A stretch of DNA of 64,000 nt from Lysobacter capsici. Lineage in GTDB: Bacteria > Pseudomonadota > Gammaproteobacteria > Xanthomonadales > Xanthomonadaceae. Positions 1 to 64,000 of this stretch are shown piece after piece. The notes below the pieces were generated by a model that saw only the letters and a list, made by a program, of their open reading frames with translations, searched no databases and was not told where the DNA came from. Location of the stretch: contig NZ_CP094357.1 of NCBI RefSeq assembly GCF_014779555.2, positions 1 through 64,000 of the forward strand, given 5' to 3'. A program made the translations under genes and the position numbers. Numbering within the stretch: the stretch's first letter is position 1; every line of letters starts with the position of its first letter.

Positions 1-1335
1 ATGGAAGCCTGGCCCCGCTGCCTCGAACGCCTCGAAGCCGAATTTCCGGTCGAAGACGTACACACCTGGTTGAAACCGCTGCAAGCCACCCAGCGCGATA
101 CCGTGACGGTGCTTTATGCGCCGAACGCGTTCGTAGTCGAGCATGTGCGCGAGCGCTACCTGGGCCGGATCCGCGAACTGCTGTCGTATTTCGCCGGCAG
201 CGAGGAAGTCAGCCTGGAAGTGGGTTCGCTGCCGCGCGTGGTCACCGCGCCCGCGCGCGAGGCCGACATCACCGTCGCCGCGCCGCGGCCGGTGGCGCCG
301 CCCGAACCCTTCCAGGGCAATCTCGACAATCACTACACCTTCGATAATTTCGTCGAAGGCCGCAGCAACCAGCTCGGCCGCGCCGCCGCGCTGCAGGCCG
401 CGCAGAAACCCGGCGAACGCGCGCACAACCCGCTGCTGCTGTACGGCGGCACGGGCCTGGGCAAGACCCATCTGATGTTCGCCGCCGGCAACGCCATGCG
501 CGAGGCCAATCCGGCCATGCGGGTGATGTACCTGCGTTCGGAGCAGTTCTTCAGCGCGATGATGAAGTCGCTGCAGGACAAGACCATGGATCAGTTCAAG
601 CGCCAGTTCCAACGCGTGGACGCGCTGCTGATCGACGACATTCAGTTCTTCGCCGGCAAGGACCGCACCCAGGAGGAGTTTTTCCACACCTTCAATGCGT
701 TGTTCGACGGCAAGCAGCAGATCATCCTGACCTGCGACCGTTACCCGCGCGAAGTCGAAGGCCTGGAGCCGCGGCTGAAATCGCGCCTGGCCTGGGGCCT
801 GTCGGTGGCGATCGAGCCGCCGGACTTCGAAACCCGCGCCCAGATCGTGATCTCCAAGGCCAAGGAACGCGGCGCCGCGATTCCCGAGGAAGTCGCCTTC
901 CTGCTGGCCAAGAAGATGCGTTCGAACGTGCGCGACCTGGAAGGCGCGCTCAACACCCTGACCGCGCGCGCCAACTTCACCGGCCGCGCGATCACCGTCG
1001 AGTTCGCCCAGGAAACCCTGCGCGACCTGCTGCGCGCGCAGCAGCACGCGATCGGCATCCCCAACATCCAAAAGACCGTGGCAGACTACTACGGCCTTCA
1101 GATCAAGGACTTGTTGTCGAAACGGCGTACGCGCTCGCTCGCCCGTCCTCGTCAGGTCGCCATGGCGCTGACCAAGGAACTGACCGAGCACTCGTTGCCG
1201 GAGATCGGCGATGCCTTCGCCGGCCGCGACCACACGACCGTGCTGCACGCCTGCCGCCAGATCCGCACCTTGATGGAAACCGACGGCAAGCTGCGGGAAG
1301 ACTGGGACAAGTTGATTCGCAAGCTCAGCGAGTGA
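1..1335 (+). CDS. dnaA: Chromosomal replication initiator DnaA
   Basis: DnaA binds 9-bp boxes at oriC, forms an ATP-dependent filament, opens the duplex and loads the helicase. The 444-aa product has all four expected parts: an N-terminal helicase-interaction domain (about 1-75), a short linker, an AAA+ domain with Walker [10 protein letters not shown] at 149-157 and Walker [11 protein letters not shown] near 208-217, and the C-terminal DNA-binding domain with the family signature [10 protein letters not shown] at 408-417. Length and domain order are normal. The window begins on its start codon, so promoter and ribosome site are not visible. dnaN lies downstream across an unusually long gap that carries the origin candidate. 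Odd feature: the last ~30 bases are repeated in degenerate tandem copies after the stop codon. Confidence 0.98.
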
Positions 1336-1549
1336 GGCCGGTCGGGTTGAGGGCGTTGGGTGATTCGGAAAGAACGAAAGACGAGTTGATCCGCGAGCTC
1401 AGCGAGTGAAGCTGGCTGGGTTGAAAGTGTTGGGTGATTCGGAAAGAACGAAAGACAAGTTGATCCGCGAGCTCAGCGAGTCATGACGGCTGCATCGCTG
1501 CCAGTCAGTGATTCGGAAAGAACGGTGGATAAGTAAGCTCAGCGAGTGA
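1306..1549 (+). repeat. Degenerate 74-bp tandem duplication of the dnaA 3' end
   Basis: The last codons and stop of dnaA plus ~45 following bases are repeated. Full units start at 1306, 1380 and 1454 (exact 74-bp period), and a shortened fourth copy ends at 1549. The shared cores are CTCAGCGAG at 1324, 1398, 1472 and 1538, and TGATTCGGAAAGAACG at 1361, 1435 and 1509. The fourth copy has lost about 8 bp. A 74-bp period shifts frame, so the copies are not a longer DnaA tail. The fourth copy contains GGTGGATAA (1524-1532), one base from a reverse-strand DnaA box. Confidence 0.9.
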
Positions 1550-2212
1550 TCGGCTTCAGGCCAGAGCGCTGCTGTGGTTGTACAAGTAAGAATGTAAAAG
1601 CACGTCGATTCGATAGTCTGAGGCCGAAGCCTGCGTTCGCTGAGAACTGCGGCGTCGACCCGGAAACGAAACGACGGTGTTGCGGCATGTTGGAACGGTG
1701 GCTCGGACGCTGCGTTTGCGCTCACCCATCGGGATCGCAGGACAGCAGCGGTTGAGGTTCGTTCGCGATGTTGTTTGGTGGTACGCGGCGACCCGTGGTT
1801 CGCGATAAGACCGGATGCCCGTCATCCGTTGCCCATTCGCCGAACCGATCGCTGCGCCGCGGTTCGCCGATGTCGCTCGTTCGCCGCGGTGGTCCAGCGC
1901 GACGAGGGACAAGGTAATCCGTAAGCTGCGCTGGCGAAAGGCACAACTTGGGGGATCAAACTCGTACAAACTGTGGACAACTTTGAGGCCGCCGCGAGGC
2001 GCGCAATCTATCCACAGGTTGCACCCGCCCTACCAAGCCAGTTCTACCCGCTTTTGAAGTACCGAAAAAACCATATAGATCAAAGGTTTAAGGCAGTTCT
2101 CCAACGATTTTCGCTGCTCCACCGCCACTAAGCTTTTGATTTATACATCTCTTTAGTAATTGGGTTTGAGCCCACCGATGGGTTTGCGCCCACAGACGGC
2201 CAAGGGGTCCGC
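1550..2212. other. Probable oriC region between dnaA and dnaN
   Basis: This is a non-coding gap in the place where Xanthomonadaceae origins usually lie. It has DnaA-box-like sites at 1972-1980 and 2008-2016 and a relatively A/T-rich stretch (about 2055-2160) that could be the unwinding element; the rest of the window is strongly GC-rich. Just before dnaN there are two near-identical short hairpin motifs, TGGGTTTGAGCCCA (2161-2174) and a TGGGTTTGCGCCCA copy about 18 bp later. No convincing gene is present on either strand. The origin assignment rests on position and motifs only. Confidence 0.7.
1972..2016. promoter_or_regulatory. Pair of DnaA-box-like sites
   Basis: TGTGGACAA at 1972-1980 is a reverse-strand TTGTCCACA. 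CTATCCACA is at 2008-2016 on the forward strand. Each differs by one base from the DnaA box TTATCCACA. They face each other across 27 bp and lie about 50 bp before the A/T-rich stretch, an arrangement consistent with an origin. Confidence 0.6.
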
Positions 2213-3313
2213 ATGCGTTTCAGTCTGCAACGCGAAGTCTTTCTCAAGCCGTTGGCCCAAGTGGTCAATGTCGTCGAACGCCGGCAGACCTTGCCGGTCC
2301 TCGCCAATCTGCTCGTGCAGGTCAAGGACGGGCAGCTTTCGCTGACCGGTACCGACCTGGAAGTCGAAATGATTTCCCGCGTTGCGGTCGACGATGCGAA
2401 GGACGGCGAGACCACGATCCCGGCGCGCAAGCTGTTCGAGATCATTCGAGCCCTGCCCGACGGCAGCAAGGTGACCGTCAGCCAGGCCGCGGAAAAGATC
2501 ACGGTTCAGGCGGGGCGTTCGCGCTTCACCCTGGCCAGCCTGCCGGCCAACGACTTCCCGTCGATCGATGAAGTCGAAGCCACCGAGCGCGTGCGCGTGC
2601 CGGAAGCGGCGCTGAAGGAACTGATCGAACGCACCGCGTTCGCGATGGCCCAGCAGGACGTGCGCTATTACCTCAACGGCCTGTTGTTCGATCTGCGCGA
2701 AAACAGCCTGCGCTGCGTGGCCACCGACGGTCACCGTCTGGCGCTGTGCGAAGCGGCTTACGAGGGCGGTTCGCAGACCAAGCGCCAGATCATCGTGCCG
2801 CGAAAGGGCGTGCAGGAACTGCAGCGCCTGCTCGAAGGCGGCGATCGCGAGATCGAGATCGAGATGGGCCGCGGCCACATCCGGGTCAAGCGCGATGATG
2901 TCACCTTCACCAGCAAGCTGATCGACGGCCGTTTCCCGGATTACGAAGCGGTGATTCCGATCGGCGCCGACAAGGAAGTGCGGATCGAGCGCGAGGTGCT
3001 GCGTGCTTCGCTGCAGCGCGCAGCGATCCTGTCGAACGAGAAGTACCGCGGCGTGCGCATCGAGGTGACCCCGGGTCAGCTCAAGATCAGCGCGCACAAC
3101 CCGGAACAGGAAGAAGCGCAGGAAGAAGTCGAAGCCGACACCAAGGTCGACGACCTGGCGGTGGGCTTCAACGTGAACTACCTGCTCGACGCCCTGACCG
3201 CGTTGCGCGACGAGCATGTGGTGATCGCGCTGCGCGACGCCAACTCCTCGGCGCTGGTTCGCGAAGCCTCGAACGAGCGTTGCCGCCATGTGGTGATGCC
3301 GCTGCGGCTCTGA
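2213..3313 (+). CDS. dnaN: DNA polymerase III beta subunit (sliding clamp)
   Basis: The beta clamp is a ring-shaped dimer that tethers polymerase III and other client proteins, such as the Pol IV encoded later in this window, to DNA. The 366-aa product matches the family length and reads through three clamp-fold domains: it starts MRFSLQREVFLKPLAQVVNV and ends with the usual MPLRL tail. AGGGG about 6-10 bases before the ATG supports the start. The gene follows the origin candidate and is closed by a strong intrinsic terminator, so it is probably transcribed apart from recF. Confidence 0.98.
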   Translation: MRFSLQREVFLKPLAQVVNVVERRQTLPVLANLLVQVKDGQLSLTGTDLEVEMISRVAVDDAKDGETTIPARKLFEIIRALPDGSKVTVSQAAEKITVQAGRSRFTLASLPANDFPSIDEVEATERVRVPEAALKELIERTAFAMAQQDVRYYLNGLLFDLRENSLRCVATDGHRLALCEAAYEGGSQTKRQIIVPRKGVQELQRLLEGGDREIEIEMGRGHIRVKRDDVTFTSKLIDGRFPDYEAVIPIGADKEVRIEREVLRASLQRAAILSNEKYRGVRIEVTPGQLKISAHNPEQEEAQEEVEADTKVDDLAVGFNVNYLLDALTALRDEHVVIALRDANSSALVREASNERCRHVVMPLRL

Positions 3314-3343
3314 TCCACGGCATCGGACTGGGTTTCACGACCC

Positions 3344-3359
3344 GGTTCCACGTGGAACA
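3344..3359. promoter_or_regulatory. parS-type ParB binding site 1
   Basis: GGTTCCACGTGGAACA is a 16-bp near-palindrome matching the ParB site (TGTTCCACGTGGAACA type) at 15 of 16 positions. It lies between the dnaN stop and the dnaN terminator. Three more copies occur within the next 1.9 kb. Confidence 0.85.
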
Positions 3360-3361
3360 TC

Positions 3362-3394
3362 ACACGCCCGGCTTGTCCGGGCGTGTTTGTTTTT
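3362..3394 (+). terminator. Intrinsic terminator of dnaN
   Basis: A perfect 10-bp stem ACACGCCCGG/CCGGGCGTGT with a 5-base loop is followed by TTGTTTTT. It starts 49 bp after the dnaN stop. Confidence 0.9.
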
Positions 3395-3847
3395 CGGGAA
3401 CGGGTCGCGACAGCTTGTCTGCCGGCTACGCAGACCTTTGCCGGTCGCTGCGGCGACGACGGGACCAGTTTCTGCCGCCGATTGGTCTGTTTGCTGGGCT
3501 CGTGATCGGGCGAGTGTTCGCACGGGCCAGCGTTCTTGCATGGCGACGAACCTGGCCGAGAGAGCTTTTGGCTCTCGGGTCGGCCCCAGTCGGCCTTCCG
3601 CGGTTTGCGAATAACGACTCGGTCGGCGGAGCTTTCGCCCGACCGCCCGACGTAGCAACGCATCAGTCGGCTCCAATACACCGGATTGGCCGGTATCGGC
3701 GTCGCCTAGCGCCTTGGCGACCCCGGACACGGCTTTTCTGCGATGATCCTGCTCCGCTCCCGCCCCCGAAATTCCGCCGAATCGTGGTTTTCGGGGTGTC
3801 TGGCGCGGTCCGCGCCCTTCCCCGAGCCCTTCTGCGATGATCCCGCG
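3395..3847. other. Non-coding gap between dnaN and recF
   Basis: About 450 bp with open frames on both strands, but none has plausible start context or a recognisable product, and codon usage is poor. It presumably holds the recF promoter; no clear -35/-10 pair is visible. Confidence 0.5.
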
Positions 3848-4933
3848 ATGCATGTAACCCGCCTGGACCTGCGCGGATTCCGGCGTTTCGCCGACGTCAG
3901 CCTGTCGCCGCAGCCCGGGATCAACCTGATCACCGGCGAAAACGGCGCGGGCAAGACCAGCCTGCTCGAAGCCCTGCACCTGATGGCTTACGGACGCAGT
4001 TTCCGTGGGCGGGTCCGCGACGGGTTGATCCGCGCGGGCGATCCGGCGCTGGAGGTTTTCGTCGAATGGCAGGAACTGCGCCGCGACCAGAAGCGCAAAG
4101 CTGGGATGCGGCATTCGGGCCAGGATTGGACCGGGCGGTTGGATGGATCGGCGGTCTCCCAGCTTGGCGAACTGTGCGCCGCCCTGGCGGTGGTCAGTTT
4201 CGAGCCCGGCAGCCATGCCCTGATCACCGGCGCGGCGGAAATTCGCCGCCGTTACCTGGATTGGGGTTTGTTCCACGTGGAACCGGACTTCACTCCGCTG
4301 TGGCGGCGTTATACCCGGGCGTTGAAACAGCGCAACGCCCTGCTCAAGGCGCGGGCTCGCGACGGCCAGATCGATGCCTGGGATCATGAGCTGGCCGAGG
4401 CCGGCGAGCCGCTGACCCGGCGCCGTCAGCAATATCTGGATCAGTTGCAGCCCAGATTCGCCGCGTTGGCGACGGATCTGGCGCCCGCGCTGGGCGAAGT
4501 GCGCCTGGATTACCTGCCCGGCTGGCGCCGCGAGGAGTTTCCGCTGGCCGATGCCCTGCTGCTGGCCCGGGATCGCGATCAGTTGGCCGGTTACACCTCG
4601 GTCGGCCCGCACCGGGCCGATTGGCGGATCGGATTCGGCGGTTTGCCGGGTCGCGAGGCTTTGTCGCGCGGCCAGGCCAAGTTGACCGCGTTGTCGGCCT
4701 TGTTGGCCCAGGCCGAGCATCACGCGGCGGTGTTGGGCGAGTGGCCGGTGGTGGCGCTGGACGATCTGGCCTCGGAGCTGGATCGCAATCACCAGCGGCG
4801 GGTGTTGGAGCGGTTGTTGGCGTCGCAGGCGCAGGTGTTCATCACCGGGACCGACGATCCGCCGGCGTTGGCGGGAATGCAGGTTGAACTGGCTAGGTTC
4901 CACGTGGAACACGGGGAGTTGGTGGATCGGTAA
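3848..4933 (+). CDS. recF: DNA replication and repair protein RecF
   Basis: RecF is an SMC-like ATPase that, with RecO and RecR, loads RecA at single-strand gaps. The start at 3848 gives 361 aa beginning MHVTRLDLRGFRRF, the normal RecF N-terminus; the frame is open 105 bp further upstream but those residues are atypical. Walker A GENGAGKTS is at 30-38, and the C-terminal ABC signature (LSRGQAKLTALSALLAQA) and Walker B (VVALDDLASELD) are intact. Two parS-type sites lie inside the coding sequence, and each forces the peptide F-H-V-E (about residues 142-145 and 351-354). No strong ribosome site is visible. Confidence 0.96.
   Translation: MHVTRLDLRGFRRFADVSLSPQPGINLITGENGAGKTSLLEALHLMAYGRSFRGRVRDGLIRAGDPALEVFVEWQELRRDQKRKAGMRHSGQDWTGRLDGSAVSQLGELCAALAVVSFEPGSHALITGAAEIRRRYLDWGLFHVEPDFTPLWRRYTRALKQRNALLKARARDGQIDAWDHELAEAGEPLTRRRQQYLDQLQPRFAALATDLAPALGEVRLDYLPGWRREEFPLADALLLARDRDQLAGYTSVGPHRADWRIGFGGLPGREALSRGQAKLTALSALLAQAEHHAAVLGEWPVVALDDLASELDRNHQRRVLERLLASQAQVFITGTDDPPALAGMQVELARFHVEHGELVDR
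4269..4284. promoter_or_regulatory. parS-type ParB binding site 2 (inside recF)
   Basis: TGTTCCACGTGGAACC is a 15/16 match to the ParB palindrome, embedded in recF where it encodes L-F-H-V-E-P. Confidence 0.85.
4896..4911. promoter_or_regulatory. parS-type ParB binding site 3 (3' end of recF)
   Basis: GGTTCCACGTGGAACA lies eight codons before the recF stop. It is identical to site 1 and encodes R-F-H-V-E-H. Confidence 0.85.
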
Positions 4934-5161
4934 GCGTGGGAGTTCCACGAGCGGTTTCACGAGCGGCGGTCGGGAATGGGTTCTTGCCTCGCTTCCCGCA
5001 GGATTCGCGAGTCGAAGCCTTGCGTCTGTTCCACGTTATCTAGTGGTGCTTCCTAAAGCCGCATGGGTAGCGCCGGTAGGGACGTGAGGTGGCGTGGTTC
5101 TCCCGCTTGCAGCCGGTGGCTTCATTGGCGGGCATAGCCAGCCTGCGAAGTCGCTTGATTG

Positions 5162-5191
5162 GCGCGGTCGCGGCTCGCGCCGCTCCTACAG
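5162..5191 (-). repeat. Single arm of the CTGTAGGAGCGGCG repeat family
   Basis: The forward strand reads GCGCGGTCGCGGCTCGCGCC followed by GCTCCTACAG. The same ~30-bp arm recurs at 14402-14431, in the 30-kb array, at about 34076-34145 and as a perfect inverted pair at 53770-53856. Here only one arm is present. Confidence 0.75.
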
Positions 5192-5201
5192 AAGGCTGTC
5201 G

Positions 5202-5217
5202 TGTTCCACGTGGAACA
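5202..5217. promoter_or_regulatory. parS-type ParB binding site 4 (perfect)
   Basis: TGTTCCACGTGGAACA is a perfect 16-bp palindrome, extended to 18 bp by flanking G/C (5201-5218). It lies 233 bp before gyrB. This is the best match of the four sites. Confidence 0.9.
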
Positions 5218-5237
5218 CGGGCGGGCGACGGGTTTAA

Positions 5238-8778
<3,541 letters not shown>

Positions 8779-8891
8779 GTCACAGGCGCGAAGCGGTTTC
8801 GCGGCGGCCGGTTCGCCGGGCGAAAACCGGAATTGACGAAGTGTTAATCCACGCGGCGCTACAAGGTCTGATTGCTACGGGGAAAGCTCGC

Positions 8892-9695
8892 ATGAAACGT
8901 ATCCTGCTCGGGGTGTCGATCGCGCTGATCGCGACCGCCTGCGCCACCACCATCTCGCCGACCGGGCGAACCCAGCACGTCGGCGCGGTCTCGCAGGCCC
9001 AGCTCGACCAGATGGGCGCGCAAGCGTTCGCGGATGCCAAAAGCAAGCAGAAACTCAGCACCGACGCGCGCAAGAACGCCTACGTGCGCTGCGTGGTCAG
9101 CTCGATCACCCAGCAGCTGCCGCCGAACTGGCAGGCGAACTGGGACGTGGCCGTGTTCGTCGACGAATCGCCCAACGCCTTCGCCCTGCCGGGCGGAAAA
9201 GTCGGCGTGAATACCGGCATTTTCACCGTCGCCAAGAACCAGGATCAGCTCGCGGCGGTGATCGCCCACGAGATCGGCCACGTCGTCTCGCGCCATCACG
9301 ACGAGCGCATCACCCGGCAGATGGGCGCGCAGACCGGCCTCAACATCGTCGGCAGCCTGCTCGGCGCGCGTTACGGCGAAGGCGCGGCCAGCGCGACCGG
9401 GCAACTGGGCGGCGCCGCGCTGCAGACCGCGTTCCTGCTGCCCGGATCGCGCACCCAGGAAAGCGAGGCCGACGTGGTCGGCCAGCGGCTCATGGCGCAG
9501 GCCGGTTACGACCCGCGACAGGCCGTGAATCTGTGGCAGAACATGATCGCGGCCAGCAGCTCGCGCCCGCCGCAATGGCTGTCCACCCACCCCGACCCGC
9601 AATCGCGCATCCAGGAACTCAATGCCCGCGCCGGCGCCCTGATCCCGGTTTACGAACAAGCCCGCGCGGCCGGCCGTACGCCGAAGTGTGGATGA
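8892..9695 (+). CDS. M48 family zinc metalloprotease lipoprotein
   Basis: This is a periplasmic, probably lipid-anchored quality-control protease of the LoiP/YcaL type. From ATG 8892 (267 aa) the N-terminus MKRILLGVSIALIATACATT is a lipoprotein signal with Cys17. The zinc site HEIGH is at 126-130 and the third-ligand motif ESEAD at 190-194. Length is normal for single-domain M48B proteins. Upstream residues in the same open frame are Arg-rich and not part of the protein. The gene follows the CPBP protease in the same direction after 113 bp and may share its transcript. Confidence 0.93.
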   Translation: MKRILLGVSIALIATACATTISPTGRTQHVGAVSQAQLDQMGAQAFADAKSKQKLSTDARKNAYVRCVVSSITQQLPPNWQANWDVAVFVDESPNAFALPGGKVGVNTGIFTVAKNQDQLAAVIAHEIGHVVSRHHDERITRQMGAQTGLNIVGSLLGARYGEGAASATGQLGGAALQTAFLLPGSRTQESEADVVGQRLMAQAGYDPRQAVNLWQNMIAASSSRPPQWLSTHPDPQSRIQELNARAGALIPVYEQARAAGRTPKCG

Positions 9696-9832
9696 AAGCG
9701 AATTACTGAACAGTGGTTCAGACCCGTATCGCGTCGACCCGAGTTTCTGTTAGGTTGGCGGCCCCTTGGCCTTGCGCCGTTCCGCCGCAAGGCCCCCGGT
9801 CCGCGGCCGCTGAGTCTCTTAGAGGTGAGTCC

Positions 9833-11056
9833 ATGAACAAGCAACCCACCCGCAACAGCACCCTGCTCGCCGCCGCTATCGGCGCGGTGCTGGTGTTCGG
9901 TGCCGTGTCCCAGGCCACCGCCCAGACCGCCTCGGAGCGTTCGGCCCAGCGCCGCGCGGCACGCGAAAGCAACAAGACCGCCGGCGCGCCGGCCAAGGTC
10001 GAGAACCAGTACCCGAACGCGACCCGCACCGCGCCGGACGCCAAGGCCTCGTCCAAGGGCGGCGCCAAGCTGCAGAAGATGATGGACGCGTTCGACAAGG
10101 AGAAAGCCGCCGATGCGCGCGCCCAGGCCGACGCGATCATCGCCGACACCTCGCTCAACGCCTACGAGCGTTCCTTCGCCGCCCAGATCGGTTTCCAGGT
10201 CGCCTACGACGCCGACGACAACAAGGCCGCGATGGAGTACCTGAAGAAGGCGATCGAGATCAACGGTCTCGACAACAACAGCCACTTCGACCGCATGTTC
10301 GTGCTGGCCCAGTTGCAGCTGCAGGAAGAGCAGTACGCCGAGTCGCTGGTCACCATCGACCGCTTCCTCAACGAATCCAAGAGCACCAAGCCCGAGCACC
10401 TGATCATCAAGGGCAACGTGCTGTACCGCCTGGAGCGCTACCCGGAAGCCGCCACGGTGATCAAGCAGGCGATCGACGCCTCGCCCGAGCCGAAGCCCGA
10501 GTGGCAGAACCTGCTGATGGCCACCTACGTGGAAGGCAACCAGGGCGCCGAAGCGGCCAAGGTCGCCGAGCAGATCGCGGCCAAGAACCCGAACGACAAG
10601 CGCGCGCAGATGAACGTCGCCGCGGTCTATTCGCAGGCCGACATGCTCGACAAGGCCGCCGCCGTGCTCGAGAAGATGCGCGCCGCCGGCCAGTTCACCG
10701 AAGACAAGGATTACCGTCAGCTCTACTCCACCTACCTCAATCTGGAAGGCAAGGAGAAGCAGGCGGCCAGCGTGATCACCGAGGGCCTGGAAAAGGGCAT
10801 CCTCAAGCCGGATTACCAGGCTTACGTCGCGCTGGCGCAGTCGTACTACTTCTCCGAACAAGCGGGCAAGTCGATCGACGCGTACAAGAAAGCAGCCCCG
10901 CTCGCACCCGACGGTGAGACGTATCTGAATCTCGCTCGCGTGCTGTGGTCGGAGGACCGCATTCCAGAGGCTAAGGAAGCCGCCAAGCAGGCGATCGCCA
11001 AGGGCGTTAAAAAGCCCGACGACGCCAAGAAGATTCTCGCGCTGAAAGGCAAGTAA
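9833..11056 (+). CDS. Secreted TPR-repeat protein
   Basis: A 407-aa periplasmic protein: a signal peptide (MNKQPTRNSTLLAAAIGAVL, cut near ...SQATAQ), a short basic/low-complexity stretch, then alpha-helical tetratricopeptide repeats through the C-terminus (for example NKAAMEYLKKAIEINGLDN and SYYFSEQAGKSIDAYKKAAP). AGAGGTGA before the ATG at 9833 supports the start. TPRs bind other proteins; no catalytic motif is seen. It lies directly before the tonB cluster in the same direction, as in related genomes, which suggests a link to envelope energisation, but the partner is unknown. Confidence 0.88.
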   Translation: MNKQPTRNSTLLAAAIGAVLVFGAVSQATAQTASERSAQRRAARESNKTAGAPAKVENQYPNATRTAPDAKASSKGGAKLQKMMDAFDKEKAADARAQADAIIADTSLNAYERSFAAQIGFQVAYDADDNKAAMEYLKKAIEINGLDNNSHFDRMFVLAQLQLQEEQYAESLVTIDRFLNESKSTKPEHLIIKGNVLYRLERYPEAATVIKQAIDASPEPKPEWQNLLMATYVEGNQGAEAAKVAEQIAAKNPNDKRAQMNVAAVYSQADMLDKAAAVLEKMRAAGQFTEDKDYRQLYSTYLNLEGKEKQAASVITEGLEKGILKPDYQAYVALAQSYYFSEQAGKSIDAYKKAAPLAPDGETYLNLARVLWSEDRIPEAKEAAKQAIAKGVKKPDDAKKILALKGK

Positions 11057-11082
11057 TTTCGGCAAAGAGAGCCTGACCGCGC

Positions 11083-11113
11083 TTGGAACCTGTGACGCGG
11101 TTTGGTATATGCT
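11083..11113 (+). promoter_or_regulatory. Candidate promoter of the tonB cluster
   Basis: TTGGAA (11083-11088) and TATATG (11106-11111) are spaced by 17 bp, 90 bp before the likely tonB start, in a 146-bp gap after the TPR gene. The A/T-rich TTTGGTATATGCTA stands out against the GC background. This is inferred from the motif only. Confidence 0.4.
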
Positions 11114-11202
11114 AGGAGGTTCGCGCGACTGGAAACGGTTGCACGAACCGAACGATGGCCCGAGGCGCCCCGGCGTCCGGAAACACCTCCCGAGCTGACG
11201 GC

Positions 11203-11880
11203 ATGACGCAAGACCTCGAACTCCAAGTTAGGAATGATGACGACCGCGAAGGTTTGAACTGGGCACGTATTGCCGGTATCACCTGTGCGATCGCCGTGCA
11301 TGCCGCGGCGCTCCTGCTGTTGCTGGCCCCGATGACGCCGCCCGCACAGCAGCAGGAAGAAGAGCAGGTGACGATGGTCAACATCATCAAGCCGCCGCCG
11401 CCGCCCCCGCCGCCGCCGCCGCCGCCGCCGGACCCGCCGAAGCCGATCACGACGCCGCCGAAGGAACTGTCGCCGCCGCGACCGACTCCGACGCCGCCGC
11501 CGCCGGATCAGCCGCCGGTCGAGAATCTGGACCCCAGTCCGATCGATCCGCCCGCGCCGCCGCCGGCTCCGCCCGCGCCGCCGGCCGCCGCCAGCGATAT
11601 CAATTCGGGCGTCGATCCGTCTTCGCGCCGCCTGAACCCGCCTAAGTACCCGCCGACCGAAGCCCGCCAGGGCGTGGGCGGCACGGTGGTCCTGGTGATC
11701 AGCATCGATGCCCAGGGCAACGTGCTGGACGTGCAGGTCGAGAAATCCAGTCGCAACCGCAACCTGGACCGCGCGGCCATGGATGCCGCACGCAAGTGGC
11801 GCTTCAACCCGGAAGTGCGCAACGGTCAGCCGATCGCCAGCCGCGTCCGAGTGCCCGTCGATTTCGTCCCGCCGAACTGA
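11203..11880 (+). CDS. tonB: Energy transducer TonB
   Basis: TonB spans the periplasm and passes proton-motive energy from ExbBD to outer-membrane receptors. From ATG 11203 the product is 225 aa: a short cytoplasmic start, one membrane anchor (about 27-43), a Pro-rich periplasmic rod including 13 consecutive prolines, and a C-terminal TonB domain (SRRLNPPKYPPTEARQGVGG to RVRVPVDFV). An in-frame ATG at 11155 would add 16 residues; the downstream start is preferred because these extra residues look unlike a TonB N-terminus. exbB follows after 83 bp. The Pro repeat is a likely length-variable tract. Confidence 0.95.
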   Translation: MTQDLELQVRNDDDREGLNWARIAGITCAIAVHAAALLLLLAPMTPPAQQQEEEQVTMVNIIKPPPPPPPPPPPPPDPPKPITTPPKELSPPRPTPTPPPPDQPPVENLDPSPIDPPAPPPAPPAPPAAASDINSGVDPSSRRLNPPKYPPTEARQGVGGTVVLVISIDAQGNVLDVQVEKSSRNRNLDRAAMDAARKWRFNPEVRNGQPIASRVRVPVDFVPPN

Positions 11881-11963
11881 TCGGGTTCCACGGACAGTTG
11901 TAAGTCGCATTAAGTAATACGTACTACCTTCTTTCCTTTCCACGACATTCAAAGGTAAGCGTC

Positions 11964-12713
11964 ATGCTGCAGCAAACCACCACCGCCGCCGCCGGAGGCT
12001 CTAACGCTGAAGCACTTCAGCAGATGAGCTTCTCGCATCTGTTGCAAAACTTCGACGCCGTTGGCTGGATCGTGTTCATCACGCTCACGCTGATGTCGGT
12101 GTTGTCGGTCTATTGGATCGTCATCAATTTCGTCAAGAACCTCCGCCTGCGCGGCAGTTCCGACCGCGTCGTCAGCACGTTCTGGGAAACCCCGAACGCG
12201 CAGGACGCCATCCGTTACATGGAAGAGCAGTCGCGCAGCGAGCCGTTCTCCAAGATCGCGCTCGATGCCGCTCAGGCCGCCGCGCACCACCAGCGTCACG
12301 AAGGCTCGCGCCTGGTCGAGTCGCTGAACCGTTCCGAGTTCGTCGACCGCGCCCTGCGTCAGGCCGTCACCCGTGAGAGCTCGCGTCTGGAAGCCGGTCT
12401 GACCGTGCTCGCCACCGTCGGCTCGACCGCTCCGTTCGTCGGTCTGCTCGGCACCGTGTGGGGTATCTACCACGCCCTGCTGCGCCTGGGCGCCAGCGGC
12501 GAGTCCTCGATTCAGGCCGTGGCCGGCCCGGTCGGCGAGGCGCTGATTATGACCGCGATCGGTCTGTTCGTCGCGATCCCGGCGGTGTTGGCGTACAACT
12601 TCTTCGTCCGCCTGAACCGCGTCACGAACAACAAGTTCGACACCTTCGCGCACGACCTGCACGACTTCTTCGCCACCGGTTCGCGCGTCGGCGAAGTGGC
12701 GAGCAAGCGCTAA
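11964..12713 (+). CDS. exbB: TonB-system proton channel subunit ExbB
   Basis: ExbB is a MotA/TolQ/ExbB-family pentameric inner-membrane channel that couples proton flow to TonB motion. The 249-aa product has the three-segment topology: the first helix near 34-56, and two closely spaced helices in the conserved block GLTVLATVGSTAPFVGLLGT (about 149-168) and PVGEALIMTAIGLFVAIPAV. AAAGGTAAG lies before the ATG. It is the only ExbB in the window but is followed by three ExbD genes, the first after 41 bp. Confidence 0.96.
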   Translation: MLQQTTTAAAGGSNAEALQQMSFSHLLQNFDAVGWIVFITLTLMSVLSVYWIVINFVKNLRLRGSSDRVVSTFWETPNAQDAIRYMEEQSRSEPFSKIALDAAQAAAHHQRHEGSRLVESLNRSEFVDRALRQAVTRESSRLEAGLTVLATVGSTAPFVGLLGTVWGIYHALLRLGASGESSIQAVAGPVGEALIMTAIGLFVAIPAVLAYNFFVRLNRVTNNKFDTFAHDLHDFFATGSRVGEVASKR

Positions 12714-12754
12714 GCAACACACGCCTTCACTTTTAGCGTAGTTGGAGTTCGGAC

Positions 12755-13168
12755 ATGGCCTTCAGTACAGGCAACGACAACGGCCCGATGGCTACCATCA
12801 ACGTCACGCCCCTCGTGGACGTGATGCTGGTGCTGTTGATCATCTTCATGATCACCGCACCGCTGATGACCCATAAGGTCGAGATCAAACTGCCCGAAGC
12901 CACCCTCGCCAAGCCCGAGGAGCCGTCCAAGGTCACGCCGATCACCGTGGCCATCCAGGACAGCGGCGCGATCTACTGGAACGATGAGCCGGTCACCATG
13001 GATCAGCTCGAAAGCCGTTTGTCGGTTGAGGCGCAGAAAACGCCGCAACCGCCGATCAACGTCCGCGGCGACCGCACCACGAAGTACAAGGTCGTCAATT
13101 CGGTGGTGACGGTTGCGCAGCGGCAAGGCATGCGCAAAGTCGGCTTCGTCGCGATCAAAGAACGTTAA
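12755..13168 (+). CDS. exbD1: Biopolymer transport protein ExbD (first copy)
   Basis: ExbD is a single-span inner-membrane protein whose membrane Asp takes part in proton transfer within the ExbB ring. The 137-aa product has the signature [20 protein letters not shown] with the conserved Asp and a normal periplasmic domain. It is spaced 41 bp from exbB and 15 bp from the second exbD, so the three are one transcript. In Xanthomonas campestris the corresponding exbD1 is required for iron uptake. Confidence 0.96.
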   Translation: MAFSTGNDNGPMATINVTPLVDVMLVLLIIFMITAPLMTHKVEIKLPEATLAKPEEPSKVTPITVAIQDSGAIYWNDEPVTMDQLESRLSVEAQKTPQPPINVRGDRTTKYKVVNSVVTVAQRQGMRKVGFVAIKER

Positions 13169-13183
13169 TCGGAGAACAGTCCC

Positions 13184-13597
<414 letters not shown>

Positions 13598-13629
13598 TTC
13601 CGTCCGGAACCGACGCTTACCGTCGTGAG

Positions 13630-13657
13630 AACGCCGCCCATTGGGCGGCGTTTTTTT
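13630..13657 (+). terminator. Terminator of the tonB-exbB-exbD1-exbD2 operon
   Basis: A perfect 10-bp stem AACGCCGCCC/GGGCGGCGTT with a 3-base loop is followed by TTTTT. It separates the third exbD from the operon. Confidence 0.95.
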
Positions 13658-13775
13658 ATGCGTGCCGGCTTCGTGCCCGTGGAGCGGATCGCCGACGTGC
13701 GGGTTACGTCTTGCGCGGATAACTGTGACGGGATTAACGTAAAGCCGGGCACCCCGCCCATGGAGGGAGATGCAT

Positions 13776-14180
13776 ATGGCCGGCTCCACCTACTCCGCTT
13801 CCGCCTATTCCGGCGACGCGCCTGTCGCCGAGATCAACGTCACCCCGCTGGTCGATGTGCTGCTGGTGTTGCTGGTGATCTTCATGGTCACCGCGCCCGT
13901 GCTGACCGGCAATTTGAACCTCGGCTTGCCCGTTCCCGGGCCGCAACGCGACACGCCGCCGCCTCGGGCCGAATTGATGGTGCAGGCCAGTGGCGCTTTT
14001 ACCCTCGATGGCCAGACCCTGACCCGCGCGGAGTTGCCGGTGGCGCTGAAGGCCTTGGTGCAGGCGGCGCCGAACACGGTGGTCGAGGTCGGTGCGAATG
14101 CCGATGCCGACTATCAGGCGTTCGCGCACGCGCTGTCGGCGGCGCGCGAGAGCGGGGTGCAGAATATTTCCACTCGCTGA
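13776..14180 (+). CDS. Biopolymer transport protein ExbD/TolR family (third copy)
   Basis: A 134-aa third ExbD-type protein with the same membrane motif ([20 protein letters not shown]) and Asp, followed by a periplasmic domain diverged from both neighbours. GGAGG at 13762-13766 fits the ATG at 13776 (9-bp gap) better than the ATG at 13770 (3-bp gap, adds M-H). It stands alone: a strong terminator precedes it and a hairpin follows it, so it needs its own promoter in the ~120-bp gap. It must use an ExbB made elsewhere, most simply the one upstream. Role unknown. Confidence 0.92.
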   Translation: MAGSTYSASAYSGDAPVAEINVTPLVDVLLVLLVIFMVTAPVLTGNLNLGLPVPGPQRDTPPPRAELMVQASGAFTLDGQTLTRAELPVALKALVQAAPNTVVEVGANADADYQAFAHALSAARESGVQNISTR

Positions 14181-14202
14181 TTGATCGCGGTTTGCGAGGC
14201 AG

Positions 14203-14232
14203 CGGCCGTCCCGGTGGGGCGGCCGTTGTCGT
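14203..14232 (+). terminator. Probable terminator of the third exbD
   Basis: A 10-bp stem CGGCCGTCCC/GGGGCGGCCG (one G-T pair) with a 3-base loop is followed by TTGTCGT, 22 bp after the stop. The T-run is weak. Confidence 0.55.
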
Positions 14233-14667
14233 CTGAGGCGACGCGATGGAGTGGGGTCGAGGGTTGCGCGGCGTTGAAGGCAAACCCCTGCCCGCTTTTC
14301 AATGCAGCAAGCTTCGGTTCGGGGTGGCTCGCGAAGGATTGCGCTCGGTTGTAGTCGAAGGCAGGGGCCACGACTTCGTCGCTTGCGTCGTGGTTGTGGT
14401 GGCGCGGTCGCGGCTTGCGCCGCTCCTACAGGGAGGCCATGGGGCTCTCACACGAGCTTGGATTTCTGCGCGGTGGTGTTTCGCGGTGTAGTCGGCTTAA
14501 GCGCGGGAGCTGCCGGGATGATGGATGGCATGAATGCCGCGATCGTCGAAGTTCGGCGTGGAACATGCGCTCGACGTCGACGACGAAAAACCCTGGAAAT
14601 CCAGGCATTTCAGCGATAGCGCCGCGAGTGCGGCGAGCCGATCAGCGCCGCGGCAAGAGCTCGACGT
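14233..14667. other. Non-coding gap before pdxJ with a repeat arm
   Basis: About 430 bp with no supportable gene. One ~30-bp arm of the CTGTAGGAGCGGCG family lies at 14402-14431 in reverse orientation, as in the recF-gyrB gap. Nothing else recognisable. Confidence 0.5.
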
Positions 14668-15423
14668 TCAACCCGCTTTCGCGATCACGTCCAGATACGC
14701 GCGCACCGTCGCGTCGAGGCCGGCGTACAGGGCTTCGCCGATGAGCGCGTGACCGATCGATACTTCGAGCACGTTCGGAACGCCATGCAGGAAGGCGCCG
14801 AGGTTGGCCTGACTCAGGTCGTGACCGGCGTTGACGCCGAGGCCGACGGCCTGGGCGCGGCGCGCGGCGGTCGCGAAGGCTTGCAATGCTGCGTCGATAT
14901 CGCCGTGAGCGAAGGCGTCGGCGTAGGGACCGGTGTACAGCTCGACCCGGTCGGCGCCGAGTTCGGCCGCGCGCTCGATGCCTTCGCGGTCGGCGTCGGC
15001 GAACACGCTGACCCGGCAGTCCAGTTCGTGCAGTTGCGCGATCAAGGGACGCAGCGCGTCGGCATCGCGTTCGAAATCGAAGCCGTGGTCGGAGGTGAGT
15101 TGATCGTCGCCGTCGGGGACCAAGGTGACCTGCGCGGGCCGGGTGCGCCGGCACAGTTCGATCAGGCCCGGATAGCCGGCGCGCGGCGGCGCGAACGGAT
15201 TGCCTTCGATGTTGAACTCGACCGCGCGCGCCTGGGTGAGTTCGGCCAGCGCGTACACGTCGTAGTCGCGGATGTGCCGCGCGTCGGGCCGCGGATGCAC
15301 GGTGATGCCGTGCGCGCCGGCGTCCAGGCAGGCCTGCGCGGCGCGCGATACATCGGGTTCGCCGCCGCCGCGCGAATTGCGCAGCACGGCGATCTTGTTG
15401 ACGTTGACGCTCAGGACGGTCAT
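14668..15423 (-). CDS. pdxJ: Pyridoxine 5'-phosphate synthase PdxJ
   Basis: PdxJ condenses 1-deoxyxylulose 5-phosphate with 3-amino-2-oxopropyl phosphate in the last ring-closing step of de novo vitamin B6 synthesis. The 251-aa product has the normal TIM-barrel length and the family blocks: [15 protein letters not shown] at the start, [19 protein letters not shown] (phosphate and substrate contacts), [23 protein letters not shown] and [11 protein letters not shown] near the C-terminus. It is transcribed against the tonB cluster. The small membrane-protein gene upstream (131 bp away) reads in the same direction. Confidence 0.97.
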
Positions 15424-15553
15424 GGCTTCAGCCTAACCCGCCGGCTTGAATGCGGCGAGTGCGCAGTTTGGCCGCGCGCGAGGGCACGACCGACGAGTGA
15501 TAGCGACGGGAAAAAGCAGGCGGATCGATCGCGGCCGGAGCGCGGCCGTGCGC

Positions 15554-15817
15554 TCAGCGCTGGGTCGGTTCGGACTGCGACGAGGCGGCGAGCTTGCGCG
15601 CCTCGGCCTGCTCGCGCAGACGGCGCAGTTCGACCGGATCGATGATCACCGAGACATCGCGGCTGGTGTTGTCGAGGCGACGCGCCAGCAGGCTCATGAC
15701 GCCGGCGATCATCAGGCCGAGCGCCGCCAGCAGGCCGACGGCCATCAGTCCCGGCGAGGTGGTCTTCAGCGCCAGGCCGAAGGCGGCGATGGCCAGCAAC
15801 AGGTAAACCCAAGGCAT
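15554..15817 (-). CDS. Small two-helix membrane protein of unknown function
   Basis: From the ATG at 15817 (GGGAGCACG upstream) the product is 87 aa: two hydrophobic helices (about 3-18 and 21-43) in MPWVYLLLAIAAFGLALKTT and GLMAVGLLAALGLMIAGVMS, then a charged cytoplasmic tail with VSVIIDPVELRRLREQAEAR. Codon use has the high G/C third position of real genes here. The open frame runs upstream, but those residues are atypical. It lies between pdxJ and a cardiolipin-synthase-like gene on the same strand. Function not recognised. Confidence 0.75.
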   Translation of the reverse strand: MPWVYLLLAIAAFGLALKTTSPGLMAVGLLAALGLMIAGVMSLLARRLDNTSRDVSVIIDPVELRRLREQAEARKLAASSQSEPTQR

Positions 15818-16303
15818 TGCGGCGTGCTCCCTGACGAATTCGATGACCGCTCTGCGCGCCCGCCCGCTTCGCTGCGAGCCCGGCGCGTGGACCTCGGCGG
15901 GCCCGGTTCGAGTGTAGCGCGGCGCGGTGGCGGCGGCAGCTGGGGCGATCCCCGGCTGCGACGGTCGGCACAACGGCGGGTAAGAGCGGTTTGCCTGAAC
16001 GGCCCGGACCGGGACCGGCGGGCGCGAAACCGGTTCGCGGGTACCGCGTCGCCGGGGCTGTCTCGCCCGCGGTCCGCCTTATCCGAACCGTGTTGGCGGG
16101 ACGCGGCGCATCCCTGTGTAGATATCCACAAAGGCGTCTATCGGTTCGACCTACGGATCCACACCGGGAAATTGCCGGCCGAATAATCCACAGCCCCGGC
16201 TTGCGACGAAGGTCAGACCGCCGGATGCTTTTCCCGAATCCCGAATCCCGAATCCCGAATCCCGAATCCCGAATCCCGAATCCCGAATCCCGAATCCCGA
16301 ATA
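15818..16303. other. Gap with a 7-bp tandem repeat
   Basis: Non-coding. From 16233 to about 16302 it holds ten exact copies of CCCGAAT, running right up to the stop codon of the minus-strand cardiolipin-synthase gene. Before that there are two short A/T-richer spots (near 16115 and 16185) with ATCCACA words. Open frames on the plus strand are antisense shadows. Confidence 0.7.
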
Positions 16304-17740
16304 TCAAAGCAACGGCGACACCAACCGGGCCAACGCCTCGGGCAAGCGCGTACGCCACAGCGAGCGCTCGCGATCGCTGCGCGCCCGCGGCGCGCGCGAG
16401 CATTCCTGCTCGATCAGCGCGGCCAGTTCGCCGGCCAGGGTCGCGTTGTAGAACATCACCGAGATCTCGAAGTTCAGGCGGAAGCTGCGGTGATCGAAAT
16501 TGGCGCTGCCGATGATCGCCATCTCGTCGTCGCACAGCAGCGCCTTGGTGTGCAGCATGCGCGGGCCGTACTCGTGGATCTTGACCCCGGCCTCGAGCAA
16601 TTCGTCGAAGTACGAACGCGCCGCGTAGGTCACCAGCCGGCTGTCGCTGAGCTTGGGCACCAGCAGGCGCACGTCCAGGCCGCCGAGCGCGGCCGAGGTC
16701 AGCGCCATGCGCGCGGCTTCGCCGGGCACGAAGTACGGTGTGACCAGCCAGACCCGCTTGCGCGCGGCGTGGATCGCGCCGACGTGGACGCGATGGATCG
16801 CTTCCCAGCTCGAATCCGGCCCGGAACTGACCACCTGCGCGGCGATCGTGCCCTGCACCGGCGCGGCGTTGACGTGGCGGATCGGCGGCTCGCCGGTGGC
16901 GTAGCACCAGTCCTCGGTGAACACCAGTTCGAGCTCGCGCACCACATCGCCCTCCAGGCGCAGATGCAGGTCGCGGTAAGCGTCCTCGCGCAGGCGTTCG
17001 TCTTCCTCGTCGGTGATGTTGATGCCGCCGGTGTAGCCGACCCGGCCGTCGATCACCACGATCTTGCGATGCGTGCGCAGGTTCAGCCACGGCCGCCGCC
17101 ACAGCCAGCGCAGCTTCATCGGGTGGAACCAGGCGACCTGCGCGCCGGCATCGATCAGCGGCTGGATGAAGCGCTGCTTGGTCGCGCCCGAGCCGACCGC
17201 GTCGAGCAGCAGCCGCACCGTGACCCCGGCGCGCGCGCGTTCGATCAGCGCATCGCGCAGCGCGGTGCCGGTGCGGTCGGGTTGATAGATGTAGTACTCC
17301 AGATGGATGCGCTCGCGCGCCTGGGCGATGTCGGCCAGCAGCGCGGCGTACTTGGCGCCGCCGTCGATCAGCAGACGCGCCTGGGTCGCGGTGGTCGGCG
17401 GCAGCCCGGTGGTGGCCTGGCCGAGCCGGGCCAGTTCGATCGCCTCCGGCGACGGGGTCAGCCCCGGCGGCGGCGCCGGCAGCGCCGCGCGCGCGCGCAC
17501 CCGGCGCATGCGCTGGCGATGGATGCGTTGCGGGCCGAAGAAGTAATAGATCAAAAAGCCCAGGTACGGCAGCGCGGCCAGACTGATCAGCCAGCTGATG
17601 GTCGCGACCGGCTCGCGCTTTTGCAGCACGATCCACAGCCCCAGCCAGACCAGATAGAGCGCCCAGCCGGCGGTGAGGTACACGCCCAGGTAGGGAATGC
17701 TGACCAGGGTTTGCCACAGCTCGGACACGTCGGGCTCCAT
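16304..17740 (-). CDS. Cardiolipin synthase-type phospholipase D protein
   Basis: Cardiolipin synthases of this family join two phosphatidylglycerols (or related donors) at the inner membrane. The 478-aa product has two N-terminal membrane helices (about 15-38 and 48-68; LGVYLTAGWALYLVWLGLWI and SWLISLAALPYLGFLIYYFF) and two HKD catalytic motifs: HRKIVVID followed by GRVGYTGGINI, and HTKALLCD followed by DEMAIIGSANFDHRS. Length and layout match bacterial ClsA. An exact 7-bp tandem tract abuts its 3' end. No strong ribosome site is visible. Confidence 0.93.
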   Translation of the reverse strand: MEPDVSELWQTLVSIPYLGVYLTAGWALYLVWLGLWIVLQKREPVATISWLISLAALPYLGFLIYYFFGPQRIHRQRMRRVRARAALPAPPPGLTPSPEAIELARLGQATTGLPPTTATQARLLIDGGAKYAALLADIAQARERIHLEYYIYQPDRTGTALRDALIERARAGVTVRLLLDAVGSGATKQRFIQPLIDAGAQVAWFHPMKLRWLWRRPWLNLRTHRKIVVIDGRVGYTGGINITDEEDERLREDAYRDLHLRLEGDVVRELELVFTEDWCYATGEPPIRHVNAAPVQGTIAAQVVSSGPDSSWEAIHRVHVGAIHAARKRVWLVTPYFVPGEAARMALTSAALGGLDVRLLVPKLSDSRLVTYAARSYFDELLEAGVKIHEYGPRMLHTKALLCDDEMAIIGSANFDHRSFRLNFEISVMFYNATLAGELAALIEQECSRAPRARSDRERSLWRTRLPEALARLVSPLL

Positions 17741-18091
17741 CGGGGCGATCGCTGCGGCGGTCGCCGGCGTGGGCTAAGGCTAGCCCGCCGGGGCATGAGC
17801 GCAAAGTGTGCAATCGGGCCGTGCAACTCCGGGCGCGCGTGGCCGCTCGGGATGAGCGCCGCGAACGATCGCAATGGCGACGGCGCGGGGCCGGTCTCGC
17901 GGGCGATCCAGGCGCGGCATGCCGGGATCGCAACTGCCTCCGCGCCGGTGCGGACCGACGATCGCCCGCGTCGCCACGCCACGGTTCGATCGCGTTCGTC
18001 GGCCGGGCTCGCGTCCACGCGTCGCTGCGACTACTGTTGCGTCCATCCCGTCCGCGCCGCTTGCCGGCGCACCCACCCATGGAAGGCCGTC
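17741..18091. other. Divergent promoter gap
   Basis: 350 bp between the minus-strand cls-like gene and the plus-strand SIMPL gene. It must carry both promoters, but no clear -35/-10 pair or operator is visible in the GC-rich sequence. Confidence 0.4.
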
Positions 18092-18847
18092 ATGAAATAC
18101 CGTCTGCTGTTCGTGCTCGCCCTGGCCGCGTTGCCCGCCCTGCCCGCCTTCGCGCAGAAACCCAATCGCAGCATCAGCGTATCGGGCGCGGCCGAAATCA
18201 AGGTCGCGCCGGACGAAGTCCTGCTCAATGTCGGGGTCGAATCGCGGCACCCGCGGCTCGAGGAGGCCAAGCGCCAGAACGACGAAAGCATCGCCAGCGC
18301 GCTGGCCTTCCTCAAGCGCAACGGCGTGCCCGACAAGGACGTGCAGACCGACTTCATCACCATCGAGCCCGAGTACGAACGCGACGATTCCAGCCGCTCG
18401 GCGCTGGAGCGATCGCGGGTGGTGCCGCTGCTGTACACCGTGCGCAAGAGCATCGGCATCCGCCTGACCCGGGTCGGCGATTTCGACACCTTGCTGTCGG
18501 GCCTGCTCGGCAACGGCGTGCAGTACATCCACGGCATCGAATTCCGCACCTCGCAGCTGCGCAAGCACCGCGACGCCGCGCGCGCGCTGGCGATCCGCGC
18601 GGCCAAGGAAAAAGCCGATGCGCTGACCTCCGAACTCGGCGTCCGCCGCGGCGAGGCGCAGACGATTTCGGAATCGTATTCGGGCGGTTGGTGGCGCAGC
18701 GGCGCCGGCTGGGGCGGCGGCGGCGGGCAATTGATGCAGAACGTGGTCCAGAACGCCGGCGGCACCAGCGGCGACGACGGCGCGACCTTGGCGGTCGGGC
18801 AGATCAGCGTGAATGCGTCGGTGGATGTGACGTTTGCTATCGAGTGA
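18092..18847 (+). CDS. SIMPL domain-containing periplasmic protein
   Basis: A 251-aa secreted protein: signal peptide (MKYRLLFVLALAALPALPAF, cut near AFAQ) and a SIMPL (DUF541) domain beginning SISVSGAAEIKVAPDEVLLN and ending GQISVNASVDVTFAIE. Such proteins are periplasmic or outer-membrane associated and include stress-related BP26/YggE homologues; the biochemical role is not established. A Gly-rich insert (WWRSGAGWGGGGGQ) precedes the last strands. The gene stands alone and is followed by a repeat-rich gap. Confidence 0.9.
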   Translation: MKYRLLFVLALAALPALPAFAQKPNRSISVSGAAEIKVAPDEVLLNVGVESRHPRLEEAKRQNDESIASALAFLKRNGVPDKDVQTDFITIEPEYERDDSSRSALERSRVVPLLYTVRKSIGIRLTRVGDFDTLLSGLLGNGVQYIHGIEFRTSQLRKHRDAARALAIRAAKEKADALTSELGVRRGEAQTISESYSGGWWRSGAGWGGGGGQLMQNVVQNAGGTSGDDGATLAVGQISVNASVDVTFAIE

Positions 18848-19487
18848 TTGCGGTCGCTCGCCATCGCCTTCGCCGCATCGATTCATCGTCGCGACTTCGT
18901 TCAAATGCGACACGTCGTCATTCCCGCGACGGCGGAATCCACGAGTCTCGTCGATAGCTTCAAGTCGTCATTCCCGCGAATGCGGGAATCTACGAGTTTC
19001 GTCGACAGTTTCAATTCGTCATTCCCGCGAACGCGGGAATCCAGGGGCTTTCGGGCGAAAGGGTCTGGTATTTCGACAGTCGCGATGATCGCGATGTCGC
19101 ATGCATATCGTGCGGTCTGGCGCCATGCATGCGTCCGAGACTTCACGGGTTTTCGCTCGAAAAGCCCTGGATTCCCGCCTTCGCGGGAGACGGTCATGGG
19201 GACGCTCGGCATTCAAGGCGCCGTAGCGCTGATCTACGCTTTTGCGCGCGCGGGCGACAGCGTCGGCATCGATTTCGGGACCGACCGTTCAATGCAGAGA
19301 GCTGAAACGATCCGGCCGCCTCGCTACTGTGTACGGGCGGTCAGCCGAGCAGGCCGCAATCGATCCACCCGGTCATACTTATCCACATCCACGCATCTAC
19401 CATTCACCCATCCCCCGCTCGTTCGCCCCGCATCGCCTCGCACCCCACGTCGCACCCGCTGAGACACCCCCGCCCTACCCTGCGCTC
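18848..19487. repeat. Repeat-rich gap with GTCATTCCCGCG palindromes
   Basis: Non-coding. Three imperfect copies of a ~52-bp unit built on CGTCATTCCCGCGAATGCGG start near 18916, 18966 and 19018. An inverted copy lies at about 19150-19192 (CCCTGGATTCCCGCCTTCGC), so the last copy and this one form a BIME-like pair around ~100 bp. The same family occurs as an inverted pair at 25846-26002. The remainder (19193-19487) shows no gene. Confidence 0.8.
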
Positions 19488-20591
19488 ATGGATTCGGCTC
19501 GCAAAACCCAGGTCTCGCTCCAACCCACCGCGTTCAAGGGCCGCGGCTCGGCGTCCTACGTGCCGGGGCGGTATGCCGTCACCACCGCGCACGGCGAGGA
19601 CGACGGCTGGGGTTCGGTGTACGTCGACGACGGCACCAGCGCCCGCCCGGAAACCCAGGTCACCGAAGAAACCGCGCGCAGCATCATCAGCCGCAACGAT
19701 TCGCCCGATATCGCCTTCGGCCAGTCGATCAATCCCTACCGCGGCTGCGAGCACGGCTGCGTCTACTGCTTCGCCCGGCCCTCGCACGCCTATCTGGAAC
19801 TGTCGCCCGGGCTGGACTTCGAAACCCGTTTGTTCGCCAAGGTCAACGCCGCGGAGCGATTGCAGAACGAACTCGCGCGCCCGGGCTATCGCTGCGCGCC
19901 GATCGCGCTGGGCATCAACACCGATTCGTATCAGCCGATCGAGCGCCGCTTCCGCATCACCCGCGGGGTGATGGAAGTGCTCGACGCCTGCTCGCATCCC
20001 TTCAGCCTGATCACCAAGAACGCATCGATCGTGCGCGACGTCGAACTGCTCGCGTCGATGGCGAAGCGCGGCCTGGTGTCGGTGTATTTCTCGGTCACCA
20101 CGCTCGACAACCAGCTGTCGGCGAAGATGGAGCCGCGCGCGTCGGCGCCGCACTCGCGGCTCAAGGCGATGCGCACCCTGGCCGAGGCCGGCGTGCCGGT
20201 CGGGGTGATGGTCGCGCCGACGATTCCGATGATCAACGACGGCGAACTCGAACACATCCTCGCCGCGGCGCATGAGGCCGGCGCGCGCGCCGCGGGCTAC
20301 GTGGTGCTGCGCCTGCCGCACGAACTCAAGCAGGTCTGGCGCGAGTGGCTGCAACTGCACTACCCCGATCGCGCCGCGCACGTGATGAGCCTGATCCAGC
20401 AGATGAGCGGCGGCAAGGACTACGACAGCCGTTTCGGCCAGCGCATGCGCGGCGAAGGGCCGTTCGCGCAACTGATCGCGCAGCGTTTCCAGAAAGCCTG
20501 GCGCCGGCACGGATTCGGCCGTCTGCCGGCGCTGGACACCAGCCGGTTCGTCGCGCCGCGCAAGCCGACGCCGCAGCTGGAGCTGTTCTGA
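19488..20591 (+). CDS. PA0069-family radical SAM protein
   Basis: A radical S-adenosylmethionine enzyme of unknown substrate. From ATG 19488 the product is 367 aa with the iron-sulfur motif CxxxCxxC (C87, C91, C94 in YRGCEHGCVYCFARP) inside a core that reads like the PA0069 family: SYVPGRYAVTTAHGEDDGW, VTEETARSIISRNDSPDIAF, then an elp3-type barrel. The open frame extends upstream to 19242 through repeat-like sequence and is not used. No partner gene lies next to it; the next gene is convergent. Confidence 0.92.
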   Translation: MDSARKTQVSLQPTAFKGRGSASYVPGRYAVTTAHGEDDGWGSVYVDDGTSARPETQVTEETARSIISRNDSPDIAFGQSINPYRGCEHGCVYCFARPSHAYLELSPGLDFETRLFAKVNAAERLQNELARPGYRCAPIALGINTDSYQPIERRFRITRGVMEVLDACSHPFSLITKNASIVRDVELLASMAKRGLVSVYFSVTTLDNQLSAKMEPRASAPHSRLKAMRTLAEAGVPVGVMVAPTIPMINDGELEHILAAAHEAGARAAGYVVLRLPHELKQVWREWLQLHYPDRAAHVMSLIQQMSGGKDYDSRFGQRMRGEGPFAQLIAQRFQKAWRRHGFGRLPALDTSRFVAPRKPTPQLELF

Positions 20592-20666
20592 CGATTCAAC
20601 CTGTTGCCGCGCGCCGTCGTTGCGCGCGCGCGGCGGCGACCGCGGCATCGCCACGGCAAGCGCGAT

Positions 20667-22613
20667 CTACCCCGACTTCGCCCCGCCGTCGGCAGGCGGT
20701 TCCGGGCGCTGATCACCCGCGTCGCTGATGCCCGGCACGCAGCGTCGCGCGTAGCCGAGCTGGTCGGCCAGCCGTCGCGCCCAACGCCGCGTCGGATCGG
20801 CGCCGCCGACGTGTTCGGCGAATCGGGCCGGCAGATAGTCGTGGTGTTCGAGCTCGGACAGCGCGACCCGCGTGCTCGCCGCGCAATCGCTGCCGGGCCC
20901 CAGGTGGCGTTCGCAATACGCCAACTGCTGGCCCAGCAAGGTCAGCGTCTGATCCTTGCGGCACGAGCTCAACGCGTAGGAAGCGCGATACAGCAACGCC
21001 TTGCTGGCCACCGAATGCATGGTCGGGCGGATGTGGTCGCCGCGCTCGATGTGCGCGATCACCTCGGCGAACAAGCCATCGGCCTGGGCGTCGCGCCGGC
21101 GCCGGACGAGCAACTGGGCCAGGGCGAAATCGCTGACCAGTCGGATGTTGGCGTGAGGCGGGAAATATTTACGGTTCTCGATCTGGCCGTCGATCAACAG
21201 GCGCTCGGCATGCTGCTGCGCGGCCTCGCCCGGTTGTTCGGCGAAGGCCAGGGCCAGCTTGGTTTTCTCCAGCGGCATCGGGATGTCGGTTTCCTTGCCG
21301 GTGCGGATCACTTCTTCGAGCATGCCCACGCCTTGCTTGAACGACTCGGTGTCGCTGGCATCGCCGCTGAAGACCAGTTTGATCGCCAGGTTGTACTTGG
21401 CGCGCAAGCTGCGCTCGTGGGTCGGGCCCAGCGTCGTTTCCAGCAAGGTGTTCGCCGCGCGCGCCTTGGCGATGGCGGCGCGGCCATGCCCGAGCACGGC
21501 ATCGTTCTGCGATTCCTGGCGCAGCAGTTCGGCGTACTCGGGATGCTGCTCGCCGTAGGTCGCCACGATGATCGCGCGCGCGCGCGCCGCCGACTGCACC
21601 GCGGCGGACAGGTCGCCGCACAGGTACTGGGCTTCGGACGCGAGCACCCAGGCGCGACCGGTTTCCGGGTGCCGTTCGCCGAAGGCGCGGCGGCGATACG
21701 CCAGCAACTGTTCGGCCTGCGCTCTGGCCTGCAGGTCCAGATCGTTTTTCAGCAGCGTATGCACCAACTGGAAACGCGCGGCGTCGGCGAGCAGGGGATT
21801 GCCGCGTTCGGTCATGGCGATGGCCTGCTCCAGATCGCGCTCGGCGGCCCGAAGCTGGTACTCGCGCGTGCGCCATTCGCCGCGCAAGGTCAGCAGTTCG
21901 GCGACCGAATCGCGCGCGGCCGGGCCCAGCGCTCGCGCGTCGGCCAGGGCCGATTCCAGCATCGCCATCGCGCCGTCGTCGTCGGCCAGCCCCCATTTGG
22001 CGCGCGCCAGCTCGGTCTGCAACGCCAAGCGGCGCATGCGCGTGGCGGCGTCGCGCGCGTTCTGCAACGGCCGCAACGCTTGACTGGCGAGCACTTCGGC
22101 GCGGTCGTAGCGCGCCTGCAGATTGAGCAGCGAGGCCGACGCGGCGTCGACGCCCGGATCGTCGATGCCGTGTTCGCGCAACAGCCGTTCGGCCTCGTCG
22201 ATCAACGCTTGCGCATGCGGGTAGTCGCCGATCACCGTATAGCTGCGCGCGAGCACGGCCAGGCCGCGCGCGCGCACCGCCGGTTGATCGTGCGGGCACA
22301 GACGGCGCAATGCGGCTTCGGTCGCGATCAGGTTCGCGCGCGACACGAACGGCAAGCGGCCCAGGCCGGAGGTCGAGGCGATGCCGAGGCGCGATTCGAA
22401 CAGGCGGTCCAGGGCCGCGGTCGCGCGCGCCGTTTCCTGTGCGCGCTGTTCGCGCCAATGTGCGTAAGCCCAGCTTGCGGCGAGCGCGAGAATCAGCAAC
22501 GCCAGCGCGACGGCGATCGTTCGCCGATGGCGCGGCGATCGCGGCGCGCCGCCGTCGTCGCCGGCGGAATCGCCCGCGTCGGGCTCAGCGCGCGCGTTGC
22601 GCACAAGGATCAT
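20667..22613 (-). CDS. Membrane-anchored TPR protein resembling the C-terminal half of a Ser/Thr kinase
   Basis: A 648-aa protein: a short cytoplasmic N-terminus, one membrane helix (about 32-52; TIAVALALLILALAASWAYA), then a long helical periplasmic region with tetratricopeptide-type repeats (ARGLAVLARSYTVIGDYPHA, AWVLASEAQYLCGDLSAAVQ). In Xanthomonadaceae this helix-plus-TPR layout commonly follows an N-terminal protein kinase domain; here only ~30 residues precede the helix and no kinase motif is present. No kinase remnant is seen in the 420 bp upstream. It may be a natural stand-alone sensor or signal-transduction relic. The first ATG is used; AAGGATC lies nearby. Confidence 0.8.
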   Translation of the reverse strand: MILVRNARAEPDAGDSAGDDGGAPRSPRHRRTIAVALALLILALAASWAYAHWREQRAQETARATAALDRLFESRLGIASTSGLGRLPFVSRANLIATEAALRRLCPHDQPAVRARGLAVLARSYTVIGDYPHAQALIDEAERLLREHGIDDPGVDAASASLLNLQARYDRAEVLASQALRPLQNARDAATRMRRLALQTELARAKWGLADDDGAMAMLESALADARALGPAARDSVAELLTLRGEWRTREYQLRAAERDLEQAIAMTERGNPLLADAARFQLVHTLLKNDLDLQARAQAEQLLAYRRRAFGERHPETGRAWVLASEAQYLCGDLSAAVQSAARARAIIVATYGEQHPEYAELLRQESQNDAVLGHGRAAIAKARAANTLLETTLGPTHERSLRAKYNLAIKLVFSGDASDTESFKQGVGMLEEVIRTGKETDIPMPLEKTKLALAFAEQPGEAAQQHAERLLIDGQIENRKYFPPHANIRLVSDFALAQLLVRRRRDAQADGLFAEVIAHIERGDHIRPTMHSVASKALLYRASYALSSCRKDQTLTLLGQQLAYCERHLGPGSDCAASTRVALSELEHHDYLPARFAEHVGGADPTRRWARRLADQLGYARRCVPGISDAGDQRPEPPADGGAKSG

Positions 22614-23036
22614 GCATGCCGCCTAATGCAGTGACTTCGACAGACGAATCGAAGATCCGACGTTGATCGATCCGATCGCGTTCGATCCGGCCTGGATCGA
22701 TCGAACCATCGCAGAGCGAACATGCGGGCGAACGCATGGAGTGGTTTTAACATGCATACAGAAGAACTCAATTTGGCACGCATGCCTTGAAACGGCTTTC
22801 TTATGCTGGATTCGCGCGACTGAAACGGCAACCACTACCAAAGAATGGGGTTCGATTTCACGGCGACATCGCCAATACCGAGGCCCGCTGTCGTAGGTAT
22901 CGAGCCGCATGCGGATGGGAGGACATCGCGGCGAACGATGGCGCCGCATCGCGATGCGGCGTCATCGGTCATCGGGTCGAATGTGTTCGCCATCGATGCA
23001 TCGGCAGGCATCGCGCGAATCGGCGACCGATCCGCA
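22614..23036. other. Non-coding gap, partly A/T-richer
   Basis: 420 bp without a supportable gene. The part at 22740-22860 is A/T-richer than its surroundings and may carry the promoter of the minus-strand TPR gene. It includes TTGGCACG at 22773-22780, but without a correctly placed -12 GC. GATCGATC-rich words occur around 22660-22710. Confidence 0.5.
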
Positions 23037-24647
23037 TCAACCCGCGCAATCAGGCGTGAGTACAGTTTCGTTCGTTACCGTTTCGCGAGCGCCGCTGTCG
23101 GTCGCATCGTTGCGGATCGTCGGCATCGCCGGCTCATGCGCCGAAGCATTGCCGAGCAACGCCAATACCAGTGCGGCGATCGCCGCGGTCGCCGCGGCCA
23201 GGCCGTACATCAGCCAGGCGAAGGCCTGGTCGTAGCCGCGGACGAGTTCGGCCGGATCGAGTTGCGGCAACAAGCCGTGAGCGCGCAGTGCATCGCCGGT
23301 GGCCAGACGCTGCGCGGCTTGTGCCAACACCGCGCCATCCACCGTCGTCGTGCCGCCCAGGCGCAGTTGCAGCAGACCGGCCAGGGCGGCGGCCACGACC
23401 GCGATCGCGATGCCTTCGCCCGACACCCGGCTGGCGCCGAATACGCCGGCGGCCATGCCGGCGCGTTCCTTCGGCACCACGCTGATCGCCAGGCCGTCCA
23501 TCAAGCCCCACGGCACCGCCGAGCCCGCGCCGATCAACAGCATCGGCGCGACCAACCCGGCGACCGAGCCATCGGCTGCCTGCAGGCCCACCCAGACCAG
23601 ACCCGCCGCGGCCATCAGCAAACCGATCGCGCACAAACGCCCGGCGGCGATGCGATGGCTCAACACCGCGGCGATGAAGGGCACGACCAGCATCGGCGCG
23701 GACAGCGCGATCATCATCAGGCCGGCGTCGAGCGCGCTGAGTCCGTGGATGCCGATCAGCCGCACCGGCAACACAATGATCAACGCCAGATAGCAGAACC
23801 CGGTGCCGATCGGCAGCAACTGCGCGCCGACGAAGCGCGGGTACTTGAGCAGGCTCAGGTCGAGCATCGGCCGCGCCGCGCGGGTTTCCACCCGCACGAA
23901 CAGCGCCAGCATCGCGGCCGAGCCGAGCAGGGCGGCGAGCACCCACGGATCGCTCCAGCCGCGTTCGGGCGCTTCGAGCACGCCGATGGTCAGCAACGCC
24001 AGCATCGCGGTCGAGCTCAGGCTGCCGGGCAGGTCCAGTTTTGCCGCATCGGGGTCGCGCGATTCGCGCATGCGCGGCACGCCGAACACGGTCGCCAGCA
24101 CCGCGATCGCCAGACTCGACAGGAACACCGCGCGCCAGCCCTGGGTCTGGACCAGCCAGCCGGCCAGGCTGGGGCCGAACGCCAGGCCCAGCCCGAACGC
24201 GGTGCCGAGCAGGCTGAACGCGCGGATCCGCGCCGGCCCGTGGAATTCCTGCGACAGCGCGGCATTGCCGCCGGCCAGCGCCAGCGCCGCGGCGACGCCT
24301 TGCAGCACGCGCAAGGCATTCAACGTGAGTAGGTTCGGTGCCAGCGCGAGCAGCAGCGACACCACCGCGTAGGCGACGATGCCGATCGAGAACACCCGCT
24401 TGCGGCCGTAGGTGTCGGCCAGGGTGCCGGCCGCCATCAGGCAGCTGCCGAAGGCCAGCATGAAGGCGTTGGTCATCCAGTTCAGCGCGATCGGGCTGCC
24501 GCCGAGTTCGGCGGCGATGGCCGGGATCGCGACCGGCGGCGCGGTGAAGCTCAGTGGCAAGACCAGGCCGGCCAGGCACACGGCGCCGAGGATCAGGAAA
24601 CGGTCGTAGCGGCCGGGCAGGGCGGCCGCGGGGAGCGGGGAGGGCAT
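23037..24647 (-). CDS. MFS transporter, DHA2-type (14-helix) drug efflux family
   Basis: A proton-driven exporter of the major facilitator superfamily. From ATG 24647 the product is 536 aa with about 14 hydrophobic segments, the motif-A loop GTLADTYGRKRVFSIGI after helix 2, and the motif-C region GTAFGLGLAFGPSLAGWLVQ in helix 5, the hallmark of drug:H+ antiporters. An in-frame ATG at 24707 would add 20 residues without membrane features. It is divergent from a LysR regulator 203 bp away, the usual layout for a regulator controlling an efflux pump. Substrate not deducible. Confidence 0.92.
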   Translation of the reverse strand: MPSPLPAAALPGRYDRFLILGAVCLAGLVLPLSFTAPPVAIPAIAAELGGSPIALNWMTNAFMLAFGSCLMAAGTLADTYGRKRVFSIGIVAYAVVSLLLALAPNLLTLNALRVLQGVAAALALAGGNAALSQEFHGPARIRAFSLLGTAFGLGLAFGPSLAGWLVQTQGWRAVFLSSLAIAVLATVFGVPRMRESRDPDAAKLDLPGSLSSTAMLALLTIGVLEAPERGWSDPWVLAALLGSAAMLALFVRVETRAARPMLDLSLLKYPRFVGAQLLPIGTGFCYLALIIVLPVRLIGIHGLSALDAGLMMIALSAPMLVVPFIAAVLSHRIAAGRLCAIGLLMAAAGLVWVGLQAADGSVAGLVAPMLLIGAGSAVPWGLMDGLAISVVPKERAGMAAGVFGASRVSGEGIAIAVVAAALAGLLQLRLGGTTTVDGAVLAQAAQRLATGDALRAHGLLPQLDPAELVRGYDQAFAWLMYGLAAATAAIAALVLALLGNASAHEPAMPTIRNDATDSGARETVTNETVLTPDCAG

Positions 24648-24742
24648 GGGAAGGTCGCGTCGGGGGCTGGAAACCAGGGTAGCCGCGCCGCAATCGACGA
24701 AAAACACCGGCTTGGGCCGGTCTTTGTGGAATGATTGGATGT

Positions 24743-24850
24743 AATGGGCGGGAATCGGGAATTGGGAATCGGTAGAGCCAAAGCCGACCTGACCCGACCC
24801 GTCGCCGCCGCTCTCCGATTCCCTACTCCCGATTCCCCATTCCCGGCCCC
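24743..24850. repeat. Imperfect inverted GGGAATCGGGAATTGGGAATCG repeat in the MFS/LysR gap
   Basis: GGGCGGGAATCGGGAATTGG on the left is matched by CGATTCCCTACTCCCGATTCC on the right, with ~35 bp between. It is related to the 7-bp GATTCCC tracts at 16233 and 38373. It sits in the shared promoter gap. Confidence 0.55.
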
Positions 24851-25753
24851 ATGGACAAACTAGCCAGCCTGCAAGCCTTCATCCGCACCGCCGAGACCCG
24901 CAGCTTCGTCGCGGCCGGGCGGCTGATCGGGGTGTCGTCCTCGGCGGTGGGCAAGAGCGTGGCCAAGCTGGAACAGCAGCTCGGTGTGCGCCTGCTCCAG
25001 CGCAACACCCGCAACGTGCGCCTGACCGAGGAGGGCCGCCAGTTCTACGAGCGCTGCCGGCCCCTGCTCGATGAGCTGGCCGAAGCCGAGGCGATGCTGA
25101 CCCACGCCATGCAGGCGCCGCGCGGACGCCTGCGGGTCAGTCTGCCCAACGCGGGCTATCGCTTCCTGCTGCCGGTGCTCGGCGAATTCCGCCGGCGCTA
25201 TCCCGAGGTCGAGCTGGACCTGGACTTCAACGATCAGCTGGTCGATGTGATCGAAGGCGGCTTCGACCTGGTGATCCGCAGTGGCGACATGCCCGACTCG
25301 CGCCTGCGCGCGCGCCGGCTGGGGCCGTTCTGTTTCATGCTCGTCGCCTCGCCCGAGTACCTGGCGCGGCGCGGCGAACCGCGCGCGCCGGCCGATCTGG
25401 AAGCGCACGACTGCATCCATTTCCGCTTCGCCAACAGCGGCAAGGTGCAGGAATGGTCGCTGCGCCTGGAGCCGGGCGAAGCGCCGCCGCATCTGCCGGC
25501 CTCGCTGGTGTGCAACAACAGCGAAGCCGCCGTGCTGGCGGCGCTGCACGGCTGGGGCATCGTCTACTCGGTGGATTTTCTCGTGCGCGATTACTTGGCC
25601 TCGGGCCAGCTGCGCCGGGTGCTGCCGGGGTTCGAAACCCAGCGCGGGCAGTTCTGGGCGCTATGGCCGGCGCACCGGCACGTGTCGCCGAAGCTGCGGG
25701 TGTTCGTGGATTTTCTCGATGAGCATTTGTTTGTGCAGGGGGCGGTGGTTTGA
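24851..25753 (+). CDS. LysR family transcriptional regulator
   Basis: A 300-aa LysR-type regulator. The N-terminal winged HTH is clear (MDKLASLQAFIRTAETRSFV, then SSSAVGKSVAKLEQQLGVRL), followed by a coiled linker and an effector-binding domain (GRLRVSLPNAGYRFLLPVLG onward). The start is the first ATG, directly after the inverted repeat. It is divergent from the MFS exporter, so it probably controls that gene and itself. The effector is unknown. Confidence 0.95.
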   Translation: MDKLASLQAFIRTAETRSFVAAGRLIGVSSSAVGKSVAKLEQQLGVRLLQRNTRNVRLTEEGRQFYERCRPLLDELAEAEAMLTHAMQAPRGRLRVSLPNAGYRFLLPVLGEFRRRYPEVELDLDFNDQLVDVIEGGFDLVIRSGDMPDSRLRARRLGPFCFMLVASPEYLARRGEPRAPADLEAHDCIHFRFANSGKVQEWSLRLEPGEAPPHLPASLVCNNSEAAVLAALHGWGIVYSVDFLVRDYLASGQLRRVLPGFETQRGQFWALWPAHRHVSPKLRVFVDFLDEHLFVQGAVV

Positions 25754-26177
25754 GGGGACGGGCTTCGGCGTCGACTCATTGCGCTTATCGGTATTTGCCA
25801 TGAACGTACCCACGGCCTTGCGATTCGCCCGCGTTCCCCCCAGCCGTCATTCCCGCGAACGCGGGAATCCAGCGACTTTCGTGCGAAAGAATTTGAAGTC
25901 GAGTCTGTGTTGCGTATGCCGGTGCCTTGCGCAAGTCCACAAAACGCATCGGCATCGCAGGTTCGCGAAAGTCACTGGATTCCCGCGTTCGCGGGAATGA
26001 CGGCTGACAGAGGCGAGGGCAGGCGAGAAGGCGACTATCGCCGTGAGGATGCGGTTGCCAACAAAGCCCAGGGCCTGTCATCGCAACGACAGCGGCGCGG
26101 CCATATGACGAATGTAGTAACGACATTGATGCCGTCGCATCGTCACCAAGCGGTTACCCGCAACGCAGCGCGCACCT
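25754..26177. repeat. BIME-like inverted pair of GTCATTCCCGCG repeats
   Basis: GTCATTCCCGCGAACGCGGG at 25846 and its reverse complement ending at 26002 extend into matching flanks (ACTTTCGTGCGAA / TTCGCGAAAGT), giving ~40-bp arms around ~75 bp. The rest of this 424-bp gap shows no gene. Confidence 0.8.
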
Positions 26178-27134
26178 TCACCGCAACCTCCGCTCCGCCT
26201 CTTCCCCAAACCCCCGCCGATACGACGTCGGGTTGGTTCCCACCGAGCGCGCGAAACGATCGCGGAACGTCGTCGCCGAGGCGAAGCCGACCTGCATCGC
26301 GATCTGCTCGACCGACAGGTCGGTGGTTTCCAGAAACTGTTGCGCGCGGCGGATGCGCGCGATCAGCAACCACTGCAAGGGCGTGGTGCCGGTCTGTTCG
26401 CGAAAACGCCGGTTGAGCGTGCGCGTGCTGATCGCCGCGCGCCGCGCCAGCTCGTCGATCAGCAACGGCCGGTCCAGGTGCTGCTCCATCCAGCGCAGCA
26501 ACGGCGCCAGCGACGCGTCCGATTGCGGCGCCTCGTGGACCACCAGCGGCGAGTGATCGGCGCCGCGTTCCATCGGCATCACCGCCCAGCGCGCGGCGGC
26601 GGCCGCGGCGGCCGCGCCGCAGTCGCGCCGGACCAGGTGCAGGCACAGGTCGATGCCCGCCGCCGATCCGGCCGAACTGAGAATCCGGCCGTTGTCGACG
26701 AACAACACGTCCGGATCGACCCGCACCTGTGGATAACGCTCGGCGAGTTCGACCGTGGTCGACCAATGGGTGGTCGCGCGCTGATCGTCGAGCAGGCCGG
26801 CCTCGGCCAGCACGAAGGCGCCGGTGGAGATCGAGGCGACCCGCGCGCCGCGTCGCGCGGCCGCGCCGATCGCGCTCAGGGTCGCCGGCGAGATCGGCGC
26901 GCGCCAGTCCGACAGGCCCGGCACGATCACGGTGTCGGCTTGATCGAGCGCGGCCAGGCTGTCGGCGAGGATCAGCTCCAGCGAGCGCGTCGTGATCCGT
27001 TCGGTTTCGGCGCAGATCCGCACCTCGTACGCCGGCTCGCCGTCGGCGCGGCGAACCGAGGGAAACACCAGGCCGGGAATCGACAGCTCGAACGGCAGGA
27101 CACCCTCTACAGCAACGACAGCGATCCGATGCAT
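26178..27134 (-). CDS. GlxA family transcriptional regulator (DJ-1/PfpI-like plus AraC HTH)
   Basis: A 318-aa regulator with an N-terminal DJ-1/PfpI-like domain (about 1-190) and a C-terminal AraC/XylS double HTH (about 215-310; AAISTRTLNRRFREQTGTTP and VEQIAMQVGFASATTFRDRF). In GlxA relatives the nucleophile-elbow segment usually reads CTGAFVLAEAGLL; here it is ISTGAFVLAEAGLL, so the expected Cys is Ser and the domain is presumably only a ligand sensor. No obvious target lies next to it: the neighbouring gaps are long and the next gene is divergent. Confidence 0.92.
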   Translation of the reverse strand: MHRIAVVAVEGVLPFELSIPGLVFPSVRRADGEPAYEVRICAETERITTRSLELILADSLAALDQADTVIVPGLSDWRAPISPATLSAIGAAARRGARVASISTGAFVLAEAGLLDDQRATTHWSTTVELAERYPQVRVDPDVLFVDNGRILSSAGSAAGIDLCLHLVRRDCGAAAAAAAARWAVMPMERGADHSPLVVHEAPQSDASLAPLLRWMEQHLDRPLLIDELARRAAISTRTLNRRFREQTGTTPLQWLLIARIRRAQQFLETTDLSVEQIAMQVGFASATTFRDRFARSVGTNPTSYRRGFGEEAERRLR

Positions 27135-27588
27135 TAACGGCGACTTCGTGGGGTGGGGGATGCCCCGATTCTAGCCACGGCTCCGCGGCCGCACCGGGGA
27201 CCGCGGCCGCAGCTTGGGCGATGGCCGGAAGCAGGCGCAATCTGGCGGTTTCGACGCCATCGGCGCGGCGCCGGCTGGTGCGCGCGCGCGGGCTCGACCA
27301 CAATGCGGCGTGTAGGCACAAGCGCGCGACACCGCGCCGCCGTCAGGAAGACCCGTCAAGGCCCGGATGCCGCAACGCCGCCGTCACCCACTTATCCACC
27401 GCCGCTGCCCGCGCCTGTTCTGGGTCCCGGCTGCTGAAGCCACATTCGTGTGCGAGGTGGGATCGCGCCATTCCAGCGATGCCGCCGCGCCGGTTCGAGC
27501 CGGCGCCAGGCGATCGCCGCCGCGCGCGCCCTCCGGGTCATCCCACTTCGTCCCGATCGATGCGGCCGCCGCGCCGCGAGGAATCCTC
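27135..27588. other. Non-coding gap
   Basis: About 450 bp between divergent genes. No supportable gene or repeat was found; open frames here lack start context. It includes TTATCCACC near 27392, of no clear meaning. Confidence 0.4.
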
Positions 27589-28428
27589 ATGCCTTCCCGT
27601 TCCGCCGCGATCCGCCGCCTGTTCGCCCTGGCCCTGACCGGTTTCGCCCTGCTCGCCGGCAGCGCGCAGGCCGCCGGCTTCGACTGCAAGCGCGCCCGCA
27701 CCACGGTCGAAATCAGCATCTGCGCCGATCCCGGGCTGTCGCGCCTGGACAGCGAAATGAACGAGCTCTACCGCCAGATCCAGTCCGAGACCGCCGGCGT
27801 CGACGGCGAAACCGGCCGCCGTATCGATCCGATCGCCGCCGAGCAACAACGCTGGCTCGCGCGCCGCAACGCCTGCGTCGACCGCGCCTGCCTGGATCGC
27901 GCCTACCGCGATCGCCTCGCGCAGATGAAGCGCGACTGGTCCGACGCGCTGCAACCCTCGGCCAGCGCGCCCGGCCCGGCGGTGTACCGCTACGAGCGTC
28001 ATGGCGACTTCAAGGTCTTCATCGCCGATTTCCGCCGCGCCGTCGCCGCCGGCGATCGCGCCGCGGTGGCGAAGATGACCGCGCAGCCGTTCCTCGACTA
28101 CAGCCAGGGCGAGAGCTGCCTCGACCGCCCTGAACCCTGCGACGCCGAGCAGCGCAGCCACGACGCCAGCGCGAGCAACGAACGCGAAGTGATCGGCCTG
28201 TACGACCGCATCATCACCGCCGCGGTGCGCTCGGCCCTGCAGGCCAACAAGATCCGCGCGTACTCGCAGCGCATCGACGCGGCCAAGGACGAAAACGGCG
28301 AGGTGCAGGTGCCCGGGCCGATCGGGCCGGGCGAGTACCTGCTCGACAGCGAGGACGTGTACGCGCAGCGCGTGTTCAAGAAAGTCGGCGGCGTTTACAA
28401 GTTGCAGCGCGTGCCGTTCTATTCGTAA
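27589..28428 (+). CDS. Secreted DUF1311 (LprI-like) domain protein
   Basis: A 279-aa secreted protein. Signal peptide MPSRSAAIRRLFALALTGFA, cut near SAQA. A Cys-containing DUF1311-like module follows (FDCKRARTTVEISICADPGL, SRLDSEMNELYRQ, WLARRNACVDRACLDRAY), the fold found in the lysozyme inhibitor LprI. A C-terminal domain of about 150 residues (FKVFIADFRRAVAAGDRAAV to VYKLQRVPFYS) is not recognised. GAGGAA before the ATG at 27589 supports the start. It leads a run of three small secreted-protein genes. Envelope protection is an inference from the family. Confidence 0.85.
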   Translation: MPSRSAAIRRLFALALTGFALLAGSAQAAGFDCKRARTTVEISICADPGLSRLDSEMNELYRQIQSETAGVDGETGRRIDPIAAEQQRWLARRNACVDRACLDRAYRDRLAQMKRDWSDALQPSASAPGPAVYRYERHGDFKVFIADFRRAVAAGDRAAVAKMTAQPFLDYSQGESCLDRPEPCDAEQRSHDASASNEREVIGLYDRIITAAVRSALQANKIRAYSQRIDAAKDENGEVQVPGPIGPGEYLLDSEDVYAQRVFKKVGGVYKLQRVPFYS

Positions 28429-28509
28429 GCCGAACGCCGCTTCGCGCGCCGCGCCGCTTCGCGCGTGATCGATTTCGTTTTTCACCCAATGATTTCCAAC
28501 GAGCCCGCC

Positions 28510-29037
28510 ATGTCCGCAACGCCGAACCCGATTCGCCTTCGATCGCTTCTGAGCACACGTGCCGCGTCGCTGGCGCTGTGCCTGAGCCTGTGCGGCGCCG
28601 CGCAGGCCGCCGCGCCCGCCGCGACGACGTCGCCGTTCGACGGTTACTGGCAGACCTGCGAGCGCTACCAGGGCGAGGAGTACTGCGAAAGCCTGCAACT
28701 GAGCCAGCAAGGCGCGACGATCCGCGCGGCCTGGAACTGGCGCGCCAGCCAGACCGGCGGCACCGACCTGCTCGTCGGACGCATCGAAAATGGCCGCGCC
28801 GTGTTCGACACGCCCGGCTGCGAAGTTACCTCCGACAATGAATGCCGGCCGAAGCAACAGGCGCGGCCGACGTTGATGGTATTGCTGCGTTGCGGGCGCG
28901 ACCTGTACTGGGTCCACGATCGCAAGCGCGGCTGCGCCGAGGTGAAAGCGAGCGAGCGCTATCGCCGCGTCGAGCCCAAGGCGCTGGCCGCGGACGTGGT
29001 CGACTTCGCCGGCTACGACTTCTTCCGTCAGCCTTGA
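28510..29037 (+). CDS. Secreted protein of unknown function (middle of the DUF1311 trio)
   Basis: A 175-aa exported protein starting at ATG 28510 (an in-frame ATG at 28465 adds 15 non-signal-like residues). Signal peptide through ...CGAAQAAAPA. The mature part is 6-Cys (CERYQGEEYCESLQL, GCEVTSDNECRP, LRCGRDLYW, GCAEV), consistent with disulfide bonding in the periplasm. It resembles no family I can name. It lies 81 bp after the first DUF1311 gene and 44 bp before the second, so the three are probably co-transcribed. Confidence 0.8.
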   Translation: MSATPNPIRLRSLLSTRAASLALCLSLCGAAQAAAPAATTSPFDGYWQTCERYQGEEYCESLQLSQQGATIRAAWNWRASQTGGTDLLVGRIENGRAVFDTPGCEVTSDNECRPKQQARPTLMVLLRCGRDLYWVHDRKRGCAEVKASERYRRVEPKALAADVVDFAGYDFFRQP

Positions 29038-29081
29038 TCCATTACCGCGCTCGCCGACGCCCAGTCCAAGGACCTCTACGC

Positions 29082-29786
29082 ATGCGTTTGAACCGTACCG
29101 CTTTCCGCCTGACGACCCTCGTCGCCCTCGTCGCCTTGCACGGCGCCGCCCAGGCCGCGTCGCCCGCGCCGCGGCCTTCGTTCGATTGCGCCCGCGCGGG
29201 CAGCGAAGTCGAACGCGCGATCTGCGCCGATCCGCGACTGGCGCGCGCCGATGCCGAACTGGCGCGGGTCTACCGCGACAGTCTGGCCGGTCTGGATGCG
29301 CCGGCCGCCGCCGCTTTACGCGATGAGCAGCGCTGGTTCCTGCAGATACGCGACGCGGGTTACGCCGATGCGGCGGCGCCCGAGAAAGCCGAGGAGTTGC
29401 GCAGCACGCTCGACTATCGCAGCAAGTATCTGGGTCAGATTCAGGCGCATCCGGCGCCGGGTTTGGCCGGCCGCTGGCGCAACATCGCCGGCGAAATCGA
29501 AATCCGTCGCGACGCGAAAGGCCGCTGGGACGTGCAGGCCAACGCCGCGCATCCGCTCGACGGCCGCTGGGTCTGCGACGCCGCCGGCCGCGACCGCGGC
29601 GAGGCAGACGCGGCGAGCGTGCATGTCGACGACGACGACAGCGTGCTGAAGCTGGAGCGCGCGGGCGCGACCTTGCAGGTGACCGCGCTGAATGCGAAGG
29701 GCGAGCGCTTGACCACGCCCGATTACTGCGGCCACAACGGGTCGCTGGAAGGCACCTACTTCGCGATGCCGCCCGCCAAACGCTGA
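29082..29786 (+). CDS. Secreted DUF1311-like protein
   Basis: A 234-aa exported protein: signal peptide MRLNRTAFRLTTLVALVALH, cut near AQAA, then a DUF1311-like module (FDCARAGSEVERAICADPRL, ARADAELARVYRDSLAG, EQRWFLQIRDAGYAD) and a C-terminal beta-rich domain (GRWRNIAGEIEIRRDAKGRW ... CGHNGSLEGTYF). The N-terminal module is paralogous to that of 27589, but the C-terminal domains differ. Last gene of the trio; followed by the hairpin repeat array. Confidence 0.84.
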   Translation: MRLNRTAFRLTTLVALVALHGAAQAASPAPRPSFDCARAGSEVERAICADPRLARADAELARVYRDSLAGLDAPAAAALRDEQRWFLQIRDAGYADAAAPEKAEELRSTLDYRSKYLGQIQAHPAPGLAGRWRNIAGEIEIRRDAKGRWDVQANAAHPLDGRWVCDAAGRDRGEADAASVHVDDDDSVLKLERAGATLQVTALNAKGERLTTPDYCGHNGSLEGTYFAMPPAKR

Positions 29787-29999
29787 GCCGCCTTCACCGC
29801 GCGCGGCCGCTGTCGGCGCCGCGCCGCATGCATCGATGCGTGAATCTGCAATGCCGGTTGGCGGCCTGGAGCGAGGCCGCGTGCGAGATCGACGCACCGC
29901 TGCGCGAGGCGCGGATCGTGCGATGCGGACCGAGGCGGCGCGGTATGTGGAGAGCGAAGCCGTCGAGGCTCGATCGGTCGCGCAGGCTTACCCGTAGAG
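29787..29999. other. Spacer before the repeat array
   Basis: About 210 bp after the last DUF1311 gene. No gene or clear signal. It grades into the first array unit near 29980, where GATCGGTCGCGCAGGCTTAC resembles the unit lead. Confidence 0.4.
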
Positions 30000-30905
30000 A
30001 CCTGCTCGATCGCGCAGGCCCACAAGCTACGCGTGCAGGTCACGCAATCCTCCTGTAGGAGCGGCGTGAGCCGCGACCGCGGACGCATGCGGGGTTTCGC
30101 GGTCGCGTCTTACGCCGCTCCTACAGTCGCTTTCGGCCGCATCTCGGTGTCTGATTTCATGGATGGTCGATGCGGCCCCAACGCGCGCAAACAAAAAGCC
30201 CCCACGCCATTGAGACTTGCTTAATCGCGCCGACTTACAAGCTACGCGTGCAGGTCACGCAATCCCCCTGTAGGAGCGGCGCGAGCCGCGACCGCGACCT
30301 CGCGGCATCGACGCATGCAGGTTTCGCGGTCGCGGCTCACGCCGCTCCTACAGTCGCCTTCGTCCGCATCCCCGCGTCTGACGTCATGGATGGTCAATGC
30401 GGCTCCAACGCTCGCAAACAAAAAGCCCCCCACACGCCGTCAAGACTTGCTCGATCGCGCAGGCCCACAAGCTCCGCGTGCAGGTCACGCAATCCCCCTG
30501 TAGGAGCGGCGCGAGCCGCGACCGCGACCTCTCAGCAGCGACGCATGCGGAGTTTCGCGGTCGCGGCTCACGCCGCTCCTACAGTCGATTTCGGCCGTAT
30601 TCCCGGCACCTGACATCATCGTTGGTCGATGCGGCCTCAACGCGCGCAAACAAAAAGATCCCCACGCCGTTGAGGCTTGCTTGATCGCGCAGGCTCACAA
30701 GTACCGAGTGCAGGCCACGCAATCCCCCTGTAGGAGCGGCGTGAGTCGCGACCGCGACCTCGCGGCGACGACGCATGTGGGTTTCGCGGTCGCGGCTCAC
30801 GCCGCTCCTATAGTCGCTTTCGGTCGCATTCCCCGCGTCTGACGTCATCGATGGTCGATACGGCCCCAACGAGCGCAAACAAAAAGACCCCCGCGCCGCA
30901 GCGCG
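30000..30905. repeat. Tandem array of four 215-230 bp hairpin-bearing units
   Basis: Four units have TGTAGGAGCGGCG at 30054, 30269, 30499 and 30729 (periods 215, 230, 230). Each has the same order: a CTGCTCGATCGCGCAGGCCC-like lead, CGTGCAGGTCACGCAATCC, a long inverted repeat (arms ~30 bp, CTGTAGGAGCGGCG...CGCCGCTCCTACAG, around a loop with CGCATGC), CGCTTTCGGCCGCAT, GGATGGTCGATGCGG and GCAAACAAAAAGCCCCC. Open frames through the array only repeat the unit and lack coding bias. A diverged single copy is at 53757-53925. Confidence 0.92.
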
Positions 30906-30916
30906 GCGCGAGGGTC
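30875..30916 (-). terminator. Intrinsic terminator of the M4 protease gene
   Basis: On the minus strand the stem GACCCTCGCGCCGC/GCGGCGCGGGGGTC is followed by TTTTTGTTT, about 57 bp after the stop. A second hairpin (AGCCGGCTT/AAGCCGGCT, 30929-30951) lies in between. The TTTTTGTTTGC tail is repeated in every unit of the adjacent array. Confidence 0.88.
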
Positions 30917-30973
30917 GAACAACCACCAAGCCGGCTTGGGACAAGCCGGCTCAAATCAGAGCACGGGTAACGC

Positions 30974-32869
30974 TCAGTTCTTGCAACGCGCCGCGGTCGA
31001 GCCTTCCGGCAGACCGACGTTGACCGCTTCCCACGCGCACGCCACGGTCTTGACCGCGCTGGCCTTGAGCAGGCCGCGATCGACCAGGTCCTGCGCCGCG
31101 GTCTGGGTCGCCACGCGCGCATCCGGGTAGCTGGCCTGCGAGGTCAGGTACAAGGTGTTGGCGCGGTACCAGATCTGGCCGGCGACGGTCGGGGTCAGGC
31201 CCTTGAGCCCGGTCGCGCCGTTGCACACCAGATCGGAGGGCAGCACGGTCTTGCGATGCGACTTGGGCACCTTCTGGCCTTCGGCCAGCAGGTAGAAGAA
31301 GTGATTGCCCACGCCCGAGGTGTAGTGCGGATCTTCCTCGGTGAAGCCGCCGGCCGGATAGCAGTCGAACGAACCGTTGCCTTCCTCGTCGGCGTCCAGG
31401 CTCGGCTTGAACATGTAGCGCAGCGGCACGCCGCTGAGCATCACGTTCTCGCCGATCAGGTAATCCGGCGGATCCTTCGGGCTGTTGTCGAAGAACTCGA
31501 CCAGGGTGCCGTGGATGTCGGAGGTCGCTTCGTTCAAGCCGCCGGCGTCGCCCGAGTACATCAGGCCCGAGGTCGCCTGGGTCACGCCGTGCGACATTTC
31601 GTGGCCGGCCACGTCGAGCGCGACCACCGGATTGGACAGGCCGTAATCGCCGTTGCCGTAGACCATGCGCTTGGCTTCGCCGTCCCAGAACGCGTTGGTG
31701 CCGCCCACGTCGATGAAGAAGAAGTAGGTGAAGGTGACATTGACGAAGCTCTGCACGCCGAGGCTGTCGCCGAAGATGCCGACGCGGTCGTAGAACTTCT
31801 TGTAGTAGTCCCAGGTCTTCGACACGCCGTAATGCGCTTCCACGCCGGTGCGCTCGATGTTGGTCATCTGCTCGTTGCCCCAGACGTTGTCGGCATCGAA
31901 CATCGGCGGCGCGGTGAAATCGCCGCCGCCGAACACCAGATCGACGACGGTGCCGCCGGTGTTGTGCACGGTGCCGCCGCCGCGCTGGTCGTCGCGCAGC
32001 AGATAGCCCGCGCCGCGGCCGTCGCTTTCTTCCGCGCCGACCTTGCTGGTGGAGATCGGCACCTTGCCGCGGGTGATGGTGAAGCCTTCGCCCTGCGCCG
32101 CTTCGGCGGTGTAGATGCGGCTGTCGCGGCCGAGCAGGCCGCCGTTGTCGGCATCGACGTAGATCAGATCGTGGACCGGACGCTGCGCCTTGTTGAGGCC
32201 GCGGAAGGTCACTTCATAGGCGAGCTTGGGCTCGTTGTTCTGGGCGAAATACACCATGCGCGAGGACGGCTTGTCGATGAAGCGGCCGGCGAAATGCACG
32301 CCGGCATCGGCGATCGCCTGCGCCGACGACAGCTTCGGCGTGGCCGCGCCGCCCTGGCCGAGCTTGAGGTCCATGGTCTTGCTGACCGAGGTCAGCAGGC
32401 CGCCCTTGAGATGCGCGACCAGATCGCCGCCGATCACCGGCAGGCCCTGGTAATCGCGGTTGAACCGCACGTGCTGGCTGCCGTCGGCTTCGACGATCAG
32501 ATCGCGCGGCACATAGCGCTCGGCTTCGATCGCGGCGCGATCGGCGCCGGCCAAGGCCTGCGCGCCGGCGCTTTGCAGTTTCTGCGCCTGCAGCAGTTCG
32601 CGCGCGCGGGCCACCGCCGGGCTGAGTTCGAGCTGCGCCGACGGCGTGCTGCCCGAGGCGGTCGCATAGGCGCTGCGCGCCGCGCTCGACGAGGCGGTGT
32701 TGGCGTTGGCGTGCGATGCGGTCTGCGCGGCGGCGTCGCCGCGATCGTGCGCGCTGGCGTTGGCGGTGCTGGCATTGCTGTCGCGTTGCGCGGTGACCAG
32801 CGCGGTGGCGGTGGTGCCGGTGATCGCCAGCAGGATCGAGGCGGTCAGGATGCGTTGTTTCATGGACAT
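30974..32869 (-). CDS. Secreted M4 family (thermolysin-like) metalloprotease
   Basis: A 631-aa extracellular zinc protease precursor. Signal peptide (first ~28 residues), a Ala/Ser-rich stretch, an FTP/PepSY-type propeptide (about 115-245; VPRDLIVEADGSQHVRFNRD), then the M4 catalytic domain with HEMSH at 423-427 and the third-ligand motif GGLNEATSD at 443-451, and the C-terminal M4 lobe. The ATG at 32869 has GGAGAG 8 bases upstream; a second ATG two codons later is possible. Such enzymes are secreted by type II systems and contribute to predation and lysis in Lysobacter, by family knowledge. Two terminator-like hairpins follow. Confidence 0.95.
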   Translation of the reverse strand: MSMKQRILTASILLAITGTTATALVTAQRDSNASTANASAHDRGDAAAQTASHANANTASSSAARSAYATASGSTPSAQLELSPAVARARELLQAQKLQSAGAQALAGADRAAIEAERYVPRDLIVEADGSQHVRFNRDYQGLPVIGGDLVAHLKGGLLTSVSKTMDLKLGQGGAATPKLSSAQAIADAGVHFAGRFIDKPSSRMVYFAQNNEPKLAYEVTFRGLNKAQRPVHDLIYVDADNGGLLGRDSRIYTAEAAQGEGFTITRGKVPISTSKVGAEESDGRGAGYLLRDDQRGGGTVHNTGGTVVDLVFGGGDFTAPPMFDADNVWGNEQMTNIERTGVEAHYGVSKTWDYYKKFYDRVGIFGDSLGVQSFVNVTFTYFFFIDVGGTNAFWDGEAKRMVYGNGDYGLSNPVVALDVAGHEMSHGVTQATSGLMYSGDAGGLNEATSDIHGTLVEFFDNSPKDPPDYLIGENVMLSGVPLRYMFKPSLDADEEGNGSFDCYPAGGFTEEDPHYTSGVGNHFFYLLAEGQKVPKSHRKTVLPSDLVCNGATGLKGLTPTVAGQIWYRANTLYLTSQASYPDARVATQTAAQDLVDRGLLKASAVKTVACAWEAVNVGLPEGSTAARCKN

Positions 32870-33579
32870 GCGTAGCTCTCCGAGTCATGCAACAAAGAAT
32901 AAAAAGAGAAGCAAATCGCCGCGGCGCGATCGTGGTCGCGAACGGCGTTACTGCACAACGGCAGGGATATCGATGCGACTGCGACGATGCGATCGACCGC
33001 GGACTTCGCTGTCGCTTCGTCAGCATTCCCCATGCATCCGAACGCTGCCCGACCGCACACCCCCCACCTTTTCCACACGCGATGTGGTCATGGAATGTGC
33101 GAAATGGGATGCGCGTCAGAAGTCGTCGAACGCTCGCATGCGCGCGGATGAAACTTAGTAACAAGTCTCGATGCGCGATGTGCGGCGATGGATTGCGCGC
33201 GGATGCGCGCGTGTGCGCGCGAGCGCGAGGAGCGCGGCGCGTGGCGTCGCGTAAAGAATGCTTAAGACGCCGGGTAAAGGCTGCTTACGGCGACAACCAG
33301 CCGCGTACGTCCGCGGAGTTCGCCAGTTTCAACGCACCGATCGGCGTGTTCCAGGCGAAGTCGTCAGCGCGACTTGGAAAAGCGCGCACCGCTCAAGACC
33401 GCGGCAGGGATTTGCGGGCGGTTCGTGCAAGCTCGGGCAGTGCCGCTTTCAGCAGCGGGTGAGGGCGCTCATGTCGTTGCGATGCGAGCAAAGCGAAGAA
33501 CATCGGGGCCGAATGCCTTGCCGACAAATCTTCGCGGCGCTCATCTGCAACGCCGGCGCGCAGGCCTTGGCCGTGCGCC
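32870..33579. other. Long gap upstream of the M4 protease
   Basis: About 710 bp. The protease promoter must be within it, and the first ~40 bp are A/T-rich (AAGAATAAAAAGAGAAGC), but no clear promoter pair is visible. Alternating GCGC-rich sequence at 33185-33245. Open frames on the plus strand lack coding-type third positions and start context. Confidence 0.45.
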
Positions 33580-33798
33580 TTAGCGCGGCGGCGCCGGCAT
33601 GATGTGCGACAGGTAGATGCGGCTGTCTTCGAAGATGCGGATCGCCACCGGCAGGCCGAGCTGCACCGACAGATGGAAGGCTTCGCTCTTGGCCGCGGCC
33701 GACGCCGCGGCCGGGTTGTCGAAACGTTCGTCGGCGACGTCGCACGACAAGGTGCGTCCGAGGTAGGTGGATTCGTTGAGTTGCACGGTGTACGGCAT
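33580..33798 (-). CDS. Small protein of unknown function
   Basis: From the ATG at 33798 the product is 72 aa (MPYTVQLNESTYLGRTLSCD ... RIYLSHIMPAPPR). Codon third positions are strongly G/C, unlike the upstream extension of the frame to 33861, which supports both coding and this start (GTG at 33801 is an alternative). No signal peptide or membrane helix. No family recognised. Isolated gene; a perfect 20-bp palindrome lies 183 bp upstream on its strand. Confidence 0.65.
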   Translation of the reverse strand: MPYTVQLNESTYLGRTLSCDVADERFDNPAAASAAAKSEAFHLSVQLGLPVAIRIFEDSRIYLSHIMPAPPR

Positions 33799-34644
33799 CA
33801 CGGTGACCAGCCTTGTCGGACGAATCGGAGTTGCCCCGGCCCAGCTTGACCGCTTGCTCAAGGCGGCGACCCATTCCTTTGCTGAGCGGCGTCCGTTGCC
33901 GGCGCATAAGTCGTGCTGCCGGGGCGGAGATAAGGTGACTTAACCGTTCATGGTTTGCCCTAGGGGGACCACGAGATGCGGCGTAGGAAATTTCCTACGC
34001 TGGGGTAGGGCGTTGTGTGGCGTTGCGGGAGGGTTGTATGCGCGGGTAGCCGGTGGTGACGCCGCAACGTGCGGCTTCGCGGTCGCGACTTGCGTCGCTC
34101 CTACAGGTCGCCCAGGTGGGAGCGGCGCGAGTCGTGGCCGCGCCACTCGCATGAACCGTGGCTGTAAGCCGCCGGCCACCCACGACTTTCGACGGATTCT
34201 GGCGCCCGATCGATCGCCTAGCGTCGCAGCTCGTTCTCACGCGACCGCGACCAGGACGGCGCCGATGCCCGCCATTGCCAGCACCCAGCCGGTTTCGCGC
34301 CGCCTGCCCGCGTTGCGCGACCGCATGCGCGGTTCGCGCCGGTGGCGGGGCTGGCGCGTGCGCTTCGCCTGCGCCGCGCTGCTGTGGTCGGTCGGCTGCG
34401 CGGGCATCGCCATCGCCCGCGAAACGCCCGCGTCGCGATCCGCGCCGAAGTCATCGCCCGCGTCCGCGCCGAAGCTTCACCCGGGTCGCGACCCGGGCCG
34501 CGCGATCCAGCGACGCCCGAGCGTCGCGCCCGCTCCTGCCGCCGCGGCGCGACGCGAATCCCTGCATTGCCCCGGCCTGTCCTCGCGCAGCAGCGAAACC
34601 CAGCGTCAGTCGCGCCGTGGCGCCTGCCTGCGGCGGGCGCAGGC
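33799..34644. other. Gap with palindrome and repeat arms
   Basis: About 850 bp. Contains the 20-bp palindrome at 33981-34000 and two diverged arms of the CTGTAGGAGCGGCG family (34076-34106 and about 34116-34145). From 34267 a plus-strand frame with a signal-like start runs 124 bp into the opposite transporter gene; it is not supported as a gene. Confidence 0.5.
33981..34000. promoter_or_regulatory. Perfect 20-bp palindrome, possible operator
   Basis: GCGTAGGAAATTTCCTACGC is an exact 20-bp palindrome with a 6-bp A/T centre, the shape of a dimeric regulator site. It is followed by a half-like CTGGGGTAGGGCG. The nearest start codon it could control is the minus-strand small gene at 33798. Confidence 0.5.
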
Positions 34645-36444
34645 TCAGGAAAAGGCCGGCCAGAACGGACCGTCAAGCCACAGCCAGCGCGCCATCCAGG
34701 CGCTGACCAAGGCGATCAGCGTGGTCAGGGGCAAGCCGATGCGCAGGAAATCGCCGAAGCGGTATTGACCCGGACCGAGGATGAGCAGGTTGCCGTGATG
34801 CCCGATCGGAGTCAGGAACGCGACCACCGCGCCCAGCGCGGTGCACACCACGAACGGCGTCGGCGGCAGGCCCAGCGACTGCGCCAGCGAGATCGCGATC
34901 GGCCCGAGCAGCACCGTGGTCGCCGCGTCCGACAGGATCTGGGTCAGCAGCGCGGCGGCGGTGAACATCACCAGCAGGATCATCAGCGGCGACCAGCCCG
35001 CGATCACGTGCAGCATGCCCTGCGCCAGCAATTGCGCGGTGCCGGTCTGCTCCATCGCCACGCCCAGCGGGATCACCCCGGCGATCATCACGAAGATGCG
35101 CACGTCGATCTCGCGATAGGCCTGTTCGACATCGACGCAGCGGGTGGCGACCATCGCCACCGCGCCGAGCAGGAACGCCAGCGGCGCCGGCAGCCATTCG
35201 GTCGCGGCGGTGAGCACGGTCAGCGCCAGGATCGCCAGCGCCAGCGGCGCGCGGATGCGCCGGCGCGCTTCGCCGGCGAACGGCACCAGCATCAGGAAGC
35301 CGTGGTGCGCGGCCAGTTCGGTGAAACGCGCCGGCCGGCCCCACAGCACCAGCAGATCGCCCTCGCGCAGGCGCGCGTCGGACAGGCGCGGCGCGACCGC
35401 GCCCTGCTGCCGCCACAGGCCGGCGATCACCGCATGGAAGCGGCGGGCGAAATCCAGTTCGCGCACGCTGCGGCCGATGAACTCCGAACCCGGCGCGACC
35501 ACTGCCTGGACCAGCTGCGGCTCGCCGTCGCCGTCGGCGTGTTCGCCGAAACGCTTGATCGCGTTGAGATCGAGGCCGGCGTCGTCGTGCAGCGAGGCCA
35601 GCGCGTCGGCCGAGGCCTCGACCAGCAGGATGTCGCCGCTGATCAGCGGGCTGCTCGGGCCCAGGTCCTGACGGCGCTGGCCGTCGCGCAGCCAGCCGGT
35701 CATCACGAAGCGGTCGCCGAGCGCCTTCTGCAATTCGGCCAGCGGCCGCGTGCTCCAGCGCGAGCCGTCCACGATCACCAGTTCGGTGCGGTAACGGTCC
35801 AGGCGCAGATAACCGTCGTCGCCGTGCTCGCCGCCGCGCTTGGGCAGGAACCAGCGCGCCGCCAGCATGTACAGCACGCCGATCGCGATCAGGGCCAGGC
35901 CGATCGGGGTGATCGAGAAAATGCCCAGGCCCGGCGAACCGGTGCGTTCGAGCAGGTTGTCGGCGAGCAGGAAGGCCGGCGCACTGACCAGGGTCAGGGT
36001 GGTGCCGAGCGAGGCCGCGAACGACATCGGCATCAGCAGGCGCGAGGCCGACAGCCCGCGCGACTTCGCGAACCGGGTCAGGATCGGCAGCATCATCGCC
36101 GTGACCATGACGTGGTGGGTGAACGAGGACAGCGCCGCGACCGCCGGCATGGTCACCGCGATCGCGCGGCCCTCGCCGTGCCCGGCGGCGCGACCGATCC
36201 ACTGGCCCAGCCGCTCGGTGATGCCGGTCGCGGCCAGCCCGCCGGAAATCACGAACACCGCCGCGACGATGATCGCCGGTTCGCTGGCGAATCCCGACAG
36301 CGCCTGCTTGGAATCGAGCACGCCGGTCAGCACCAGCGCCAGCAGGGTCAGCATCGCCGTGACGTCGACCCGCAGCCGCTCGCTGACGAACAAGTACAGC
36401 GCTGCGCCCAGGATCAGCAGGAAGGCGATTTGCGAAAAGTCCAT
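34645..36444 (-). CDS. SLC13 family permease with two RCK_C (TrkA-C) domains
   Basis: A sodium/proton-coupled anion carrier of the DASS/SLC13 type. From ATG 36444 the product is 599 aa: ~5 N-terminal helices (MDFSQIAFLLILGAALYLFV onward), a cytoplasmic insert of about 200 residues with two TrkA-C-like modules (LVIVDGSRWSTRPLAELQKA; VVAPGSEFIGRSVRELDFAR), then ~7 helices ending in the family's PIGHHGNLLI/GPG signature. An ATG at 36459 adds five residues. Substrate (sulfate, dicarboxylate or other) cannot be told. It is divergent from the PAS kinase. Confidence 0.92.
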   Translation of the reverse strand: MDFSQIAFLLILGAALYLFVSERLRVDVTAMLTLLALVLTGVLDSKQALSGFASEPAIIVAAVFVISGGLAATGITERLGQWIGRAAGHGEGRAIAVTMPAVAALSSFTHHVMVTAMMLPILTRFAKSRGLSASRLLMPMSFAASLGTTLTLVSAPAFLLADNLLERTGSPGLGIFSITPIGLALIAIGVLYMLAARWFLPKRGGEHGDDGYLRLDRYRTELVIVDGSRWSTRPLAELQKALGDRFVMTGWLRDGQRRQDLGPSSPLISGDILLVEASADALASLHDDAGLDLNAIKRFGEHADGDGEPQLVQAVVAPGSEFIGRSVRELDFARRFHAVIAGLWRQQGAVAPRLSDARLREGDLLVLWGRPARFTELAAHHGFLMLVPFAGEARRRIRAPLALAILALTVLTAATEWLPAPLAFLLGAVAMVATRCVDVEQAYREIDVRIFVMIAGVIPLGVAMEQTGTAQLLAQGMLHVIAGWSPLMILLVMFTAAALLTQILSDAATTVLLGPIAISLAQSLGLPPTPFVVCTALGAVVAFLTPIGHHGNLLILGPGQYRFGDFLRIGLPLTTLIALVSAWMARWLWLDGPFWPAFS

Positions 36445-36545
36445 CGCCGCATTGTGCAAGACTTGGCCGTGTCGACGCCGTATGCGCCATCCACCGGGCC
36501 GTCACGACGGGTTTGGGTACACTCCGCGGTCACCCCGCCCGAGCC

Positions 36546-37769
36546 ATGCCGCACTACGCGATGAGCCTGCCGCACGCCCCGAGCAACGCCCCCAAGGCCG
36601 GAGACGACCGTTTCCGCCAGGCGATGACGGCATCGAACATCGGCATGGCGATCGTGTCCATCGACGGGATCTGGCTGGAGGTCAATCCGGCGCTGTGCGC
36701 GATGCTCGGTTACCGCGTCGACGAACTGCGCGGCCACCACTACAGCGAAGTCACCCATCCCGACGATCTGGCGATCAGCCAGCATCTGGTCGCCGCGCTG
36801 GTCAGCGGCGCGCTGGCCTCGGTCGACGAGCACAAGCGCTACGTGCATCGCGACGGCAGCGACGTGTGGGTGCAGCTCAACGTCGCGGTGATGCGCGACG
36901 AAGACGGCACCGCGCAATATTTCATCTCGCACATGCGCGACATCCGCGGCGAACGCGAGGCCGGCATGAAGTTGAGCGCGCGCGCCGAGGAACGCAGCGC
37001 GCAGCTCGACGCCTCGCACCGGCAGCTGCAGTTGTTCGCCGATGCGGTCGCTCACGACCTGCGCGCGCCGCTGCGCTCGATCGAAAGTTTTTCCGCCCTG
37101 CTCAACGAACGCGCGGCCGAGCGCCTCAACGAAACCGACCGCGACTACCTGGCGCGGATCCGCGCCGCGGCCTCGCGCATGACCGGGCTGCTGGCGGCGT
37201 TGACCGAGCTGTCGCACGTGACCCGCACGCAGATGCGGATCGCGCCGGTCGACCTGAGCCTGCTCGCCGACTGGGTCGGCGCCGAGCTGCAGGACGCCGA
37301 CCCGCATCACCGCGCCCAGATCAGCGTCCAGCCCGGCCTGCAGGTCGAGGGAGATGAGCGCCTGCTGAAGCTGATGCTGAACCAATTGATGCACAACGCC
37401 TGGAAATTCACCTGCGAACGAAGTGCCGCCCGGCATGCTGCCGCGCAAGCTTCAGCCCAGCCGGCCGGCGAGCCCGAACCGGTCCGCATCGAGGTCTTCG
37501 GTGAACGGTCCGGCGACCGGTTGGTGCTGTCGATACGCGACCAAGGCACCGGATTTGACATGCGATATGCTCACAAATTGTTCGAACCGTTCCAGCGCCT
37601 GCACGGGCCGGATCAGGGCGGCGGTCACGGCCTCGGGCTGGCGATCGCCTGGCGCGTCGTCGAGCGCCACCGCGGTCAGATGCGCGCCCATTCGCAGCCC
37701 GATGCGGGCAGCACGTTTACCGTAGAACTGCCCGTCGTGTCCGCGGGCGAGGACATCCCGAATGCATAA
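36546..37769 (+). CDS. PAS domain sensor histidine kinase
   Basis: A 407-aa soluble kinase: one PAS domain with a PAC tail (about 22-135; IGMAIVSIDGIWLEVNPALC, RYVHRDGSDVWVQLNVAVMR), HisKA with phosphoacceptor His170 in DAVAHDLRAPLRSIESFSAL, and a HATPase with NQLMHNAWKF (N box), DQGTGFD (G1) and GGGHGLGLAIAWRVV (G2). No membrane helix, so it senses a cytoplasmic signal. It resembles the phytochrome-like kinases that use Rcp1-type partners. The ATG at 36546 is preferred to a TTG at 36513. Its last 8 bp overlap the response-regulator gene. Confidence 0.93.
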   Translation: MPHYAMSLPHAPSNAPKAGDDRFRQAMTASNIGMAIVSIDGIWLEVNPALCAMLGYRVDELRGHHYSEVTHPDDLAISQHLVAALVSGALASVDEHKRYVHRDGSDVWVQLNVAVMRDEDGTAQYFISHMRDIRGEREAGMKLSARAEERSAQLDASHRQLQLFADAVAHDLRAPLRSIESFSALLNERAAERLNETDRDYLARIRAAASRMTGLLAALTELSHVTRTQMRIAPVDLSLLADWVGAELQDADPHHRAQISVQPGLQVEGDERLLKLMLNQLMHNAWKFTCERSAARHAAAQASAQPAGEPEPVRIEVFGERSGDRLVLSIRDQGTGFDMRYAHKLFEPFQRLHGPDQGGGHGLGLAIAWRVVERHRGQMRAHSQPDAGSTFTVELPVVSAGEDIPNA

Positions 37770-38196
37770 GGAAATCCTGCTGGTCGAAGACAACCCCGAC
37801 GATGTCGAGCTGACCCGGCTCGCCTTCGACGAGGCCAAGATCGCCAACAGGCTGGTGGTGATGGGCGACGGCGCCGAGGCGCTGGACTACCTGTTCGCCC
37901 GTGGCCGCTATTCCGATCGCGATCCCAACGATCTGCCGTCGATCGTGCTGCTCGACCTCAACCTGCCCAAGGTCGACGGTCGCGAAGTGCTGCAGGCGAT
38001 CCGCGCGCACGAACCCACCCGCACCCTGCCGGTGGTGGTGCTGACCACCAGCACCGAGCCGTTCGACGTCGAGGCCAGTTATGCGCTCGGGGTCAACAGC
38101 TATATCCAGAAGCCGGTGGATTTCGAGCAGTTCGTGTGGGCGGTGAAGCAGGTCGGGTTGTATTGGCTGGTGTTGAATCATCCGCGCAATCCGTGA
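37762..38196 (+). CDS. Single-domain response regulator (Rcp1-like)
   Basis: A 144-aa CheY-fold receiver without an output domain. Asp cluster EDNPDD (9-14), phosphoacceptor Asp65 in IVLLDLNLPKVDG, Thr in VVLTTSTEP, and Lys in YIQKPVDFEQF. The extended loop between helix 2 and strand 3 (GRYSDRDPNDLPS) is typical of Rcp1-like partners of PAS or phytochrome kinases. It overlaps the kinase gene by 8 bp, so the pair is translationally coupled. Its target is unknown. Confidence 0.95.
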   Translation: MHKEILLVEDNPDDVELTRLAFDEAKIANRLVVMGDGAEALDYLFARGRYSDRDPNDLPSIVLLDLNLPKVDGREVLQAIRAHEPTRTLPVVVLTTSTEPFDVEASYALGVNSYIQKPVDFEQFVWAVKQVGLYWLVLNHPRNP

Positions 38197-38220
38197 GGAC
38201 GGGGCGGGGCGCGGAAGCTT

Positions 38221-38302
38221 TAAGAGCAAAAGCTAAGAACAAAAGCTAAGAACAAAAGCTAAGAACAAAAGCTAAGAACAAAAGCTAAGAACAAAAGCGA
38301 AT
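38221..38302. repeat. 13-bp tandem repeat (AAGAACAAAAGCT)
   Basis: About six copies of AAGAACAAAAGCT, the outer ones slightly changed, directly after the response-regulator gene. It runs into the half-copy of the GGGGGG/CCCCCC element at 38298. Confidence 0.85.
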
Positions 38303-38614
38303 CCCCCCTGGCCCCCCTTTTGCAAAGGGGGGAACCCCTTGCGGCGAAAGCTCGGCGACCGGAGCCTTTTACGATTCCCGATTCCCGATTCCCGATTCCC
38401 GATTCCCGATTCCCGATTCCCGATTCCCGATCGGAATCGCATCGATAAGACGCCTTCAAGCGCGTGAACGAACGCCACCAAGCGCGGCAATGAGCCCACT
38501 TTGAAAAAGGGGGCGGGCGCCCGGCGAAAAACCGTCGCGGCGACAGCACCCTCAGCGCCGGGGGATTTGCTTCACCCCAGCGCGCGCCTCATCCCACGCA
38601 TCCCCCGCGCGCAA
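38298..38614. repeat. Clustered G/C-run element and 7-bp GATTCCC tract
   Basis: A half-copy of the element seen complete at 56958-57086 (AAGCGAATCCCCCCTGGCCC ... GGGGGGAAC, 38295-38334), eight copies of GATTCCC (38373-38429), and a shorter version of the element (GAGCCCACTTTGAAAAAGGG at 38492 paired with GGGGGATTTGCTT at 38560). No gene is seen in this stretch. Confidence 0.75.
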
Positions 38615-39331
38615 TCACCCCGCGTACAACCGCTCGGCGCGCTGAAACAAAATCCAGCTGGTCGCGATGTACTTATCCCCACCCTTGGGCCGATTGCCGC
38701 GATGGGTGTGGGTGAACGCCGCCGGCGCGATCAGCAGGTCGCCCGCGCGCGGCGCGATCTTGCGGCGCTGATAGAGGAATTCGGTTTCGCCTTCCTCGAA
38801 GCCGTCGTTCAAGTAGATCGTCCACAGCACGTGCCGGTGCAGCGTCTCCGCGCTCTGATCGCGCGGGTACAACTCGCAATGCCAGTACGGATAGCCGCCG
38901 CGGTTGGCGGTGTACCGCTGTAGGTTGATCGCGCCGGGACGGAACACGGTCTGCGCGATCGGCGACAAGGCGTTGTCGTCCATCTCGGCCACGCGTTCGG
39001 CGGTGAGCCGGTGACGCTTGCCGTCGGCGCTCGGCGCTTCGAGCATCAGCGGCGCGATCATCGTGTGGGGATAGCGGCGCAGGTACTGCAACAGGCCGCG
39101 GAACACCGCCAGGTTCAAGGCGAGCTCCATGTCCTTCCAGCCTTCGCGGCCGGTGATGGTGAGATCGCGGCTGTCCTTGAGGTCGGGCATCACCCCGCCG
39201 CCGACCCGGCCCGGCTCGCTGTCGCGGCTGGCGTCGAAGCGCTGCACCAGCGTCGCGCATTGCTCGCGCGTCAGCGCCTGTGGATAGACCTCGATGAAAT
39301 CGGCGGCGCTGGAGTCGGTGGTCGATGACAT
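38615..39331 (-). CDS. 2OG-Fe(II) oxygenase family protein
   Basis: A 238-aa double-stranded beta-helix dioxygenase. From ATG 39331 the product begins MSSTTDSSAADFIEVYPQAL; the longer frame adds an unlikely 44 residues. Likely metal motif H-x-E in YPYWHCELYPRD and distal His in APAAFTHTHRGNRP with the 2OG-binding Arg, in the order usual for this superfamily (the common form is H-x-D). Substrate unknown; members hydroxylate proteins or small molecules. It is divergent from the amyloid operon, with the sigma-54 promoter gap between. Confidence 0.85.
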   Translation of the reverse strand: MSSTTDSSAADFIEVYPQALTREQCATLVQRFDASRDSEPGRVGGGVMPDLKDSRDLTITGREGWKDMELALNLAVFRGLLQYLRRYPHTMIAPLMLEAPSADGKRHRLTAERVAEMDDNALSPIAQTVFRPGAINLQRYTANRGGYPYWHCELYPRDQSAETLHRHVLWTIYLNDGFEEGETEFLYQRRKIAPRAGDLLIAPAAFTHTHRGNRPKGGDKYIATSWILFQRAERLYAG

Positions 39332-39585
39332 GGCGTTGATGGCTGGAAGAGGGCGCCCCGGGCCGGGCCCAGGGGAAGGCGGGCATCGTCGCACGCGCGC
39401 CCCGGGTTGCAAAAACGCAACGCCACGGCACGTGAGCGCAAGAACGGTCAACCAAACCGCCAAAGGCCCGACGCAGCAAGCCTGAGCGGTGAACGGTTCA
39501 TCCGTTGACGCTGCGCAGCATGTCCGCGTTCAGCGCCGCGCTGCGTAACCGCGGCGCAACGTTTTATCGCCCAAGTCGCCGAAGT

Positions 39586-39608
39586 GTTTTCGGGATTCGG
39601 CCGAAAAA
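39586..39608. promoter_or_regulatory. Inverted repeat upstream of the sigma-54 promoter
   Basis: GTTTTCGG and CCGAAAAAC flank a 7-base spacer. It could be a regulator site, though it is closer to the promoter than most enhancer-binding sites, or a hairpin. Confidence 0.35.
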
Positions 39609-39633
39609 CCAGAAATTTCAGCCACTTGGAAGC

Positions 39634-39649
39634 TTGGCACGACTCTCGC
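39634..39649 (+). promoter_or_regulatory. Sigma-54 (RpoN) promoter of the amyloid operon
   Basis: TTGGCACGACTCTCGC matches the -24/-12 consensus TTGGCACG-N4-TTGC with one change. The invariant GG (39636-39637) and GC (39648-39649) are separated by exactly 10 bp. It reads toward the operon and ends 72 bp before its first ATG. Confidence 0.75.
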
Positions 39650-39721
39650 GTAGGTCCTCTCGCGCCGCTTCGACTGCCCCCGAAGCGCACGCCCTGAGTC
39701 CTCGCTTCGGAGTACGTCGTC

Positions 39722-40303
39722 ATGTTCGCCATCCCCCGTCGGTTCGACCGCACCGCGCTGCAGCGGGCGATAAGCGCCGCTTTGCCCCGTGCCGTCGCGG
39801 CGCTGTTCGCGCTCGCCGGTCAAGTCCACGCCCAGGACGCCGCGCCGAACGCGAACCCGAGCGAGGACCCGAGCGAGGACCCGAGCGTGGTGATCGCCCG
39901 CACCGTCCACCCGCGCATCGCCTACCGCGCGCTGCCGGCGCAGGACAATCCGGTACGCACCCAGGCCACGACGTTCCCGGCGCAGATCTTCCACGGCACC
40001 CTGGAACGCTCGCTCGCACCGTTGATCGGCGACGCCGAACTCGATCAGCACGGCTCGGCCGGCCTGAGTCCGGCGACCGCCACGCAGGCGTTGACCGGCC
40101 TGCTGGTGCCGGCCGATGCGATGGGCGCGGCCAATCCGAATGCGATGCTCGGCGGTTCGGCTTCGGCGCCGCCGATGGGCCCGACCATGAGCGTCGGCGG
40201 CGCGGTGAAAAGCGCCACCGCCGGGATCGGCGACCTGGTCACGGGCAGCGTCATGCAGGCCCTGGCGCCGCAAGTCGCGCCGACGCAGGGGCCGGGTCGA
40301 TGA
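39722..40303 (+). CDS. Secreted protein, first gene of the Fap-like operon
   Basis: A 193-aa exported protein with a signal peptide ending near ...AGQVHAQDA, a Ser/Asp/Pro repeat (NPSEDPSEDPS), and a mature part with no family I recognise (RTVHPRIAYRALPAQDNPVR, TTFPAQIFHGTLERSLAPLI), then a Gly/Ala/Met-rich C-terminus. CGGAG lies 11 bases before the ATG. It takes the place of fapA, whose product is a small disordered periplasmic chaperone in Pseudomonas, but homology cannot be shown here. Its stop overlaps the next start (ATGA). Confidence 0.8.
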   Translation: MFAIPRRFDRTALQRAISAALPRAVAALFALAGQVHAQDAAPNANPSEDPSEDPSVVIARTVHPRIAYRALPAQDNPVRTQATTFPAQIFHGTLERSLAPLIGDAELDQHGSAGLSPATATQALTGLLVPADAMGAANPNAMLGGSASAPPMGPTMSVGGAVKSATAGIGDLVTGSVMQALAPQVAPTQGPGR

Positions 40304-40980
40304 GCGCGCGGCTGCGTCCACAGCGGCTGACGCCGTTCGGCTTGGCGGCGTGCCTGTTGGCGACCGCGATCTGCAGCGACGCGCGCGCCGCCGAGCCGAC
40401 CGCGCCCGCAGGCAGCGACCGCGCCCGCATCGCCGATGCCGCCCGCGGCCTCGACGGCCGCGCCGCGATCAACCAGACCGCCGGCGCCGGTAACGCGCAA
40501 GCCAATCTCGCCGCGTTCGCGCTCTCGCCCGATGGCCTCGCGCTGGCATCGCTGCATGCCGACCAGCGCATCGGCGAGACCGACATCGATATCGATGCTG
40601 ACGCCGCACACATCGCCTCCGGCCGCGCCGCATCCGCGCGCATCGACGCGCACGCCGTCGCCGACAGTCGCGGCCTGCTGCAGTTGAACCAGAGCGCGGG
40701 CACCGGCAATCGCCAACTCAATGCGTTCGCGCTGAGCAACGGCCGCATCGCGACCGGCATCGTGGTCGCCGGACTCGACGATGCCGCGCTGGCGTCGGTG
40801 GCCGGCGCGACGACCGACGACGCCTACAGCGCGAACGCCGCGCCGAGCCTGCGCGAGGCGGTCATCGCCGACGACGCCTTCCGCGGCGGCCAGGGCGTGC
40901 TGCAACTGAATCAGACGGCGGGGACCGGCAACGCGTCGGTCAACGCCATCGTGCTCCAACTGCCCGGGGGCGTTCCATAG
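40300..40980 (+). CDS. Secreted threefold-repeat protein of the Fap-like operon
   Basis: A 226-aa exported protein (signal peptide cut near SDARA-AEP) with three imperfect repeats at about 53-76, 125-146 and 199-220: INQTAGAGNAQANLAAFALS, LNQSAGTGNRQLNAFALS and LNQTAGTGNASVNAIVLQ. The N-Q-x-A-G-x-G-N-x-x-x-N pattern, separated by ~50-residue linkers, is the same architecture as the two following subunits but with a different consensus, so it is likely a minor fibre component or nucleator. Translationally coupled (4-bp overlap) to the gene before it. Confidence 0.85.
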   Translation: MSARLRPQRLTPFGLAACLLATAICSDARAAEPTAPAGSDRARIADAARGLDGRAAINQTAGAGNAQANLAAFALSPDGLALASLHADQRIGETDIDIDADAAHIASGRAASARIDAHAVADSRGLLQLNQSAGTGNRQLNAFALSNGRIATGIVVAGLDDAALASVAGATTDDAYSANAAPSLREAVIADDAFRGGQGVLQLNQTAGTGNASVNAIVLQLPGGVP

Positions 40981-41031
40981 AAAAAACGGCAGATCGCAAG
41001 GTCCAAACCACCACTACCAGGAGTCCGACCC

Positions 41032-41799
41032 ATGAACGTTCAATTCACTCTGCTGGCCCTCGCCCTGAGTCTGACCATCGCCGCGCCGGCCTACGCCGAA
41101 GGCGACGATGCGCAGATCCACAGCTCGACCCGCATCGGCAACAGCATCGACGTGTCCGGCAAGGTGCATGTGAAAGGCAAGATCCGCGTCGCGTCCGAAT
41201 CGGCGGCGACCGTGGATCAGGATCAGATCACCGACAGCAACGAATCGTGGGGCGACGGCGATCACACTGCGCACCTGGGCGGCAACGCCTTGTCGGATGC
41301 GCAGGGCAACATCGGCGCCAACGTCGCCGCCGGCGTGGGCAACGCGCAGGCCAACGATACGGCCCTGTCGGCGGTCGACGGCGAGAAGGTGTTCGCTTCG
41401 GCGATGACCTTCAACAGCCAGGGCTCGAGCTACAACTACGCGTACTCCTCGCAGCAGGACACCGAATACCGCGCGACCCTCAACGGCGACGCGCTGTCCA
41501 ACGCCAAGGGCAACATCGGCGTCAACGTCGCCGCCGGCGTCGGCAACGCGCAGAGCAATGCGATGGCCGCCTCGGTCAACAGCTCCGGCACGATCGCCAA
41601 GGCCGCCTCCGACAGCGAACAGGATGCGTGGTTGAACGAACTGGCCGCCAATTGCGACCTCGACACCTTCGCCACTCTGTCCGGCAATGCCTTGTCCGGC
41701 GCGCAGGGCAACATCGGCGCGAACGTCGCCGCCGGTGTCGGCAACCTGCAGCACAACGGATTGTCGATCGCCACCGCGTCGTGCGGCAGCTGCCAGTGA
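41032..41799 (+). CDS. FapB/FapC-type functional amyloid subunit 1
   Basis: A 255-aa exported protein. Signal peptide MNVQFTLLALALSLTIAAPA, cut at AYA-EG. Three ~30-residue repeats at 84-113, 152-181 and 218-247, each with the core GNIG(A/V)NVAAGVGN, separated by Ser/Asn/Gln-rich linkers of ~37 residues; the C-terminus is CGSCQ (CxxC at 251-254). Three imperfect repeats with two linkers and a terminal CxxC is exactly the described plan of Pseudomonas FapC/FapB fibre subunits. CAGGAG lies before the ATG. Nearly identical in plan to the next gene. Confidence 0.88.
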   Translation: MNVQFTLLALALSLTIAAPAYAEGDDAQIHSSTRIGNSIDVSGKVHVKGKIRVASESAATVDQDQITDSNESWGDGDHTAHLGGNALSDAQGNIGANVAAGVGNAQANDTALSAVDGEKVFASAMTFNSQGSSYNYAYSSQQDTEYRATLNGDALSNAKGNIGVNVAAGVGNAQSNAMAASVNSSGTIAKAASDSEQDAWLNELAANCDLDTFATLSGNALSGAQGNIGANVAAGVGNLQHNGLSIATASCGSCQ

Positions 41800-41873
41800 T
41801 GCGTGCGCGGCCGCGGCCCGCGCCGCGGCCGCGAACGTCCCGCATTGCATCCGCTTCCCTGAGGAGAACGCAC

Positions 41874-42689
41874 ATGAAACTGCACACCACGTTGCTGGCG
41901 ATCGCGCTGGCCTCGGGCATCGCCCTGCCGGCCCTGGCCGAAGGCGACGATGCCGTCATCGACAGTTCCACTTACGTTGCCAACCAGATCGACGTATCGG
42001 GCCGGGTCAAGGTCCGCGGCAAGATCCGCGTCGCATCCGAATCGGCGGCGACCGTCGATCAGGACCAGACCACCTTGCTCAACAGTTCGCTCGGCGACGG
42101 TGATCACGACGCGCACTTCGGCGGCGATGCGCTGTCGGATGCGCAAGGCAACATCGGCGCCAATGTCGCCGCGGGTGTCGGCAACGCCCAGGCCAACGAC
42201 ACCGCGCTGTCGGCGGTGGACGGCGAAAAAGTGTTCGCCTCGGCGATGGTGTTCGGCAGCCAGGCCAGCCTGGGCAACTACGCCACCACCAACACCGATC
42301 ACACCTATTACGACGCCACCCTCGACGGCAACGCGCTGTCCAACGCCAAGGGCAACATCGGCGTCAACGTCGCCGCCGGCGTCGGCAATGCGCAAGGCAA
42401 CGGCATGGCCGCATCGGTCAACAGCTCCGGCCGCCTGGCCATCGCGACCGCCGACAGCGAACAACTGGCGATCTCGAACCTGCTCGACAGCGACGGCCGT
42501 CGCCTGAGCCTGGACCTGTACGCCTCGCTCGACGGCAACGCGCTGTCCGGCGCGCAGGGCAACATCGGCGTCAACGTCGCCTCCGGCGTCGGCAACCTGC
42601 AACACAACGGCCTGTCGATCGCGACCGCGTCGTGCGGCGCCTGCGCGCCACCGCCGCCGCCGACCTGCGGCAGTGGCTGCGGCGACTGA
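41874..42689 (+). CDS. FapB/FapC-type functional amyloid subunit 2
   Basis: A 271-aa exported paralogue of the preceding gene. Signal peptide cut near ALA-EG. Residues 23-65 and the three repeats (84-113, 152-181, 221-250) are almost the same as in subunit 1, while the two linkers differ strongly. The C-terminus adds a Pro-rich, Cys-rich tail: CGAC (254-257), five prolines, then CGSGC. GAGGAG precedes the ATG. The pair probably arose by tandem duplication; one may be the major fibre and the other the nucleator, as FapC and FapB are. Confidence 0.88.
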   Translation: MKLHTTLLAIALASGIALPALAEGDDAVIDSSTYVANQIDVSGRVKVRGKIRVASESAATVDQDQTTLLNSSLGDGDHDAHFGGDALSDAQGNIGANVAAGVGNAQANDTALSAVDGEKVFASAMVFGSQASLGNYATTNTDHTYYDATLDGNALSNAKGNIGVNVAAGVGNAQGNGMAASVNSSGRLAIATADSEQLAISNLLDSDGRRLSLDLYASLDGNALSGAQGNIGVNVASGVGNLQHNGLSIATASCGACAPPPPPTCGSGCGD

Positions 42690-42778
42690 ATCGCGTTCCA
42701 CCGCAACCACCACGGTGGCCGTGACGCGGCCACCGTAGTTCCCGCTTCGATCGCGCAACGTCCAGGTGCCGTCCCGCC

Positions 42779-43522
42779 ATGACCGTACATCGAGCCTCGC
42801 TGATCGCCGCTGCCATCGCCATCGCGACCCTCGCCGCGCTACACAGCGGCGCCGTTCGCGCGCAGCGCCCGGACGACAGCCGCGCCACGGTCGACCTGAC
42901 CCGCCTGACCGGCAACGGCGGCATGCCGGTGTTCAAGCCGATGCGCACGCTGCGCGATCTGCGTTACCGCGAACTGCTGCGCCAGCGCTACGACTTCAGC
43001 TGCGGCTCGGCGGCATTGGCGAGCCTGCTGCATTACGGCTACGGCCTGGACGTCAGCGAGCCGGAGCTGATCAAGAAGATGATGGTCGGGGTCGATCCCA
43101 AGGAAGTGGTGCGCAACGGTTTCTCGATGCTCGACATGAAACGCTACGTCGAGAGCATCGGCATGCGCGCGCACGGCTTCCGCATCGACGCCGATGTCTT
43201 GTACCGCTTGCAGATGCCGGTGATCGCGCTGCTCGATCTCAAGGGCTACCGCCATTTCGTCGTGGTCAAGGGCGCGGCGGGCGGGCGGGTGTTCGTCGCC
43301 GATCCCGCGCTCGGCCACCGGGTCATGCAGGAAGCCGATTTCGTGCGCGGCTGGAACGGCATCGTGCTGGCCGTGGTCGGCGACCAACCCATGCGCGCCG
43401 ATTCCTATCTGGTCAACAGCCGCAGCTCGCCCGCGCTGCAGCGACGCGTGGACGCGCTCGATCGCGTCACCGCGCCGCCGCGCGTGGTCGAGTTCGGGCT
43501 GGTGATCACCGATCTTTTTTGA
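42779..43522 (+). CDS. fapD: C39 family peptidase, FapD-like
   Basis: A 247-aa exported papain-fold protein. Signal peptide through ...GAVRAQ. The C39 triad is visible: Cys75 in QRYDFSCGSAALAS, His159 in GYRHFVVVKG, Asp175 in VADPALGH, plus the oxyanion Gln69 of RQR. Stand-alone periplasmic C39 proteins with this layout are encoded in fap operons as FapD, where they are needed for fibre export and may process substrate. It directly follows the two fibre genes. Confidence 0.9.
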   Translation: MTVHRASLIAAAIAIATLAALHSGAVRAQRPDDSRATVDLTRLTGNGGMPVFKPMRTLRDLRYRELLRQRYDFSCGSAALASLLHYGYGLDVSEPELIKKMMVGVDPKEVVRNGFSMLDMKRYVESIGMRAHGFRIDADVLYRLQMPVIALLDLKGYRHFVVVKGAAGGRVFVADPALGHRVMQEADFVRGWNGIVLAVVGDQPMRADSYLVNSRSSPALQRRVDALDRVTAPPRVVEFGLVITDLF

Positions 43523-43550
43523 CGTCGTTTCGCACGTTTCGAGGTGTCCG

Positions 43551-44315
43551 ATGAACTGTCCACGACTCCCCCCGACGCTGTTCTCGGCCCTCTTGGCAGC
43601 GGCGGCCGCGTTGCAACCCGCGGCCGCCCTGCCACCTTTGAAAGCTCATGCGGTGACCGCCCATGTCGTCGATGACGCCACCCTGGGCACGATCAGCGGC
43701 AAATACTTCGGCGCGCAGATGCTGGTCGGCCTGCGCGTGGACCTGGTGTCCAGCCTCAACACGCCGCAGCACGGCACCGCCTTCGCCAGCGGCTCGTTGC
43801 TGGTCGAACGTCGCGGCGGCGGTTTCGAGGTTCAGGTCGATGCGCGCAGCGGCGCCGATGCCGGCAACGCGACGGTCGCCGCGGGCGCGGCCGACGCGAA
43901 CGCGAGCGGCGCCGAGTCGGTGCAGGTGCGCGGCATCGGTCAGATCGCGCAGATCGCCGGCGACGACAATCGTTTGGGCAACCTGACCTCGATCGGATTC
44001 GTCGATCGCGTCGATGCCTCCGGCTTCAACGGCCAGTCGCACAGCCAGGCCAGCGCCGGCGCGATGAGCGCGCGGGTGACCTTCCTCGATGGCGGCGCGC
44101 GCATCGCCGTCGACGGCCCCGGCGCATCGCTGCAACAACGCCTGGATCCCGGCGCCAGCGGCGGCATCGCCCAGCTCGGCCGCATCGCCGGCAACGGCGT
44201 GGACGCGAGCAATCGCATGCAGCTGCAGATCGTGACCTCGGCGATCACTCCGGAACTGAGTCGGCAACTCGGCTTGCAGCAGGCGTTGGACAGCCTGCGC
44301 GCAGTGCCGCGCTGA
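43551..44315 (+). CDS. Secreted protein in the FapE position
   Basis: A 254-aa exported protein (signal peptide cut near AAALP). The mature N-terminus has HVVDDATLGTISGKYFGAQM, which resembles the L-D-D-x-x-L-x-x-x-x-G-K-Y type of segment recalled for FapE and also a C39-type leader, a possible link to the peptidase encoded just upstream. Two further segments, GIGQIAQIAGDDNRLGN and GIAQLGRIAGNGVDASN, form a short internal repeat. It lies 28 bp after the C39 gene and 36 bp before the pore gene. Assignment to FapE is by position and loose resemblance. Confidence 0.7.
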   Translation: MNCPRLPPTLFSALLAAAAALQPAAALPPLKAHAVTAHVVDDATLGTISGKYFGAQMLVGLRVDLVSSLNTPQHGTAFASGSLLVERRGGGFEVQVDARSGADAGNATVAAGAADANASGAESVQVRGIGQIAQIAGDDNRLGNLTSIGFVDRVDASGFNGQSHSQASAGAMSARVTFLDGGARIAVDGPGASLQQRLDPGASGGIAQLGRIAGNGVDASNRMQLQIVTSAITPELSRQLGLQQALDSLRAVPR

Positions 44316-44351
44316 TCGTCTTCCCTCCCTCTTGTCACGGACGCCGAGACC

Positions 44352-45677
44352 ATGCGCCCTCTGCTCGCCCCACTGTCCGTCGCCCTCGCGCTCGCCCTGA
44401 GCGCGCCGGCCCACGCCGACGAAGCCGCCACCGATTTCAAGTCGCTGCACCAGCGCATGCTCGACATGAGCCGCGAACTGGCCGCGCAGAAAGCCGAGAT
44501 CCAGCGGCTGCGCGGTCAGGTCGACGAGCTCGAACTGACCCAGCGCGGACGTGGCCTGAGCGGCGCGCCGCCGTCGCCCGCGCAGCAAAATGAGGCGACC
44601 GACAACGCGCGCGATGTGGCCGAACAAGCGCAACGCAAGGCCTCGGCGACCGTCGCGCGCGACGAAGACGACGACGCGCCGGTGCAGGTCGGCCAGACCC
44701 AGCGCGCCGAGGACGCGCAGCGCCGCGAACAGGAAAAAGCCCTGGTCGTGCGCGAACACGCGCCGCTGTTCGAACGCAAGTTCACCCTCGACACCGGTTT
44801 CAGCTACAGCTATTACGACCGCCGGCAACTGGCGTTGAGCGGCTTTCTGGCGCTGGACGCGATCTTCCTGGGCAGCATCAACCTGGACCAGACCAAGGCC
44901 AGCGTCGGCACGTTCGAGCTCAGCGGCCGCTACGGCCTTAGCGACCGGCTCAGCATCGAAGCCAGCCTGCCGTACGTCTACCGCGACTCGCGTTTCGTCA
45001 GCGGCGGCGCCGGCGGCGCGTCCAGCGTGGTCAGCGAAGTGCGCATGCGCTCGCAGGGCATCGGCGATGCCAGCATCGCCGCGTACTACCAATGGGTGAA
45101 GGAATCGCAGCGCTGGCCCGACATCGTCACCAGCCTGCGCGTGCGCGCGCCGACCGGACGCGACCCGTTCGGCCTGAAACTGATCCAGCCCGACGGCGAC
45201 AACAACAACCTCAACATCCCCGAGGATCTGCCGACCGGTTCGGGCGTGTGGGCGGCGACGGTCAACGTCTCCGCGCTGCGCACCTACGATCCGGTGATCC
45301 TGTTCGGCAACATCGGCTACACCTACAACCAACCGACGAATTTCGACGACATCTCGCCGGTGGCCGAGCAGGTTTCGCCCGCGCGGGTGGAACTGGGCAA
45401 CAGCATCCAGCTCAGCGGCGGCCTGGCGATCGCGCTCAACGATCGCTCCGCGGTGAGTTTCGCCGTCGCCACCGCCGTCACCGGCGCCACCCACCTGACC
45501 GCGCCGGGCGGCGAAAAACGGCGCGTGCCCGGCAGCTCCAGCAACTCGACCACCTTCAATATCGGCGCGAGCTACGTGCTGCCCTCGGGCTGGACGCTCA
45601 ACGGCCAACTCGCCGCGGGGCTGACGCCGGATGCGCCTAACTTCGTGTTTTCGATGCGCGGGTCGCGGTCGTTTTGA
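44352..45677 (+). CDS. fapF: FapF-like outer-membrane amyloid export pore
   Basis: A 441-aa outer-membrane protein. Signal peptide cut near PAHA-DE. Residues ~28-62 form a heptad-rich coiled coil (FKSLHQRMLDMSRELAAQKA, EIQRLRGQVDELELT), followed by a charged linker (~65-130) and a C-terminal beta-barrel of alternating polar and hydrophobic strands (FTLDTGFSYSYYDRRQLALS ... FVFSMRGSRSF) ending in Phe. A periplasmic trimeric coiled coil plugging a 12-strand barrel is the known design of FapF. It ends the operon; a GC hairpin without T-run follows (45684-45711). Confidence 0.9.
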   Translation: MRPLLAPLSVALALALSAPAHADEAATDFKSLHQRMLDMSRELAAQKAEIQRLRGQVDELELTQRGRGLSGAPPSPAQQNEATDNARDVAEQAQRKASATVARDEDDDAPVQVGQTQRAEDAQRREQEKALVVREHAPLFERKFTLDTGFSYSYYDRRQLALSGFLALDAIFLGSINLDQTKASVGTFELSGRYGLSDRLSIEASLPYVYRDSRFVSGGAGGASSVVSEVRMRSQGIGDASIAAYYQWVKESQRWPDIVTSLRVRAPTGRDPFGLKLIQPDGDNNNLNIPEDLPTGSGVWAATVNVSALRTYDPVILFGNIGYTYNQPTNFDDISPVAEQVSPARVELGNSIQLSGGLAIALNDRSAVSFAVATAVTGATHLTAPGGEKRRVPGSSSNSTTFNIGASYVLPSGWTLNGQLAAGLTPDAPNFVFSMRGSRSF

Positions 45678-45778
45678 GCGAAGCCGCCCGCATGCGCGCA
45701 AGCGCGGGCGGGTGAGCGGTGGCTAGGAGCAGGCCCGGGTGAAATACACTAGGCACAAGGACAACGTAAGGACGCGAA

Positions 45779-46444
45779 ATGCCGAGCGAAGCAAGAATTG
45801 CGCTGGACAAGAATCTGGAAGACATCAAAAGCCTACTGTCGCTTCATGGCAATGGAAAAGACGCGGTCGATACGAGCGCGGACGGGATCGAGGTGCTCAA
45901 TCGCTCGGCCATCGTGCTCCTGACGTCGTTCTGGGAAGCCTATTGCGAAGATATCGCCGCCGAAGGGCTGCAATGCATCGTGGACAACGCGAAGAACGCC
46001 GATGCCCTGCCGAAGGAAATAAAGAAAGTCATCGCCAAAAAGCTCAAGGAAGATGCCAACGAACTGGCGCTGTGGTCAATCGCCGACAAGAAATGGCGGG
46101 ATGTTCTTGGCAGCTACATGGCGGAGCTTAAAGAGGCCAGAGACCGAAAGCTCAATACGCCAAAGTGGGAACGGATCGATGATCTGTTTCGGTCGGCGGT
46201 GGGACTGTCGGATATTTCCAAAAACTGGAAAGTGGACGGAAAGCTCAGCGTCGAGGATGCGCGCAAGCAACTGAATGCGTATGTCGAGCTTCGCGGTGAG
46301 ATCGCGCATCGGGGAAACACGAAAACGGCCGTTTCGAAAAAACAGGTGACGGACTATCTCAGTCTTGTGAAGACCATCGCGTCAAAGACCGGCGGAGCCG
46401 TCAAGAAACATGTCTATGCTGCCTGCAAGGTGAAGCTTTACTGA
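45779..46444 (+). CDS. HEPN domain protein (RiboL-PSP/MAE_28990-like)
   Basis: A 221-aa, mostly alpha-helical soluble protein. The N-terminal half has VLLTSFWEAYCEDIAAEGLQ (about 46-65), typical of HEPN families with a WExxxED motif, and the C-terminal helix carries Arg172-x4-His177 (ELRGEIAHRG), the RNase-type HEPN motif. The base composition is visibly less GC-rich than its neighbours, suggesting acquisition. HEPN RNases act in toxin-antitoxin and phage-defence systems; no antitoxin is adjacent on the same strand. A role as RNase is inferred from the motif. Confidence 0.85.
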   Translation: MPSEARIALDKNLEDIKSLLSLHGNGKDAVDTSADGIEVLNRSAIVLLTSFWEAYCEDIAAEGLQCIVDNAKNADALPKEIKKVIAKKLKEDANELALWSIADKKWRDVLGSYMAELKEARDRKLNTPKWERIDDLFRSAVGLSDISKNWKVDGKLSVEDARKQLNAYVELRGEIAHRGNTKTAVSKKQVTDYLSLVKTIASKTGGAVKKHVYAACKVKLY

Positions 46445-46572
46445 GAACAAGCGATCGTAAGATCCGCAGCGATCCGGATCTCCGATTATGGTTTGAGGTT
46501 CGACGGGTGTCTGGCGGTCACGCGCTACGCAGCCGCGGCCAAGCCAGCGTTCGACGATCGAGAAGATAACCA

Positions 46573-46613
46573 AAAAGCAACGGGCTCACCGCGAAATCGA
46601 GCCCGTTGCTTTT
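46573..46613. terminator. Bidirectional terminator between the HEPN gene and its convergent neighbour
   Basis: A perfect 15-bp stem AAAAGCAACGGGCTC/GAGCCCGTTGCTTTT with an 11-base loop. It ends in T-runs on both strands and serves both convergent genes. Confidence 0.9.
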
Positions 46614-46646
46614 AGTTGGCTCAGCCTCGGGACGCGAACGGGCCTC

Positions 46647-47315
46647 TCATACTCCGAACCACCGATCCTTGATCTCCTCGCAAGCCGCGCCCAGATCGCC
46701 GAGCCGGCGCTTGTTGGCTTTCGGCGCGCTCAGAATGCTGCGCGTGGCGATATCGACGACGTAGCAACGATCGGGATTGACCGTGCCGGGCGCCGACAGG
46801 TTGTGTTCCAGATGCGCGCGCAGCGCGGTGGCGACGTAGGCGGCGCTGCGGCCGTCCAATGGCTGGGTGCGGGAGAAGTGCAGCTTGACGCAGCCGACGA
46901 CCTCCTGCGTCGCCGGGTCCAGCAGCAGCGCTTCCGGACGCATCACCACTTTTACTCCGGCCAGTTCGAGCCCGTCGCTGGAAAAGGTGTCCACGCGCAC
47001 CGCGGTCAGCGCGCCGAGCTTGATGTCCTCGCAGATATCCAGGAACGCGGTGATCGCATGCGCCGAATGTATGCGGTCCTGGACCGCGAAGTCGCCGCCG
47101 TCGGTGTTCTCGCGCAGCGCTTCGGCCGCGGCCAGCGCGGCCGCGTCGTCGACCATGTTCGAGGCGATGTGCTCGGCGATCACTTCGCGCGCGTCGCGGT
47201 AGCGGGTGGATTTGAACAGCGGCGGGTTCTTCTGGTCCTTGACGATCTGCCGCCGCCGCGTCGGCGTGGCCATCATGTATTCGCCGAGTTGATTGACCGA
47301 AATCCTTGGCTTCAT
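46647..47315 (-). CDS. Protein of unknown function
   Basis: A 222-aa soluble protein starting MKPRISVNQLGEYMMATPTR; GGAG lies 8 bases before the ATG. No signal peptide or membrane helix. The N-terminus is basic (RRRQIVKDQKNPPLFKSTRY); the middle contains IKLGALTAVRVDTFSSDGLE and EVVGCVKLHFSRTQPL, a strand pattern with an E...K that could, weakly, fit a PD-(D/E)XK nuclease core. I do not recognise a named family. It is convergent with the HEPN gene across a shared terminator, and its promoter side abuts the sigma-54 activator gene on the same strand (48-bp gap). Confidence 0.75.
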   Translation of the reverse strand: MKPRISVNQLGEYMMATPTRRRQIVKDQKNPPLFKSTRYRDAREVIAEHIASNMVDDAAALAAAEALRENTDGGDFAVQDRIHSAHAITAFLDICEDIKLGALTAVRVDTFSSDGLELAGVKVVMRPEALLLDPATQEVVGCVKLHFSRTQPLDGRSAAYVATALRAHLEHNLSAPGTVNPDRCYVVDIATRSILSAPKANKRRLGDLGAACEEIKDRWFGV

Positions 47316-47363
47316 CCCTGACTCCCCAGTCTTGGTTAGTCCGGAAATTATGGGTGATCGCCG

Positions 47364-48827
<1,464 letters not shown>

Positions 48828-49094
48828 TGGAGCTTCCCCGCCGGCGCAAATGCGCCAGCACCTGCAAGTCCTTAGGCAAACGCGGGGCGCGGCAAAAGCC
48901 GGTCATCGGCGGCCGGTGCGGCGGGCGCGGCGCGTTTAAGCGACCGCGCCCGGGTCCGGGACGCACCGTACGCGCGCGAACAGCGCGCTTCGTCTTCAGT
49001 CGGCCGGTGGCGGGTCAACCGGTTGGGCGCGCGCGAGACATCGAGGTCCCGCCGGGACGGCCCGATAGCGCGCGCCACGAAAGCGCGATCCGGC

Positions 49095-50150
49095 TCAGCC
49101 CTGCCCGGCGTCGTACTCGTGGTGGTAACGCACCGCGGTTTCGACCTCGCTCTTGCTGCCCAGGAACACCGGCACGCGCATGTGCAGGCCGGTCGGTTCG
49201 ACCTCGAGCATGCGCTGGCGTCCGGTGCTGGCCGCGCCGCCGGCCTGTTCGACCAGGAACGCCATCGGGTTGGCCTCGTACATCAGCCGCAGCTTGCCGC
49301 CCTGGGCCGCGCACTTGGCGTCGAGCGGATAGCTGAAGATGCCGCCGCGGGTCAGGATGCGATGCACGTCGGCGACCATCGAGGCCACCCAGCGCATGTT
49401 GAAGTCCTTGCCGCGCGGACCTTCCTTGCCGGCCAGCAGATCGCCCACGTAGGCCTGCATCGGCGGCTGCCAGTGGCGCTGGTTGGACATGTTGACCGCG
49501 AATTCCTTGGTGTCCTCGGGGATCCGCATGCCGCGCGTGGTCATCACGAAGCTGCCGACTTCGCGGTCCAGGGTGAACGAGTGGGTGCCGTTGCCGATGG
49601 TCAGCACCAGCATCGTGCTCGGGCCGTAGGTGGTGTAGCCGGCGCAGACCTGTTCGCTGCCGGGCTGCAGGAAGTCCTTGTCGGCGGCCTGGGTGACGCC
49701 GTCGGGGCAGCGCAGCACCGAGAAGATCGTGCCGACCGAGATGTTGACGTCGATGTTGCTGGAGCCGTCGAGCGGATCGAACAGCAGCAGGTAGTTGCCG
49801 CGCGGGTAGACGTCGGGGATCGGGTGCGAGGTGTCCATTTCCTCCGAGGCCAGGCCGGCGAGGTGGCCGCCCCAGGCGTTGGCTTCGAGCAGGATCTCGT
49901 TGCTGAGCACGTCGAGCTTCTTCTGCGCCTCGCCCTGGATGTTCATGCTGGCCTGTCCGGGCGTGCCGGCCTCGCCGAGCACGCCGCCCAGCGCGCCTTT
50001 GCCGACCGCGATCGAGATGGTCTTGCAGGCGCGGGCGACCACTTCGATCAGCAGGCGCAGGTCGGGGTTGATGCGCCCGGCGCGCTGTTCTTCGATCAGG
50101 TAACGGGTCAGGGAGATGGGGCTGGTGCTGGGATTGAGAACGGCGGACAT
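49095..50150 (-). CDS. fbp: Class I fructose-1,6-bisphosphatase
   Basis: Hydrolyses fructose 1,6-bisphosphate to fructose 6-phosphate in gluconeogenesis. From ATG 50150 the product is 351 aa, slightly longer than E. coli Fbp. Family motifs: [32 protein letters not shown], the metal-binding [22 protein letters not shown] block, and [20 protein letters not shown] near the C-terminus. The open frame continues upstream through Arg/Pro-rich residues that are not coding. It is not clustered with other carbon genes. Confidence 0.97.
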
Positions 50151-50537
50151 GGCTCGGGGCGGTGGCGGCGAGGGCCGCCATTGTCGCCGATGCGGATGAC
50201 CGGCCGGGCGGCCGCCGCGCGACGCGTTCAGTTTTTTGCGGGTGCGAGCGAGGCCGGGTGGGCCGGTTGCGCGCCGGGGCGGCCGCCGCGTTCTGGCTTG
50301 GCCTGGACGGCGTGCTGCTCGCGGTGGGGCCGCTAGGGCCTGCCCCAGACTGAGCGCACGGCGCATCGAAAACGCCGGTCGTGCTGTCGGGATGCTGCTG
50401 TGATCGGAGCATCCTGATTGCGATCACGACCTGGCCTGCCCGGCATGCGAACCGAAACGTGTCGATAGCGGCGGTTGCCTTCTGCACTGCTATCTTGCAG
50501 CCATCGAACCGCACAGGCCCCACGGGACCTTGGACGC
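50151..50537. other. Divergent promoter gap
   Basis: 387 bp between fbp (minus) and the small membrane-protein gene (plus). No clear promoter or repeat was found. Confidence 0.4.
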
Positions 50538-50879
50538 ATGAAACTGGCGGAGTACAACCGGCTGAGGGCGCCCACCGATTCCGGTCCGCTGCTTGCCTGG
50601 ATCGCGATTGTCATCGCCCTGCTGGGCAGCCTCGCGCAGTCGACCATCGTCGTCGTCGCTTCGGTAGCCATCGCGATCTTCATTCTGGTGGGGCTGAGCG
50701 TGCGCTCGGTTCGGCGACTCAACAGCGCCGATCAATTTCGCTGCCCGACCTGTGGCAACACGCCGCACCAATGGGTGGCCCCCGACCCGTCCGACGACAG
50801 GGTATGCACCAACTATCAGACCGACGTGTGTCTCCACTGCCGATCGGATCTGCGCCGGCCCGAAGATAGCAGTGCATGA
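50538..50879 (+). CDS. Small membrane protein with a C-terminal zinc-ribbon-like module
   Basis: A 113-aa protein from ATG 50538: two hydrophobic helices (about 18-34 and 36-53), then a soluble C-terminus with CPTC (69-72) and CLHC (98-101) pairs 25 residues apart, the spacing of a zinc ribbon. An additional Cys90 lies between. Codon use is less strongly G/C-biased than in neighbours. The longer frame from 50475 adds non-membrane residues before the helices and is less likely. Function unknown. Confidence 0.72.
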   Translation: MKLAEYNRLRAPTDSGPLLAWIAIVIALLGSLAQSTIVVVASVAIAIFILVGLSVRSVRRLNSADQFRCPTCGNTPHQWVAPDPSDDRVCTNYQTDVCLHCRSDLRRPEDSSA

Positions 50880-50979
50880 CATCAGGCGGCGGGCCTGTGC
50901 TTGAAGGGGATGCGGAGGGGACGCGCGCCGGGTGGAACGCGATCGCCGCGCGGCCGTGAACGCGCGCGGCGGGCCGCGC

Positions 50980-51525
50980 TCAGTTCTTCGGCCCGCAGGT
51001 GGCGTCGTCCGGGTCGGCGGCGGGGCGGTCGGCCAGCTGGATCGAATCGGCTTCGCGGCGCAGGTGGCGTTCGGTCACGCCGAAGCTCTGGGCGACCTCG
51101 CGCTGGCTGCGCCCGGCGCGCACCGCGGCGCGGATCGCGACCCGGCGCAGGCCGACGAACACGCCCCAGGCCGAGGGGATCTCAATGGTGCCGGCGGCGC
51201 TGGCGCGGTCGAGCAGGCGCCGGTGGGTGGGCGCGTCCAGGGCCACGCCCAGGCGCACCGAACACGCGGTGCGCCCGCGCGGCAGGTACAGCCGGCGGCC
51301 GCCGTGGCGGCGCACCAGCCGCAGCATCGCGGCGAACCCGCCGAGCGCGGCGACCTCGGCGGCGACCCACGGCAGCGAGGCGAGCACGGTGATGCGGTGG
51401 TCTTCGCAGAACCGGCACAGCGATTCGAAATCGGCCGAATCCGGCGACGGCAGTCCGGCGAAGTAGGGATGGGCGAGGGCGGTGGTATCGCCGGCGTCGG
51501 TCCGCGGGCTGGGGGGATAAGTCAT
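50980..51525 (-). CDS. Mor-like HTH regulator
   Basis: A 181-aa protein from ATG 51525. The N-terminal half is alpha/beta (FESLCRFCEDHRITVLASLP), followed by a segment RLYLPRGRTACSVRLGVAL and a C-terminal helix-turn-helix (VRAGRSQREVAQSFGVTERH), an order like the Mor transcription-activator family of phage Mu. A probable DNA-binding protein; target unknown. The upstream extension is Arg/Pro-rich and not coding. No phage genes are nearby, so it seems domesticated. Confidence 0.6.
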   Translation of the reverse strand: MTYPPSPRTDAGDTTALAHPYFAGLPSPDSADFESLCRFCEDHRITVLASLPWVAAEVAALGGFAAMLRLVRRHGGRRLYLPRGRTACSVRLGVALDAPTHRRLLDRASAAGTIEIPSAWGVFVGLRRVAIRAAVRAGRSQREVAQSFGVTERHLRREADSIQLADRPAADPDDATCGPKN

Positions 51526-51929
51526 GCCAGTCAGAACGCGGGGTCGGGGTGGCCGTGAAGGGGCGCGGCCTCGCGCGGCGTGGGAATGTCTGGTTCGATC
51601 CGGTTGCGATGGCGTGGGCGATGAATCGCCGCATCGGTCGGGCAACGGTGGCGCGATCGCGATGAAGTCGCGACGGATGCATTGCGCGCCTCGGCCATCG
51701 CGACCATCGCAGCCTCCGGCTTGAGGCGCCGGCCCGATATCGCGATCCAGCCGACACCGGGGCCTGCGTTCAAACACGTCGGCGATGTACGGCGCGCGCG
51801 GTCGTCGCGCCGCGCGCGCGCCTCGGCCGCGGATTCACGAACCCGCTCGCGAAGCGTTTGTACAGGCAACCCGGTTCGCAGCGCGGGCCGGTCCCGCCTC
51901 GTGTTTCCATTACCTCATTGGAGTCCGCC
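51526..51929. other. Non-coding gap
   Basis: About 400 bp between the divergent Mor-like gene and the next secreted-protein gene. Repetitive CGCGAT words, but no gene or clear signal. Confidence 0.4.
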
Positions 51930-52427
51930 ATGATCCACGCCGCCTCGCGTCGCGTCCCCACCGTCCGCCGCGTCCTCGCCGCGCTCGCCGTCCCGCTGGC
52001 CCTGTGCGCCGCGCCGGCGTTCGCGCAGGTCGCCTGCACCAACATCAACACCGTGCAGATTTCGTCCTCGCCGCTGATGAACAACGAATACGGCGGCCAT
52101 CTCAACGCCCACATCCGCGGCCAGGTCCCGCCGCAGGGTTTCACTCAATACAACCGCACCCTGTTCCGCGACGCGCAGGACTGGAACGAGGCCTACAACA
52201 CCCTGGCCGCCCAGAACCCGCCGCTGTACTGCGCGCAGAATCCGCAGCCCGACGCCGAGGCCGCGCGCGATCTGCCGATCCAGTTTTTCTCGTACCAGTG
52301 CACCGCCGCCAACGCCGCCGGCGTATGCACCGCCGGTCGCGAAATCCAGACCAATACGGTGCGCGTGGTGATGCGCTTCATCAACCGGCGCTGGGTGCTT
52401 TACACCGCGTATCCGATTCCGCGCTGA
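51930..52427 (+). CDS. Secreted protein of unknown function
   Basis: A 165-aa exported protein. TTGGAG precedes the ATG at 51930. Signal peptide through ...CAAPAFAQVAC, with a Cys right after cleavage that may be structural rather than a lipobox. The mature part has more Cys (YCAQNPQ, YQCTAANAAGVC) and a C-terminal RRWVLYTAYPIPR. No family recognised. It lies 187 bp before dinB on the same strand but is probably separate. Confidence 0.75.
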   Translation: MIHAASRRVPTVRRVLAALAVPLALCAAPAFAQVACTNINTVQISSSPLMNNEYGGHLNAHIRGQVPPQGFTQYNRTLFRDAQDWNEAYNTLAAQNPPLYCAQNPQPDAEAARDLPIQFFSYQCTAANAAGVCTAGREIQTNTVRVVMRFINRRWVLYTAYPIPR

Positions 52428-52613
52428 GGCTCGTGCCCGCGCGACCGGGCGTTTGACCACGCACCCGCGCGCGGCGTCCTGCCGCGCGAGGGCGCGTCGG
52501 CGCCCGACGCGAGCGACACGCAGGACCGCGCGCGGCGCGAATCCACCCGCGCCGGCAACGGCCGCCGCGCGGCCAGGCGCTACCATGCACGCACCCGAGC
52601 TTTCGCCGATCGT

Positions 52614-53738
52614 GTGCCCGAGTCCGCGCCCCGCCGCAAGATCCTGCATGTCGACATGGACGCGTTCTACGCGTCGGTGGAGCAGCGCGATGCGCCGGAA
52701 CTGCGCGGCCAGCCGGTGGTGGTGGCCTGGCGCGGCGCGCGCTCGGTGGTGTGCGCGGCCAGTTACGAGGCGCGCAAGTTCGGCGTGCGTTCGGCGATGC
52801 CGGCGGTGCGCGCCGAGCGTTTGTGTCCGCATGCGGTGTTCGTGCCGCCGGACTTCGTGCGCTACAAGGCGGTCTCGCGCCAGGTGCGCGAAATCTTCGC
52901 CCGCCACACCGACCTGATCGAGCCCTTGTCGCTGGACGAAGCGTATCTGGACGTCACCACGACCAAGACCGGATTGCCGTCGGCGACCGCGACCGCCGAG
53001 GCGATCCGCGACGCGATCCGCGAGGAAACCCGGCTGACCGCATCGGCCGGGGTGGCGCCGAACAAGTTCGTGGCCAAGATCGCCTCGGACTGGAACAAGC
53101 CCGACGGCCTGTTCGTGGTCAAGCCGCATCAGGTCGAGGCGTTCCTGGCGCCGCTGCCGGTCGGGCGTTTGCCCGGCGTGGGCAAGGTCATGGAGGCCAA
53201 GCTGGCCGAACTGGGCGTGAGCATCGTCACCGACCTGCGCGCGCTCGGCGCGCTCGCGCTGGAGCAGCGCTTCGGCCGCTGGGGCCGGCGCCTGCACGAA
53301 CTGGCGCACGGCATCGACGAGCATCCGGTCGAACCGGAGCGGCCGACCCTGCAGATTTCCTCGGAAGACACCTTCGAACGGGATCTGCCGCTGAGCGAGG
53401 TCGAGACCGACATCCGCCGCCTGGCCGGCAAGACCTGGGCCGGCTACCAGCGCGAACTGCAGCGCAACCCGGGACGGATCGCGCGCACGGTGGTGCTCAA
53501 GCTCAAGACCTCGGACTTCCGCATCCTGACCCGCAGCCTGACCGCGCCGCACCCGCCCAGCGGCGAAGCCGAGCTGGCCGACCTCGCCAGCGCCCTGCGC
53601 GCGCGGGTCGATCTGCCGGCGCAGACCTTGTACCGGCTGGTCGGCGTGGGCCTGTCGGGTTTCGTCGATGAAGACGAGGACGCGGCGATGTTGCAGACCG
53701 ATCTGTTCGATGGCGAAGACGACATCGACGATCAGTAA
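52614..53738 (+). CDS. dinB: DNA polymerase IV (Y-family)
   Basis: An error-prone lesion-bypass polymerase. 374 aa from a GTG start (no in-frame ATG nearby). Palm motifs HVDMDAFYASVEQRD (catalytic Asp pair) and PLSLDEAYLDVT, then LPGVGKVMEAKLAELGV (HhH) and the little-finger domain. The C-terminus has MLQTDLFD, a QxxLF beta-clamp binding peptide that should contact the DnaN encoded at the start of this window. Length is normal. No LexA box is visible upstream. Confidence 0.96.
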   Translation: MPESAPRRKILHVDMDAFYASVEQRDAPELRGQPVVVAWRGARSVVCAASYEARKFGVRSAMPAVRAERLCPHAVFVPPDFVRYKAVSRQVREIFARHTDLIEPLSLDEAYLDVTTTKTGLPSATATAEAIRDAIREETRLTASAGVAPNKFVAKIASDWNKPDGLFVVKPHQVEAFLAPLPVGRLPGVGKVMEAKLAELGVSIVTDLRALGALALEQRFGRWGRRLHELAHGIDEHPVEPERPTLQISSEDTFERDLPLSEVETDIRRLAGKTWAGYQRELQRNPGRIARTVVLKLKTSDFRILTRSLTAPHPPSGEAELADLASALRARVDLPAQTLYRLVGVGLSGFVDEDEDAAMLQTDLFDGEDDIDDQ

Positions 53739-53756
53739 CCCGACACGCCGCGAATA

Positions 53757-53925
53757 CCGCCGAAAGCGACTGTAGGAGCGGCGCGAGCCGCGACCGCGAC
53801 CTCTCGACGACGACGCATGCGAGGTTTCGCGGTCGCGGCTCGCGCCGCTCCTACAGGGAGATTGCGTGACCCGCACGCGCGGCGTGTAGGCCTGCGTGAC
53901 CGATCAAGCCTGGGCGACGTCGCTT
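53757..53925 (-). repeat. Single copy of the hairpin-bearing repeat unit
   Basis: A perfect inverted repeat with 30-bp arms (53770-53799 and 53827-53856; CTGTAGGAGCGGCGCGAGCC ... CTCCTACAG) around a 27-bp loop with CGCATGC. It continues into flanks (CGAAAGCGA before, GGGAGATTGCGTGACCCGCA and CAAGCCTG after) that match, in reverse orientation, the units of the array at 30000-30905. It overlaps the end of the minus-strand GNAT gene by ~20 bp and could act as its terminator. Confidence 0.85.
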
Positions 53926-54455
53926 TCCATCCGCATCACATACCGCACCGCCTCGATCCGCACCGCCTCGATCCGCACCGCGCGCAGCGGCGCATCGAGT
54001 TCGCGCGCGGCTTCGCTCCAGGCCGGCGACTGGCATTGCAGGTTGAGGCAGCCGAAGCGCTGGGCGGCGTCGAGCGCATGGCGCAGCAGTTCGGTCTCCA
54101 CGCCGCGATCGCGGCCGGCCGCGCGCAGGTAGGGCTCGTCCAGATGCAGGCAGTAGGCGCGTTCGAGCATCGAGAAGCCGGCGGTCGCGCTGGCGTAGCC
54201 GACCACCGCGCCGTCGATTTCGGCGATCCAGGCCCAGGCGCCGAACGGCGGCTCGAACAGCACCTCCAGCAGTTCCAGCGGCTGCGCGCGCGGCGGGCCG
54301 TAGGGACGGCGCTCGAGCGCGCGGTTGCCGGCGTGCTCTTCGCACAGGGCGATCAGGATCGGCGCATCGGCGCGGACGACGGGACGCACCACCAGCCCGG
54401 GGGCGGGTAAGAGGTGGACGGCGGCGGTTTCGGATACGGCGAGCGGGGCATTCAT
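53904..54455 (-). CDS. GNAT family N-acetyltransferase
   Basis: A 183-aa acetyl-CoA-dependent transferase. From ATG 54455: VVRPVVRADAPILIALCEEH, WAWIAEIDGAVVGYASATAG (strands 3-4), and DRGVETELLRHALDAAQRFG as the acetyl-CoA-binding region, a variant of Q/RxxGxG/A with Gly replaced. The C-terminus contains a direct duplication (RIEAV-RIEAV) from two copies of CGCCTCGATCCGCAC. Substrate unknown. The upstream extension of the frame is non-coding. Confidence 0.82.
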   Translation of the reverse strand: MNAPLAVSETAAVHLLPAPGLVVRPVVRADAPILIALCEEHAGNRALERRPYGPPRAQPLELLEVLFEPPFGAWAWIAEIDGAVVGYASATAGFSMLERAYCLHLDEPYLRAAGRDRGVETELLRHALDAAQRFGCLNLQCQSPAWSEAARELDAPLRAVRIEAVRIEAVRYVMRMESDVAQA

Positions 54456-54753
54456 CGCGGAGGTCCGGGACAGGGGAGGAAGGGGCTGCGCCACGGCGCA
54501 TAAGCGCCGTGACGGGATCGATCGCCGGTACGGCCGCATGCCGGCCACAGGCGTAGCATCGACGCCGCGGACCGGTGGCCAGGCCAGAGCCCGCCAATGC
54601 GCGACGGCGCGGCGGCGGCGCGGTCGGCGGCGATCATGGCAACGGCGTCGGAGCGAGCATGCGGGACATCGTGCGCGCCGGCTTTTAAGAAGTTTTTAAT
54701 CGTGCGTGGGCATTGTGCAAACGACGATGCGACCAGGTGACGCAGTACTGGGT

Positions 54754-55419
54754 ATGAACATTTTGTTGGTGGAAGACGACGCGATGCTGGCCGAAGCGGT
54801 GCGCGCGGGACTGACCCACGACGGCTGGTGCGTGGAGTGGGTCGCCGATGCGCCCTTGGCCAAGACCGCGCTGGTCGATCACAACTTCGACGCGGTGGTG
54901 CTCGATGTCGGCCTGCCCGGCGGCTCCGGCCTGGGCGTGTTGGCGACCCTGCGCAACCGCTACGACGCCACCCCGGTGCTGATCGTGACCGCGCGCGACA
55001 AACTCAGCGAACGCATCGCCGGGCTCGATGCCGGCGCCGACGACTACATCGTCAAACCGTTTCAGCTCGACGAGTTGTGCGCGCGCCTGCGCGCGGTGAT
55101 GCGGCGCAGCCAGGGCCGGGTTTCGCCGGTGCTCAGCTGCGGCGCGGTGGTGCTCGATCCGGCGCGGCGGCTGGTCACCCGCGACGGCGAGCCGGTCGCG
55201 CTCAGCGGCCATGAATTCCGCACCTTGATGCTGCTGCTCGAACGCCAGGGCCGGGTGGTCACGCGCGAGCAACTGGAAGAATCGGTGTACGGCAGCTCCG
55301 GCACGATCGAGAGCAACACCATCGCGGTGTACGTGCATCAGCTGCGGCGCAAGCTCGGCGAGCAATTGATCGTGACCGTGCACGGTTACGGCTATCGGAT
55401 CGGCGGAGTGTCGGCATGA
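54754..55419 (+). CDS. OmpR/PhoB family response regulator
   Basis: A 221-aa regulator. Receiver with acidic pair EDD (7-9), phosphoacceptor Asp51 in AVVLDVGLPGGSG, Thr and Lys (VTARDK, YIVKPF), and a C-terminal winged HTH (LSGHEFRTLMLLLERQGRVV, SNTIAVYVHQLRRKLGEQLI, GYGYRIGG). From ATG 54754; an in-frame ATG upstream adds 16 residues. Its stop overlaps the kinase start (ATGA), so the two form one operon. The QseB/PmrA-like architecture suggests an envelope-stress system. Confidence 0.95.
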   Translation: MNILLVEDDAMLAEAVRAGLTHDGWCVEWVADAPLAKTALVDHNFDAVVLDVGLPGGSGLGVLATLRNRYDATPVLIVTARDKLSERIAGLDAGADDYIVKPFQLDELCARLRAVMRRSQGRVSPVLSCGAVVLDPARRLVTRDGEPVALSGHEFRTLMLLLERQGRVVTREQLEESVYGSSGTIESNTIAVYVHQLRRKLGEQLIVTVHGYGYRIGGVSA

Positions 55420-56945
55420 GCGCGATCGGCGGCGGCGGCACGCCGACGACGAACGACGCCGGCGCGCCCTCGGCCAGCGAGCACGAGGAAAGCCGCCGCG
55501 CGCGCTGGTGCGAACTCGAAGCGCGCCACCGCGCCTGGCACGAGCGCCACGACGTGCGCTTCGACGGCGGCCGTTCGCTGCGCTGGACCCTGACCTGGGT
55601 GCTGATCAAGACCGTGCTGCTGGCGTGGTTCGTATGGTTGGCCTGCCAGGTGTGGCAACTCAGCCGCGAGCATTCCGGGATGCTCGACAACTCGCTGCGC
55701 GAGATCGCCGAACAGGTGCTCGCCTCGATGCCCGAAGGCCTCGAACGCCTGCCCTCGCGCGATCCCAAGCGCGCCATCGTGCCGGTGAGGGCGGACCAGA
55801 AGATGAGCTTCCAGGTCTGGGCGCAGGGCCGCAACGTGGTGTATTCCGCGTCGGCGCCGTTGCAGCCGTTGAACCCCGCGTTCAAGGACGGCTTCGCCCG
55901 GCGCATGATCGATGGCGAGCGCTGGCAGGTGTATACGCTCAGCGATGCGCGTCGCGGCCTGATCGTGCAGGTCGGCCGCACCAAGCGCATGGCGATCCAG
56001 GAACTGCAGGGCTGGATCATCGGCAGCCTGTTCGCCGCGGCGCTGATCCTGGTGTTGTTCGGATTGGCGACGTGGAAGGTGATCGGCATGGCGCTGCGCC
56101 CGATCACCGCGCTGCGCGACACGCTGAAGGGCCGGCCGCCGCTGGACCTCACCCCATTGCCGACCCAGGCCCTGCCGGCCGAGTTCCGGCCGCTGGTCGA
56201 CGCGTTCAACGATCAGCTCGAACGCGTCGACGCCGCGGTCCAGCACGAGCGCCGCTTCATCTCCGACGCCGCGCACGAGTTGCGCACGCCGCTGGCGGTG
56301 CTCAGCACCCATGCCGAACTGGCGCTGCGCGCGACCACATTGGAAGAGAAGAACGCCGCGTTGCTGCGGCTCAACGCCGGCGTGCAGCGCAGCGCGCGCT
56401 TGTCGGAGCAGTTGCTGGACCTGGCCCGGCTCGACGCCGGCGCGGAGACGGTGCGGCTGGCGCCGCTGGATCTGTCCGACCTGATCGTGCTGGTGATCCG
56501 CGATTTCGAAACCCTCGCGCGCGAACGCCGCCAGCGCATCAGCCTGCGCGCCGGCCCGGCGCGATTGCTTGGCGATGTCGATCAGCTCGGCATCCTGCTG
56601 CGCAATCTGATCGACAACGCGGTGCGCCATGCCGGCGCCGACGGTCAGGTCGCGGTGTCGTGCACCGCCGAAGCCGACGGCACCGTGGTGCTGCGCGTGG
56701 CCGACAACGGCATCGGCGTGGCGCCGGAGGATTGCGAGCGCATCTTCGACCGTTTCTACCGCGCGCCCGGCAGCCCCGAGGGCGGCAGCGGCATCGGTCT
56801 GTCGCTGGTGGCGCGGATCGCCCAGACCCATGGCGCGAAGATCGAATGCGGGCTGGGACTGGAGCGCGGCGCCGAGGACCCGCGCGGGCCGGGGCGCGGG
56901 TTTGAGGTGTGTGTGCGGTTTCCGGCTGCGCCTTTGGTGGCGTAG
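55416..56945 (+). CDS. Sensor histidine kinase (partner of the OmpR-type regulator)
   Basis: A 509-aa inner-membrane kinase. TM1 (about 57-78) and TM2 (199-221) flank a ~120-residue periplasmic sensor; a HAMP-like linker follows, then HisKA with His287 in FISDAAHELRTPLAVLSTHA, and HATPase with NLIDNAVRHA (N), DNGIGV (G1), FDRFYRAPGSPEGGSGIGLS (F/G2). A charged ~50-residue N-terminal cytoplasmic extension is longer than usual. Its stop is followed by a large inverted repeat that may end the transcript. Confidence 0.95.
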   Translation: MSAIGGGGTPTTNDAGAPSASEHEESRRARWCELEARHRAWHERHDVRFDGGRSLRWTLTWVLIKTVLLAWFVWLACQVWQLSREHSGMLDNSLREIAEQVLASMPEGLERLPSRDPKRAIVPVRADQKMSFQVWAQGRNVVYSASAPLQPLNPAFKDGFARRMIDGERWQVYTLSDARRGLIVQVGRTKRMAIQELQGWIIGSLFAAALILVLFGLATWKVIGMALRPITALRDTLKGRPPLDLTPLPTQALPAEFRPLVDAFNDQLERVDAAVQHERRFISDAAHELRTPLAVLSTHAELALRATTLEEKNAALLRLNAGVQRSARLSEQLLDLARLDAGAETVRLAPLDLSDLIVLVIRDFETLARERRQRISLRAGPARLLGDVDQLGILLRNLIDNAVRHAGADGQVAVSCTAEADGTVVLRVADNGIGVAPEDCERIFDRFYRAPGSPEGGSGIGLSLVARIAQTHGAKIECGLGLERGAEDPRGPGRGFEVCVRFPAAPLVA

Positions 56946-56957
56946 CGATCTGACTGC

Positions 56958-57086
56958 AAAAGCAAATCCCCCCTAACCCCCCTTTTTCAAAGGGGGGAAC
57001 GCATTGCGGCGATCTGCCACGACATCGCGCAACCTTCCTATCGGTTCCCCCCTTTGAAAAAGGGGGGCCAGGGGGGATTTGCTTTT
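56958..57086. repeat. Complete inverted-repeat element with G/C runs
   Basis: The arms at 56958-57000 (AAAAGCAAATCCCCCCTAAC ... GGGGGGAAC) and 57043-57086 are near-perfect reverse complements of ~43 bp around ~42 bp. Each arm itself folds through its C-run and G-run. A half-copy lies at 38295-38334, and shorter variants at 38492-38575 and 60083-60163. The size and ends are MITE-like; no transposase is present and no target-site duplication is clear. Confidence 0.85.
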
Positions 57087-57211
57087 AGCCGCAATCGCGA
57101 CGTTATCCCGCAATTGCGATTCCACGCCCCGCCCCATCCCTACTGACAACAAGCTGGCAGCAGCCCCCGCCCACCATGCCTGCGTGCGATCGGCACAGTG
57201 GGGAGCGCGCG

Positions 57212-57811
57212 ATGGACCGGCAACGACGAACAATCCTGCAACTGAGCGCCGGCGCGCCCATCGCCGCGCTGGCCTCGCGCCTGCACGCCGCGGCGCCGAG
57301 CCCGGCCGCCGCCGGCCAATCAGCAGCTGACGCGAACACCGCGGCCATCGACGGCCCCCACGACTTCGATTTCTATTTCGGCCGCTGGCAGGTCCACAAC
57401 CGCCGCTTGGCCAAGCGCCTGGCCGGCAGCAACGATTGGATCGAATTCGACGCCACCGACGAATGCCGCCCGGTGCTCGGCGGCCTGGGCAGCGTCGATC
57501 GCTACCGCACCGACTGGAACGGCGGCATCGAAGGCTTCGCCCTGCGCCTGTACCGGCCGCAGACCCGGCAATGGCTGGTGTATTGGGCCAGCGACCGCGA
57601 CGGCGTGCTCGAAGCTCCGCTGACCGGCGGCTTCCAGGGCGGCGTGGGCGTGTTCGAAGGGCTGGAAGCGCACGACGGCGCGATGTTGCCCTCGCGCGCC
57701 ACCTGGTCGCGGATCCAGACCGATAGCGTGCACTGGGAACAGGCGCTGTCGCCCGACGGCGGCCGCAGCTGGGAAACCAACTGGGTCATGCGGATGACCC
57801 GGATCGCATGA
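57212..57811 (+). CDS. Twin-Arg-like exported DUF1579-like protein
   Basis: A 199-aa protein from ATG 57212 (GGGAG upstream). The N-terminus MDRQRRTILQLSAGAPIAAL resembles a Tat signal (RR then hydrophobic). The mature part has HDFDFYFGRWQVHNRRLAKR, CRPVLGGLGSVDRYRTDW and SWETNWVMRMTRIA. The same blocks begin the next gene, so the two are paralogous there. The beta-barrel-like pattern is reminiscent of DUF1579, an assignment I hold weakly. It ends in ATGA, touching the open frame of the next gene. Confidence 0.75.
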   Translation: MDRQRRTILQLSAGAPIAALASRLHAAAPSPAAAGQSAADANTAAIDGPHDFDFYFGRWQVHNRRLAKRLAGSNDWIEFDATDECRPVLGGLGSVDRYRTDWNGGIEGFALRLYRPQTRQWLVYWASDRDGVLEAPLTGGFQGGVGVFEGLEAHDGAMLPSRATWSRIQTDSVHWEQALSPDGGRSWETNWVMRMTRIA

Positions 57812-57849
57812 AACGCCGCGCACAACCGCATCGCCACGAGACCGACGCC

Positions 57850-59094
57850 ATGAACGACACCAGCGCGCGCCACGACGGCCGCCACGATTTCGACTTCCTG
57901 CACGGCCGCTGGCAGGTGCATAACGAACGCCTGAGCCAACGCCTGGCGGGCTCGGACGATTGGGAGATCTTTCCCGCGCAGCAGACCTGCGAGCCGGTGC
58001 TCGGCGGCCTGGGCAACGTCGACGCCTTCCTCAGCGACTGGAACCGGCCCGGCGCGCAGGACACCTTCCAGGGCATGACCTTGCGTCTGTTCAATATCGA
58101 ACAGCGACAGTGGAGCATCTGGTGGGCCGGCAATCACGACGGCGTGCTGGAACCGCCGGTCAGCGGCGGTTTCGAACGCGACAACGGCGCGCTGCGTGGC
58201 GTATTCAATGGCGAACTGGAGCACGACGGGCGTCCGGTGATGGCCCGCTTCGTCTGGAGCGACATCAGCGCCAACACCGCGCACTGGCATCAGGAATTCT
58301 CCGCCGACGGCGGCAACAGCTGGGAAACCAACTGGCATATGTGGATGCGCCGCAGCGACGAACACGGCCGCCTGCTGCACGAGGACGCGGTGATCGAGCT
58401 GCGCCAGTACCGCATGCAGCCGGGCCGCCGCGACGACCTGATCGAGTTGTTCGAAAACGAATTCATCGAATCGCAGGAAGCGGTCGGCATGCACGTGATC
58501 GGCCAGTTCCGCGATCTCGACCACGAGGATCGCTACACCTGGGTGCGCGGGTTTCCGAATCAGGCATTGCGCGCGGCCTCGCTGAGCGCGTTCTACTTCG
58601 GGCCGACCTGGAAGCGTCATCGCGATGCGGCCAATGCGACCTTGCTCGACAATGACGACGTGCTGATGCTCAAGCCGGCGTGGCCGGGCGCGGAGTTCGC
58701 GGCCGCGGCGCGGGCGCGCGAACCGCGCGGCAGCCGCGCGCTGCCCGATGCGGTGGTCACGATCGGCATCTGCGCCTTGAATGCGCCGGCGCAGGACGGG
58801 TTCGCCGACCTGTTCCGTCAGCGTTTCGCGCCGTTGCTGAGCGAACACGGCGCGCGCTTGCACGGCGTGTACGTGACCGATGCCTCGCCGAACGGATTCG
58901 CGCGCCTGCCGGTGCGCGAGGGCGAGTCGGTGCTGGTGTGGTTCGCCGGTCATGCAGGCGCCGATGGCATCGCGCGCGTGCAGGCCGATCCGCGCTGGCG
59001 CGCGCTGCTGGCCGACGCCTTGCTCGGCGACCTCAAGCAGGCGCCGCAATGGCTGCGTCTGTCGCCGACCGCGCGCTCGGAGTTGCGCGGATGA
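57850..59094 (+). CDS. DUF1579-like/NIPSNAP fusion protein
   Basis: A 414-aa cytoplasmic protein. Residues 1-165 (HDFDFLHGRWQVHNERLSQR, CEPVLGGLGNVDAFLSDWNR, SWETNWHMWMRRS) are paralogous to the preceding protein; residues ~180-280 form a NIPSNAP domain (IELRQYRMQPGRRDDLIELF, YTWVRGFPNQALRAASLSAF); a third ~120-residue part repeats a similar ferredoxin-like pattern (LFRQRFAPLLSEHGARLHGV). ATG 57850 is chosen; ATG 57808 (overlapping the previous stop) is also possible. Function unknown; a YafY-type regulator follows. Confidence 0.85.
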   Translation: MNDTSARHDGRHDFDFLHGRWQVHNERLSQRLAGSDDWEIFPAQQTCEPVLGGLGNVDAFLSDWNRPGAQDTFQGMTLRLFNIEQRQWSIWWAGNHDGVLEPPVSGGFERDNGALRGVFNGELEHDGRPVMARFVWSDISANTAHWHQEFSADGGNSWETNWHMWMRRSDEHGRLLHEDAVIELRQYRMQPGRRDDLIELFENEFIESQEAVGMHVIGQFRDLDHEDRYTWVRGFPNQALRAASLSAFYFGPTWKRHRDAANATLLDNDDVLMLKPAWPGAEFAAAARAREPRGSRALPDAVVTIGICALNAPAQDGFADLFRQRFAPLLSEHGARLHGVYVTDASPNGFARLPVREGESVLVWFAGHAGADGIARVQADPRWRALLADALLGDLKQAPQWLRLSPTARSELRG

Positions 59095-59203
59095 GCGCGT
59101 GGCGGGGATCGCGACGTTCTGCGCGCCGCAACGGGGCCGGGACGGACTGGGACGAGCGCGCGCCAGCGCTTGAGCCGGCGCGCGCGGCGCGGGATCATGC
59201 CGC

Positions 59204-59902
59204 ATGCGCCGCGCCGACCGACTGTTCCTGCTGATCCATGCCTTGCGCGGCCGCCGCCATGCGATCACCGCCCAGCAATTGGCGCAGACCCTGGAGGTCT
59301 CGCTGCGCACGATCTACCGCGACGTCGCCGACCTGCAACGCTCCGGCGTGCCGATCGAAGGCGAGGCCGGGGTCGGTTATCTGCTGCGCAAGGGCGCGGA
59401 CATCCCGCCGCTGATGTTCAGTCCCGACGAGCTCGAAGCCCTGGTGGTCGGCAGCCGTTTCGTGCACGCCTTCGGCGGCGAGCGCCTGGGCCGCGGCGCG
59501 ACCGCGGCCCTGCTCAAGATCGAAGCGGTGCTGCCGGCGGAGCTGCGCGCGCGCAGCGAACGCACGCGGATCTTCGCGCCGCAGCTGGGCAACCGGATCG
59601 AATCCAGCGGCCTGATCGATGCGCTGCACGGCGCGGTGCTGGAGCAGCGCGTGCTGCGATTGCTGTACCGCGACGGCGAAGCGCGCGCGAGCGAACGCGA
59701 CATCGAACCGCTGTGCCTGTCGTTCTGGGGCGGCAGCTGGACCCTGGGCGCATGGTGCCGACTGCGCGAAGACTTCCGCAGCTTCCGGCCCGATCGCATC
59801 GTCGAGTACGCCGCCACCGGCGAGGCTTTCGTCGAAACCCGCGAACGGGGCCTGCACGGGTATTTGCGTTCGGTCGGGGCGCAGGGGTTGGACGCTGGGT
59901 AA
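59204..59902 (+). CDS. YafY family HTH/WYL transcriptional regulator
   Basis: A 232-aa regulator: N-terminal winged HTH (MRRADRLFLLIHALRGRRHA, AQTLEVSLRTIYRDVADLQR) followed by a WYL domain (EQRVLRLLYRDGEARASERD, IEPLCLSFWGGSWTLGAWCR, FRSFRPDRIVEYAATG). Such regulators bind a ligand through WYL. It lies 109 bp after the NIPSNAP gene in the same direction, and YafY-type genes often regulate adjacent small-molecule-binding genes, so it may control the pair before it. Confidence 0.93.
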   Translation: MRRADRLFLLIHALRGRRHAITAQQLAQTLEVSLRTIYRDVADLQRSGVPIEGEAGVGYLLRKGADIPPLMFSPDELEALVVGSRFVHAFGGERLGRGATAALLKIEAVLPAELRARSERTRIFAPQLGNRIESSGLIDALHGAVLEQRVLRLLYRDGEARASERDIEPLCLSFWGGSWTLGAWCRLREDFRSFRPDRIVEYAATGEAFVETRERGLHGYLRSVGAQGLDAG

Positions 59903-60287
59903 GTCGAGGTATGCGGCGGGGTACGATCCGCGATGTGCGATCCACGATGTCGTTACCAGCCAGCCATCGATGCGGTCGCCTTTATCGCCATCGCCATCGC
60001 CATCGCCATAGGCCATCCGCGATCGGCGACCGCCAACCCGTCGAGTCGCAAGCGCCGAATCCCGATCGGCACGCGTCAATCAGCCCACTTTGAAAAAGGG
60101 GGCGGCGCGTTGCGTCGGCTGGATGTCCAGCAATAACCAGCCGCGCGGGGGATTCGCTTTTCGCGCGAAGTGGCATCGATCAAGCGAATCAACCCACCCT
60201 CAATCAAAACTGATGTACCTGTCGCATAGATACTGAAATGCATCGCGATCCGGTGTGAGGGGACGACCTCAGCGCCAACCCCCACCC
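59903..60287. other. Gap with a short variant of the G-run element
   Basis: 385 bp between converging genes. CGCCATCGCCATCGCCATCG-type triplet repeats at 59986-60010. A shortened G-run element with CCCACTTTGAAAAAGGGGGC (60084) and GGGGGATTCGCTTTT (60147). No gene seen. Confidence 0.6.
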
Positions 60288-61175
60288 TCACCGAATCGCC
60301 ACCGCCTCCAGCCGCGCCAGCTTGTCGGGATTGCGCATGATGAAGATGTCGCGCAAACGATCGTCCTCGTCGTAGCCGAAACTCACCGCCGCCTCGATCT
60401 TGCCGGCGCGTTCCAGGATCACCCCGCGCGAGCCGTTGAGGTCGACAAAGGTCCAGCGGTCGTCGCGGCAGGCCGGATGCAGCACCTGCTCGATGAAACC
60501 CAGCACCGCGTCGCGGCCGTGCAGCGCCTGCGCCAGCGCGGTGACCTTGCCGCCGCCGTCGGCGCGCAGGGTGATCTGTTCCGACAGCAGCGCCGCCAGC
60601 GGCGCGGTGCGGCCCTCGCTGAGCGCGGTTTCGAACGCGGCCAGCAATTGATCCTGCTGCTCGGCCGGGGTGACGTGGCGGACCTTGGCCTGTTCGACAT
60701 GGCCGCGCGCGCGTTGCACCAGCTTGCGACAGGCCGCTTCCTCGATATCGAGGATGCGCGCCACGTCCGGATAGGGCTGATCGAAGATCTCGTGCAGCAG
60801 ATAGGCCGCGCGCTCCTTCGGGGTCAATCGTTCGAGCAGCAGCAGGAACGCGGTCGACAGCGAGGACGCGAGCGACAGTTGCTGCTCGGGCTGGCCGGCG
60901 GCTTCGGTGTGGATCGGTTCGGGCAGCCACGAGCCGACGTAGTCCACGCGCGTGCGGTGCGCCGAGCGCAGCAGGTCGATGCAGCGGCGGGTGCAGGCGG
61001 TGGTCAGCCAGGCGCCGGGGTTGTCGATGGTGTCGCGATCGGCCGCCTGCCACTTCAGGAAGGTGTCCTGCACCGCGTCCTCGGCGTCGGCGCGCGAGCC
61101 GAGGATGCGATAGGCCAGGCCGGTGAGCATCGGCGCGGATTGGGCGAACAGGCGGGCGTCGTCGGAGGCGGTCAT
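60288..61175 (-). CDS. SigJ-type ECF sigma factor with SnoaL-like tail
   Basis: A 295-aa ECF41-type sigma factor. Region 2 (LAYRILGSRADAEDAVQDTF, LKWQAADRDTIDNPGAWLTT), region 4 (RLTPKERAAYLLHEIFDQPY, PDVARILDIEEAACRKLVQR) and a C-terminal SnoaL-like domain of ~115 residues (ITLRADGGGKVTALAQALHG). In this group the tail controls activity and the genes sit next to a carboxymuconolactone-decarboxylase-like or similar enzyme; here that partner lies 190 bp upstream on the same strand. No anti-sigma factor is present. Confidence 0.94.
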   Translation of the reverse strand: MTASDDARLFAQSAPMLTGLAYRILGSRADAEDAVQDTFLKWQAADRDTIDNPGAWLTTACTRRCIDLLRSAHRTRVDYVGSWLPEPIHTEAAGQPEQQLSLASSLSTAFLLLLERLTPKERAAYLLHEIFDQPYPDVARILDIEEAACRKLVQRARGHVEQAKVRHVTPAEQQDQLLAAFETALSEGRTAPLAALLSEQITLRADGGGKVTALAQALHGRDAVLGFIEQVLHPACRDDRWTFVDLNGSRGVILERAGKIEAAVSFGYDEDDRLRDIFIMRNPDKLARLEAVAIR

Positions 61176-61328
61176 GGTCGGTGCGGTGGGGGAGCGGGGG
61201 AATGATAGGGGTTGGGGTGTGGGGCGTTTGAGTGCGTGGTCGGTGTTGTGGATGTCCGACGGGTTGGGCGGATCGCTGTTTGCTTGATCGGGGATGAAGT
61301 TGCGCGGCGATTGCGGCCCTCACCCCAG

Positions 61329-61352
61329 CCCTCTCCCGCTTGCGGGAGAGGG
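61329..61352. repeat. CCCTCTCCCGC palindrome
   Basis: CCCTCTCCCGC/GCGGGAGAGGG with a 2-base centre, a short hairpin common in Xanthomonadaceae intergenic DNA. It lies between the AhpD-like gene and the sigma-factor gene. Confidence 0.8.
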
Positions 61353-61365
61353 AGCAAGGCGGTGC

Positions 61366-61809
61366 TCAGTGCTTGGAGACCTGCAGGCGGTTCCACAGGT
61401 TGATCATCATCACCACCGAGGTGATCGTGCCGATCTGCTTGTCGTCGTAATGCGCGCGCAGCTCGCCGCGCAAGTCGCCGTAATCGGCGCTCGCATCGAT
61501 CGTGGTCAGCGCTTCGGCCCAGGCCAGGGCGGCGCGTTCGGCGGCGCTGAAGTCCTCGACGTGGCGCCACACGATCAGGCGGTCCAGGCGGTCGTTGCTC
61601 TCGCCGTCGGCGCGCGCCTCGCGCAGGTGCATCTTGATGCAGTACGCGCAGCCGTTGATCTGCGAGGCGCGCAGCTGGATCAGGTGATAGATCGCGCGCG
61701 GCAGGCTGTTGGCCTCGATCGCGCCCTGGATCGCGGTGTGGACCTTGCCCAGCTGGGTCAGGATCTCGGGGATTTCGCGTTCGTACTTGACCGCTTCATT
61801 GGTGCTCAT
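61366..61809 (-). CDS. AhpD/carboxymuconolactone decarboxylase family protein
   Basis: A 147-aa all-helical protein of the AhpD-like superfamily. Active-site CxxC...H: Cys54, Cys57 and His61 in NGCAYCIKMHLREARA, as in peroxidase AhpD. From ATG 61809 with GAGAGG upstream; the longer frame is unlikely. It is the expected partner of the adjacent ECF41 sigma factor and may be its target, so it may function in oxidative or thiol stress. Confidence 0.93.
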   Translation of the reverse strand: MSTNEAVKYEREIPEILTQLGKVHTAIQGAIEANSLPRAIYHLIQLRASQINGCAYCIKMHLREARADGESNDRLDRLIVWRHVEDFSAAERAALAWAEALTTIDASADYGDLRGELRAHYDDKQIGTITSVVMMINLWNRLQVSKH

Positions 61810-61947
61810 GGTGATGTCCTCTCGGGGTTGGGATTGCCTACACCCTGAGTGACGATCCACCCCGCCGGCCCGTGACATGCCCGGCGAAAAAATTTCGCGG
61901 CGACCCGCTCCGCGCCCTCACCCACCCCAGGCCGGGCGGCCCAGCGC

Positions 61948-62589
61948 TCAGATCACCCGCAAGGTGATCGCCTTCAACACCGCGCGGGTGCGATCGCGGG
62001 TGTCGAGTTTTTCCAGGATCACCGACACGTAGTTCTTCACCGTGCCCTCGGCCAGGAACATCGCCCGGGCGATTTCCTTGTTCGAATAGCCGCCGGCCAT
62101 CAGCCGCAGCACCGACACCTCGCGTTCGGTGAACAGCGCGCGCGGCGCGTCGTCGGCATGGTAGCGGTAGCGCGCGCGCACCGGCTCGGTGCTGACCGGC
62201 TGCAACAGGGTTTCGCCGGCGGCGACCCGCGCGATCGCGTCGCGCAGGTCCTCGGGCGCGGCGTCCTTGAGCAGAAAGCCCTGCGCGCCGGCTTCGGTCG
62301 CGCGCAGCAGCAGGTCGCTGTCGTCGAAGGTGGTCAGCAGCAGCACCGGGGTGCGGTCGCCGCGTTCGCGCAGTTTGACCAGCGCCTCGATGCCGTCGAG
62401 GCCGGGCATGCGGATATCGCTGAGCACCACGTCGACCGGTGTGTCGGCCAATTGATCGAGCAGCGCCTGGCCGTCGTCGGCCTCGAACGCGATCGTCAGG
62501 CCCAGGCGTTCTAGCAGCGCGCGCAAGCCCGCGCGGACCAGCATCTGATCATCGGCCAGGGCCAGGCGGATCGGCGTGGAAGGCGTCAT
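61948..62589 (-). CDS. LuxR (NarL/FixJ) family response regulator
   Basis: A 213-aa regulator: receiver (ALADDQMLVRAGLRALLERL; Asp58 in VVLSDIRMPGLDG; TTFDDSD; LLKDA) and a C-terminal LuxR HTH (LFTEREVSVLRLMAGGYSNK, EIARAMFLAEGTVKNYVSVI, LDTRDRTRAV). It overlaps the stop of the kinase gene by 4 bp (ATGA), so it is the second gene of the operon. DesR-like in order. Target unknown. Confidence 0.95.
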   Translation of the reverse strand: MTPSTPIRLALADDQMLVRAGLRALLERLGLTIAFEADDGQALLDQLADTPVDVVLSDIRMPGLDGIEALVKLRERGDRTPVLLLTTFDDSDLLLRATEAGAQGFLLKDAAPEDLRDAIARVAAGETLLQPVSTEPVRARYRYHADDAPRALFTEREVSVLRLMAGGYSNKEIARAMFLAEGTVKNYVSVILEKLDTRDRTRAVLKAITLRVI

Positions 62590-63731
62590 GCGGGGCTCGT
62601 GGCGGTGCGGGCGGTCAAGGGAAAGCTCGCATCGATGTGCAGCCCGCCGCGCGGGCCGACCTCGATGCCGGCGCGGCCGCCGGCTTCGGCGATGCGTTCG
62701 CGCAGGCCCGACAGGCCGTTGCCTTCGCACAGCGCGCCACGCACCCGGCCGTCGTCCTCGATCCGCAGATGCATCGCGGTCGCATCGCGATCGATCCGCA
62801 CCGTGACCCGCTCGGCCTCGGCGTGGCGCGCGCTGTTGGTCAGCGCTTCCTGCACCACCCGCAGCAGGGTTTCGGCCAGCGCCGGGTCGGTGATTTGCAC
62901 GTCGTCGGCGATTTCCAGCTGCAGTGTCGGCTTGGGGATCGGCGCGGCCAGCGCGCGCAGCGCGGTCGCCAGGTCCAGCCCGCGGGTGTCGCGCAGCGCC
63001 TGGACCACGCCGCGGATGTCGCCGAGCAGTTCGCCGGCCAGTTGCTGCGCGAGCAACACCTCGCGGCGTTGCGCGAAATCGTCTTCGGCGGCGAGCACGC
63101 GCAGGTTCAACATCATCGCGGTGAGTTTATGCCCGGCCACGTCGTGCAGCTCGCGCGCCATGCGCAGGCGCTCGGCGTCGCGCGCGCTGTCGGCCAGCAG
63201 GGCGCGGGTCGCGAGCAGGTCGGCGTTGACCAGGGCCAGGCGGTCGCGCGCCTGTTCGGCGCTGCGCGCGTAATGCGCGATCAGCGCGGAGAAGGATTGG
63301 AAGCCGGCGAAAATGATGGTGATCACCACCGGCGCGGGGCTGCCTGCTTTCAGCAGGATCAAATACAGCGCCAGATTGATCGCGATCGCCAGCGCGATCA
63401 GCACGCGCGGCGGATACACCATGGCCAGCTGCGCGACCAGGATCACCAGCAGCGCCGGCGCGGCGCCGCCGCGCGAGGCGAACAGGCACACGGTCAAGGC
63501 GCCGGCCGTTTCCAGCGCGAACAGCAAGGCCCGCCAGCGGGCATGGCGGGCCTTGAACGCATCGTGGGCGAGAAAGCAGATCGCGAACACGATCATCGCC
63601 GTCCACAGCACCGGCGAACCCTTGTCCTCGTTGAAGCGCAGCGACAACGCCACCGCCAGCCAGGTCAGCACCGCCGGCAGGTTCATGGGTTGCAGCAGGG
63701 TCTGGCGCAGCAGCGAGGTCATGCCGGGCAT
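62586..63731 (-). CDS. DesK-type sensor histidine kinase
   Basis: An inner-membrane kinase of about 381 aa with five to six hydrophobic segments (MNLPAVLTWLAVALSLRF, LWTAMIVFAICFLA, LLVILVAQLAMV, VLIALAIAINLALYLILL, VVITIIFAGFQSFSAL), then HisKA_3 with His196 in RMARELHDVAGHKLTAMMLN, and a HATPase with VVQEALTNSARHA and GNGLSGLRERI. The ATGs at 63731 and 63722 are equally good; the open frame reaches 63902 but upstream residues are not membrane-like. Pairs with the LuxR regulator. DesK relatives sense membrane state. Confidence 0.92.
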   Translation of the reverse strand: MPGMTSLLRQTLLQPMNLPAVLTWLAVALSLRFNEDKGSPVLWTAMIVFAICFLAHDAFKARHARWRALLFALETAGALTVCLFASRGGAAPALLVILVAQLAMVYPPRVLIALAIAINLALYLILLKAGSPAPVVITIIFAGFQSFSALIAHYARSAEQARDRLALVNADLLATRALLADSARDAERLRMARELHDVAGHKLTAMMLNLRVLAAEDDFAQRREVLLAQQLAGELLGDIRGVVQALRDTRGLDLATALRALAAPIPKPTLQLEIADDVQITDPALAETLLRVVQEALTNSARHAEAERVTVRIDRDATAMHLRIEDDGRVRGALCEGNGLSGLRERIAEAGGRAGIEVGPRGGLHIDASFPLTARTATSPA

Positions 63732-63874
63732 GCTGCGGCGCGGCCACCGCGCTGGCAATGGCTCGCGCGCCGAAAGTGACTTCCGGCAGGTGCAGGTGGT
63801 GACCGCCGGGACCTGCCGCGGCGCCGCGTCCGGCCGAGCATGAGCCTGCCCCGGCCCGGTCCGCCGGGTTGGGA

Positions 63875-64000
63875 ATGGATGACATGGAATCGGCTTACGC
63901 AATCGTTAAATACCTGCACATCGCGATCGGCGCGGCGGCGCTGATCGGCTTCTGGACGGCCGGCCTGGCGCGCAAGGGCGGCACGCTGCATCGCCGCGCG
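63875..64000 (+). CDS. Start of a membrane protein (DUF2306-like), cut by window end
   Basis: An open frame from ATG 63875 to the window edge (42 codons): MDDMESAYAIVKYLHIAIGA, then AALIGFWTAGLARKGG and TLHRRA. A hydrophobic helix is followed by the H-R-R-A turn that resembles DUF2306 proteins (heme-less four-helix membrane proteins). GGGA precedes the ATG. Divergent from the DesK-type kinase. Too short for a firm call. Confidence 0.6.
   Translation, partial: MDDMESAYAIVKYLHIAIGAAALIGFWTAGLARKGGTLHRRA

Follow-up and report, generated by a model that had tools for sequence, protein, structure and literature searches.

The first 64,000 nucleotides of the Lysobacter capsici genome (bases 1-64000 of a single 6.24 Mb contig, hereafter the window) include what we regard, with a probability of about 0.93, as a complete Lysobacter fapABC1C2DEF operon, in its Fap identity as well as in its export mechanism. 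Seven open reading frames, all on the plus strand between 39722 and 45677, keep the fapA-B-C-D-E-F order on a single strand, with one fapC added. The fapA and fapB frames overlap by 4 bp, and the gaps that follow measure 51, 74, 89, 28 and 36 bp. The original prediction of a complete but divergent Fap amyloid system, encoded by seven genes on one strand, is borne out by matches to the FapB, FapC, FapD, FapE and FapF profiles, by sequence matches to solved structures of FapF and FapC that support the Fap identity of the operon, and by the fold of FapC2; the identities of B, C1, C2, D, E and F are established by sequence and fold. In its details that prediction was less exact: it named seven genes while describing six proteins, leaving out the first (39722-40303); its spacing of 4-91 bp was slightly off (an overlap of 4 bp, then gaps of 28-89 bp); and it overlooked the two fapC genes as the unusual point, as well as the sigma-54-type site and the activator discussed below. 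None of the seven window proteins exceeds the curated cut-offs of the NCBIfam Fap equivalogs, which are naming thresholds and not biological features, and none of the 198 genomes of the family exceeds that for FapF. Signal peptides of the operon proteins were called by eye, and an Rfam scan of positions 36000-50000 returned no matches.

The first gene (39722..40303, plus strand, 193 aa) is a fapA candidate, by analogy a periplasmic chaperone. Its match to the FapA model is weak (E 0.068), and at E <= 0.01 the model finds only 2 of 19 aligned relatives (best 4.9e-6); since fapA is frequently missing from published Fap systems (PMC3792158), the weak match is not decisive. The second gene, fapB (40300..40980, plus strand, 226 aa; FapB model 5.7e-25, 88 bits), would by analogy encode the minor subunit or nucleator. 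Its product has three NQ[ST]AGxGN repeats, a motif with a maximum count of 0 in 5000 shuffles of the protein. This is the third threefold-repeat protein that had been proposed as an extra, new variant; the different consensus stands, but the idea of a new subunit is rejected by 88 bits to the FapB model vs 36 to FapC, and the published repeat motif of FapB differs from that of FapC in the same manner (PMC12392863). Among PDB entries no relative of FapB was found, and its structure model has a pLDDT of 37.

Downstream of the fapC pair, fapD (42779..43522, plus strand) encodes a C39-type cysteine peptidase of 247 aa (FapD model 6.3e-63, Pfam Peptidase_C39 2.1e-22), as had been recognized from the translation, with Cys75, His159 and Asp175 at positions aligned with those of the C39 protease 6mpz. 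FapD is 97% identical to that of Lysobacter sp. Root690, 83 and 86% to those of two L. antibioticus records, 74% to that of L. bugurensis and 68% to that of Luteimonas gilva. The secreted protein of 254 aa encoded by fapE (43551..44315, plus strand) matches the FapE model over residues 24-250 (3e-6), as do 18 of 19 aligned relatives (best 1.2e-30), and is by analogy fibre-associated. The last gene, fapF (44352..45677, plus strand), encodes the 441-aa protein with a coiled coil and an outer-membrane barrel that had also been foreseen: it matches the FapF model at 8e-101 and PDB 5o65 at E 2e-78 over the barrel (residues 137-436), the coiled coil being read by eye with a weak TolA_bind_tri match (0.0025).

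The peptidase and barrel families are shared with the related Fil system, and FapD and FapF also match FilB (NF050078, 111 bits) and FilC (NF050079, 43.5 bits); moreover, Lysobacter relatives carry a FapC-less locus with such genes. That the window encodes a Fil-type (pilus-like) C39/barrel system rather than Fap is nevertheless extremely improbable, and we reject it: the Fap models score higher (212 bits for FapD, 338 for FapF), and Fap-type fibre subunits are present. The FapC-less locus itself (L051:2001-6303, minus strand, and L052, from genomes G015 and G173) encodes a C39 peptidase (FapD 134 bits, FilB 122) and a barrel resembling FapF (136 bits, FilC 45); L051 additionally encodes secreted proteins without an NCBIfam match, one of them rich in Gly and Asn. 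It is possibly a second export system of Lysobacter that lack FapC.

The two fibre subunits are encoded by fapC1 (41032..41799, plus strand, 255 aa; FapC model 5.1e-28) and fapC2 (41874..42689, plus strand, 271 aa). As anticipated for two threefold-repeat proteins with a terminal CxxC, each has three copies of GN[IVL]GxN[VIL]A[AS]GxGNxQ (maximum 0 in 5000 shuffles per protein), with FapC1 ending in CGSCQ and FapC2 in CGACAPPPPPTCGSGCGD. FapC2 has the FapC cross-beta fold, the same three-layer repeat fold as the fibre structures 9u4u (Pseudomonas sp. UK4) and 9nqd, at 32% identity to 9u4u over 150 aligned residues. Between the two window genes, DNA identity is 86-92% in the repeats vs 56-66% in the linkers. 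It is conceivable, and we hold it as a tentative explanation, that the second FapC serves dosage only, raising the amount of major subunit, with the C2 tail a neutral leftover at the fapD junction. Such a role agrees with repeats that are 88-92% identical in every comparison across 14 Lysobacter operons, but not with linkers 1 and 2 of the same operons, which are 80-85% identical to their namesakes elsewhere vs 61-70% to the neighbouring copy.

Copy number speaks on both sides of the dosage explanation. Within the genus, 14 of 20 genomes have FapC, and each of the 14 keeps exactly two matches, which argues against it. Across the wider family it varies: 49 sampled genomes have the higher-scoring kind of FapF match, and the fapC region is readable in 47. 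Copy counts omit L037 and L081, which are cut by contig ends, and L088-L092, being genomes already in the set, are counted once. Another clade accounts for 25 of the 47, each of which has a single long FapC whose tail lacks Cys, and the window's clade for 22, of which seven have one fapC, eleven two, three three and one four. In a quick FapD+FapF tree that carried long-branch warnings, some single-copy loci branch at the base (L033, L050) and others amid multi-copy ones (L045, L038, L048, L040, L049). This placement points to fapC copies having been gained repeatedly, lost repeatedly, or both, and more than one copy is evidently not essential, as dosage alone would allow. At the level of the class, 16 of 369 genomes had FapC at E <= 1e-8, a threshold that may miss distant FapC, and more than one match occurred only in the window's genome and in G402, which has four matches in two frames. 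The G402 locus (L101) has a FapC-like frame with 6 motif copies in ~630 aa beside a shorter one, as well as masked stretches; being masked and rich in repeats, it does not enter the tail count or the trees.

A further observation against dosage alone is the C-terminal tail of FapC2 (42633..42686, plus strand), which consists of a CxxC, a Pro run and a second Cys pair. The original prediction had singled out this Cys-rich tail as a variant, and it does recur in relatives, tied to gene position. In 23 multi-copy operons (eight further Lysobacter loci having been added), with 28 inner and 23 last copies, 21 of the 23 last copies carry the tail with a second Cys pair, against none of the 28 inner ones and none of the 7 single copies of other operons; these counts come from related loci and so are not independent trials. 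It is found under four genus codes, in 14, 4, 2 and 1 operons. Inner copies end no more than 2 residues from the CxxC (27/28) or have no Cys (1/28). The 21 last copies have the CxxC followed by an extension with at least 2 more Cys, the other two being L047, with the CxxC alone, and L043, without Cys. Of the seven single copies, none has the extension, three have the CxxC and four have no Cys.

A tail confined to last copies could also mean that C2 is a specialised end piece: a cap, anchor or cross-linker in place of the Cys contact between FapC and FapE proposed for Pseudomonas. In P. aeruginosa and P. fluorescens, FapC ends in CxxC and FapE has a C-terminal Cys, and both the contact between them and the purpose of the FapC cysteines are treated as speculation in that report (PMC3684753). 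Consistent with a replacement, none of 19 aligned FapE proteins (3 of them from the other clade) has a Cys in its last 200 residues, where the Pseudomonas proteins named above have theirs at the C terminus. Against it stand the multi-copy operon L043, with no Cys in either FapC copy, the four Cys-free single copies, and L047, whose last copy lacks the tail in a gene with a run of N; we consider an end piece possible but rather doubtful. The L047 gene (copy C3, 5026-5922, minus strand), with only the short CxxC end, also has an insert in linker 1 and may be misassembled. Among the other operon proteins of the window, FapA and FapF are free of Cys, FapD has only Cys75, and those of FapB (18 and 25) and FapE (3) all lie in the leader. 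We infer that a disulfide partner of the FapC tail, if any, would be either a further FapC or a molecule from beyond the operon; FapC1 has its CxxC and a Cys at 208 in linker 2, and all four Cys of FapC2 are in the tail.

The copies do not share a simple history. Derivation of all last copies from one duplication without later exchange is rejected by AU tests (run without L043): grouping the last copies in a single clade is rejected for residues 1-82 (9e-8), 83-116 (8e-10) and 117-253 (5e-59), and not for the signal peptide, residues 1-22 (p 0.23). Because the clade fails in the mature parts and survives in the signal peptide, two histories stand, and there may have been either one old duplication with later homogenisation or several independent duplications. 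Within Lysobacter, the C2 copies form a single clade, apart from C1, over residues 117-253 (98.6 support). Three label changes are needed for residues 1-82 and five for R1, but 300 trials of swapping labels within genomes never gave fewer than three or five, respectively, and AU tests do not reject C2 monophyly for either segment (p 0.09, 0.24). Gene conversion within Lysobacter is weakly indicated, and the label changes may instead stem from the low resolution of short segments. In other genera, exchange between FapC copies is plain. The two copies of L079 share 494 identical bases, and in L039 the third copy is identical to the fourth throughout the signal peptide and N region, and to the second from linker 1 on; this third copy (C2-C4 lie at 3503-5995, plus strand, in a draft assembly) may be a product of unequal crossing-over or of misassembly.

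Upstream of the operon, 87 bp before fapA, lies a candidate sigma-54 (-24/-12) promoter (39635..39650, plus strand; TGGCACG-N4-TCGC, with exact TGGCACG and GG-N10-GC). Such a site means little by itself, and we reject it as evidence on its own: five sites in the window score >=10, the candidate included, so only recurrence in relatives counts. In the 900-base stretch 1.0-1.9 kb upstream of fapC1, a GG-N10-GC site is present in all 28 loci that have the stretch (27 with exact TGGCACG, one with one mismatch), and in 24 of these loci its score is unmatched by any other 900-base stretch. Further upstream, at 37762-39463, are a response regulator (plus strand) and a 2OG-Fe(II) oxygenase (minus strand), homologues of one or both of which lie upstream in many related loci.

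Convergent with the operon is a gene for a VpsR-domain sigma-54 activator of 487 aa (47364..48827, minus strand; Sigma54_activat 1e-67, VpsR 4.1e-19, HTH_8), a candidate fap regulator. VpsR of Vibrio responds to c-di-GMP. In the window's clade, all 31 genomes have a homologue of the activator within ~6 kb of fapF; a regulator 73-88% identical is also retained in three Lysobacter genomes that gave no FapC match (G015, G173, G190), which argues against its being exclusive to fap. The fap operon of P. fluorescens PF07 is activated by BrfA, the product of an adjacent reverse gene, and has a -24/-12 promoter (PMC9207406); BrfA is reported to be a c-di-GMP sensor (2024 paper as cited in PMC13101488). 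Judged by its published description, BrfA resembles the window regulator in being a sigma-54-dependent Fis-type protein whose gene lies downstream of fapF in reverse orientation. Unlike it, the window regulator is separated from fapF by two genes and has close homologues also where FapC is missing. For transcription, we propose that the candidate sigma-54 promoter drives the operon, controlled by a VpsR-type activator that probably responds to c-di-GMP. Of the two intervening genes, one (45779-46444, plus strand) belongs to HEPN_RiboL-PSP (1.5e-21); no homologue was found among loci L033-L100, which suggests an insertion specific to this strain. The other (46647-47315, minus strand) encodes a 222-aa protein with no Pfam match, which has homologues in several, though not all, Lysobacter loci.

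If the operon works as in Pseudomonas, the Fap proteins would cross the inner membrane by Sec, FapA would keep the subunits soluble in the periplasm, and export would begin once FapD has processed partner proteins. The chains of FapB, FapC1 and FapC2 would pass through the FapF barrel, FapB would nucleate, FapC1 and FapC2 would add as three-layer cross-beta monomers, and FapE would be associated with the fibre. For the added subunit we propose that C1 and C2 may co-assemble through their alike repeats, with linkers and the extra C2 cysteines giving different surfaces; the co-assembly step, taken alone, has in our view roughly even odds. The fuller proposal, a two-component copolymer in Lysobacter and relatives in which alike cores co-assemble, linkers diverge and the second Cys pair of the operon-terminal copy cross-links, caps or anchors the fibre, is speculative and on balance unlikely. 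Were this copolymer real, it would amount to a division of labour among major subunits, which we have not found described for Fap.

Like Pseudomonas fapABCDEF, the window operon has the A-B-C-D-E-F order, three repeats in FapB and FapC, a C39 FapD, a FapF barrel and the CxxC end of FapC known from P. aeruginosa and P. fluorescens, together with a -24/-12-type site upstream and a convergent sigma-54 activator downstream. Unlike Pseudomonas fap, it has two fapC in tandem, a second Cys pair in the last FapC tail, a FapE without a C-terminal Cys and proteins below the NCBIfam cut-offs, and in relatives fapF and the end of the regulator are separated by 0-4 further genes (in the window, the HEPN gene and the unknown gene). 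A 2013 paper already described Fap operons from Xanthomonadales (Stenotrophomonas, Rhodanobacter; PMC3792158). Fap has been called evolutionarily 'fixed', with almost always three repeats in FapB/FapC and a conserved order (PMC12822426), and a GTDB survey gives exactly two FapB/C genes in 94.5% of 1172 clusters while also counting clusters with other numbers (PMC12392863). Searches of open-access papers yielded no account of FapC in tandem or of a tail restricted to the last copy, although the data of the GTDB surveys may list such clusters. What appears new here is the tandem FapC with its position-linked tail; the Fap operon itself was already known, Xanthomonadales included. The tandem-FapC clade, with its traces of exchange between copies, offers a natural experiment on the tolerance of a cross-beta core, on mixed-subunit amyloid and on the role of the C-terminal cysteines of FapC.
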